A stretch of DNA of 36,509 bases from a virus: positions 1-36,509 of the IMG/VR virus record IMGVR_UViG_3300045790_003105; one strand, 5' to 3'. The translations under genes and the position numbers were made by a program. Under the pieces are notes generated by a model that had not been told where the DNA came from, did not search any database, and saw nothing but the letters and a program-made list of their open reading frames with translations. This document shows, one piece after another, positions 1-36,509 of the stretch. The first letter of the stretch is position 1; every line of letters begins with the position of its first letter.

Positions 1-1146
1 CTATTCTGTTTCTTCCTCTAACTCAACAACTGGTTCTGGCTCAAGTCTTAAATCTATCCATCTGCCTTCTGTAATATCGACAGGAACCGTGCCGCCGACC
101 ACGCCGTTTGTATATACCGGCTCAAACGTTTTAATCTCTATCGTGTTATCTTCTAGCTGCGACCATTCTGTATAAAATTTCACGTTCTTATTGGTATCTG
201 TTGGCGTCTCTATCCACCATCCATTTTTTGCTAAGCCAAGCGTGTTTTTAATCAGGTAGTGACCAACACCAACCTTTTCAAACACTGCGTCATCAGGGCA
301 TTGATTATTGAACACTGCGTCATCACTGAATAATTTAACAATTGGGGATGCAGCCTTAATAAATCCGCTACCATCGACCGCTGTGTTATATGAATGCAGT
401 AACAGTCTCCAATCTGATAATGTTCCTCCAACCTTGTTTGCAGCCCACATTTCATCAGTGTTTACTTTACCAACTATGTAAATACCTTCTCCACCTCCTC
501 GGGACATAAACAACCCTGCACAATAGTCAGATGGTGCATCTCCAACAACAGAGCCGTTAACTAAAAAACTATTTAATGTTTCACTGCCCCATGTTGTTGT
601 AGTCTTTCCTGCATTCGATCCAATGCAACCATCCTTTGCGCCCTTTATGGCAGTCGCAGCCTGTCCTGCTGTTACACCGTTTCCATTGGCATGATAGTTA
701 TTAGAATCACCCGCAAATGCGTATTGTGTTAGTAATGTTCTATTAGTTGTAGTGTCCGTTGATGATGTTTGAACACCTTTCTCAGCAGCTGCACCAATGC
801 TGTTTAATACAGTCGTTATTTGGTTGTTTAATGTATTTGCTTGCTCAATTAAATCGGCTATTACTTCTTGTGTGAATATGATCACCGCTTCGCGAGTTGC
901 TAAGCTGATTGTAGGCGCTGTTTGTAAATACAATGTGCCGTGACCTGGCGTGGTTAAGACTGGGTTTTCTGGATCTGTATTGTCATAAACCGGCTCTACA
1001 TATCCACCGGATGTAATTCCAACTGGTAGTGTTAAACCGTCTACGTCTAATGTGTAGCCGTTTCTGACTGACGATAAATCAATGTCGTCGTTAACTACAA
1101 CATTTCTATCACCCGATACTAAATTTAAACTTGTTATTCTGATCAT
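1..1146 (-). CDS. Tail fibre-like protein
   Basis: A 381-aa protein encoded directly downstream of the J-like tail tip gene, so probably a side or tip fibre used in host recognition. The N-terminal 100 residues look like an attachment domain. The middle is rich in Gly, Asn and Thr. Around residues 240-265 is a segment of the kind found in pyocin-knob and fibre proteins (TLSDWRLLLHSYNTAVDG, then FIKAASPIVKLF). The end carries the motif ITEGRWIDLRL, which I recognise from C-termini of siphophage tail proteins, followed by an acidic tail. The stop codon is the first three bases of the window, so the gene is complete but genes beyond it cannot be seen. Family assignment is from memory of motifs, not a search. 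Confidence 0.7.
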   Translation of the reverse strand: MIRITSLNLVSGDRNVVVNDDIDLSSVRNGYTLDVDGLTLPVGITSGGYVEPVYDNTDPENPVLTTPGHGTLYLQTAPTISLATREAVIIFTQEVIADLIEQANTLNNQITTVLNSIGAAAEKGVQTSSTDTTTNRTLLTQYAFAGDSNNYHANGNGVTAGQAATAIKGAKDGCIGSNAGKTTTTWGSETLNSFLVNGSVVGDAPSDYCAGLFMSRGGGEGIYIVGKVNTDEMWAANKVGGTLSDWRLLLHSYNTAVDGSGFIKAASPIVKLFSDDAVFNNQCPDDAVFEKVGVGHYLIKNTLGLAKNGWWIETPTDTNKNVKFYTEWSQLEDNTIEIKTFEPVYTNGVVGGTVPVDITEGRWIDLRLEPEPVVELEEETE

Positions 1147-1174
1147 GATTTACTCACTAATTATTAATATTGGC

Positions 1175-4100
1175 TTAACCAGCTACTCCACCATCAACCG
1201 TATTGGCCAATGTCCATGTAACAGGACTGACGGTTATTATGTCGCCGCTTGAATTTTTACTAGTTTTTGCACTAGCTTTGTTATTTACGGATGTTATTTT
1301 CAATTGTCCAAAATATGGGACGCCGCTATCACTTTCATGGCTTGTGGCTCTGCAAACAGCTACTAAATTTAATGTTTGCCATAATGTAGAAGATGTTGTG
1401 TATTCAACCCTACATTTAGTTATGCCGTTACCGTAAGTATCAACCCCATTGCACGTTGCTATATATTCCTTTTCACCGTCGTCATAAACAGCGAATAAAT
1501 ATATTAAAGGTCTGTTGGTTGGGTTTGCGTTTGTGTGACTTTCAACATCGATATTCAATATTTGTTTTTGGTTGGCAATTCTATTTGCTGAAAAGGAAAG
1601 ACCTTCAAATTCTGGGGAATGTATATCGTCACTGGTAACGTAAAATAACTCTCTACTGTTTTTTGCAACTTGATTAATTACTTCTAAAAAATATTGGCTA
1701 TAGACAACAGTATCGTTTGAATTTACTGAGGATATTTTAGCGTTACCTGCTGTAATGCCACCTGAAAACGTTCCAGTGGCCGCTTCCAAAACTGGCGTCC
1801 TTATCGTTTCACCAGCTTTAATATGTTTACCTTGGATCACATCATCCGCTACAAAATCACCATTTAGTTCTAATTTTGTTTCTTCGCTATTTAACGAAAG
1901 TACTTTTACTCCGTCTTTGTTGTACCAATTAAATACCGCGCCCTTTGAATTAATAGCGTTTATAGTTCCATCTTCATTGGTTACAACCGTGATCCCAGTG
2001 CTTGAACCATCTGGTAAAGTGACACCGAAGAACGCCCTCGCTAATAATTCACCAACGTCTGTTTGTAATGTTTGAAAAAACGTACCCGCAGAGATTGTGA
2101 TCTCTTCATCAGCGTCATTTGTTACTGTAATTGAGGTCTTTTTGATTGCTTCAGATAGGGGCAGTGTTACCCATTGGTTTGTGCTATTTGCTGCTACACA
2201 GGCAACAGCGTCCGTTTCATCGGTGATATTTCCATCCGCATCAATGCAATAACCTACCGTTGCACGGGTGTATTCAAATACGGCTGCAATGTCATTATCG
2301 ACTCGTGCCACTTCATTAACCAATGATTCAACACTTGCTGAATTTTCAGTTGTTTTTGTGGTTATCTCTTCTTGATATACAGCCAGAGCACCTTTGAATG
2401 TTTTGTCATCTCGTTGCATTGCAAGTTGATTATTGATAAGTGCAATTTGAGCTGCGGCACTACGCTGACCCAACGAACCCAATTCATCATTTAAAAATGC
2501 GAATGATGTTAGAGATTGTCTGAACGTATTTGATTCTAGTATTTGTTGATGTGAATTAACTCGAGTAAGAACGGGAGTAAACTCAGTTTGACTAACTTTG
2601 TCTTCAATGCCTTTGCTGTTAATTATTGAATTTACTTCGGTCAGACTTGCGTATTCACCGTCTAACAAAATGCTAGTGAGCATACTTGTGATAGTTTGCT
2701 CACCATCTAAGTTATCTTCACCAACGAAAAATTTAACAAGGGTCATTTCACCTTGTAAACCACCTAATACTGCTTCTAGAGCAGCATCAATATCACCGCC
2801 GACGATGGCTGATATATCACCTTTCAACTCAACCTTAAGGGACTCAAGTTGTACTTTACTTGCTGTTTGAGATATTAACGATGAATGGGCTGTGACTTGC
2901 CCTTCTAATACTTCAACTTGATTTTTATAACCAAGTAAAGATGCTTTAAAACCAACATTGTCTCCTATTAACGCAATAGCTCCCGCGAACGTGCTTTGCA
3001 GTGAATTGGGGATTGCTTCTGTGTCTTGGCGTAATAGTTCTAAAGCGTTATTAGTGGTTTCCGTTGCTGTTTTGTTAGATGTTATGTCGCGGTCAAATTT
3101 ATCAAACTGCTCTTCTGCAACGTCATTTGAAACTGCACCAATTAACTCTGGTGTAACATTCGAGTTTTTAATATCTTCACGATCTGCCAAAGCGCCAACA
3201 TAAGGATCTTCACCTTTGGCTAAATTTAGTAACTCCCACTCGTAGAGTAAATTATCTGAATTAACATCACTTCCACTTATCCATAAGCGAACATACCTGG
3301 TCATTTTATTTAATGAATCAACAGTTGGTAGTGCTACACCTACTGGATAATAGCTATCGATAGCTTCTCGACTCAGTTCATAACCTTCAATTGTACTTCC
3401 GTCACTAGAACCTTGCCCAAGCAACCAACTATAATTTGTATTGTCAGAACTAATGCAAATACCATATTTGAATCTTCTACCATCGGCTGCATAAAAATAT
3501 ACTCTAGAATTTGCGATATATTTTAATTCACCTAGATCAACCTGAATATATTGAGAGCCAGTTCCTAGTTGAATTAGTTGTGCACCAATTGCTTTACTTC
3601 CATCCGTGAGCGCTGATTCATTATTAGGTAATACAGAATAGGTAAGATTTGCGTTCGTTAATAAATTGGTGTCTTTATATTTTTTTACTAAATCTGTGTC
3701 GATTTGGTTTTGAATATATTGTTCGCTAATTTCTTCATTAGCACTTCTTTCAAGCTTGACATTGTATTCGTCTGGGTAAGGTTCTCTAGATTTTGGAATG
3801 AAGAATACGTGGCTTGCCGCAACGCTTAAATCTTGTGGGCTGTTAGGATCAGATTTACCGCCACCAGCATAATTAGAACCTGGTACCGGACACTCACCAT
3901 AAGCTGCTTTAACTCGACCAAATAAAACTGGTGTGGGAAATGATTGTCCATCTATTCCCCAAACTAATATCCCTGGGGCTCCACCACCACCACTACCGGC
4001 GTAAGTGTTTACAAAATCATATTCACCGACACTGCCAGGCAAACCTGAAATGTCTATTACTGAATTGGGGCTTGCTGATCCCCCTCTTGATATAATTATT

Positions 4101-6235
4101 AATGATCCGCCGCCATAGCCACCAGCGCCACCTACCGCGCCACCATAGTAATCAGGTTTTGCATACACAACATTTTGACCTCCGGCTCCACCAACGGTTC
4201 CCCTCATATCTGCAGGAATACCATTAATTACACCTGATGCGTTTACAATTTCAAATGAGGGGCATGTTGACTGCACCCCTTTTATATAACTGCCATTTAA
4301 TAATTTTTCTATTTCTGGTGGGGGAATATCTTGGGAAGCCCCTTTTATTAACTGACCGTTACTTCCACGAGTCCCACCTATATAACCTGATGAATTATTA
4401 GTAGACGTTACTCTAACTTCACCATCAATTTGGAAAAAACCTTTTACTCTTAGCTCTACATTTTCAGTAATATTTAAAACTACACCGGACGGTACTGTAA
4501 AGTCACCATCGATGTAATACGCCGTTCTAGTAGTTGGTTGACCCGTTAACGTTCCATTTGAATCTAGTAAACCATTTGTAATGGATAAAATTGTTTCAGC
4601 GTTAGTGGCGCCATCAGAATACCAAAGTGAAGGTAGTTCATTTAATGCTTGAGATTCATCGGTGATAGCATCTGCTTTTTGACTACTACCAAACAAATCA
4701 ACTTCAACTTCACCTGAAATTTGATTAACTTTTATTTTTTGTATTTCAAACGATCTATCTAACGTTGATACATCACTAAAATCTTGGGTGGTTGGATCCG
4801 TACAACGAACAATATCCCCTACTTCAAGATCGTTCATTGTTGGTAGTAGAGTTACTGTTCTTCTTATCGGTGGACCTGCATAACGATCTCTGATCGCGTT
4901 AAAACGATTTCTAACAGAAGTAAAAGTGTGCCGACTGTTATGCAACCCTTTAAACGATAAGGTTTTAACTTGCCCAGCTCCGTGAGTGGAAATGCTAGTT
5001 GCATCAATAACCGAATTTTCTCTGTAATACTCAGCCGGAAACCCTGAATATTCCGCCCATGACCACTTAATTTTTATTTCATTTATTACAGCACTAAGAT
5101 CATGGGTTAGTCTGCCAAAGTTTATTACATTGCTTGGCGATAAATGAGCTACATATGCTGACTTAGTTAGTACACCAGTTTTACGCTTTGTCCCCAAACG
5201 TCCATCCGCACGAACTAACATGAAGAAGCCTGATAATAATGCGACTTCTTTTTCTATAAACGTTTTGCCTGTCTCTTTACCAACTCCTTGAAAGCGGATA
5301 ATAAAACCCTTTGAATAATCGTCAGGTTGAAACAAATCTAAGTTTTGATCTCTGAACTCTTCAATGATCACATCTGATTCAGGTATACCTAAATGCCAAT
5401 TACTCGGTATTACATCTCCACCAATAATTCGTCCAGTTAATAACGCATATGCCATTGCTGTCGACGGCAATTCCAAATACACATATTCTTCAACCTCAAT
5501 ACCTTTATCACTACCTGTACTTTCAGGAACAATGTGGTCTATTTCTTTTGTACCAAATATCCCTCTGGTAATGCCTGTAAATGTATTTGCTGTTTTACCG
5601 GTGGCTCTGACAATCTCGAAGCCATTTTGATATTTTATTTTTAAATAAAAGTAAGATCCGGTTGGTTGGTCTGTGTAACTGGCAACGTGGGGACAAGGTT
5701 CAAATAAAGCTGCAGTAGTAACATTTAAAGTATCATCACCCGATAAAAAATCAGCGGTTAATGTGGTTGTATTCAATTCAAATAATTGAGTTCTAACTTC
5801 ACGTAACTTATCAGAACATTGAATACTGTAAACACCATCACTTAAGGTAATGGAATTATCAACAATCTGCGTTTGCTCAATGCGAAAATCAGACCAATCC
5901 ATTCCAGCGCCACCACGGAACAATTGGACTTTTACACCTTTTAAACCTTCGCTTTGATTTAATTTTGTTCTGATCTCAGTGGTGATTAAATTATTTACAT
6001 CTAACAAGTCAAAGTTCAATGATCCTATTTCAGAATATCCACTGTCTGGTTTTAAACTTTGAGAAGTAGATGAAACATTTTTGATACAGCCACTAATAGC
6101 ATTAGCTGGTAAGTTTGGAATGTCAGAATGCGAAGGTAAATAGAGTGGTTCACCATAATTAATAACTATTACTAAACGAAGTTCTTGGCTGCTAGATCTA
6201 TTAAATTGATTAAAAACGTCTGAATTATTACGCAT
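1175..6235 (-). CDS. J-like tail tip / host specificity protein
   Basis: The 1686-aa central tail tip protein that would contact the receptor. Approximate domains: residues 1-560 baseplate-hub-like; 600-800 a glycine-rich segment with GGAGG and GSGGGG runs; 855-1005 a discoidin (F5/8 type C)-like segment (QYIQVDLGELKYI near the start, RYVRLWISG near the end), probably carbohydrate-binding; 1020-1340 predicted coiled coil; 1400-1540 a DUF1983-like region typical of J C-termini (GKHIKAGETIRTPVLEAATG); 1540-1686 a variable end that may bind receptor. It is longer than lambda J (about 1130 aa). Its start overlaps the preceding 132-aa gene by 8 bases, suggesting coupled translation. Role is secure from position, size and C-terminal domain; the discoidin call is an inference. 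Confidence 0.85.
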   Translation of the reverse strand: MRNNSDVFNQFNRSSSQELRLVIVINYGEPLYLPSHSDIPNLPANAISGCIKNVSSTSQSLKPDSGYSEIGSLNFDLLDVNNLITTEIRTKLNQSEGLKGVKVQLFRGGAGMDWSDFRIEQTQIVDNSITLSDGVYSIQCSDKLREVRTQLFELNTTTLTADFLSGDDTLNVTTAALFEPCPHVASYTDQPTGSYFYLKIKYQNGFEIVRATGKTANTFTGITRGIFGTKEIDHIVPESTGSDKGIEVEEYVYLELPSTAMAYALLTGRIIGGDVIPSNWHLGIPESDVIIEEFRDQNLDLFQPDDYSKGFIIRFQGVGKETGKTFIEKEVALLSGFFMLVRADGRLGTKRKTGVLTKSAYVAHLSPSNVINFGRLTHDLSAVINEIKIKWSWAEYSGFPAEYYRENSVIDATSISTHGAGQVKTLSFKGLHNSRHTFTSVRNRFNAIRDRYAGPPIRRTVTLLPTMNDLEVGDIVRCTDPTTQDFSDVSTLDRSFEIQKIKVNQISGEVEVDLFGSSQKADAITDESQALNELPSLWYSDGATNAETILSITNGLLDSNGTLTGQPTTRTAYYIDGDFTVPSGVVLNITENVELRVKGFFQIDGEVRVTSTNNSSGYIGGTRGSNGQLIKGASQDIPPPEIEKLLNGSYIKGVQSTCPSFEIVNASGVINGIPADMRGTVGGAGGQNVVYAKPDYYGGAVGGAGGYGGGSLIIISRGGSASPNSVIDISGLPGSVGEYDFVNTYAGSGGGGAPGILVWGIDGQSFPTPVLFGRVKAAYGECPVPGSNYAGGGKSDPNSPQDLSVAASHVFFIPKSREPYPDEYNVKLERSANEEISEQYIQNQIDTDLVKKYKDTNLLTNANLTYSVLPNNESALTDGSKAIGAQLIQLGTGSQYIQVDLGELKYIANSRVYFYAADGRRFKYGICISSDNTNYSWLLGQGSSDGSTIEGYELSREAIDSYYPVGVALPTVDSLNKMTRYVRLWISGSDVNSDNLLYEWELLNLAKGEDPYVGALADREDIKNSNVTPELIGAVSNDVAEEQFDKFDRDITSNKTATETTNNALELLRQDTEAIPNSLQSTFAGAIALIGDNVGFKASLLGYKNQVEVLEGQVTAHSSLISQTASKVQLESLKVELKGDISAIVGGDIDAALEAVLGGLQGEMTLVKFFVGEDNLDGEQTITSMLTSILLDGEYASLTEVNSIINSKGIEDKVSQTEFTPVLTRVNSHQQILESNTFRQSLTSFAFLNDELGSLGQRSAAAQIALINNQLAMQRDDKTFKGALAVYQEEITTKTTENSASVESLVNEVARVDNDIAAVFEYTRATVGYCIDADGNITDETDAVACVAANSTNQWVTLPLSEAIKKTSITVTNDADEEITISAGTFFQTLQTDVGELLARAFFGVTLPDGSSTGITVVTNEDGTINAINSKGAVFNWYNKDGVKVLSLNSEETKLELNGDFVADDVIQGKHIKAGETIRTPVLEAATGTFSGGITAGNAKISSVNSNDTVVYSQYFLEVINQVAKNSRELFYVTSDDIHSPEFEGLSFSANRIANQKQILNIDVESHTNANPTNRPLIYLFAVYDDGEKEYIATCNGVDTYGNGITKCRVEYTTSSTLWQTLNLVAVCRATSHESDSGVPYFGQLKITSVNNKASAKTSKNSSGDIITVSPVTWTLANTVDGGVAG

Positions 6236-6626
6236 CGATTTCTACTATGGTAAAAGTGAATTGGCGGTGAAGTGGTCCAACATAACTAGCGGTAAAAGTA
6301 CCTTTCTTGAGGTATACATTTTTAGGATCAACCGAAGAACCAATAGCCCCTTCAAGATCAAATACAAATACTTCAGAAGCAATAACGCTATGATGAAACT
6401 CTTCCCATTGTTTCAATGTGTTTGGGTTAGAAATATTTACTGGGACGGTAGTTATCACATGCTCTTTTTCTATATAAAATAAAGTGCCGTGAGGAGTTCC
6501 GTTTAAACTGGTTTGTTGAGAACCTTCTGATTTATGACTTGGCATATATGGCTGAACGCCAACTTGTAACTCACCGCCATTACTATCTTCAAACGTAGAG
6601 CGTTTTGGTATGTAACTGATATACAT
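6228..6626 (-). CDS. Small tail protein between tape measure and tail tip
   Basis: A 132-aa protein lying exactly between the tape measure and the J-like gene, overlapping both by 1-8 bases. No transmembrane segment, signal peptide or catalytic motif is visible; it is predicted mostly beta. In lambda this interval holds M, L, K and I (tail tip and assembly proteins); here it is the only gene, so it may be a distal-tail or tip adaptor like gpM. I do not recognise the family; the tail role comes from position alone. Confidence 0.6.
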   Translation of the reverse strand: MYISYIPKRSTFEDSNGGELQVGVQPYMPSHKSEGSQQTSLNGTPHGTLFYIEKEHVITTVPVNISNPNTLKQWEEFHHSVIASEVFVFDLEGAIGSSVDPKNVYLKKGTFTASYVGPLHRQFTFTIVEIDA

Positions 6627-8641
6627 TAGGCACCTAACAATTGAGCTTGAGCACTATTAGGGTTATCTATTAGCACAGCATCATTTTCATTAATTTGAGG
6701 TTTTATCTTATTGATAAGCCAATCCCCCATACTTTGAGAGTCACTTACCACATCACCGCTAACTTGAATCACAATAGATTTGCCAGGGTTATTAGTTGCG
6801 CTATCCACAACTGGTAGGTTAGAAATGTTACTTGATGGAGTGCTAGTGGGTGAACTAGATGAAGAAGATCCACCACCAACTGAAATGCTAGAACTAGATC
6901 CAACATTTTGTTTTTTGATATTCATTATCTGAGCTAAACCTTTAGCTCCCATGGCTATCGCTGGACCTATGCCCATTGGATAACCACCACTGTTTTTATA
7001 TGTTTCTAATATTGCGGTTGGTAATGTGACCATTGCATGAGCTAACGAAACCATCTTTTGACGCTTGAACATCTTATCTTGGTTTTTTGTGGTGACGCTT
7101 ATCACATCATTAAAGAACCCTGCTGTTTGACCAGCAACAACATTAAATTCTTTTAATTTTATTGCCTGACGTTGATTAGAATAAAAACTTTCCAAGTCAG
7201 TCATTTTTTGTTCGTATTTTTCTTTATCTATAGCCTTTTTTTGATACGCGTCATACAACAAAGCTTGTTCATCTAATTCCTTTTGATTTAGTTGAAGTAA
7301 TTCAATATTTTGATATTCACCTAACAAAGCAACTTTGGCCGCTAATTTTTCACGCTCAGCGGCTAACGGATCTACATGCGGAGCATCAGGCGTTTGTCCT
7401 TGGCCAGTTGTGATTTTAGCTTTGATTTTTGCAACCGCTTCTTGAGCTTTTATATCCGCTTCAGCTAATACTTTATCTATGTTTGCTTTTAATACATCTG
7501 AAGGTAAGTCTGACGCTAATAAATCAACTAAGTCCTGTTTAGCCTGATCAAAACTTTCAGCTTGTGCTTTAACATAAGCTTTCATCCCCTCTGGAACTCG
7601 AACTTGAACAGCGCTAACCATTTGATCAATATTTTTTAAGGCATTTGCTGCGCTGTCACTAAATGGAGATAATAGCTCTAATGTTTTTCTTATTGGCCAA
7701 ACTAAACCATCGATTAGTTTGTTACGAACCAGTAGCACCGTATCAATAACCCCCAACAGTCCGCTATTCATACCGACCATCAAGCCTTTAAATACGACTT
7801 GAATTCCTTTTATAACAATTTTGATCCCGTAAATAGTGTCAGCAAAGAACCCTGCTACTTTGGCGCCACCTGTGAAGACAGCCTTAACAACATTTCCCAT
7901 GTTGTTACCTTCGGTAGCCGCCCCTGTTAATTTATCGGCAATGACTTCAATGATTGGCGCTAACTCAACAGCTAGTTGTTGGCTAAATCCTGTCGCCACT
8001 TGATTCAATCGAAGCATCGAATCATTGGCCATTTCTACTTTGTAAGCATCAACTCTGGATATTGCTATTCCTAATCTTTCAGCTTCAACTCTAGCGGCTT
8101 CAAAACCCTCACGGCCTTGGTCAAGTGTGTTTAATAGGCCAACACCAGAACGGCCAAAAATATCTGCAGCTAACGATGCTTTTTCAGTTTGGTCACTCAT
8201 TTTATTAATGGATTCAGCAATAGTTAAAAACTGCTCTTTTGCATCCATTTTGCCCAGTTCATCAATACTTAATCCAAGTTGCTCGAATGCGGGTTTCGCT
8301 GTTCCTAAACCCCGTTGAGCTTCACCAACAGCCCTTGTCATTTTTTCTAGTGATTTATCAAAATTTTCTGAAGATTGACCATTTAGTTGCGTCATATGAT
8401 GGAATGACGCCAAATCTTCTGTTGCAATGTTTAAGCGATCACTCATTTTGGCTAAGTTATCAATAACACCCATTTGTTTTTTAGTCATGACAGCAATCCC
8501 TGCTGCTAAACCGACCCCAAACAAAGCAGCCAACTTCCCACCAGACTTAATAGTTGTAATGATGTTAGCGTTAATAGATTTAAACATTTTTGATGTTTTA
8601 TCATTGCCAACAATCTTAAACGTATAAGTGTTAGTACTCAT
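6626..8641 (-). CDS. Tail tape measure protein
   Basis: A 671-aa tape measure protein that sets tail length and is ejected with DNA. The N-terminus is Ala/Gly/Lys-rich. Residues 80-180 carry tape-measure motifs including NIATEDLASFHHMTQLNG and AADIFGRSGVGLLNTL. The middle has hydrophobic helical stretches (about 245-300), then a coiled coil (about 430-500) and a Ser/Gly-rich linker (about 590-610). At roughly 1.5 angstrom per residue, the length predicts a tail of about 100 nm, shorter than lambda. The ATG overlaps the TGA of the frameshifted chaperone extension (ATGA), the usual G-T-H arrangement. Confidence 0.92.
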   Translation of the reverse strand: MSTNTYTFKIVGNDKTSKMFKSINANIITTIKSGGKLAALFGVGLAAGIAVMTKKQMGVIDNLAKMSDRLNIATEDLASFHHMTQLNGQSSENFDKSLEKMTRAVGEAQRGLGTAKPAFEQLGLSIDELGKMDAKEQFLTIAESINKMSDQTEKASLAADIFGRSGVGLLNTLDQGREGFEAARVEAERLGIAISRVDAYKVEMANDSMLRLNQVATGFSQQLAVELAPIIEVIADKLTGAATEGNNMGNVVKAVFTGGAKVAGFFADTIYGIKIVIKGIQVVFKGLMVGMNSGLLGVIDTVLLVRNKLIDGLVWPIRKTLELLSPFSDSAANALKNIDQMVSAVQVRVPEGMKAYVKAQAESFDQAKQDLVDLLASDLPSDVLKANIDKVLAEADIKAQEAVAKIKAKITTGQGQTPDAPHVDPLAAEREKLAAKVALLGEYQNIELLQLNQKELDEQALLYDAYQKKAIDKEKYEQKMTDLESFYSNQRQAIKLKEFNVVAGQTAGFFNDVISVTTKNQDKMFKRQKMVSLAHAMVTLPTAILETYKNSGGYPMGIGPAIAMGAKGLAQIMNIKKQNVGSSSSISVGGGSSSSSSPTSTPSSNISNLPVVDSATNNPGKSIVIQVSGDVVSDSQSMGDWLINKIKPQINENDAVLIDNPNSAQAQLLGA

Positions 8642-9317
8642 TTTTTGGTTTTAGCCTTATGGTGTTTTGCTATTCGTGAGCCTATTAATTCCATGGCTTC
8701 TAAAAAGAAGTTGGATTGATCTAATATGCCACCAGCAATTGGTAAAAGTTGGTTTTGGTAATGGGAGTACATGCGCCACATTGTTTCATGCCAAGGTTCA
8801 ACCATTGGTAGTAAACAAATTTTACTTTCTATTACATCTGGGATAACCCAGCGTTCGAAGGGGCTTGGATTGCTTTCATCACAAAAGCGGCCCCAGTTAC
8901 AGTCACCGCAATCGAATTTTTCTCTGTTGAGAATGACTTCGACTGCGATTGTTAGTTTTTTGAGTCTTCACCTGTCATGGTTGACATAATGATCACTTGA
9001 TTGGCCAATTCAGAAAGTATCTCTGCTGGCATAGAGCGTTTTAAATTGTTAAACGTGAATTTTAAGTTTTCACCATCAGGATCAAGAACGTTTTTCCAGT
9101 TCTGAACTTTCTTTAAAAGCATATTCAAACCAGACTCGTTGCATTTAAACAACATATCCCCATTATCATTTTCAATATTTTCACCGGCGCTCATTACGTT
9201 TAAAAACTCCAATTGCGTAAGTGGAGCCAATAGAAACTGTGCTGGTTTATCATCTTCTTTTTCAGATAACGGAATGTACCAATCAGGTGCTAAGCCTTTT
9301 GTAGTTGTAATTGCCAT
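8638..9317 (-). CDS. Tail assembly chaperone frameshift fusion (GT-like)
   Basis: A 226-aa product formed if ribosomes slip -1 at A AAA AAC (8955-8961) near the end of the 121-aa G-like gene. The -1 frame then stays open for 105 codons, starting LTIAVEVILNREKF and ending IAKHHKAKTKK, and stops at TGA 8638-8640, which overlaps the tape measure ATG. The extension has no start codon at its beginning; its first Met is about halfway in, so translation by frameshifting is the natural explanation. Cysteines in the extension (DCGDCNWGRFC) could bind metal. In lambda, gpG and gpGT coat the tape measure before tube polymerisation; position, order and slippery site all match here. Confidence 0.88.
8952..9317 (-). 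CDS. Tail assembly chaperone, short form (G-like)
   Basis: A 121-aa protein between the tail tube gene and the tape measure, in the position of lambda gpG. It ends ...TMTGEDSKN, with the last two sense codons AAA AAC forming part of the slippery heptamer. The short form is the major product; a minority would continue into the 105-aa extension. Sequence is not obviously similar to gpG, which is normal for this fast-diverging family. Its short upstream gap (10 bases) indicates it is in the tail operon. Confidence 0.85.
   Translation of the reverse strand: MAITTTKGLAPDWYIPLSEKEDDKPAQFLLAPLTQLEFLNVMSAGENIENDNGDMLFKCNESGLNMLLKKVQNWKNVLDPDGENLKFTFNNLKRSMPAEILSELANQVIIMSTMTGEDSKN
8955..8961 (-). 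promoter_or_regulatory. Programmed -1 frameshift slippery site A AAA AAC
   Basis: Read on the minus strand, codons TCA AAA AAC TAA place the heptamer A AAA AAC in the correct phase for simultaneous -1 slippage, right before the zero-frame stop. Nine bases downstream, CAGTC can pair with GACTG (outer stem, 36-base loop), and the loop contains a second hairpin, TTCTC-AACA-GAGAA. These could stimulate slippage; the structure is by eye only. Confidence 0.85.
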
Positions 9318-9327
9318 AAATAGCCTA

Positions 9328-10245
9328 TTATTTAAATGTTAATGTGAATGCTTCATCGTCACCTAAAGCACTAAAAGGTATGTCCAATGTTCTTAAACCA
9401 TCACGGTCACCTGAACTGACTTCTTGATAATATGTAGTTGGCATATTCAAGGACCACTTATTACCTGCAGTAGTACCAATATCTCCCGTAGAGATTGCTT
9501 TATTTACACCCCCCTTCCAATCTCCAACCCAATTTTGAGTTGCAACTAGTGTGTCTTCCGGATCGAATGAGCCGGTAACGTCACGATCATTAATTATTAC
9601 TGTGGAGTATCCATCGTCAGAATTCATATCAGGAGGGGTGGATATCTCGTTACCAATTGAAAATTGAAGTGCAGATATAACAGGAGAATATGCACCAACT
9701 GTAAATGCAGCTCCAATGATTGCCGGTGGAACAGTTGCGTCATAAGTACCACCAACTAAAGCAGCATCAATATGACCAGCATCATGGCCAGTAAAGGTGA
9801 ATGAAAGGGTTCCGCTTTCACCAGTAGTACCACTAAGTTCCCAAGTACCAACACAGCCCGTTGCTTTTTGTAACTTGCCGTCTTTGTAATAGTAAATTGT
9901 TGCATATTTATGGCTTGTACTTGCGGGTGTATAAGCCACAGAAGTCGATGCTGTTATCGTTTCGGTCATACCGCAACATATTAGAGCATCACCAAACTCG
10001 GGAGCAGTTCCTGCTGTACCACTGCCTTTAACTTTTACACTGAATGAGATTTCAATTAGTGAACCTGCAAAAGTACTTTGTTCCTTCCCAAGTGTTGCTT
10101 TACGAGGGTTATATTCAGCTTTTTTAACACCTGCATAACTGTAACTTAAGTCTTCAACTAAAATTGCATCAGAAGTAACTGGTACCGCTGGTGTACTTTC
10201 ATCCGTTTGGATTTTAAAAAAGATCTCTTCTTTTTTTACTAACAT
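9328..10245 (-). CDS. Major tail tube protein
   Basis: A 305-aa protein upstream of the tail chaperone, in the position of lambda gpV. The start (MLVKKEEIFFKIQTDESTP) and the Gly/Thr/Ser-rich beta pattern fit the long tail tube family in which an N-terminal half (YSYAGVKKAEYNPRKATLGKEQS) is followed by a second beta domain. Its ATG shares one base with the stop of the preceding 34-aa gene (TAATG), so translation is coupled. It should be one of the most abundant virion proteins. Identification is by position, size and fold pattern. Confidence 0.85.
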   Translation of the reverse strand: MLVKKEEIFFKIQTDESTPAVPVTSDAILVEDLSYSYAGVKKAEYNPRKATLGKEQSTFAGSLIEISFSVKVKGSGTAGTAPEFGDALICCGMTETITASTSVAYTPASTSHKYATIYYYKDGKLQKATGCVGTWELSGTTGESGTLSFTFTGHDAGHIDAALVGGTYDATVPPAIIGAAFTVGAYSPVISALQFSIGNEISTPPDMNSDDGYSTVIINDRDVTGSFDPEDTLVATQNWVGDWKGGVNKAISTGDIGTTAGNKWSLNMPTTYYQEVSSGDRDGLRTLDIPFSALGDDEAFTLTFK

Positions 10246-10349
10246 TACTTTGCCCCTTTAGTTGAATTAGGCTTGGTAACTTTTCCAGCCTCATTAGGAA
10301 TGAATTTTTTTGATTTTGGTTTAATTGGTGTGGCTTTTGTTTTGCTCAT
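10245..10349 (-). CDS. Small basic protein, 34 aa
   Basis: A tiny open frame between tail terminator and tail tube: MSKTKATPIKPKSKKF at the start, ending TKPNSTKGAK. It is rich in Lys and Pro with no hydrophobic core, so probably unstructured. Its ATG is one base after the upstream stop and its TAA shares a base with the tail tube ATG, the tight packing expected of a real coupled gene. Many siphophages have such a mini-ORF here; function unknown. It may serve mainly to couple translation to the tail tube gene. Confidence 0.65.
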   Translation of the reverse strand: MSKTKATPIKPKSKKFIPNEAGKVTKPNSTKGAK

Positions 10350-10350
10350 A

Positions 10351-10782
10351 TCACTGACTCGGGTTATCAATAGGATGGCGATATTTAACACGCCACGTTT
10401 GTTCAATTTCTGCAGTTGGCTTATCTGATTCTGTTGAAGTTCTTAATTCTGACTCTCCAACTAGCTCAATTTCATGTATAAAACTGAGCCCTAAATTATT
10501 GCTAGAGGTGATAGCGGTATATGTTTCATGTAAAACCGTTGAAACTTGATCATCTAGACTTTCTTGTTGTTTTTTGGCTGTAACAACAACGGTTATTTCA
10601 AAATCCCGATCTAAATAAACACCATGATGTTCTGTAACTTTATCGGGACCTCTTAAAATCGTTAATGAAGGTGCGGCATCTAATGTGTAAAATTTACTTA
10701 AACGACATTTATTAGCCGTTGTAGTTAAGCCTGTTAATTGAATAACAAAGTTATCCAGAATGATTTGCGACAGTAATTTCAT
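10351..10782 (-). CDS. Tail terminator protein (gpU-like)
   Basis: A 143-aa protein in the slot of lambda gpU, which stops tail tube growth and joins tail to head. The pattern YLDRDFEITVVVTAKK, then DDQVSTVLHETYTAIT, then IEQTWRVKYRHP at the end matches the usual beta-alpha layout of siphophage tail terminators. It overlaps the upstream head-tail joining gene by one base. Assignment rests on order, length and the conserved W-x-V-x-Y-R ending. Confidence 0.75.
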   Translation of the reverse strand: MKLLSQIILDNFVIQLTGLTTTANKCRLSKFYTLDAAPSLTILRGPDKVTEHHGVYLDRDFEITVVVTAKKQQESLDDQVSTVLHETYTAITSSNNLGLSFIHEIELVGESELRTSTESDKPTAEIEQTWRVKYRHPIDNPSQ

Positions 10783-11057
10783 TAAACACTCAATATAAAA
10801 CGAGAAAAATAAACACCTTCTTTCTGTCTTACTTCTATTTCAAAGTTTTGGTTCTCGATGGTTAAGACAGTTCCACCTGGTACATCTAAAGATTGTTGAT
10901 AGGAACATAAAAAAGTTGAACGAAGACCTGCTATAGAATCAGTTTCCACATACTCCCGTGCAAACTTACCTAGAATTGATTTGTCAGTGTCATACGTTGC
11001 CGAAACAACACCTGGTAAATCTTCATCTAATATCTCTAAAGCTAGGTCTTCATCCAT
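10782..11057 (-). CDS. Head-tail joining protein (gpFII-like)
   Basis: A 91-aa protein between capsid and tail terminator, in the position of lambda FII. It starts with an acidic helix (MDEDLALEILDEDLPGVV) and continues with short beta strands ending FSRFILSV. FII-like proteins cap the filled head and form the tail docking surface. Sequence similarity is weak by eye; the call comes from size and neighbours. Confidence 0.65.
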   Translation of the reverse strand: MDEDLALEILDEDLPGVVSATYDTDKSILGKFAREYVETDSIAGLRSTFLCSYQQSLDVPGGTVLTIENQNFEIEVRQKEGVYFSRFILSV

Positions 11058-11063
11058 TACCTT

Positions 11064-11222
11064 TTACTCTTCTTCTTTTGGTGCTTTCACACGTTTAGTA
11101 GAAACTAAATAGGCAACATCACTTTTTTCAACTTCTAACGTTTTAGGTGTTTTAGCATCAGATGCTGCCGGCAATACCGTTTTACCTTTGTATTTAAAGG
11201 CTCTTAATACAGTGCATTTCAT
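11064..11222 (-). CDS. Small head-region protein, 52 aa
   Basis: A short frame just downstream of the capsid terminator: MKCTVLRAFKYKGKTVLPA at the start and KRVKAPKEEE at the end. The Lys/Glu-rich beta pattern, with EVEKSDVAYLVSTKRV in the middle, resembles the small FI-like or 'phage protein' genes found after the capsid in many siphophages. The frame fills the gap between terminator and FII-like gene with only 6 bases before the next gene. No specific function can be assigned. Confidence 0.65.
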   Translation of the reverse strand: MKCTVLRAFKYKGKTVLPAASDAKTPKTLEVEKSDVAYLVSTKRVKAPKEEE

Positions 11223-11248
11223 AATAATTACTCTTATTTTTAGATAAT

Positions 11249-11270
11249 AAAAAAGGGGCCGAAGCCCCTT
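11249..11270 (-). terminator. Intrinsic terminator after the capsid gene
   Basis: On the minus strand AAGGGGC-TTCG-GCCCCTT forms a perfect 7-bp stem with the stable TTCG tetraloop, followed directly by T-rich sequence. It lies 3 bases past the capsid stop codon. It probably trims expression of downstream tail genes relative to capsid, or is read through by Q-modified polymerase. Confidence 0.88.
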
Positions 11271-11273
11271 AAA

Positions 11274-13190
11274 TTAACCAGTGATTGCGTCTTCAATAAT
11301 TGAGAACGACTCTGGATGACGAACACAATAATCAACAGATTGAAGTGCAACGATACGAACAGCGCCCGAAGTTGCTTTCGTATATGGGTCAACCATGAGA
11401 TCAAGGCCACCCCATAAGCCCATGATCAAATCTGAGAAATTACCAAATAAAGCAGCACTTAAGTCTGTACCTGTACCTTTGGCCAAATTAGAAGGAACTT
11501 GATTTGATATTACAGAACGATAACCATTAAGCGGTGTGTCACCAGCGCGGTTATCCCAAATAAAGTTACCTGAGCCGGCATCTAACTTGGTTTTCTTTAA
11601 CTTGCCGCGCATCTTGGCGTTGGTTAAGTAACACATAGAACCAATATCAGCATTTGAATCTGCAATGTCAGTTTCTAAGTCAACTACATGATCCCAAGTA
11701 GGGGCTCCACCATTTGTATCAATAGGGACGATACCTACACCATTAGCATTCATAATGCCTATTGGTGAATTACCAGTTCCATCACCTGCTATACCAGCAA
11801 AGTCCAAACCTAACGCTAAGCGTTTGATTATTTCCATACGAGCGAACGCTTCTATATTAATACCGCTTTGCAGTAATAACTGACGGCTTAGCTCTGTAAA
11901 TGCACCAGCTGTTTTTGGAGTCATGGCGATTTGTTCAAACGTACCATTGGTTTCCGTTGGCGCGCCATTTTCAGCTAACCAGTACATGGAAGCCCCGCCA
12001 TTTTGACGAGGTATAGCAATATTCCCGTTCAAACCTGACAGTGTTGTAATGCCACATTGAGTTAATGCCATTGCATTTTCTAATGACTCGATAAATGAAC
12101 CTGTCATTAGGTCAGTAGAGATAACGTTACCGCCATTTGCAGCTGAACCTGCAGACATTGCACGAGTAAGTACATCTTGCGGGACAATGATGGCATTCTC
12201 ACCACGGGCTGCTCGGCCTAAGGTTTTTTGGGCTGCTTCATTACATTCCAATTCAAAAGCAGCGGCTTCTTGAGCTCCTTTATTGTTTGGATTAGCTAAT
12301 GCGTTCATCACTCGCAAGAATGAATAATCTTGTGATTCTTTTTCAGACAATCCAATTTCAGGATTTTCTGCTTTAGTTGCTTTTTGGCCTTTTGAGCGCT
12401 CTAAAACTTCTTGATTGAAGTCATGGATTGAACCACCAGCATCAATTAAACGAAGGGCTACATCATCAGCACCATATTGAGATCCCGCTGCTAATAATTC
12501 ATTAACACGGGCGCGTTCTGCAGCTTGAGCCGCTTGTCTCTCTGCCTTTACATCGACAGGAGCTTTAACTTTTTCTTCATCTTTTTCCATATCGGACACC
12601 TTTTTTTCTGAGTTTGATTTAATTATTTCAACTTCTGGCGCTTCTAAATTTCGACCAACACCAACCGATACATCAGCTGCTACACTGACGATAGATATCT
12701 CATAGGGTTCCCACCTGGTTACCCTATATAAATCAGGTTCATCTTCATTTTCTTCCACCAGCTTTATTTGTTTGATGAAATACCCAACACTCACCTGAGT
12801 TCGAATACCATCAACAATGTCTTGGAAAATCTCACTAGCGCGAGCTGAGTTTCCAAAACGGACGAGTGCCCGACCCCGGCCATTCTCGATCCATACTTTT
12901 TCAACAACACCAACCTGATCATCCCAATCATGATTAACCAAGAAAGCTGCTGTACCATCACCAAGACGAGTTAAATCAATCTCTTCATCTTGGTGACCTA
13001 AAACTTCCATTCCCCACCAGCGCTGGTAAGGTTCTTCACTTGAAAAAGAGAGTTCTACGGTTCTACTCTCTTGATCTACTGTTCGTGTATTAAATTCAGC
13101 CAATAAAAAAGCCCTCGACTGAGGGCCTTCTTTGTTAATATCTTTTAAGTCACGCTGACTATTTTTTTGTTTTTTCATCGTCTTCTTCAT
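11274..13190 (-). CDS. Fused prohead protease-major capsid protein (HK97-like)
   Basis: A 638-aa protein joining an HK97-type prohead protease (about 25-190) to an HK97-fold capsid. In the protease part, VELSFSSEEPYQRWWG, the FLVNHDW histidine and the RTQVSVGYF serine fit the conserved catalytic regions. A charged linker (about 200-300) probably acts as scaffold (delta domain). The capsid domain (about 330-638) has typical segments such as TAGAFTELSRQLLLQS and GDGTGNSPIGIMN. Protease and capsid are separate genes in many phages but a fused form is known. The start overlaps the portal gene by 32 bases; a second ATG lies four codons in. A terminator-like hairpin sits within the first 30 codons. 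Confidence 0.92.
   Translation of the reverse strand: MKKTMKKQKNSQRDLKDINKEGPQSRAFLLAEFNTRTVDQESRTVELSFSSEEPYQRWWGMEVLGHQDEEIDLTRLGDGTAAFLVNHDWDDQVGVVEKVWIENGRGRALVRFGNSARASEIFQDIVDGIRTQVSVGYFIKQIKLVEENEDEPDLYRVTRWEPYEISIVSVAADVSVGVGRNLEAPEVEIIKSNSEKKVSDMEKDEEKVKAPVDVKAERQAAQAAERARVNELLAAGSQYGADDVALRLIDAGGSIHDFNQEVLERSKGQKATKAENPEIGLSEKESQDYSFLRVMNALANPNNKGAQEAAAFELECNEAAQKTLGRAARGENAIIVPQDVLTRAMSAGSAANGGNVISTDLMTGSFIESLENAMALTQCGITTLSGLNGNIAIPRQNGGASMYWLAENGAPTETNGTFEQIAMTPKTAGAFTELSRQLLLQSGINIEAFARMEIIKRLALGLDFAGIAGDGTGNSPIGIMNANGVGIVPIDTNGGAPTWDHVVDLETDIADSNADIGSMCYLTNAKMRGKLKKTKLDAGSGNFIWDNRAGDTPLNGYRSVISNQVPSNLAKGTGTDLSAALFGNFSDLIMGLWGGLDLMVDPYTKATSGAVRIVALQSVDYCVRHPESFSIIEDAITG
13105..13126 (-). 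terminator. Terminator-like hairpin inside the protease-capsid gene
   Basis: On the minus strand GCCCTC-AGTC-GAGGGC is followed by six T residues. It is embedded in coding sequence (residues around KEGPQSRAFLLAE). Translating ribosomes would normally block it, so it may act only when translation fails, a polarity checkpoint. The structure is clear; termination in vivo is not shown. Confidence 0.6.
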
Positions 13191-14760
13191 CTGATTGCTC
13201 TGGTTCTGGTTCAGACTCAGGCTTTACAATCGACTGAGTAGGTTTAGAAACTATTTCGATGCCTAATTCTTTTAATCGTTTTTGTTCTTCTGCTATTTCT
13301 TGCCAAACTTCATCAGGGTCACCGCCCATTTCTCTAATAACTTGGCTACGTGATTTGAACTTTTCATCTACATTTAATTTTGCAGTTTGAGTGTCTTTAT
13401 AAGGATCAACCCAATCCCAACGACGACCTTGGAACGTGTGATCACTATATTGAGTTAATTTGGAGCTACTTAACGGTTTTCCACTATTCCAGACAACAGC
13501 TTCATTTAACAAAGCCCACTTTAACCAAGTGTTAAACATGGTTGATTTAATATGTTCAATGAAAAATTCTTGTAAACATTTCCAAAGTTCACGACTTTCT
13601 AAAACGCCACCACGAAGAGAACTAAAATTCACCCCCTCTAGGTCATTGGCCAAGGTGTTGTAGTCAACATTTAACGCTGACGCTATACCTCTTAAAATGG
13701 TTTTTACGAATGCTTGATAAGCTTGGTTTGGGTGCGGTGCTGACCATTGTTTAATATCTGCGCCTGGTGCTAAATAATGAAAGGCGCCCGCTTCTGCTTC
13801 AATGATTGGATCTTCATCAACGTATTCAACATCATCGTCTTCTTCATCAGTTTCATAGGTGTCTTCATCACCTTCAAAACCTGCATCATCACCATTAGGG
13901 ACAATAAAGCCCATTGTTGACGCAGCATTCCTAGCAGCTACTAATTCAGCTTCTTCATAACCATTTAATATTCTTAAACGTAGCATTGCAGCTGCGGCTC
14001 TTGGATAACCGCGTAACTGATCTGGATATTCAAAAATAAACTTATGGATAATAAACTCAGCTTTGATCCTTAAGTATCCAACGCCGCCTTGGTTGTAGTA
14101 ATTACTATGAGTTACATCAGTGCTATGAAAATGATAAGCAGCAACTCGGCCACGGGAATCTGTTTCAATTCCCATGCGAACTTTATTTTTACCATTAACG
14201 TCTTTAATGTTTACGTCTAGCAGTTCAGGATCAATTAATTTAAAACTTACTCCGAATTTATTTTCAGCCTTACCAGTAACAACCATGACGATGATCTCAC
14301 CTTCACGATTAAGTGAATCGACCATCATATTATCCATATCTTTCATGGATAATCGGTTTTGAGCATCACATACGCCTGGTCTAGAAAATTCATTCCATGC
14401 TTTTTCGATTGCATCCCTTGCTTCAATGTCTGGTTTACCCTGATAACTTACTTGTGATCGAAGAATGAACCCCTTTGAACCCACCACGTTATTACGACAC
14501 ATTGATAAAAAGCGGCGAATATACGGGTCGTTATGAGCTAAGTTTCTACTTCTTGCCCTAAGGTTTCTAAGCTCACTTTCAATTTGTTGGTTAATTGGCT
14601 GTGTACCGGTAACCCAACCAGAAATTAATCTGTCTGGTTGGGCGGCATCCCAAGCACCAGAATGAGCTAAGCGAACAGCTTTAGAAACAGTACTTTGTTT
14701 TCTAATTAACGTAGGTTCTTTACGCTCAACGACTTGTGAACTTTTGGTAAACGGCCACAT
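13159..14760 (-). CDS. Portal protein (lambda family)
   Basis: A 533-aa portal of the lambda gpB type. It forms the dodecameric ring through which DNA enters and leaves the head. Typical features: an Arg-rich early segment (LRARSRNLAHNDPYIRRFL), CRNNVVGSKGF, a central PDQLRGYPRAAAAMLRLR motif region, and DYNTLANDLEGVNFSSLRGG near residue 380. An acidic stretch near 290-320 (EGDEDTYETDEEDDDVEYVDE) and an acidic C-terminus are notable. The gene starts 2 bases after the upstream small head gene ends. Confidence 0.93.
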   Translation of the reverse strand: MWPFTKSSQVVERKEPTLIRKQSTVSKAVRLAHSGAWDAAQPDRLISGWVTGTQPINQQIESELRNLRARSRNLAHNDPYIRRFLSMCRNNVVGSKGFILRSQVSYQGKPDIEARDAIEKAWNEFSRPGVCDAQNRLSMKDMDNMMVDSLNREGEIIVMVVTGKAENKFGVSFKLIDPELLDVNIKDVNGKNKVRMGIETDSRGRVAAYHFHSTDVTHSNYYNQGGVGYLRIKAEFIIHKFIFEYPDQLRGYPRAAAAMLRLRILNGYEEAELVAARNAASTMGFIVPNGDDAGFEGDEDTYETDEEDDDVEYVDEDPIIEAEAGAFHYLAPGADIKQWSAPHPNQAYQAFVKTILRGIASALNVDYNTLANDLEGVNFSSLRGGVLESRELWKCLQEFFIEHIKSTMFNTWLKWALLNEAVVWNSGKPLSSSKLTQYSDHTFQGRRWDWVDPYKDTQTAKLNVDEKFKSRSQVIREMGGDPDEVWQEIAEEQKRLKELGIEIVSKPTQSIVKPESEPEPEQSDEEDDEKTKK

Positions 14761-14761
14761 A

Positions 14762-15292
14762 TTAACGGTTCCTAATTAAAGCGCGTCGAACATGACCCCG
14801 GCGCTTTCTGCTTTCGGTTTTTTTACCAGAGTTAACTTCACGTTTCATGCGATCTCTAAGAAGTATTAAATCTGCGATGTTTCTACGTGCTAACGTTTGA
14901 CCATCAACCGTTACTTGTTGTTGATCTTTAGTTGCTGTTTTTGCGATAACAGCTTCTACAGCTTCAAGTGTGATTTCTGCAAAGGATCTTAAATCAACAG
15001 CTGATGTGAAGTTTGGTTTTATCGTTACTGATGATTCATGAATGGTTATTCTTTCACTCCCTTTGGATACATAACCAAATAAGCGGTAACTGCCAGCGGA
15101 CCATGAAGCTGAAACAGTTGAAGTAATTGATACTTCATAACCATCACCAGAAGCAGTCGATTCAATTTCATAATGTTGGGTTTGGTTTACTAATGAGTAT
15201 TTAAGCTCCCAACCATCTGTGGCTAAATATTCTGATAATTGCTTACTCCATGATTTGGAGTTACCAGCAATCAAAGTTTTAAATTCACTCAT
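14762..15292 (-). CDS. Head protein in the gpW position
   Basis: A 176-aa protein between large terminase and portal, where lambda has gpW (68 aa), which is needed for tail joining. The C-terminal part (VDGQTLARRNIADLILLRDRMKREV) resembles the helix-turn-helix core of gpW-like proteins, and is followed by a very basic tail (RKRRGHVRRALIRNR). The N-terminal 115 residues form a beta-rich, Ser/Thr-rich domain absent from lambda gpW, possibly Ig-like. The gpW relationship is inferred from position and the C-terminal half. Confidence 0.6.
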   Translation of the reverse strand: MSEFKTLIAGNSKSWSKQLSEYLATDGWELKYSLVNQTQHYEIESTASGDGYEVSITSTVSASWSAGSYRLFGYVSKGSERITIHESSVTIKPNFTSAVDLRSFAEITLEAVEAVIAKTATKDQQQVTVDGQTLARRNIADLILLRDRMKREVNSGKKTESRKRRGHVRRALIRNR

Positions 15293-15295
15293 TTA

Positions 15296-17311
15296 TCACC
15301 AACGTTTTGCGAAACTACTTTTTGAACGCGATTGTCTTACAACTTTTCGCTTCACTATTTTTTTCTTTTTCTTTACTGGTTGAACAGGTTCTTCGTGGGA
15401 TAGCGCTTCATCTTCTTCGATATCCACTTCTTGCTCTGGCTCTTCCACCTTTACCAACACTTTTTTTAATTTAGATCTTAAAATTTTGAAGTTTGGTTTT
15501 AATATTTCAATTGCTACATCTGCATAAACCTTACAATCCAAGGCTTCATTCCTTGGGCGTAATTGTTTATAAACTTTTACAGGCTTACCTTCTCTGTATT
15601 GAGTGGTTAATTTTTCTGCAGTTATCTGTTCAAAGTATTCTTCATCAATGCCTGGGCGACCAATAGGAAAATGGACGTAACCGGGACCTGGTTCATCAAT
15701 CTTTAAACAACCAAATATTGCGTTTTTAGCTGTGTCGGTACCAACGGAAAATAGGTTTACTTTTTCTTTATTATTTTTAGTTGGTCGGCTAACTATTGGA
15801 TTCCAGTGTTGGCTTGAACCTTTGAGAGCATAAAACCTTTGAGCATTATGTTTCTTACAAAATTTATATGCGGTAGTTGCATTATGGCCTTGCGTATCAA
15901 TTCCAGCGGCTTCTACTTTTAAAGTAACCCCGTTACGCATAGGCCATTTTTTGTATAGGTGATCTCTCAGTCTGTTCCATAACTCCATACGACTTGGATT
16001 GCCGTAAAAAATATCATGGGAAATTAACCAACTTTCTGTACCATCAACGCCACCATATCCCCAAATAGAACATTCAAGCCGATCATCTTGAGTATCAATT
16101 CCTGCAACTAACAAACAAACATCATCTGGTATTATTGCTGGGTAATGTTCTCTTCTCATGTAAAGGGTACTCGCTTCAAACTTTTCCCCTTCTTCTTCGT
16201 AGGCTTGCCCTTCTGTTGTATTGGTCCAACTTCGCCAACGAACTATAGAACCTTTTGCTTTGGTAAAGTCTCGGGCTATTTTTCCCCATGTTGTCCATGG
16301 AGAATATGCCGCCCATATATGGAAACTAACCGAATAAGGTGCTGCTACTTCTTCACCATTTTCGTTATAGAAGTTTTGCCCATCATGAGTTGTAGTTCCT
16401 AATTGTGAACGCCAAATACCGTTTTGGTCCATCCACTCTAACCACTTGTAATCGATTAAAACGCTGCAATGTTCACATAAATACTGAGCTTTTAACGGAT
16501 GTTCTTTATCAAACTTAATGCCTGCTGATGCTTTAGGCCCACCCCAAATTAATACCTGCTCTTCTTTACAGTGAGGGCAAGGTAAGTAACGACTGAAATG
16601 TTCATCAGCTGAGTCAGACGCTATTGTTATCTGACAACTTAATAATTCTTTTGGAGTACTTCCCCTGATAGATTTAGGGAAAGGGGCACCTTCAACACGC
16701 TTATCACCTAGCGTTATTGCATCACCTTCTTTGTCTATATCAGAATCAAAACTAGATAGTTCGTCATAGATAGCGACATCGACGGACTTCTCCCTATAGT
16801 TAGCAGCTGAATTACCGCCTTTAATATGAATTTGTCGAGAGTTTGTAAACAGCTTGTAATCAAGTGTATTGAACTTGTGTTTCTTATCTAACCAAGGGAA
16901 TATTTTTTTAAGCGGTGACACATCACGTATCATCGTATCAATATGTTCTTTAGTGAACTCGGACGCTTTATCGTTGGTCGGTTGCCACAAAATACAGTTA
17001 CGGCGTTTATGTTCAATAAAGTAAGCAATGGCCGCTTTTAGCATTTGGCTATAACCAACACGAGCCGACTTTTTTAGATTAACTTCTCTAATATCATCGT
17101 TAGCCATGGCATTTAATATTGCCACTTGGAACGGTTGAGTTTTCCAACTACCTTCTGAATACGAACTTTCGGCCGCTAATCTAAAATATTTATCTGACCA
17201 ATCAGCACATGATATTGGTTCTGGAATACTAAGCGTTGATGTTAAACCAGCTGTTATGGCTGATTGTAAATTACTAATCTGCCTCGCTGTTATATTCTTC
17301 GATAAACTCAT
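15296..17311 (-). CDS. Terminase large subunit (GpA family)
   Basis: A 671-aa DNA packaging ATPase and cos-cutting nuclease of the lambda gpA family. The family motif KSARVGYSQMLKAAIAYF (ATPase region, about residue 80) and a Walker B-like VDVAIYDELSSFDSD (about 180) are present. A zinc-binding pair (CPHC about 240, CEHC about 285) follows, then the nuclease domain beginning LLVAGIDTQDDRLECSIWG (about 405). The Lys/Arg-rich C-terminus probably contacts the small subunit or portal. It overlaps the small terminase gene by 38 bases. GpA terminases usually act at cos, fitting the candidate site at 17867-17898. Confidence 0.95.
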   Translation of the reverse strand: MSLSKNITARQISNLQSAITAGLTSTLSIPEPISCADWSDKYFRLAAESSYSEGSWKTQPFQVAILNAMANDDIREVNLKKSARVGYSQMLKAAIAYFIEHKRRNCILWQPTNDKASEFTKEHIDTMIRDVSPLKKIFPWLDKKHKFNTLDYKLFTNSRQIHIKGGNSAANYREKSVDVAIYDELSSFDSDIDKEGDAITLGDKRVEGAPFPKSIRGSTPKELLSCQITIASDSADEHFSRYLPCPHCKEEQVLIWGGPKASAGIKFDKEHPLKAQYLCEHCSVLIDYKWLEWMDQNGIWRSQLGTTTHDGQNFYNENGEEVAAPYSVSFHIWAAYSPWTTWGKIARDFTKAKGSIVRWRSWTNTTEGQAYEEEGEKFEASTLYMRREHYPAIIPDDVCLLVAGIDTQDDRLECSIWGYGGVDGTESWLISHDIFYGNPSRMELWNRLRDHLYKKWPMRNGVTLKVEAAGIDTQGHNATTAYKFCKKHNAQRFYALKGSSQHWNPIVSRPTKNNKEKVNLFSVGTDTAKNAIFGCLKIDEPGPGYVHFPIGRPGIDEEYFEQITAEKLTTQYREGKPVKVYKQLRPRNEALDCKVYADVAIEILKPNFKILRSKLKKVLVKVEEPEQEVDIEEDEALSHEEPVQPVKKKKKIVKRKVVRQSRSKSSFAKRW

Positions 17312-17786
17312 TAAGTTGGGAACCTACTTCGACAGCTGTATTTCGAGCTTCAGCAATAACTTTCTTAACTCGATCCATTTCAGCGGCTTTAGTCTCTGGT
17401 AATATTTTTTTGATTAGTGCTGGAAGTCCATCGAACTTTGATGCTATTTCAGAACCCATTTTTGCAAATACAAATTGAGCCGCAACTACTGGAAAAAGAC
17501 TCCCTTCCTTTTCATCATTTTGCAGTTTTGCCCCTCGACGTTTTTCATGATCAAGCTTTGCTTTTTCTTGAACTGGGTCAAGCCAATCTTCTTGATCTTT
17601 ATCACCAACCAACTTGGCCGTTTCATGGGCTACTCGGTTGGTGATAACATCCTTGAAACTGTATAGGTTTTGCCTACCTGTTTTTTCAACAGGTTCCACT
17701 CCCCACTTATCGAACGCATTGGTAGAGATACCAATGGCTTCGGCCATTTTGGTTTTGTTAAAAAGTGGTTGGTTTTTCGTGCTCAT
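17274..17786 (-). CDS. Terminase small subunit (Nu1-like)
   Basis: The DNA-recognition subunit of terminase, about 170 aa from the chosen ATG. The N-terminus is a winged-helix DNA-binding domain (FNKTKMAEAIGISTNAFDKWG, then KTGRQNLYSFKDVI), followed by a charged helical segment and a C-terminal helix for contact with the large subunit. An upstream GTG at 17825 would add 13 residues (MVVVDDSHFLRSK); I prefer the ATG because the family domain begins right after it, but neither start has a clear ribosome site. Confidence 0.82.
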   Translation of the reverse strand: MSTKNQPLFNKTKMAEAIGISTNAFDKWGVEPVEKTGRQNLYSFKDVITNRVAHETAKLVGDKDQEDWLDPVQEKAKLDHEKRRGAKLQNDEKEGSLFPVVAAQFVFAKMGSEIASKFDGLPALIKKILPETKAAEMDRVKKVIAEARNTAVEVGSQLNEFIEEYNSEAD

Positions 17787-17866
17787 TTTTGACCGGAGAA
17801 AGTGGCTATCATCAACAACAACCACCCTTAAAAATTTTCGTAAATAGAGATACCTTGCGCGGCTGC

Positions 17867-17898
17867 GTACCCTTAAGGCCCCACCCCTTAGGGAGTAC
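17867..17898. other. Candidate cos site
   Basis: A GC-rich 32-base block with imperfect two-fold symmetry (GTACCCTTAAGG on the left, CCTTAGGGAGTAC on the right, CCCCACC between) sits just upstream of the small terminase gene and just after the preceding operon's terminator. The cohesive end site of GpA-type phages usually lies here. Nick positions cannot be read from sequence alone. Confidence 0.45.
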
Positions 17899-17905
17899 CT
17901 TTTAT

Positions 17906-17937
17906 AAAAAAGGCTTCACAATGGAAGCCTTTTCTTT
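17906..17937. terminator. Bidirectional terminator upstream of terminase
   Basis: AAAGGCTTC and GAAGCCTTT form a 9-10 bp stem with loop ACAATG. On the minus strand it is followed by six T residues, on the plus strand by TTTTCTTT. It follows the PH-domain gene and separates lysis genes from terminase genes. Confidence 0.75.
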
Positions 17938-18388
17938 AATCTAATAGTGAATCTATGGACCGCTTAACCTTCATCGGGTTCTCAATACCATTAAGTATTA
18001 GGTCTGAACTGCCTGTGCCAGTGAGGACTACAGAGCCAGAGCCTAGCAATCTTTCCAGTATGCCTTGCTTAACTTCAACTGTTTCAATCTTAGTTAGCCT
18101 AACCTCTTCAGTCTTACGTGCAATGATGCCATCCTTACGTACTACACGTTTAGATGTAACCCCACGTTCTTGGGTCTTAATACCTAAGATCTTATAAGCT
18201 GCAATAGCTAATACTATATAACCAACAATATGTGTTGGGTTCTCTTGTCCTGGTACATCACTTGAACCAGCAACCAACAACAGTCCAAACAACACCAGTA
18301 TTGTAGGGAATATCCAGACCATCCAATGCAACTTAAATAACTCAATGATTGATTCATCTGCTGATAATGACTTCTTAATATAAGACAT
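17936..18388 (-). CDS. PH-domain membrane protein
   Basis: A 150-aa protein with two hydrophobic helices near the N-terminus (about 22-40, WMVWIFPTILVLFGLLLVAG, and 55-68), followed by a bacterial PH-like (bPH_2) domain: TSKRVVRKDGIIARKTEEV, LTKIETVEVKQGILERLLG, GSGSVVLTGTG. The order 'membrane hairpin then PH' matches YdbS/YdbT-type proteins. A good AAGGAA ribosome site precedes the ATG. It lies in the late operon between lysis genes and terminase, so is made late in infection. Function is unknown. Confidence 0.78.
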   Translation of the reverse strand: MSYIKKSLSADESIIELFKLHWMVWIFPTILVLFGLLLVAGSSDVPGQENPTHIVGYIVLAIAAYKILGIKTQERGVTSKRVVRKDGIIARKTEEVRLTKIETVEVKQGILERLLGSGSVVLTGTGSSDLILNGIENPMKVKRSIDSLLD

Positions 18389-18446
18389 ACTAATTTTCCT
18401 TATTTATCCATGTATGTAGAAGTGAATATATTATCAATATAGGTAA

Positions 18447-19040
18447 TTAGAAAGCTTTTTTGTTAGCCTTATCAACAGCTCGGCCTATCTCATGCTTGAG
18501 TTCTTTAGGTAAACGCTCTCTAACTTTTGCTTGAATAACATCTCTAACCAATGGACTAATAAACTCTTGTCGAACACTAGGGCCCTGTATGAACTTAAAC
18601 TTGCCAGAGCCTTTCTTACTTACAACCAATGGGCCTTTACTGGTGTTAACAATAAATGTGCCTTTATATTCTTTGGTCTTTTTCCATGCCTTTGCACGAA
18701 CGCCACTAAACTTAAATGCCCCATTCTTTTTACGGATCATAAACGCTTTATTATTGCGCTTACCCTCTGAAACATTGGATATTAGGTTATAAGCTCGACC
18801 AGCTTTAGCATCAAGATATGCCACTAACTTTGAACGTGTGGCTTTAACTTCTTGAATTTTTTCTCTTATAGTTTTTTGTTTTAATCCAGTTTCATCTGCA
18901 ATTGCTTTAACACCTGCTGAACGGGCACTTCTCATTGACCTATTAACACTTCTTGAAACTGCATCTGGAAACTCTTTTGCCAACCTAAGTAGATCTTTTT
19001 CCATGCGCTTAGCGTCTTTAAGATCAATGCTTAAATTCAT
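18447..19040 (-). CDS. Minor tail protein Z-like
   Basis: A 197-aa, strongly basic protein. The N-terminal helix (DLLRLAKEFPDAVSRSVNRS, then RSARSAGVKAIADETGLKQ) is the hallmark of prophage minor tail protein Z (GPZ family). In lambda, gpZ is between FII and U and is needed for DNA to exit properly. Here the gene lies beside the lysis cassette, upstream of the terminase genes and far from the other tail genes. A GAGAG site lies upstream of the ATG. Confidence 0.75.
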   Translation of the reverse strand: MNLSIDLKDAKRMEKDLLRLAKEFPDAVSRSVNRSMRSARSAGVKAIADETGLKQKTIREKIQEVKATRSKLVAYLDAKAGRAYNLISNVSEGKRNNKAFMIRKKNGAFKFSGVRAKAWKKTKEYKGTFIVNTSKGPLVVSKKGSGKFKFIQGPSVRQEFISPLVRDVIQAKVRERLPKELKHEIGRAVDKANKKAF

Positions 19041-19065
19041 AAGAACTCTCTGTTATAAACACAAA

Positions 19066-19308
19066 TTAACGATTTTCTAACAAACGGTCTAATTTTTCAT
19101 TAATACTATCTAGCTGTTTTTCTACTCGCTTTTGGTCTTCAGTTCGTTGCGACTGAACGTAATCAATAGATTGTTCATTAGCAGATATACGCTTATCCAA
19201 ACCACTCAAATACCACATACTAGAAACTAACAAACCGATGGTGCTTATAATATGAACAAGGTTAACTTCTTTCTTCATATGCCATTGCTCAGGCGTTTGT
19301 GAACTCAC
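19066..19308 (-). CDS. Small membrane/coiled-coil lysis-cassette protein
   Basis: An 80-aa protein with a single hydrophobic helix (about 15-35, LVHIISTIGLLVSSMWYLSG) followed by a periplasm- or cytoplasm-facing coiled coil (DYVQSQRTEDQKRVEKQLDS). The start is GTG in a GTGA overlap with the holin stop. An inner-membrane helix plus coiled coil is the layout of an i-spanin (Rz), but this protein is short and no o-spanin with a lipobox is visible nearby. It could instead be an antiholin or accessory protein. Confidence 0.6.
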   Translation of the reverse strand: MSSQTPEQWHMKKEVNLVHIISTIGLLVSSMWYLSGLDKRISANEQSIDYVQSQRTEDQKRVEKQLDSINEKLDRLLENR

Positions 19309-19802
19309 TGTGTAACCTTCATTATCTTGTTCTTATCACTACTTGATTTAGTTGTACCTACCCAATAGGCGATTGACGATCCCCAAGCAGTAACCACTTG
19401 GCCAAACAACATAAATACGATATTTGCATTTTCTTTAGGTACTGTAATTGTCATTAACCCATATGCACCAACTGCTACTAAAATAGTAAGTAACAAACAT
19501 ATAACCATCGGCATTGGGTGATCTTTATGGTTTAACCTGGCACTCTCACGATCTTTAACTTCTAGTGCAAAAACATCTACACCAATCTTTTCCATTTCAA
19601 GTTTGAACTGATTATCTAATCGCTTAATTTCGGCTAACTGATCAGGTGAAGCGTTAGTTACTAATCTCTCTAAGTCTTGAATACTGGCATCATCACCTAA
19701 TAATTTACCAGATAAGAACTTAACAGCACCGCCAGCTAATGGACCGCCTATTGCTGTAGCCAGTGTTGGAGCAATAGCAGCTAATGTATTCTTCCAATTC
19801 AT
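19305..19802 (-). CDS. Holin (GTA 3TM-type)
   Basis: A 165-aa membrane protein resembling the GTA_holin_3TM family. The N-terminal part is Ala/Gly-rich (IAPTLATAIGGPLAGGAVKFL). A charged segment with VKDRESARLNHKDH, typical of this family, precedes two hydrophobic helices (MVICLLLTILVAVGAYGLMT and VFMLFGQVVTAWGSSIAYWV). It would open the inner membrane for endolysin. The ATG at 19802 shares a base with the endolysin stop (TGATG); an in-frame TTG three codons earlier is less likely. Confidence 0.78.
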   Translation of the reverse strand: MNWKNTLAAIAPTLATAIGGPLAGGAVKFLSGKLLGDDASIQDLERLVTNASPDQLAEIKRLDNQFKLEMEKIGVDVFALEVKDRESARLNHKDHPMPMVICLLLTILVAVGAYGLMTITVPKENANIVFMLFGQVVTAWGSSIAYWVGTTKSSSDKNKIMKVTQ

Positions 19803-20215
19803 CACTGCCAATCACCAGTTAACATTTGATTAGCTAAAGCCAATGCACGGCCTTTAACTTGATTAGCCCATCGACTATCAAGCATTTCTTTAGCTGCGGT
19901 TTCATAATCTTTAACCTTGAATGCAGCCAACATATTCTTAAACTTCATCAAACGAGGAATACCCATATTGAATGCCATGTTTACAATGACACCTTGACGC
20001 GCACAGCAATGGCCCATCAATTGGACCTTGCCGTTTAATTCTTTTCTTACTTTCTCTAAATCATTAGCAAGTAAATAAGCAGCTTCTTCTTCTGTTAATG
20101 GGTTAGCATCTAAGTTACGTCCATAACCTATTGTTGTTGCACCAGCCGAACATAAATAAGGCTGACCTCTAAAACCTTCGTGACGCTTAACTTGTTCAGT
20201 TGTATTTAAACTCAT
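19802..20215 (-). CDS. Endolysin, T4-type lysozyme (GH24)
   Basis: A 137-aa muramidase that cuts peptidoglycan at lysis. The catalytic signature is E13-x8-C22-x5-T28 (HEGFRGQPYLCSAGATTIGYG), the E-8-C/D-5-T triad of T4-like lysozymes, here with Cys in place of Asp, as known in P1 Lyz. Other landmarks are TIGYGRNL and the region near VIVNMAFNMGIPRLMKFKNM. The start is set at 20215 because GAGG lies 6 bases upstream; a longer TTG-start frame reaching 20293 crosses a terminator and is rejected. No signal peptide in the chosen frame, so export depends on the holin. Confidence 0.88.
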   Translation of the reverse strand: MSLNTTEQVKRHEGFRGQPYLCSAGATTIGYGRNLDANPLTEEEAAYLLANDLEKVRKELNGKVQLMGHCCARQGVIVNMAFNMGIPRLMKFKNMLAAFKVKDYETAAKEMLDSRWANQVKGRALALANQMLTGDWQ

Positions 20216-20232
20216 ATAAACCTCACACACAT

Positions 20233-20260
20233 AAAAAAGCCCGGGCATTTCTGACCGGGC
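20233..20260 (-). terminator. Terminator immediately before the endolysin (tR'-like)
   Basis: On the minus strand GCCCGG, a 10-base loop, CCGGGC and then six T residues. A GC-only stem and long T tract make this a strong terminator. It lies between the late promoter and the first lysis gene, as lambda tR' does, so expression should depend on Q antitermination. Confidence 0.85.
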
Positions 20261-20291
20261 AAACAATAACAACAACAGGAATATCGGGAAC

Positions 20292-20335
20292 AAAAAAGGC
20301 TGTACATTTCCTCTAAGTGAAGAAATTGACAGCCT
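20292..20335 (-). terminator. First of two stacked terminators in the late leader
   Basis: On the minus strand AGGCTGT pairs with ACAGCCT (7 bp) with a further inner stem ATTTC/GAAAT, followed by TTTTTT. With the terminator at 20233-20260 it forms a tandem block on unmodified polymerase. Confidence 0.75.
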
Positions 20336-20344
20336 ACCTGTTTA

Positions 20345-20373
20345 TTTATACACACTGTCTAGACATACAGCAA
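20345..20373 (-). promoter_or_regulatory. Candidate late promoter (pR'-like)
   Basis: On the minus strand TTGCTG and TATAAA are spaced 17 bases apart. Start of transcription would be near 20338, directly before the two terminators and the lysis genes. The -35 match is modest, which is common for promoters modified by an activator or antiterminator. Confidence 0.5.
20355..20370. promoter_or_regulatory. LexA-box-like palindrome
   Basis: CTGTCTAGACATACAG fits CTGT-N8-ACAG exactly, the core of gammaproteobacterial LexA sites, and includes the perfect palindrome TGTCTAGACA. It sits between -35 and -10 of the candidate late promoter. The spacer is less AT-rich than an ideal site, and it could also be a binding site of another regulator such as Q. 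Confidence 0.45.
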
Positions 20374-20505
20374 CCATTTATTGAAAAATAACCATAAAAA
20401 AACAGTACTGGCTTAAAAAACAGCTATTTCTTCATAAAAAAAATAGTTTTTGTGAGATATCTGCCATTGTTTTATATATTCTTTTCATTATATTAATTAT
20501 TACTT

Positions 20506-20544
20506 AAACAAAGATGTTTATTAGAAAGTTTGTTTGTGTATAAT
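20506..20544 (+). promoter_or_regulatory. Promoter with inverted repeat upstream of the accessory island
   Basis: A perfect TATAAT (20539-20544) lies 36 bases before the ATG. A weak -35 (TTTATT, 20517-20522) is 16 bases upstream. The inverted repeat AAACAAA (20506-20512) and TTTGTTT (20529-20535) brackets this -35 region and could be an operator. It gives the island transcription independent of the lytic programme. Confidence 0.55.
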
Positions 20545-20580
20545 CCGGCGAATTTTGTAGAGCTGTAATCAAGGAATTCA

Positions 20581-21354
20581 ATGAGTCAAAAACCCCTACC
20601 ATTACAAAATGAAATTGTAGAAAAATTAAATGAATTAACTGTTACTGGTGAAGTTAATGATATCGCTCTTCAAGCAGTTAAAGTTAAAATCAATAAAATC
20701 ACTGATAGTGCTACAAAACACCGAATGCTTGGAATGTTTTTTGCTGTAAAGAATGATGTAGCCAGTGTAATCAAACATTTCAAAATAGCAATTAAGTTGT
20801 ATGGCAATTCACCAGAAGTAATAATTGATTACGCAATTGCTTTAAATAACGTTTATAGATATGACCTATCATATGAATTTTTAGAAACTTTAATAAGTAT
20901 ACCGTCAATAAATAACTTTAAAACAGCTATACTTTCTTGTACGGAATGTTGGGATTTTGAAAAAGCTATTTCTATTTATGAGCTTTTTAAAAAAGCTCAT
21001 CCAGAAAAAAATGAAGCTGATGTAAAAGTCGAGAGTATTATGGAATTTTACAATGAAGCGAATGTACAAAAATCAATCGCAGAAACGTTAGGTTTTGATG
21101 ATAATTATAACAAAGTTATTTTTTCTGCCATCCAAATGGTCAATGAATTCACAACTGAGAACGTTTATCATTACACCATTAGAAATAACGATGTTACCTC
21201 GTGGTGTTCATTTGTTTGGAAAGTGAATGAAAACACTAAAAATGTAGATGATTTGAGTGACCAGCTAGATAACTTGTTAATTGAAAACTATGAATTAATT
21301 GATATTAATAAGTTGGTTTTTAGATTAGAAAAAGGAGATGTTTCTGGTGATTAA
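20581..21354 (+). CDS. TPR-like repeat protein of accessory island
   Basis: A 257-aa helical protein. Residues 30-150 show helix pairs of TPR type, for example HRMLGMFFAVKNDVASVIKH, SPEVIIDYAIALNNVYRYDL and FEKAISIYELFKKAHPEKNE. The last 90 residues are acidic and unlike a repeat. A good AAGGA site precedes the ATG. It overlaps the next gene by 8 bases, so the two are translated together. It lies on the strand opposite to its phage neighbours and is very AT-rich, both signs of a moron. TPR proteins usually bind partner proteins; here the likely partner is the HEPN-like protein. No enzyme motif seen. Confidence 0.65.
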   Translation: MSQKPLPLQNEIVEKLNELTVTGEVNDIALQAVKVKINKITDSATKHRMLGMFFAVKNDVASVIKHFKIAIKLYGNSPEVIIDYAIALNNVYRYDLSYEFLETLISIPSINNFKTAILSCTECWDFEKAISIYELFKKAHPEKNEADVKVESIMEFYNEANVQKSIAETLGFDDNYNKVIFSAIQMVNEFTTENVYHYTIRNNDVTSWCSFVWKVNENTKNVDDLSDQLDNLLIENYELIDINKLVFRLEKGDVSGD

Positions 21355-21727
21355 CAAGGATGAGTTTAAAAATTTTGCTACCGACGATATTACAAGCGAA
21401 GAGTTTGTTTTACGAAACAAAGCTTCAAGACTTTATTACCATCTATTCCATTCAATAAAAGAGTTCTTACCGATGGAACCTCGCCATAATGAAAAAGGGG
21501 GGAGTCATAAGAAAATATCAAACTGTCTAGCAAAAGATTTTTTACATCTTCCCAATAAGATGGATTATGTGCGCCTTGCTATATTGATGAACAAATGTAA
21601 AGACATAAGAACTGAGGCCGATTATAAACTAGACGAGGATTTTAATTTATCGTCGTTTGAGCTTTTGGCAAAAGAAAGCGATAAAGCGTTACAGTTAATT
21701 AAAGAAATTGAGCCTTCTGCGGCTTAA
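21347..21727 (+). CDS. HEPN-like protein of accessory island
   Basis: A 126-aa helical protein. The segment NKASRLYYHLFHSIKEFLP, then SHKKISNCL, then CKDIRTEADYKL follows the pattern of UPF0332-type HEPN proteins (SAYYAxFHA, HK, RxxADY). HEPN proteins are often RNases or adapters in toxin-antitoxin and phage-defence systems. The classic R-x4-6-H active site is not evident: the position after Arg carries DY rather than His, so catalysis is uncertain. I chose GTG 21347 because AAAGGAG lies 9 bases upstream; the ATG at 21338 overlaps that site. Paired with the TPR gene. Confidence 0.6.
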   Translation: MINKDEFKNFATDDITSEEFVLRNKASRLYYHLFHSIKEFLPMEPRHNEKGGSHKKISNCLAKDFLHLPNKMDYVRLAILMNKCKDIRTEADYKLDEDFNLSSFELLAKESDKALQLIKEIEPSAA

Positions 21728-21852
21728 CTTAGATCCTCTGTAAATTTGTCATTTTTAACCCCTTCATATTCTATGAAATAATACTTACACAGTGCTAAAT
21801 CAGTAAATTACAACTATAAATTAAAATAGAATGTATTTAGTGTGAGATTTTC

Positions 21853-22119
21853 ATGGAAAGAAAAAAGTTAAACAACTTAGATTACAGTATTAATACCCAA
21901 CTTCGTGATAGAAGAAAAGAGTTAAACATGACTATGCTTGAAGTGGCTAGGTGTTTAGGCAAACCACACAGTTACGTTGGTCTAATTGAGTCCGGCCAAA
22001 AGAGTCTAACCACTGGTGAGTTACAGGTTTACTGCAGTGTACTTAGTATTCCACTAGAAATAGTGATCAACATATCTAAAAAAGACGTCATGTGGAAATT
22101 CAAGCCGCCTCACGCTTAG
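21853..22119 (+). CDS. XRE-family transcription regulator
   Basis: An 88-aa protein with an N-terminal HTH (QLRDRRKELNMTMLEVARCL, then KPHSYVGLIESGQKSLTTGE) of the Cro/CI-XRE class, followed by a short C-terminal tail. It is on the same strand as the TPR and HEPN genes, 125 bases further on, and its end overlaps the end of the Q-like gene by 20 bases on the opposite strand. It may regulate the island or itself. It differs from the phage Cro and CI proteins at 27 kb. Confidence 0.75.
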   Translation: MERKKLNNLDYSINTQLRDRRKELNMTMLEVARCLGKPHSYVGLIESGQKSLTTGELQVYCSVLSIPLEIVINISKKDVMWKFKPPHA

Positions 22120-22483
22120 CAATAAAATATCCCTCTAATTGAGCAGTGGCCATATCCATCCACTGCTTAACACTATCTTTGTTCCAACGCTTACCATTTG
22201 CCTTTAAAGGTAACCTAATTGCAATAGTACGATAACCAACCTGAGCAATGTAAAACCACTTAAATGCATTTATTAATTGTTCATCCTTAACAAACAATTT
22301 AGCTATTGCCTGGTCAATTTCAATTAACCGGCTTTCTGGAATTTCAAACTGTGAACCGCCCTTCTTAACAACAAACGGCTGAATTTTATATGAACCTGCT
22401 TCTGAATTTGGAGTGCAACTACTTGCCCACTTTCCCCAAAGGTCCAGTTCTTCATAAAGTGAAAACTCAATTTGAATACCCAT
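22100..22483 (-). CDS. Late antiterminator Q-like
   Basis: A 127-aa protein similar in layout to the phage antitermination protein Q family (PF06530 type): an N-terminal LDLWGKWASS, a central ESRLIEIDQAIAKLF, then a sigma-like helix-turn-helix region (FKWFYIAQVGYRTIAIRL) and a C-terminal helix. Q proteins join RNA polymerase at a late promoter and let it read through terminators. It is the last early gene, and the candidate late promoter with two terminators lies 1.7 kb downstream. The accessory island has been inserted between the two. Confidence 0.7.
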   Translation of the reverse strand: MGIQIEFSLYEELDLWGKWASSCTPNSEAGSYKIQPFVVKKGGSQFEIPESRLIEIDQAIAKLFVKDEQLINAFKWFYIAQVGYRTIAIRLPLKANGKRWNKDSVKQWMDMATAQLEGYFIAKREAA

Positions 22484-22485
22484 AA

Positions 22486-22653
22486 CTAAATTCCGTATTG
22501 TTTTATTAGCTGCTTTATAAATTTTGGTCGTTCGTTAACTGGTGTATCAAACAGCAATTGAATGTAATCAGATTCATCAATAACCATCATCAACCTATCA
22601 GCTGGCCGTTTACCTATTAGATTCTTATAACGCTTTCTATAAGGATTAGGCAT
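22486..22653 (-). CDS. Small early protein, 55 aa
   Basis: A basic early protein starting MPNPYRKRYKNLIGKRPADR, ending FIKQLIKQYGI. A longer frame from 22716 exists but overlaps the 33-aa gene and lacks a ribosome site at its ATG, whereas the ATG at 22653 overlaps the stop of that gene (ATGCCTAA), allowing coupling. No known domain recognised. Confidence 0.55.
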   Translation of the reverse strand: MPNPYRKRYKNLIGKRPADRLMMVIDESDYIQLLFDTPVNERPKFIKQLIKQYGI

Positions 22654-22747
22654 TACTGTTTTGAGTCCTGTATTTAAACTCTCGTTCTTCTTTTCTGCCA
22701 CATATAATGTGACCATCTCTATAAGTAACTACCCATACCTTAACCAT
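22646..22747 (-). CDS. Small early protein, 33 aa
   Basis: A short frame (MVKVWVVTYRDGHIICGRKE at the start, FKYRTQNSNA at the end) with a good GGGGA ribosome site 8 bases upstream and an 8-base overlap with the next gene's start. The beta-like N-terminus and tight gene packing suggest a real phage mini-protein, of unknown function. Confidence 0.5.
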   Translation of the reverse strand: MVKVWVVTYRDGHIICGRKEEREFKYRTQNSNA

Positions 22748-22766
22748 TAGAATTTCCCCAAATATC

Positions 22767-23138
22767 TTAAAATAGTCTGTTGAGCTTCATCAAACCATAA
22801 CAAACAGCAACCGAATGGCCGGCCTTTTCCATTCTCTCCAACCACTTTTGTTGGCTATCTGAAACTGAAGCCTTTTTCCGATCCTTTTGCTTCATCTCAA
22901 TCCATAAACCGCTGTAGCCATCTAACGGAAGTGGAAAATGAAGATCAGACACCCCCGCTTTAACACCTTGAGTTTTAAATCGAGCAGCTTCCTTAACATT
23001 ACGTTTACCACCATTGGGGATTGCATAAAGGTAATCACTTACCGTGGCTCCTTTTTCTATATGCGGCAAGCAAGGCAACTTATAATACATTGCCCAACTT
23101 ACTAACCTTTGTTGTTCTATATCTTCAGCATGTTTCAT
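22767..23138 (-). CDS. VRR-NUC domain nuclease
   Basis: A 123-aa single-domain nuclease of the PD-(D/E)XK superfamily. The family signature is visible: AIPNGGKRNVKEAARFKTQG, VKAGVSDLHFPLP, GLWIEMKQKD (E-x-K), and SDSQQKWLERMEKAGH. Phage VRR-NUC proteins are thought to process branched DNA, similar to a Holliday junction resolvase (RusA or NinG position). The ATG overlaps the upstream gene stop by 4 bases. Activity is inferred from the family. Confidence 0.85.
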   Translation of the reverse strand: MKHAEDIEQQRLVSWAMYYKLPCLPHIEKGATVSDYLYAIPNGGKRNVKEAARFKTQGVKAGVSDLHFPLPLDGYSGLWIEMKQKDRKKASVSDSQQKWLERMEKAGHSVAVCYGLMKLNRLF

Positions 23139-23791
23139 GTTCTGGCCTTATATATCGCTGGGACTATATGGTAAAAGTTATTTTCAGTAGAAAGCTTGTA
23201 CATTAGGTCCGGACTTAACCAGGTAAGTGACTCAACCCCAAACTGTTCTTTTAACAAATATCTGAAACGTTCCAATGCCCACTTTTCAACATGTTTAATA
23301 CGTTGAGTACTCCACCAGCTCTCATTGTTAATTGAGTCTTCACCATGCAAATGTTGTTGCTGGTGGTGAAAGTTATTTAATGGGATTGCTGAAAATGGTG
23401 GTTTAATTCCCATACCAGATCCATTGCTAACTCTACGAACGTGAGCCGCAACAATTGGATTGTCTTCGTGGCCGTATTCACCGGTGAAAGCACAACGTTG
23501 TTTCTTCAACCAAGTTAGGTACTGAACATCGCTGCCAACCACATTCCACAACACAGGACTTCTAAAAAAACCACTCTGCACTAACGCTTTTGCATACTGG
23601 CCATAAGGACCGCTTTTCTTTTTAACGTCTTCATTGTTTAACCTGGCAACAACAACAGGAATACGATCACCAGAAAGTATCTCTTCAGCTTTAATCGAGT
23701 ACTCCGAATCAATAGCAATTTGAGCGTAGATAATACCGTCTTCCTGTTTTTCAAATTGGATAACGTTTCCAGTGATCACCTGTTCAGCCAT
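23135..23791 (-). CDS. DUF968-like HNH-type nuclease
   Basis: A 218-aa protein whose C-terminal half (about 95-190) fits the DUF968/HNH-like family of lambdoid phages: KQRCAFTGEYG, VAAHVRRVSNGSGMGIKPP, AIPLNNFHHQQQHLHGEDS. The conserved His and Cys residues probably bind metal. The N-terminal half may hold an interaction domain. Located in the region equivalent to lambda nin, where recombination and resolution proteins occur. Overlaps the VRR-NUC gene, so both may act on the same DNA intermediates. Confidence 0.72.
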   Translation of the reverse strand: MAEQVITGNVIQFEKQEDGIIYAQIAIDSEYSIKAEEILSGDRIPVVVARLNNEDVKKKSGPYGQYAKALVQSGFFRSPVLWNVVGSDVQYLTWLKKQRCAFTGEYGHEDNPIVAAHVRRVSNGSGMGIKPPFSAIPLNNFHHQQQHLHGEDSINNESWWSTQRIKHVEKWALERFRYLLKEQFGVESLTWLSPDLMYKLSTENNFYHIVPAIYKART

Positions 23792-23794
23792 TAA

Positions 23795-24322
23795 TTAAGC
23801 CGCCTTAACGTGTAACTGAGTTACATCTTGCTTAATATCATCAAGAACCGAACTGATAGACGGATCCAGTAAATCTGACAATCTATCAATCACCTGGCAC
23901 TTAAGTTCGTATTGCTCCACTGGGGTAAGTACAACAGGCTCAATACTTAACTTCTTCTCCAAACCATCAAGAGCAATAGCAACATCATTTGAAATAACAT
24001 CATTTTTAATAACGTCACACCTAGACTCCATTATCACCAAATCATTAACTTCCAATTTAGCTTCATGCTCTCGTTCTGGTAGTGTTTTACCGTTCTCAAT
24101 CGTTAGGTTAGCTGCAGCCAATGCAAGTTCACCTTTTCCAGTAACCGAGTACTGTTTGTGCTTAATCATCAAATAACCGGAATTATACAAACTACCTAAA
24201 TCAATCTGAGTGGCTTTCAAAGTACCTTCACACTGATCATGGATAACAGCCACGCCGCTCGGTTGGCAAGACTTAACAACTTTCAACAACTCTATTTCCC
24301 ATTTATGTAATTTTGGCATCAC
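23795..24322 (-). CDS. Early protein, unknown (175 aa)
   Basis: A helical, soluble protein. The first 70 residues (LHKWEIELLKVVKSCQPSGV, then DLGSLYNSGYLMIKHKQYSVTGKGELAL) look like a winged-helix domain, with a strand pair at the end; the remainder is a charged helix-rich tail. It shares one base with the P-like gene before it and is followed after 3 bases by the DUF968-like gene. A DNA-binding accessory to replication is plausible but unproven. Confidence 0.55.
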   Translation of the reverse strand: MMPKLHKWEIELLKVVKSCQPSGVAVIHDQCEGTLKATQIDLGSLYNSGYLMIKHKQYSVTGKGELALAAANLTIENGKTLPEREHEAKLEVNDLVIMESRCDVIKNDVISNDVAIALDGLEKKLSIEPVVLTPVEQYELKCQVIDRLSDLLDPSISSVLDDIKQDVTQLHVKAA

Positions 24323-24804
24323 TAACCTCTTAATTTCGTTCTTAATTTTGCTAAATCAGCACTAACCTTATTAGGGTTTACTCGTTTACTTCCTAACCAA
24401 GGAGTAGTCTCAAAATCTACCCCAATCTCACGATTCGACGCTTTAACCTCGCCAGATATTTTGCACCTTGAAACTATTTGGCCAATTGTTGGGGGCCATT
24501 CTCTATCTTCGGATTCAAACGACTGAATGCACATTTTGGTTTTTTCCAGTGAAATACCTTCACGTTGAAATATTCCAGCTAAATACGTAAAGTCTTCAGG
24601 TATTTTATTTGGCTGGATAACACCATGTTTTTGACTCCACTTGCCATTAAATATCTTGTCCATGCTCGTCCATATCAAAGCTATGATTTGGCTCACTTCC
24701 AAAGTGATTGTTGACGGCTTCCATTGCTTCTGCTGCGGATTGCGTAGTTCCAACTGACCGAACCCGTTGGCTTTTTGCTTGGCTAGATTTTGTATTGATT
24801 TCAT
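24322..24804 (-). CDS. Replication protein P-like (helicase loader)
   Basis: A 160-aa protein after the O-like initiator. LIWTSMDKIFNGKWSQKHGV and DREWPPTIGQIVSRCK are typical of phage P-like proteins, which load the host DnaB helicase at the origin. The start at 24804 is supported by GAGGA with an 8-base spacer; two earlier ATGs in frame lack such a site. This start lies inside the O gene in a different frame (158-base overlap); both frames look coding. Confidence 0.7.
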   Translation of the reverse strand: MKSIQNLAKQKANGFGQLELRNPQQKQWKPSTITLEVSQIIALIWTSMDKIFNGKWSQKHGVIQPNKIPEDFTYLAGIFQREGISLEKTKMCIQSFESEDREWPPTIGQIVSRCKISGEVKASNREIGVDFETTPWLGSKRVNPNKVSADLAKLRTKLRG

Positions 24805-25606
24805 TGTTCGATTCCTCATGCAGAATTTCATCTTCGTATCGAGCTTGGTTTAAGTACGTTGATGGGTGTAAACAAAATTGATTACCCGATTTCCAATTAC
24901 TCGGTTGCAACTTGTAGCGTTGTAAAATATTTGTCAGAACAGTTATCAAAAATTGATTTGTGTCTTTTGATTCACGAACCAATTTTAAGAACTTTGACAT
25001 AGCCGGTTTCTTGCTCGACTTTTTGGGGTAGTAAGCCCAAAATATTTTAAAAGCCAGTTGGGGGGTAAGGGGGGTATATATATCTATTTTATTTACTTTG
25101 TTACTCTGTAGTTCTGCATCTAGTTCTGCAACTAGTTCCAACAGTGGTTCTGATATATTACTGCATTCCGCGTCAGTATTGAGTTGCACTGGTTCGTTAA
25201 CTCGTTCGGTTACTGGTTCGGTTACTGGTTCGGAATTTTCCTGCCATTTGTCGTAATTTAATAGCGTAATTAGGTTGCCTTTATTACTGATTTTTTGAGT
25301 ATCAATTTGGCCTAATTTCTTGAATAGAGATAAAGCTTTTTTAACCTGGCTTACGCTAACGCCAGTATCTTTTGATAACTGCTCTGCGCATGTAAACAAC
25401 TGCCCTCGCCTTACAAGCAAAGTCATACCTTTGTAGTTACATTTACCAGTTTTAAACTGACTACGAAGCAAGAGTTCTATGAAAACAGATTTAAACTCAG
25501 GGTTTCGGTACCAGTTTTGCTCTCTAATTGAGCGATGAATTAAAGCGAATCCCCCGCCCATATCTCTTGACCTCGAAAAGTTGATTATTTCAGCTGTCTG
25601 TGACAT
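24647..25606 (-). CDS. Replication initiator O-like
   Basis: A 319-aa initiator. The N-terminal 125 residues have a winged-helix domain (LIHRSIREQNWYRNPEFKSV, LVRRGQLFTCAEQLSKDTG, VSVSQVKKALSLFKKLGQI) as in DnaD/O-type replication proteins. The middle is repetitive (EPVTEPVTERVNEPV) because it contains the candidate origin repeats. The second domain (FWAYYPKKSSKKPAMSKFLK, then FCLHPSTYLNQARYEDE) is common in phage initiators. CGAGG precedes the ATG. It follows two hairpins and is upstream of P. Confidence 0.8.
   Translation of the reverse strand: MSQTAEIINFSRSRDMGGGFALIHRSIREQNWYRNPEFKSVFIELLLRSQFKTGKCNYKGMTLLVRRGQLFTCAEQLSKDTGVSVSQVKKALSLFKKLGQIDTQKISNKGNLITLLNYDKWQENSEPVTEPVTERVNEPVQLNTDAECSNISEPLLELVAELDAELQSNKVNKIDIYTPLTPQLAFKIFWAYYPKKSSKKPAMSKFLKLVRESKDTNQFLITVLTNILQRYKLQPSNWKSGNQFCLHPSTYLNQARYEDEILHEESNNEINTKSSQAKSQRVRSVGTTQSAAEAMEAVNNHFGSEPNHSFDMDEHGQDI
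25107..25232. repeat. Candidate replication origin: 12-bp repeats inside O
   Basis: Two clusters of imperfect 12-bp units: 25107-25154 (TGTAGTTCTGCA, TCTAGTTCTGCA, ACTAGTTCCAAC, AGTGGTTCTGAT) and 25185-25232 (TGCACTGGTTCG, TTAACTCGTTCG, then GTTACTGGTTCG twice). An AT-rich stretch (about 25072-25105) lies beside them. In lambda the iterons and AT-rich unwinding region are also inside O. The repeats encode a low-complexity linker, so coding drift could mimic them. Confidence 0.55.
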
Positions 25607-25624
25607 ATTTATACCTCGATGATT

Positions 25625-25662
25625 AACCCACTAGAGTTGCCGCTCTATCATGTGGGTTTTTT
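25625..25662 (+). terminator. Plus-strand terminator before the O gene
   Basis: AACCCAC and GTGGGTT flank an inner stem TAGAG/CTCTA with loop TTGCCG; T residues follow on the plus strand. No plus-strand gene leads into it, so it may end an antisense RNA across the O start. Read on the minus strand it is a hairpin just before the O ribosome site. Confidence 0.5.
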
Positions 25663-25669
25663 ATTGTTT

Positions 25670-25695
25670 GCGGTTCGGGGTAACACCTGAACCGC
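25670..25695. other. Strong hairpin between unknown early gene and O
   Basis: GCGGTTCGGG and CCTGAACCGC form a 10-bp stem (one G-T pair) with a 6-base loop. No T tract on either side, so it is not an ordinary terminator. It may stabilise or process the early mRNA. Confidence 0.5.
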
Positions 25696-25698
25696 GCC

Positions 25699-26073
25699 TT
25701 ACCAAGCAGATACATTCTGCAAAATCGCTTTTTGATCTTGCTTGGCTTCTTCAACAACCTCTTGCCAAACATCAGGCTTAATGGCCGGCCTTAATCGATC
25801 TAAAATCAACTGAGTCAAGCAAGCTTGTTCTTTAGCTTTTTTCTTTATGTTTTCAAGTCTCACTGAAACCTGTCTAAACTCATTCTTAGCTGTGTTAATT
25901 TCCCCTTTGGAAAACTGCCCCTTGCTATTTAATACTTCAAGAGCTTTGTTCAGGCGAGTAATTAACACTTCCCTTTCAGTTTCAATGGACATATATTTTT
26001 CATTAGTTTCAGCGCAATTGCCCAAAGCAACACCCCTAGCTAAATCTATTTTTCTACCAGCTAAAACTTTCAT
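25699..26073 (-). CDS. Early protein, unknown, coiled coil (124 aa)
   Basis: The gene just upstream of O, in the slot of lambda cII. From the chosen ATG it starts MKVLAGRKIDLARGVALGN; a long charged helical region follows (TEREVLITRLNKALEVLNSK, RLENIKKKAKEQA). It has no recognisable HTH and does not look like CII. AAGGA lies 8 bases upstream of this ATG; a GTG at 26136 would add 21 residues (start MIGQCGNG) and cannot be excluded. Function unknown. Confidence 0.6.
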   Translation of the reverse strand: MKVLAGRKIDLARGVALGNCAETNEKYMSIETEREVLITRLNKALEVLNSKGQFSKGEINTAKNEFRQVSVRLENIKKKAKEQACLTQLILDRLRPAIKPDVWQEVVEEAKQDQKAILQNVSAW

Positions 26074-26307
26074 TAACCTTTTCCTTAAAAACTCATTTGA
26101 ATAATGACTGTTTCCGTTACCACACTGACCGATCACATTACCCTAGTCGTTTCCTTTCGGGCGCTTATCGCGTTACAACTTTGTTATCAATCACTATTCA
26201 AATAAATTCGTTGCCACACTCAAAGCAGTGGCCGCTCAACTTAAAGAATCCTTAGAACCAAACCCAAATCATTTTTTTGTTTTAATTAATTTAATTTGTT
26301 TTTATTT

Positions 26308-26607
26308 CTAAGCTTTACCACCAGCACAAAGCCCAAAACTCTGCGGCAGTATTTTAACAGTCGGTTCTTGTTTTATAGTTGGGGGATCACTACCACGTGG
26401 TGGTAATACTTGAGTGTCTTTTAATATGTCTGCAGGAGCTAAAACGATGGTATTGGTTATATCGTTAGCCTTTAAATGCAATGTTAGGTGTGGGCGTTCC
26501 TGCTCTTGTATGCGCTCACAAACAACCACATTGTTATGATTACTCAATGTTGCTACTAAATTGGCTGACAGTGAGGCATGACCACCAAGAATGATTAATA
26601 TGCTCAT
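26308..26607 (-). CDS. Early protein, unknown (99 aa)
   Basis: A 99-aa frame directly coupled to the ASCH-domain gene (shared base at 26607). The N-terminus (MSILIILGGHASLSANLVAT) is mildly hydrophobic and could be a Rossmann-like strand and helix; the C-terminus is Pro-rich. Downstream is a 234-base gap before the next likely start, in which no convincing gene is seen. No family recognised. Confidence 0.5.
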   Translation of the reverse strand: MSILIILGGHASLSANLVATLSNHNNVVVCERIQEQERPHLTLHLKANDITNTIVLAPADILKDTQVLPPRGSDPPTIKQEPTVKILPQSFGLCAGGKA

Positions 26608-26930
26608 TAATCACCATCCAATTCAAAACGAACGATAGTAATAACGTCAGTGGCTTGAATAGAACGTAGATAACGCATTTCTAACTCGTCCTGTAACTCA
26701 CGAACGCTGTTATAACCATGTTCGATAGCATCACTTAAACCGATTGCGCCGAGTCTAACTTTTCGTACCTCGGTTATCTCAGCTATATCTGGTGTAGGTT
26801 GGCCGTCACACATAAGCACACAAAGGCCAATCGTATGGGGCTTATCACCCACTCGTATGGTTGTGCGTTTAGATCCACCAGCCACTTTTACATAGTTGCG
26901 AGTGTTAAAGTTAATTGCTGTCATTGCCAT
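26607..26930 (-). CDS. ASCH-domain protein
   Basis: A 107-aa protein with features of the ASCH/PUA-like fold (YqfB group): KRTTIRVGDKPHTIGL at the start (the K-x-T-x-R-x-G motif), then VTEVRKVRLGAIGLSDAIEHG-like sequence (EITEVRKVRLGAIG, LSDAIEHGYNSV) and a final strand VITIVRFELDGD. Such proteins bind RNA, or, as in YqfB, remove acetyl groups from N4-acetylcytidine. It is one gene from Cro, so is expressed very early and could act on RNA or nucleosides. Precise role unknown. Confidence 0.7.
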   Translation of the reverse strand: MAMTAINFNTRNYVKVAGGSKRTTIRVGDKPHTIGLCVLMCDGQPTPDIAEITEVRKVRLGAIGLSDAIEHGYNSVRELQDELEMRYLRSIQATDVITIVRFELDGD

Positions 26931-26945
26931 TTAAAATACCTGTAT

Positions 26946-27002
26946 AAAAAATGAGTAACCTTTTCCATGTTATGCAATCCCTGTGATTAGCTTAAAGTTA
27001 CT
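26946..27002 (-). terminator. Weak terminator after Cro (tR1-like)
   Basis: On the minus strand AGTAAC pairs with GTTACT over a 37-base loop, followed by CATTTTTT. An alternative stem CATGTTA/TAACATG also exists in the same stretch. Position after cro matches lambda tR1, but the long loop makes this uncertain. Confidence 0.3.
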
Positions 27003-27015
27003 AACATGAAATGAA

Positions 27016-27225
27016 TTAGGCGGCGTTATTTTCACTTTGAAGATAAGGTTCGTCATTTGCATTTTGTAGGTAAAGTGATTCGATCCTCTTACCTAACTCG
27101 TAAGATGTTGATGAACCTTTACTGATTCTGTGAATAGTAGTTTGAGTAGTTTTAACCTTGGTGGCGATCTCCTGTTGAGATAAGCCGCCACAAATTAAGC
27201 GATTAATCATTTGTGTAATGTTCAT
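27016..27225 (-). CDS. Cro-like repressor
   Basis: A 69-aa DNA-binding protein divergent from the CI gene. The HTH core is INRLICGGLSQQEIATKVKT followed by TQTTIHRISKGSSTSYELG. The ATG at 27225 is preferred over a TTG at 27237. Its promoter lies across operators at 27234-27253 and 27261-27276, so it can repress its own and CI's transcription, allowing lytic growth. Smaller than CI and lacking extra domains, as Cro proteins are. Confidence 0.82.
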   Translation of the reverse strand: MNITQMINRLICGGLSQQEIATKVKTTQTTIHRISKGSSTSYELGKRIESLYLQNANDEPYLQSENNAA

Positions 27226-27233
27226 AAATAAAG

Positions 27234-27253
27234 CCAATACGTTTGCGTATTGG
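27234..27253. promoter_or_regulatory. Operator 1 at the CI/Cro divergence
   Basis: CCAATACGTTTGCGTATTGG has perfect 8-bp arms around TTTG. It lies just downstream of the leftward -10 and thus overlaps the start of the cro message. Thirteen bases (CGTTTGCGTATTG) recur exactly at 29221-29233. Confidence 0.85.
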
Positions 27254-27255
27254 AC

Positions 27256-27283
27256 ATAGTAATACTCAAACGTATTTTTTCAA
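27256..27283 (-). promoter_or_regulatory. Leftward early promoter (lambda pR equivalent)
   Basis: On the minus strand TTGAAA (27278-27283), a 16-base spacer, then TACTAT (27256-27261). Operator 2 fills the spacer and operator 1 lies just downstream, so repressor binding would block polymerase. It drives cro, replication genes and Q. Confidence 0.65.
27261..27276. promoter_or_regulatory. Operator 2
   Basis: AATACTCAAACGTATT; ATAC and CGTAT half sites match operator 1. It lies between the -35 and -10 of the leftward promoter. Confidence 0.7.
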
Positions 27284-27294
27284 GCATTATTTTT

Positions 27295-27308
27295 ATGCGA
27301 ATATGTAT
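27295..27308. promoter_or_regulatory. Operator 3 (weaker)
   Basis: ATGCGAATATGTAT matches the operator 1 core at 10 of 14 positions in the reverse sense. It lies just upstream of the CI start, where Cro or excess CI could shut off CI synthesis, like lambda OR3. Confidence 0.5.
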
Positions 27309-27331
27309 TAACTGTATTCAGGGTGATTAAA

Positions 27332-27718
27332 ATGTTACGTACTTTTTTAGATAAACTCATGAAAGATAGAGGGATCTCGCAAAACGAACTATCTCGTAGA
27401 AGTGGAGTTCCTCAACCAACAATTAAAAGAATACTTGATGGAGAGAGTAGAGAGCCTAGGAGAGGTAACATTGAAAAAATAGCAAAATGTTTTGGTTTAT
27501 CTGTAGATGATTTTTATAACCAAAATAATGGGGATTTAGAAAGCTCAGAAATAGGAACTGGACCGCTATATTCAACAAGTGATAAATACAACAACGCTAG
27601 CAAAGAAAAAAAGTTATTAACTGATTATTTTGCAGATCAGCTTTTGGATATGCCACAAGAAGAGGCAGAAAAATTAAAGCAAATCATGGAGACTTTGCGT
27701 GGAACAAAGAAAAATTGA
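27332..27718 (+). CDS. CI-type prophage repressor, short form
   Basis: A 128-aa repressor. The HTH (LMKDRGISQNELSRRSGVPQ, then PTIKRILDGESREPRRGN) occupies residues 8-65. The C-terminal half is a short acidic helical region, probably for dimerisation. The S24/LexA-like peptidase domain of lambda CI (about 230 aa) is missing, so RecA-stimulated self-cleavage is not expected. The ATG at 27332 is chosen because AGGGTGA lies 7 bases upstream; the frame also has GTG at 27323. It overlaps the next gene by 20 bases, so both are made in the lysogen. Confidence 0.85.
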   Translation: MLRTFLDKLMKDRGISQNELSRRSGVPQPTIKRILDGESREPRRGNIEKIAKCFGLSVDDFYNQNNGDLESSEIGTGPLYSTSDKYNNASKEKKLLTDYFADQLLDMPQEEAEKLKQIMETLRGTKKN

Positions 27719-28157
27719 CCACCCACCACTTTTAGTAGCAGGGATTCACGATCACACATTACAAGAATTAGAAGAGTTGACTGTAATACCATTCCCTAAC
27801 TCAGAGAGGCGCTCTATACTATTTGAATCTTTGAAAATTTATATCGGGCAATTTAGTAAATTTAACATTAACATCGAGGCTTGGATTGACGGCTCATTTG
27901 TTACAAAAAAAGAGAACCCTGATGATATTGATATGGTCGTGTTAATTTCAGAAGTTGACGTTAACAAATTAAGCGAGGATAACAAAAATTCACTTAGAGC
28001 TTTGCTAGATAAAAACACCTGTTTAGGCCGTTTTAATTTGGATGTATACTATACTTCTAAAGAAAATCGAGATAAAAAAGCGTATTGGAGAGGTTTGTTT
28101 GGCTTTCAAAGGGATGAAGTAACCCCAAAAGGTCTGGTTCGGATTACATGTTCATGA
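27699..28157 (+). CDS. Nucleotidyltransferase-like protein (DUF6932 type)
   Basis: A 152-aa protein with a polymerase-beta-like nucleotidyltransferase motif: AWIDGSFVTKKENPDDIDMVV contains the G-S pair and the D-x-D metal residues, so an active fold is possible. The preceding ERRSILFESLKIYIGQF and the final part fit the DUF6932 family as I remember it. The GTG start has GGAG 8 bases upstream and overlaps CI by 20 bases. Minimal nucleotidyltransferases often inactivate a partner toxin by adding nucleotides. Here the likely partner is the overlapping 315-aa gene. Confidence 0.72.
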   Translation: MEQRKIDHPPLLVAGIHDHTLQELEELTVIPFPNSERRSILFESLKIYIGQFSKFNINIEAWIDGSFVTKKENPDDIDMVVLISEVDVNKLSEDNKNSLRALLDKNTCLGRFNLDVYYTSKENRDKKAYWRGLFGFQRDEVTPKGLVRITCS

Positions 28158-29098
28158 ATTCAATAAATTTCCTAAAATCAAAAATTGAAGAAGTTTCTCA
28201 ATTCATAGATTTAGACGAAAAGAAGTTAGCTGAAGACAGCTCGAACTTTTCGCTCTCTCTTGAATTAAGTTCTATGAAACAACACAAAGAGCACCTTCAA
28301 ACTGAATTGAGAAAAGAATTAGAATTCCGTAATAAAGAGGTGTTCGAGTTACGGTTAATTAGTAGTTTGGTTAATTCAGGTTCGATACCGCTAAGGCTAT
28401 TAGGTGATATTTGCGATCCTATACACAAAGCATTTAATCACGCCGCTTTCTTTGTTCGTAATAAGGTGAATTCGGTTAATAAATTGCCATTCGATTTAGT
28501 TTACGAAAATGATTTGCGACTTTCAGGAATTCAGCATGGTTCCTGCAGGTTACAGATTACGGGGAATGTATCTACTGACTTGGCTGGTGATAATCAATTA
28601 AGTGACGCTTATTATTCCATATTTAAAATATTAGAAAGTGAAAGTGATGGTGGTAAAATCTCTTTCAAAGAGGTTGCTCCTACTATTGGAACTACAGCTG
28701 TAAAACATCTAGATAGATTATTTGAGACTTTAGAAAAGGAAGGGGTTGCCGCTGAGTTCACTTGGGATTCACCAGATGGTAAGTTTTACCGTTGGGGTGG
28801 TAGTTTAGAAGATGTTCGGTTGGCAAGGCTTAAGCTAAACAGAGTATCAACAAGTGAACCCGTTAGTGTGGAAATTTCTGGAATGGTGGTTAAGCTAGCT
28901 AAGTCGGGATCTATACAAGTTGAAGAAATAGAAACCAAACAAAAGGTTGTTGTTTTGTTTGGTAAAGATCTTATTAAAAAAGTTAACACTTTGACTTTAA
29001 ATACCTATGTAAAACTTGAAGTCGATAAAATAACCTCACTAGACGAAGTTACTGGTGTGGAAAAAAATCAATTTCATTTACTTGATGTGAAAAACTAA
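28154..29098 (+). CDS. Unknown partner of the nucleotidyltransferase (rex position)
   Basis: About 315 aa, starting at the ATG that overlaps the previous stop (ATGA); an ATG two codons earlier also exists. The first 70 residues are predicted coiled coil (SKIEEVSQFIDLDEKKLAED). A central segment (DLRLSGIQHGSCRLQITGNV, then LAGDNQLSDAYYSIFKILE) is of a kind I recall in nucleotidyltransferase-linked proteins; a further globular part contains GSIQVEEIETKQKVVVLFG. No membrane helix. A terminator follows 30 bases later. Co-expressed with CI in a lysogen; exclusion or defence role is inferred from place only. Confidence 0.55.
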   Translation: MNSINFLKSKIEEVSQFIDLDEKKLAEDSSNFSLSLELSSMKQHKEHLQTELRKELEFRNKEVFELRLISSLVNSGSIPLRLLGDICDPIHKAFNHAAFFVRNKVNSVNKLPFDLVYENDLRLSGIQHGSCRLQITGNVSTDLAGDNQLSDAYYSIFKILESESDGGKISFKEVAPTIGTTAVKHLDRLFETLEKEGVAAEFTWDSPDGKFYRWGGSLEDVRLARLKLNRVSTSEPVSVEISGMVVKLAKSGSIQVEEIETKQKVVVLFGKDLIKKVNTLTLNTYVKLEVDKITSLDEVTGVEKNQFHLLDVKN

Positions 29099-29128
29099 CA
29101 ATCAAATTAATATAATTAAAACTTTATG

Positions 29129-29154
29129 AAAGGCCTTATCACAAGGCCTTTTTT
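29129..29154 (+). terminator. Terminator of the CI operon
   Basis: AAAGGCCTT, loop ATCAC, AAGGCCTTT, then further T residues: a perfect 9-bp stem with a T tract on the plus strand, 30 bases past the last gene of the CI operon. Confidence 0.88.
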
Positions 29155-29217
29155 GCATTTTCCTCACCAATAAATATCAAAAATAAATATCTAATCTGGT
29201 TCGAAATATAAAATAAT

Positions 29218-29231
29218 ATGCGTTTGCGTAT
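29218..29231. promoter_or_regulatory. Second operator cluster, site a
   Basis: ATGCGTTTGCGTAT shares CGTTTGCGTATTG exactly with operator 1. It overlaps the upstream edge of the rightward -35 box. Confidence 0.75.
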
Positions 29232-29256
29232 TGACATTAATACTTTTACGTATAAT
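29231..29256 (+). promoter_or_regulatory. Rightward early promoter (lambda pL equivalent)
   Basis: A perfect TTGACA (29231-29236) and a perfect TATAAT (29251-29256) are only 14 bases apart, shorter than ideal; TAATCT at 16 bases is an alternative. The three operators span it, so it is almost certainly repressor-controlled. It drives the 29.3-36.5 kb operon. Confidence 0.55.
29240..29253. promoter_or_regulatory. Second operator cluster, site b
   Basis: ATACTTTTACGTAT, with ATAC and CGTAT half sites like operator 2 (ATACTCAAACGTAT). Lies in the promoter spacer. Confidence 0.75.
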
Positions 29257-29259
29257 CTA

Positions 29260-29273
29260 ATACGTAAACGTAT
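29260..29273. promoter_or_regulatory. Second operator cluster, site c
   Basis: ATACGTAAACGTAT, with perfect ATACG/CGTAT arms. Centres of sites a, b and c are 20-22 bases apart, about two helix turns, which suits cooperative repressor binding. Confidence 0.8.
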
Positions 29274-29288
29274 AGATGGAGTTACCCC

Positions 29289-29666
29289 ATGCAAACAATC
29301 AGAACAGAAACAGGTTACCAACTAGAAAACATACACGTTGATTCAAAACCTTTTTCTCGTTTACCGGTTCAACAAGCTAGAACGTTATTGTTGGTGGCTA
29401 AAGGTCTTCCTCAGAAAACAATTGCTAGGGAAATGGGAGTGGCACTGGGAACGGTTAAAAATACATGTACTGAATTAAGCTATAAATTTTGCACTCAAAA
29501 CATGCGTGAAACCGTTAACAAAGCCATACAGCAAGGCGTATTACGTTACATGCTCGCAGCCCTACTTTGCATTACATCAGCATGTAGTGACGAGGTAGAA
29601 CGTAGCTTTAGAAGCACACGAACAGTTAAAACAACCAGAACTGGCCGTAACAGAGAATTTTGTTAA
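29289..29666 (+). CDS. LuxR-type HTH regulator, first gene of rightward operon
   Basis: A 125-aa protein with a LuxR/GerE-like DNA-binding domain (residues about 25-83): RTLLLVAKGLPQKTIAREMG, VALGTVKNTCTELSYKF. The remainder (LRYMLAALLCITSACSDEVE, then an Arg/Thr-rich tail) contains a hydrophobic stretch that resembles a lipobox but is internal, so probably not a lipoprotein. GGAG lies 8 bases from the ATG. It is in the place where lambda has N, the early antiterminator, but is unrelated; it may control the same operon. Confidence 0.7.
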   Translation: MQTIRTETGYQLENIHVDSKPFSRLPVQQARTLLLVAKGLPQKTIAREMGVALGTVKNTCTELSYKFCTQNMRETVNKAIQQGVLRYMLAALLCITSACSDEVERSFRSTRTVKTTRTGRNREFC

Positions 29667-29678
29667 TAGGAGAACGTC

Positions 29679-30071
29679 ATGTTTGCAATATTTGGTATGT
29701 CAAAAAAGTTAGCGGAACGTGAGTTGGATAAAAAACTTCGTAACGTTAATTCATCGTTCACACGTAAGTTCAACGAGCTTTCACAAGATGAACAAGTTTT
29801 AGCTTACGACAAAGAAGTTAACCGCCTGTTTAAAAGTATGAAAGCCAAACAAGTCAGCGGTGACTTATCTACACCAGATACAGCTAAAGATATGTTGCGC
29901 ATTATGAAACAGGCTGGTGGATTTAAAGATTTAGAAATAAAAGTCCGAGTTCCTTCCCGTGACAAAGCTGGACAAGTTAAGCGCAGCAAAACAAGCAATA
30001 AGATCTTACTAACTTGGGTTGTCATTGCTGAATACGAACGACACTTAGAATTATTTAAAACAGCCGCTTAA
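29679..30071 (+). CDS. Early protein, unknown (130 aa)
   Basis: A soluble, basic, helical protein (KKLAERELDKKLRNVNSSFT and RKFNELSQDEQVLAYDKEV), with a beta strand pair near 95-120 and a final helix. GGAG precedes the ATG. An inverted repeat GCCGCTT/AAGCGGC (30062-30081) overlaps the end of the gene; it has no T tract. I do not recognise the family. Confidence 0.6.
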   Translation: MFAIFGMSKKLAERELDKKLRNVNSSFTRKFNELSQDEQVLAYDKEVNRLFKSMKAKQVSGDLSTPDTAKDMLRIMKQAGGFKDLEIKVRVPSRDKAGQVKRSKTSNKILLTWVVIAEYERHLELFKTAA

Positions 30072-30151
30072 TTAAAAGCGGCCTACTAAACCGGTCTACC
30101 CATGTTTGAACGCGAGGAATAGACCAAATCAAGCGATACGGAGATTATCAC

Positions 30152-30475
30152 ATGAGAGTACAAAATCACAAAGATCAAGTAATCCAAGATCTATTCGAAC
30201 TTAAAGCCCAGGTACAACCGGCTTACAAACTTAACATTACCGCTATTGGTCCAGTGGTGAGTGTCTTCCTTAAAGATGAAGCACCTATTTTAGTTGTTGA
30301 TCTTAATTATGACGACAACACCAATAACGACTTTGATGATGCCTACAAGCTGATCATGAGCAAAGTAAAAATTCACAAGCTTTTAAACGACTCTCAGACA
30401 GAACAAGGAAGTTCACTCCTCCCTGTCGTTTATTCACCAAGCAATCAATTTGGTCAGTTAGTAGGAGCAGCGTAA
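30152..30475 (+). CDS. Early protein, unknown (107 aa)
   Basis: A small mixed alpha/beta protein with an N-terminal helix (QNHKDQVIQDLFELKAQVQP), strands (NITAIGPVVSVFLKD, APILVVDLNYDD) and an acidic turn. Good GGAG site; its stop overlaps the next ATG (TAATG). No family recognised. Confidence 0.55.
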   Translation: MRVQNHKDQVIQDLFELKAQVQPAYKLNITAIGPVVSVFLKDEAPILVVDLNYDDNTNNDFDDAYKLIMSKVKIHKLLNDSQTEQGSSLLPVVYSPSNQFGQLVGAA

Positions 30476-30765
30476 TGGCCAACGGAACTCCATTCACAAA
30501 ACAAGAGTTAGAGGTCGTAAATAATACGGCCTTAACTCACACAGAAGTTGCGGTTCAATTAGGCCGCTCTGTTAACTCAGTTTTTAGCAAACGCCACCAG
30601 CTTGGTTTGATTGATAAATGCAAAGGCCATCGCAGACCTTGGACAAAAGCAGAACTAAACGCAATTTTAAACCTCGATACGCCATTGGATACGTTAGTTT
30701 CTCAGTTAAACAGAACCAGAACCGGTATTTCTACAATGCGTAGTGAACTAAGTAAGGTGGCGTAA
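30475..30765 (+). CDS. Small DNA-binding protein with two HTH units
   Basis: A 96-aa protein made of two similar halves. First half: FTKQELEVVNNTALTHTEVA, VQLGRSVNSVFSKRHQLGL. Second half: PWTKAELNAILNLDTPLDTL, VSQLNRTRTGISTMRSELS. Each looks like a Myb/SANT-type or homeodomain-like helix-turn-helix. It could regulate the operon or bind phage DNA. It ends SKVA, as several neighbours do. Confidence 0.65.
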   Translation: MANGTPFTKQELEVVNNTALTHTEVAVQLGRSVNSVFSKRHQLGLIDKCKGHRRPWTKAELNAILNLDTPLDTLVSQLNRTRTGISTMRSELSKVA

Positions 30766-30772
30766 ATGGAAA
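30750..30772 (+). repeat. Gene-junction repeat, copy 1
   Basis: A sequence containing AGTAAGGTGGCRTAAATGGA (R = G here) spanning a gene end (SKVA stop), a ribosome site and the next ATG. A near-identical copy is at 32350-32372; 22 of 23 bases match. Confidence 0.7.
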
Positions 30773-31527
30773 AGCACAAAATTTTAGAAAAATGCTGGTT
30801 GGCTACTTACAAGCCAGAACCTCACTATTCAGACCTTGTTTACGGTGAAACCTTGGGTAAAGCCAAATATCAACTGTACAACTCTAACTGTGATGGTGAA
30901 AGTTTTATTGAGTTTATGAAAAATTACTCTTTTACCCGCGAACCAGGGCAAGACTTATTAGAACCAATGCCTATGGAAATAATATCGACGCTTAATAAAA
31001 AGCAGCTTCAGGCCATTTGCCATTCTAACGGTAATGACTCAAGCAAACCTGGTCACAGAAACTATTTTAATACGAGTTCAGACACTCATGAAGTAATGGT
31101 TTCCTTGGTTAATTTAGGATTGATGGAAGGTCCATTTAGTCACGTAGGTGGTGGTTCTTTTAATTGGTTTCTAACTGGATTGGGTTCACTGGCTGCAATG
31201 TCAGTTCTACCTATTAAAGCTTGTGATGTTAAATCAACATTAAACGAGCGTAAAGAAGTGCTTGATTGGTTGAGTAAGGATTCAATCCCGACTGAAAGTG
31301 GCACTACTTTCAAAATGGAAATGTTTAAGGTTAATCGCGCATTAATCAAATTAGCAGAAAAAGTGACTGTTCGTATACGTTCTGGTCAATGGGGTATGTA
31401 TTGGCGGCCTGACGGTTGCGGTTATACAAATGATGGACTTGAAGCTGGATTGTATGACTTTAAAGATGCCTTTGAAAGAACTAGCCATTGTGGTCCAGAA
31501 AAACAAATTTACTTTCAGGTGGTGTGA
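30766..31527 (+). CDS. Conserved phage early protein (253 aa)
   Basis: A soluble protein. The first 65 residues (CWLATYKPEPHYSDLVYGET, AKYQLYNSNCDGESFIEFMK) form a domain I associate with phage early proteins. The C-terminal YWRPDGCGYTNDGLEAGLYD is another recurrent phage motif, present in several unrelated phage proteins. Function is unknown; probably binds nucleic acid or protein. It lies directly before the adenine methylase. Confidence 0.6.
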   Translation: MEKHKILEKCWLATYKPEPHYSDLVYGETLGKAKYQLYNSNCDGESFIEFMKNYSFTREPGQDLLEPMPMEIISTLNKKQLQAICHSNGNDSSKPGHRNYFNTSSDTHEVMVSLVNLGLMEGPFSHVGGGSFNWFLTGLGSLAAMSVLPIKACDVKSTLNERKEVLDWLSKDSIPTESGTTFKMEMFKVNRALIKLAEKVTVRIRSGQWGMYWRPDGCGYTNDGLEAGLYDFKDAFERTSHCGPEKQIYFQVV

Positions 31528-31528
31528 T

Positions 31529-32365
31529 ATGGAAGCTATTAAAATGAAACACCCAGCGTTACGTTACCATGGTGCAAAATTTAGATTGGCACCTTGGATT
31601 ATTAGTCATTTCCCTGAGCATAAATATTATGTGGAACCTTTTGGAGGTGCTGCAGGCGTTTTGTTGAATAAACCCAAATGCCATGCTGAGGTTTACAACG
31701 ACCTTGATGGTGACATTGTTAATTTCTTTGAAGTTCTTCGTAATCCATATCTACGTGAGCAACTAATTGAGCAGTTAGTTTTAACTCCATATAGTCGTCA
31801 AGAATTTGAGTTAGCCTATGAATTTACAACTAACCAGGTAGAGAGAGCTAGACGAACAGCAATACGTGCAAGTATGGGTTTTGGTTCAGCTGGTGCAACA
31901 CTCGGGAAAACAGGTTTCAGAAGCGACATTAAACGTAAATACAATACTGTTGTTGACGTTTGGAATCGTTACCCTCAAACAATCATTGATGTAGGCGAAC
32001 GTTTTTCTAATGTTCAAATTGAGAACAAGCCAGCTTTAGATGTAATAAAGAAACATGATGGTATTGAGGTTTTGCAATACATCGATCCTCCATATGTACT
32101 GAGTACCAGAAGCATGGGCGGAAGAAATAAAACATATAGAAATGAGTTGAGTGATTCAGATCACGAAAACTTAATAACAACTATTTCTAACTGCAACTCC
32201 ATGTTTGTTTTAAGTGGTTATGACTCAGAGATTTACAACGATCTATTGAAAGGTTGGAGAAAAGAAGTAAAAAACTCTGGTATCAGTTCTGGCAAAGGTA
32301 CTGTAACTAAAACCGAATGTTTATGGCTAAGCCCTTCTGTCACAAAATTAAGTAAGGTGGCATAA
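31529..32365 (+). CDS. DNA adenine methyltransferase (D12/Dam class)
   Basis: A 278-aa N6-adenine methyltransferase of the D12 class. Motif I-like EPFGGAAGVLL (about 36-46) binds S-adenosylmethionine; RYHGAK at the start and the catalytic DPPY (YIDPPYVLST, about 188) are intact. The start at 31529 has AGGTGG 6 bases upstream; the frame is open further upstream without supporting features. Target is probably a short site such as GATC, but this cannot be read from the sequence. May protect phage DNA against restriction. Confidence 0.9.
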   Translation: MEAIKMKHPALRYHGAKFRLAPWIISHFPEHKYYVEPFGGAAGVLLNKPKCHAEVYNDLDGDIVNFFEVLRNPYLREQLIEQLVLTPYSRQEFELAYEFTTNQVERARRTAIRASMGFGSAGATLGKTGFRSDIKRKYNTVVDVWNRYPQTIIDVGERFSNVQIENKPALDVIKKHDGIEVLQYIDPPYVLSTRSMGGRNKTYRNELSDSDHENLITTISNCNSMFVLSGYDSEIYNDLLKGWRKEVKNSGISSGKGTVTKTECLWLSPSVTKLSKVA

Positions 32366-32372
32366 ATGGAAA
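32350..32372 (+). repeat. Gene-junction repeat, copy 2
   Basis: Second copy of the junction repeat, with A in place of G at one position. It lies between the Dam gene and the zinc-ribbon gene. Confidence 0.7.
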
Positions 32373-32704
32373 TCATCTTAAATCAGAAATACAACAACTT
32401 TACGCCTATTAAACAGCTTAATTCTAAAGGCACTAATGGTGCGCCTTACTTCCTTTGTCGTTGTGTTTGTGGCGTAGAAAAAGAAGTTCGTAAAGATAAC
32501 CTTGGAAAAGTAATGGGCTGTGGTTGTACTCGTAAAACGTATAGACAAAATCTAAACAAAATCACTATTGCCAGTGTTGCTAATAAAAAAGCTCGAACGG
32601 CCAAAGTTGAACCAGTTAAACAACCTAAATACATTCCATCTACCACTTTGAATATTGAAAGTAAGTTGGAGCAAATGCGGTTAGAAAAGGAGTACTCCCT
32701 TTGA
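32366..32704 (+). CDS. Small zinc-ribbon protein
   Basis: A 112-aa protein with a zinc-binding cluster (FLCRCVCGVEKEVRKDNLGK, then MGCGCTRK), known at the N-terminus of phage AP2/HNH proteins. The rest is a basic tail (KKARTAKVEPVKQPKY). It lies between two methyltransferases and may bind DNA. A nuclease or AP2 domain is absent, so it is either a stand-alone zinc protein or a shortened one. Confidence 0.62.
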   Translation: MEIILNQKYNNFTPIKQLNSKGTNGAPYFLCRCVCGVEKEVRKDNLGKVMGCGCTRKTYRQNLNKITIASVANKKARTAKVEPVKQPKYIPSTTLNIESKLEQMRLEKEYSL

Positions 32705-32752
32705 ATAACTCACAGGTTTTAAATTTATATTCTTTAAGTATGGGAGTTTGAT

Positions 32753-33301
32753 ATGGCTAACGACTTATGGAGAACGCCGCCAGAGGTGTTCCACAACTTA
32801 AATACTGAGTTTAACTTTATTGCTGATATGGCCGCTTCGCATGAAAACGCCCTTCACAATCAATACTTCACCGAAAATGATGATTCATTGTCATTTAATT
32901 GGGCTGATAAGTTACAAAACTTAATCGCACCTAATGGTGTTACTTACGCTTGGTGTAATCCTCCTTATAGTAATCCTAAACCTTGGATTGTTGCAGCCGC
33001 ACAAGCTCAAGACAGCGGCTTAGGTGTTGTTATGTTGCTTAATGCTGACACTTCAACAGAGTGGTTTTTAAATGCCCTCCCTTGGGTAAGTGAAGTTAGA
33101 AACATAACTGGCTATCGATTAGATGGTAAATGGAAAACCGGACGTTTAGCGTTTTTAGATGAAACTGGAAAACCAGTGTCAGGTAATAACAAAGCTCAAT
33201 TCGTTTTGATATTTAACCCATTCAAGAAAGGCTTAGCTATCAACACTTACGTTACCAAACTGGAAATTATGAAGCCTGTTGAATTGCCAAAAGTGGCTTA
33301 G
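32753..33301 (+). CDS. Phage N6-adenine methyltransferase (Phage_N6A_met type)
   Basis: A 182-aa enzyme of the phage-specific N6-adenine methylase family. It begins NDLWRTPPEVFHNLNTEF, with DMAASHENALHNQYFT, and carries the catalytic NPPY (WCNPPYSNPKPW). The typical order, DPPY/NPPY after an atypical SAM site, is present. GGGAG lies 7 bases before the ATG. It is the second of three DNA methyltransferases in the operon. Confidence 0.9.
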   Translation: MANDLWRTPPEVFHNLNTEFNFIADMAASHENALHNQYFTENDDSLSFNWADKLQNLIAPNGVTYAWCNPPYSNPKPWIVAAAQAQDSGLGVVMLLNADTSTEWFLNALPWVSEVRNITGYRLDGKWKTGRLAFLDETGKPVSGNNKAQFVLIFNPFKKGLAINTYVTKLEIMKPVELPKVA

Positions 33302-33310
33302 GAGTAAATT

Positions 33311-35050
33311 ATGTTATTCAAAGAATTAATAGTTGATAACTTTGCTGGCGGTGGCGGTGCAAGCACAGGCATTGAATTAGCAACCGGCAGACAAGTTGAT
33401 ATTGCGATCAACCATGATCCAGATGCTATCGCTATGCACAAAATGAATCATCCAGATTCAAAACACTTTTGTGAGTCAGTATGGGACGTTGATCCAGTTA
33501 AGGCAGTTAATGGCTTACCTGTAGGTTTGGCTTGGTTTTCACCCGACTGTAAACATTTCTCTAAAGCTAAAGGCAAAACACCTGTAAATAAATTTATTCG
33601 CGGCTTAGCTTGGATCACAGCTAAATGGGCGGCTCTTGCTTCACCTCGAGTAATGATGCTTGAAAATGTTGAAGAGTTTAAAACTTGGGGGCCTGTAATT
33701 GATGGCAAACCATGCGAAGTACGAAAAGGCGAAACGTTTGATGGGTTTAATTTGGTTTTATCAACTGGATTGCCATTGAACCACCCAGCTTGGTCTGACG
33801 TTTATAGCGCTCTATTCCGTTGTAACTTTGATTTGCCATACAAGCTAAGCATGTTCAAAAAATTCAAAAAGGGTTTAGGGTACCAGGTAGAGTGGAAAGA
33901 ACTTCGCGCTTGCGATTTTGGCGCACCTACAATTAGAAAACGTTTGTTTATGGTAGCTCGTCGGGACGGTAACCCTATTGTATGGCCAAAACCAACACAC
34001 ACCGCAATAGGTGGCAAGTTACCAAAATATAAAAGCGCAGCGGATATCATTGATTGGTCAATTCCATGTAAATCAATATTCAATCGCCCACGCCCATTAG
34101 CTGAAAACACGTTAAAACGTATAGCTAAAGGCTTAGAAAGATATGTGTTTAAAGGCAATCCATTTATTGCACCGGCTGAAGCCACAATCGTTCCTTTTAT
34201 TACTGAACATGCTAATGCTAGATCACAAAGAAACATGCCAGCTAATGAACCTCTCCGTACTATTTGCGCGCAAGTTAAAGGTGGTCATTTTGCAGTTGTT
34301 AGTCCTTATATTGTTAAATGCAACCATGGTGGTTCTGAAACATTTAGAGGTCAATCATCAATTGAACCGCTACAAACAGTTACAGCTAAAAATGGCTACG
34401 CAATAGTGGCTCCTATGTTAGTTGGTTCTGGTGGTCCTAAATATTCAGCTAAACCTCGTAGTGTTGAAACCCCAATAAATACGTTGCCGGCTACCAACCA
34501 TTCAGCCTTAGTAACCGCATTTTTAGCTAAACATTACACAGGTGTTGTAGGTGATAGTTTGGAAAATCCATTACCTACCGTCACCACGATTGATCATAAC
34601 GCATTAGTTACCAGCCACATGATTAAATTACGTAATGGATGTAATGGTATTTCAGTTAATGAGCCTATTCACACAATCACTTCTGGTGGTGGCCATATAG
34701 GCGAAGTGCGCTCATTTTTATTGAAGTATTACGGTTCAAGTGTTGGGGTTGATTGCAAAGAACCTTTGCATACAGTCACCACCAAACACCGTTTCGGCTT
34801 AGTTACAGTTGCTGGTGAAGAGTATCAAATTGTTGATATTGGTATGCGAATGCTAGAGCCAAGAGAACTGTTTAATGCTTCTGGTTTTCCAGAGGAATAC
34901 ATCATTAATGTTGATGAACTTGGTAACAAAGTTAGCAAAGCTAAACAAGTGGCCAGAGTTGGAAACGCAGTCCCTCCACCGTTTGCTAAAGCACTGGTAG
35001 AAGCGAACTTACCAGAAATGTGCTTTAACTCAATTAACCAAGTGGCTTAG
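33311..35050 (+). CDS. DNA cytosine-5 methyltransferase with repeat insertion
   Basis: A 579-aa cytosine-5 methyltransferase. Motif I is VDNFAGGGGASTGIELATG; motif IV, normally PCQ, is SPDCKHFSKAKG, with the catalytic Cys; motif VI is MLENVEEF; motif VIII is RKRLFMVARRDG; motifs IX-X are RMLEPRELFNASGFPEEY and RVGNAVPPPFAKAL. Between about 290 and 500 lie about six tandem repeats of 32-40 aa with the core EPLxTVT (RTICAQ, QTVTAK, NTLPAT, PTVTTI, HTITSG, HTVTTK), replacing the usual target recognition domain. Longer than typical enzymes (330-420 aa). No restriction enzyme is next to it. Confidence 0.93.
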   Translation: MLFKELIVDNFAGGGGASTGIELATGRQVDIAINHDPDAIAMHKMNHPDSKHFCESVWDVDPVKAVNGLPVGLAWFSPDCKHFSKAKGKTPVNKFIRGLAWITAKWAALASPRVMMLENVEEFKTWGPVIDGKPCEVRKGETFDGFNLVLSTGLPLNHPAWSDVYSALFRCNFDLPYKLSMFKKFKKGLGYQVEWKELRACDFGAPTIRKRLFMVARRDGNPIVWPKPTHTAIGGKLPKYKSAADIIDWSIPCKSIFNRPRPLAENTLKRIAKGLERYVFKGNPFIAPAEATIVPFITEHANARSQRNMPANEPLRTICAQVKGGHFAVVSPYIVKCNHGGSETFRGQSSIEPLQTVTAKNGYAIVAPMLVGSGGPKYSAKPRSVETPINTLPATNHSALVTAFLAKHYTGVVGDSLENPLPTVTTIDHNALVTSHMIKLRNGCNGISVNEPIHTITSGGGHIGEVRSFLLKYYGSSVGVDCKEPLHTVTTKHRFGLVTVAGEEYQIVDIGMRMLEPRELFNASGFPEEYIINVDELGNKVSKAKQVARVGNAVPPPFAKALVEANLPEMCFNSINQVA

Positions 35051-35058
35051 AGGTGATC

Positions 35059-35325
35059 ATGAAAAACATATCAATGCCTTTGGCCTGTGTTAGCTGTGAC
35101 CACTACACGCATATACGACGCATACATGATGAACAATGTCCGTTTGAGAATAAATTCGGTGAAAGGAAAACTAAAACTCATGCTGGGTTCTGTCACAAAA
35201 ACAACGTAAACGTGTTTGGTACCCAGCTTTGTAATTCTCATGAATATCCAATCGATGTGATGGACGTTCATCCGGTAGCGAATAGAACGGCTCCGCTTGA
35301 GCCTTTCCAAGAACAGTTGATATAG
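35059..35325 (+). CDS. Cysteine-rich small protein (probable zinc-binding)
   Basis: An 88-aa protein with ACVSCDHYTH, EQCPFENK, HAGFCHKN and QLCNSHEY, about five Cys and several His, suggesting one zinc site. The ATG at 35059 has GAGG 6 bases upstream; a GTG two codons earlier is also possible. It is in the middle of the early operon and may bind nucleic acid. No family recognised. Confidence 0.55.
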   Translation: MKNISMPLACVSCDHYTHIRRIHDEQCPFENKFGERKTKTHAGFCHKNNVNVFGTQLCNSHEYPIDVMDVHPVANRTAPLEPFQEQLI

Positions 35326-35337
35326 GAGTTCATAACG

Positions 35338-35811
35338 ATGTCTGAAGTACAACACAACAAACCATTCACGTATGAATATTGTGAAGATGAAGGTCTAGTT
35401 TCCATATTAGTCAATGGTCAGTTAGTTACTGAATTAGCCGACGAAAATGGAGATCCAGAAGCTGTGTTCCATTGGTTTTGTGAAGTTTACTCTAAAACTA
35501 ACTTCGCTCTTAGCTACAACACAAACACAATTTCTTCATTAACAGCTAAGCAATTTAATTGGCTTAATTCCGTTGGCTGGGTTGGCAAAACCACACCTTT
35601 AGAAGACCTGATGTTAGTCGTCTCTGAATGCGGTGAAGCTGCCAATGAATGCCGTGGTGAAACACTTACCCCTAACTTTGAAACTGAATTAGCGGATATC
35701 GTTTTAAGGGTAATGGGTATAGCCGCAAAAAACGATATCGACTTAGAAAAGGCGATATTAGCCAAAATGGAAGTTAATCGTAATCGTGGTACCAGAGGGA
35801 GAATTAAATAA
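35338..35811 (+). CDS. MazG-like nucleotide pyrophosphohydrolase
   Basis: A 157-aa protein. The C-terminal half has the MazG pattern E-x2-E then E-x2-D: LEDLMLVVSECGEAANECRG, FETELADIVLRVMGIAA and KAILAKMEVNRNRGTRG. These enzymes hydrolyse nucleoside triphosphates to monophosphates. Phage MazG proteins may alter ppGpp or clean the nucleotide pool. The N-terminal 70 residues are an extra domain. GGAG precedes the ATG. Confidence 0.85.
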   Translation: MSEVQHNKPFTYEYCEDEGLVSILVNGQLVTELADENGDPEAVFHWFCEVYSKTNFALSYNTNTISSLTAKQFNWLNSVGWVGKTTPLEDLMLVVSECGEAANECRGETLTPNFETELADIVLRVMGIAAKNDIDLEKAILAKMEVNRNRGTRGRIK

Positions 35812-36047
35812 TGTCACAGTCTAGAAAAATGTCACTTATTGAGAAAATTGCGGAAACCAGTATTGCCTTTTTACTATCGGTTTTATTAGCACCTTTGTTC
35901 TTTAGCATAAATGGAATTGAATCTAGTGTAGGTCAAAATATTAATGTAGTGCTTTGTTTCACGGCTTTGGCCATAGCAAGAGGTTATGTGATACGCAGAG
36001 TCTTCAACCGCTTCCAGTTTAGAAATAAGGAGCAAACCAATGTCTGA
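35811..36047 (+). CDS. Small membrane protein, two helices
   Basis: A 78-aa protein with hydrophobic helices at about 15-32 (TSIAFLLSVLLAPLFFS) and 42-56 (NVVLCFTALAIARGYVI) and basic ends, suggesting both termini in the cytoplasm. It overlaps the MazG gene by one base and the next by 8. Role unknown; small phage membrane proteins in early operons often influence superinfection. Confidence 0.6.
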   Translation: MSQSRKMSLIEKIAETSIAFLLSVLLAPLFFSINGIESSVGQNINVVLCFTALAIARGYVIRRVFNRFQFRNKEQTNV

Positions 36048-36225
36048 ACAAGTAAAGGTAATGCGATTAGCTTTCGAAAACTGGGTTCTTAACGCAATGC
36101 ATGATTTAGATGAATCTCTGCTACATGACTTTGATCAAGTGGATGGTTACACAAAATCAGAAACAATAAACTCTGTGTGGGTAGGTTTTGCTGCAGCATT
36201 CCAACTTTACGCTATTAAGAATTAG
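36040..36225 (+). CDS. Small early protein (61 aa)
   Basis: A short acidic, helical protein (MRLAFENWVLNAMHDLDESL, then YTKSETINSVWVGFAAAFQL). AAGGAG lies 7 bases before the ATG, a good ribosome site. The pattern of a Trp-rich helical pair resembles small phage ORFs in many genomes. No function assigned. Confidence 0.6.
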   Translation: MSEQVKVMRLAFENWVLNAMHDLDESLLHDFDQVDGYTKSETINSVWVGFAAAFQLYAIKN

Positions 36226-36287
36226 AAATAACCCAACTATTGCATAAATTGCAGCAGTTCAATTAACAAAAATATGAGATATAAATT

Positions 36288-36509
36288 ATGAAATTACTAT
36301 CGTTAAAAGAGTTATGTGAAATGTTGAACATTAGCCAAGCTACTTATTACAAAATAATTAAGCCAGGTAACCCAAAGTACATTGAAGACTTCCCTAAACC
36401 TGTTCAATTGTTTGATAGTGCAACTAAAAAACGGTTTAGCTCAATCGATGTGGAAAACTTTATTGCGCGCCATTCGCACTCAGGAAATGAAGAAACGAAG
36501 GCGGCATAA
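36288..36509 (+). CDS. AlpA-like regulator / excisionase
   Basis: A 73-aa winged HTH protein of the AlpA/excisionase type: LLSLKELCEMLNISQATYYK, FPKPVQLFDSATKKRFSSID, VENFIARHSH. In prophages such proteins activate or direct integrase in excision. Its stop codon is at the last base of the window; an integrase probably follows. Located at the far end of the rightward operon, as lambda xis is. Confidence 0.8.
   Translation: MKLLSLKELCEMLNISQATYYKIIKPGNPKYIEDFPKPVQLFDSATKKRFSSIDVENFIARHSHSGNEETKAA

What the first reader, a model, noticed from the sequence alone, without database searches (positions are those of the whole stretch)
20581..22119. TPR + HEPN-like + XRE island on the opposite strand between Q and the late promoter
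Three AT-rich plus-strand genes interrupt the minus-strand Q-to-lysis order and have their own perfect TATAAT promoter. The TPR and HEPN-like genes overlap. HEPN-like proteins recur in defence and toxin-antitoxin systems, but this one lacks an obvious R-x4-6-H active site, so it may be an adapter or a divergent RNase. The set looks like a lysogenic accessory module.
Basis: partly seen in the sequence, partly recalled or inferred. Interest (0 to 1): 0.75.

Follow-up and report, generated by a model that had tools for sequence, protein, structure and literature searches.

The report
Prophage TPR–HEPN two-gene cargo module
A temperate phage carries a two-gene cargo cassette, a repeat-containing (TPR) protein overlapping a probable RNA-cutting HEPN protein, that recurs at many different places in unrelated phages and looks like a variant of a known toxin-antitoxin family in which the usual enzyme partner has been replaced by a possible sensor or restraint.

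Summary
The TPR gene (20581-21354 +) and HEPN gene (21338-21727 +) are real, overlap, and form a conserved pair. HEPN-only searches recovered about 35 distinct relatives in lambda-like, Mu-like, P2-like and other gammaproteobacterial phages and prophages, plus one plasmid. Nearly every one is directly preceded, usually overlapped, by the same type of TPR protein. In the reciprocal search of 395 genomes, all 12 near-full-length TPR matches lie beside a HEPN gene. The pair is more AT-rich than its flanks in 34 of 34 loci and occupies different sites, including the P2 gpA-gpQ defence hotspot: typical prophage cargo. The HEPN model is confident (pLDDT 92). Its relatives are PF05168 'class II' HEPN toxins, whose partner is a nucleotidyltransferase (MNT); here a TPR protein stands in the MNT's place. 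The canonical Rx4-6H is changed (R91-x3-D95), but an invariant H57 in the helix 2-3 insert matches the alternative active site proposed for AF0298-like HEPNs, so 'inactive adapter' is not the favoured reading. The XRE gene is not part of the module, and the promoter is weakly supported. Most likely: a TPR-restrained HEPN RNase acting against incoming phages or as prophage addiction. Toxicity and defence are untested. New variant of a known kind.

The parts
20581..21354 (+). TPR protein, 257 aa: TPR helices about residues 8-139, linker helices, C-terminal alpha-beta-beta-alpha-beta domain about 174-251; putative antitoxin/sensor
   Evidence: ORF; AlphaFold2 pLDDT 84.6; profile match to TPR structures E 5e-33; Foldseek prob 1.0 to TPR proteins, though E > 0.01; matches the partner profile of other loci
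21338..21727 (+). HEPN protein (phrog_5176), 129 aa, or 126 aa if GTG 21347 is the start; putative RNase toxin/effector
   Evidence: phrog_5176 E 6e-17; pLDDT 91.6; profile match to 9xbd E 3e-20 and 2hsb/AF0298 E 6e-15; hhalign 99.4% to MNT-associated HEPNs
21347..21354 (+). likely 8-nt gene overlap (GTG start of HEPN inside the end of TPR)
   Evidence: AAGGAG about 9 nt upstream; N-termini of relatives align here; inference
21506..21508 (+). codon of invariant H57 (helix 2-3 insert), proposed alternative catalytic histidine
   Evidence: 36/36 TPR-class and 10/10 MNT-class sequences; literature precedent PMC3710099
21608..21625 (+). codons of R91-T-E-A-D95-Y96, altered HEPN motif at the end of helix 3
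   Evidence: R, D and Y invariant in TPR-class; helix 74-96 in the model
20539..20544 (+). TATAAT, candidate -10 element of the pair; -35 poor
   Evidence: weak
21853..22119 (+). XRE/HTH_3 regulator, 88 aa; neighbour, not part of the conserved module
   Evidence: PF01381 E 3e-8; 38% GC; no similar protein near the pair in the other loci tested

Best explanation
The island is a two-gene cargo cassette (moron) of a temperate lambda-like phage. The HEPN protein is most likely a dimeric, metal-independent RNase of the PF05168 / AF0298-like group, whose active site is built from R91 with D95/Y96 at the end of helix 3 plus the invariant H57 from the helix 2-3 insert. The upstream, translationally coupled TPR protein takes the place that the AMP-transferring MNT antitoxin has in related modules. 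It holds the HEPN protein inactive in the lysogen and releases or activates it when another phage infects, or when the cassette is lost, leading to RNA cleavage and growth arrest. Shown here: gene pairing, fold, conserved residues, single partner switch, mobility, low GC, purifying selection. Inferred: RNase activity, restraint by TPR, the trigger, and expression from the prophage.
For: Pairing: HEPN-only searches give loci in which a 220-293 aa TPR protein directly precedes the HEPN gene, including loci not used to build the TPR profile (partner E about 1e-12 to 1e-57). Reciprocally, the TPR profile in 395 genomes has 12 near-full-length hits and all 12 lie beside a HEPN gene. Partner switch: more distant HEPNs (archaea, Deltaproteobacteria, Dyadobacter) are mostly preceded by about 110 aa MNTs; TPR-partnered and MNT-partnered HEPNs are the two sides of one branch, support 100/99; the TPR partner is unrelated to MNT (hhalign prob 0.5%). 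Catalysis: H57, R91, D95 and Y96 invariant, E22-x3-R26 in 34/36 and 36/36 TPR-class members; Anantharaman 2013 proposes this alternative active site for AF0298-like HEPNs, and 2hsb (AF0298) is among the best structural matches. Cargo: sites include the tape measure/minor tail interval, Mu-like tail operons, the CI repressor, the P2 gpA-gpQ hotspot and a MobQ plasmid; GC below flanks in 34/34 loci. Selection: omega 0.07-0.31 in the close pairs where it could be computed; TPR evolves faster than HEPN (mean identity 18% against 31%), Mantel r 0.80.
Against: No experiment on any member was found. The canonical Rx4-6H is not intact, so catalysis is a prediction. Expression in the lysogen is unknown; the promoter is weak by sequence and no terminator was found. 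No complex was modelled, so TPR-HEPN binding is inferred from linkage alone. Y96, equivalent in character to the AMPylated tyrosine of MNT systems, stays invariant although no MNT is present in the window. Yersinia phage YP3 carries a HEPN gene without the TPR partner, which fits poorly with an obligate antitoxin. Many copies lie inside tail operons, which could mean late rather than lysogenic expression. Defence-model matches in PADLOC are weak (HEPN_IX, best E 1e-5).
Confidence: 0.55

Rival explanations
1. Pure addiction module: HEPN is the toxin, TPR the antitoxin, and the role is stable maintenance of the prophage or plasmid, with no phage sensing.
For: Gene order and coupling as in type II toxin-antitoxin pairs; a copy on the 10-kb MobQ plasmid p5AsACE; chromosomal copies at a fixed site near frr-pyrH-tsf in three related genomes.
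Against: The partner is large (257 aa) and fast-evolving, more like a sensor than a small labile antitoxin; the position in the P2 gpA-gpQ defence hotspot in Vibrio phages.
Confidence: 0.22
2. Non-catalytic regulator or scaffold: the altered HEPN no longer cuts RNA and, with TPR, binds host or phage proteins or RNA to alter the host (lysogenic conversion).
For: Canonical Rx4-6H not intact; HEPN domains fused to nucleotidyltransferases are generally inactive (PMC3710099).
Against: Strict invariance of H57, R91, D95, Y96 and the near-strict E22-x3-R26 is what a catalytic site predicts; the same alternative His occurs in AF0298-like HEPNs.
Confidence: 0.13
3. Virion or late-phase function: the pair serves tail assembly or lysis timing, as it often sits within tail operons.
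For: Upstream neighbours are often tape measure, baseplate hub or portal genes.
Against: The same pair sits beside CI, near gpA, beside integrase-type genes, on a plasmid and in plain chromosomal sites; its GC departs from the neighbours; here it runs opposite to the late genes.
Confidence: 0.05
4. Counter-defence: the HEPN protein is a decoy or inhibitor of host HEPN systems, delivered by the phage.
For: Homology to host MNT-associated HEPNs; HEPNs act as dimers, so mixed dimers are conceivable.
Against: Predicted active-site residues kept; near-obligate TPR partner; also found on plasmid and chromosome.
Confidence: 0.05

Closest known systems
Class II HEPN/MNT toxin-antitoxin modules (PF05168/PF01909; Yao et al. 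2020, PMC7641770)
   Same: Homologous HEPN (hhalign 99.4%), same gene order with the partner upstream and overlapping, conserved R..(A)DY and His.
   Different: Partner is an unrelated TPR protein; no MNT or GSx10DxD motif; partner switch once on the HEPN tree.
AF0298-like HEPN-T proteins (PDB 2hsb; Anantharaman et al. 2013, PMC3710099)
   Same: Fold and alternative active site: R kept, canonical H replaced by D, conserved H in the helix 2-3 insert.
   Different: AF0298 is archaeal and its relatives here are MNT-associated; the window family adds E22-x3-R26 and a TPR partner.
Tha, prophage HEPN anti-phage system of Staphylococcus aureus (PMC11087260)
   Same: Prophage-borne HEPN with an extra, non-HEPN region; RNase triggered by phage tail proteins; must be kept off in the lytic cycle.
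   Different: Tha is one 301-aa protein with canonical R265-x4-H270 and is regulated by Ith; no TPR protein; Gram-positive. The trigger of the window pair is unknown.
P2 gpA-gpQ hotspot systems such as old-tin (Rousset et al. 2022, PMC9122126)
   Same: Vibrio P2-like relatives carry the TPR-HEPN pair at this same site.
   Different: The genes are unrelated to old, tin or the other systems validated there, as far as the text shows.
PHROG 5176 (HEPN) and PHROGs 17809/22649/37103/9890 (partner)
   Same: The HEPN belongs to phrog_5176 (E 6e-17); the partners of relatives fall in the four PHROGs named, the window TPR weakly in 17809.
   Different: PHROGs annotates all as unknown function and does not link them.

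Membership tests
HEPN superfamily, HEPN-T / PF05168 | four-helix HEPN fold | tested here: met
   AlphaFold2 pLDDT 91.6, pTM 0.85; Foldseek best hits 1wwp, 2hsb (TM 0.63), 1ylm, 5yep, prob 0.84-1.0, but all E > 0.03
HEPN superfamily, HEPN-T / PF05168 | profile similarity to known members | tested here: met
   profile vs 9xbd E 3e-20, 2hsb E 6e-15 (profile includes MNT-class rows); TPR-class-only profile vs MNT-class HEPNs hhalign 99.4%, E 1e-21; 25 of 46 aligned members hit PF05168
HEPN superfamily, HEPN-T / PF05168 | Pfam match of the window protein itself | tested here: not met
   no Pfam hit for the window protein
HEPN superfamily, HEPN-T / PF05168 | canonical Rx4-6H at the end of helix 3 | tested here: not met
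   R91-x3-D95-Y96 instead
AF0298-like HEPN-T subgroup | R kept, H replaced by D, alternative conserved H in the helix 2-3 insert | tested here: met
   R91, D95, H57 invariant; H57 at the start of helix 56-67, between helix 22-43 and helix 74-96; criterion from PMC3710099
HEPN superfamily RNases | RNase activity | not testable with these tools
   needs purified protein
HEPN/MNT toxin-antitoxin (class I or II) | adjacent MNT with GSx10DxD | tested here: not met
   no PF01909 match in the window; TPR partner unrelated to MNT
HEPN/MNT toxin-antitoxin (class I or II) | RX4HXY toxin motif (class I) | tested here: not met
Type II-like toxin-antitoxin pair | two overlapping genes, partner upstream, co-inherited | tested here: met
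Type II-like toxin-antitoxin pair | toxicity neutralised by the partner | not testable with these tools
   needs expression assay
TPR protein | tandem helix-turn-helix TPR repeats | tested here: met
   Pfam alone is below cut-off
Prophage moron / defence cargo | variable site, atypical GC | tested here: met
Prophage moron / defence cargo | own promoter and terminator | tested here: inconclusive
   TATAAT with weak -35, no terminator found
Prophage moron / defence cargo | protection against phages | not testable with these tools
   needs plaque assays
Tha | single protein with C-terminal HEPN and RX4H | tested here: not met
   two genes, R-x3-D

The most novel reading that the evidence does not exclude
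The TPR protein is an infection sensor that directly switches on a HEPN RNase, forming an undescribed prophage-borne immune module that arose once by replacing the AMPylating MNT antitoxin with a TPR sensor and then spread by horizontal transfer through gammaproteobacterial phages of several morphotypes; the RNase would use the alternative His active site.
Probability: 0.35. Interest if true: 0.8.

Novelty: new variant of a known kind. Interest (0 to 1): 0.62.

Why it matters
[quoted passage not shown] A clean natural partner swap, with HEPN kept and MNT replaced once by TPR, would let one ask what restrains and triggers the HEPN protein when AMPylation is not available, and would test directly whether the alternative-His HEPN active site proposed in 2013 works. 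It also gives a simple marker (an overlapping 250 + 130 aa pair, AT-rich, in prophages) for annotating unknown phage cargo: four partner PHROGs and phrog_5176 now have a proposed joint function.

Tried and rejected
Single-sequence searches with the window proteins found no relative in phages, plasmids, viral contigs or genomes; relatives appeared only at permissive E-values and were confirmed by gene context and profiles, not by those E-values. The combined 7-member HEPN alignment was too diverse for pattern search. XRE as a third member: rejected. TPR C-terminal domain as a relic of MNT: tested, rejected. Literal R31-x6-H38 as the catalytic motif: rejected, since it lies in helix 2 and is shared as the RxYYxMxH stretch; moreover the collection scans selected for that stretch, so its invariance is not evidence. 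E. coli copies: none found with two divergent DNA queries, which does not exclude diverged copies. Empty-site comparison: no close relative of this phage was found (L182 is unrelated apart from the VRR-NUC gene). Rfam: no RNA family. Late promoter: only a minus-strand TATAAT at 20492-20487, no good -35.

Full report
Observation. The window is a 36.5-kb virus record of a lambda-like temperate phage: the large terminase is 45% identical to lambda gpA, with CI-like and Q-like regulators. No close relative was found in the collections, and the host is unknown. Three + strand ORFs interrupt the minus-strand order between a Q-like gene (22100-22483) and the lysozyme (19802-20293). TPR (29% GC) and HEPN (35%) stand out against a 38% background, XRE (38%) does not. 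HEPN is annotated here from the ATG at 21338, but the GTG at 21347 behind AAGGAG fits the family better. The TATAAT at 20539 is real, but its -35 is poor and the promoter scan does not call it.

What the genes encode. HEPN belongs to phrog_5176, of unknown function (E 6e-17). Its AlphaFold2 model, built on window and fetched-locus sequences, has pLDDT 91.6 with helices 7-15, 22-43, 56-67, 74-96 and 104-128. Best folds are HEPN proteins (1wwp, 2hsb, 1ylm, 5yep); Foldseek E-values are weak, as is usual for small helical bundles, but its probabilities reach 1.0. Sequence profiles reach PDB 9xbd (E 3e-20) and 2hsb/AF0298 (E 6e-15). The TPR protein models at pLDDT 84.6 as TPR helices followed by a C-terminal alpha-beta-beta-alpha-beta domain; TPR is confirmed by profile and fold. 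Two uncharacterised 242-259 aa phage proteins are the only strong viral fold matches (E about 1e-6).

The pair is a conserved unit. A permissive tblastn pointed to phages of Pseudomonas, Vibrio, Klebsiella, Acinetobacter and Yersinia. In all but the last the HEPN gene is second in a pair after a gene of about 250 aa. Pattern and profile searches built on HEPN alone then gave many more loci. In the gammaproteobacterial class almost every HEPN gene is directly preceded by the TPR protein, typically overlapping by 4 to 35 nt or within a few nt. Exceptions: the orphan in Yersinia phage YP3 and short partners at L076 and L078. Reciprocally, the TPR profile in 395 genomes found 12 near-full-length matches, all beside HEPN; the many weaker matches cover only the repeats, i.e. 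ordinary TPR proteins. In the same sample 14 genomes carried a HEPN match; one of these (G324, E 4e-5) is doubtful. Both genes are under purifying selection (omega 0.07-0.31 where computable) and their distances correlate (Mantel r 0.80, 0 of 5000 permutations as high); linkage alone would give this. The TPR partner diverges faster (18% against 31% mean identity).

Partner switch. HEPNs more distant than this class, from archaea, Deltaproteobacteria and Dyadobacter, are mostly preceded by a minimal nucleotidyltransferase of about 110 aa. The two HEPN sets are homologous (hhalign 99.4%) and form the two sides of one branch (100/99; midpoint root, some long branches including the window protein). 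TPR and MNT are unrelated, and the window has no MNT. These relatives match what Yao et al. 2020 (PMC7641770) call class II HEPN/MNT pairs, defined by PF05168 without RX4HXY.

Active site. Anantharaman et al. 2013 (PMC3710099) state that in PF05168 proteins the motif His is often replaced by Asp, and that AF0298-like members have another conserved His, in the insert between helices 2 and 3, that could form an alternative active site. The window family fits in every point: R91 and D95/Y96 at the end of helix 74-96, H57 at the start of the insert helix, all invariant; and E22-x3-R26, the Ex3[KR] motif they mention, in 34/36 and 36/36 TPR-class members. H57, R91, D95 and Y96 were not part of the multi-sequence search patterns, so their invariance is not built in.

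Cargo character. Sites differ among phage types: after tape measure genes in lambda-like and other siphophages, in Mu-like tail operons next to baseplate and tape measure genes, beside the CI repressor, and between portal and gpA in Vibrio P2-like phages. The last is the gpA-gpQ locus, which carries old-tin in P2 and is a defence hotspot in E. coli P2-like phages (PMC9122126). The pair is also on a 10-kb MobQ plasmid and at plain chromosomal sites. In 34 of 34 loci its GC is below that of the flanks.

Function. From gene order, homology and cargo character, the favoured model is a HEPN RNase restrained by TPR that acts on infection or on loss of the element. The nearest functional parallel is Tha, a prophage HEPN RNase triggered by tail proteins (PMC11087260); this is a parallel, not membership. 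Because the pair runs opposite to the late genes, antisense late transcription might silence it in the lytic cycle, as described for noncontiguous operons in that paper; this is speculation, and the late promoter was not located.

Novelty. No paper in the open-access library uses TPR-HEPN or HEPN-TPR, and related searches gave no description. The library lacks most subscription papers and preprints. DefensePredictor (PMC13092281) validated four HEPN-containing systems in E. coli and lists TPR among the domains of its figure; which operons these are could not be read here. The kind (HEPN two-gene conflict module) is known; the partner, the spread and the alternative active site make it a new variant.

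Noticed in passing
L020 and L024 (Serratia sp. M24T3; Thorsellia anophelis), also L092 and L098: Two divergent TPR-HEPN pairs lie 3-4 kb apart in the same orientation in one prophage region, suggesting stacking of variants with different specificity.
   Followed up: partly
L005 3501-3860 (Yersinia phage YP3): HEPN gene without a TPR partner, directly downstream of a tandemly duplicated gene of about 100 aa (2883-3494).
   Followed up: partly
L139, L140, L141: Three related small genomes (2.4-2.8 Mb) keep the pair at the same chromosomal site next to frr-pyrH-tsf, an apparently fixed, domesticated copy.
   Followed up: partly
window 27323-29098 +: CI-like repressor followed by an overlapping two-gene cassette (phrog_9194, 152 aa; phrog_6603, 316 aa) of unknown function in the immunity region; another candidate cargo pair.
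   Followed up: no
window 17936-18388 -: Membrane-flanked-domain protein (phrog_3707, listed as moron) between the small terminase and the neck gene.
   Followed up: no
window 20487-20492 -: TATAAT on the minus strand upstream of the lysozyme, a candidate late promoter -10; no matching -35.
   Followed up: partly
PDB 9xbc and 9xbd: Two recent HEPN entries with nearly identical sequence that differ at the tyrosine of the RxxxDY motif (Y in 9xbd, F in 9xbc), hinting that depositors are testing this tyrosine, which is invariant in the TPR-partnered family too.
   Followed up: no
L107, L113-L121 (Mu-like prophages): Several downstream neighbours of the pair in the sampled phages match anti-repressor families, another cargo type near the same site.
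   Followed up: no
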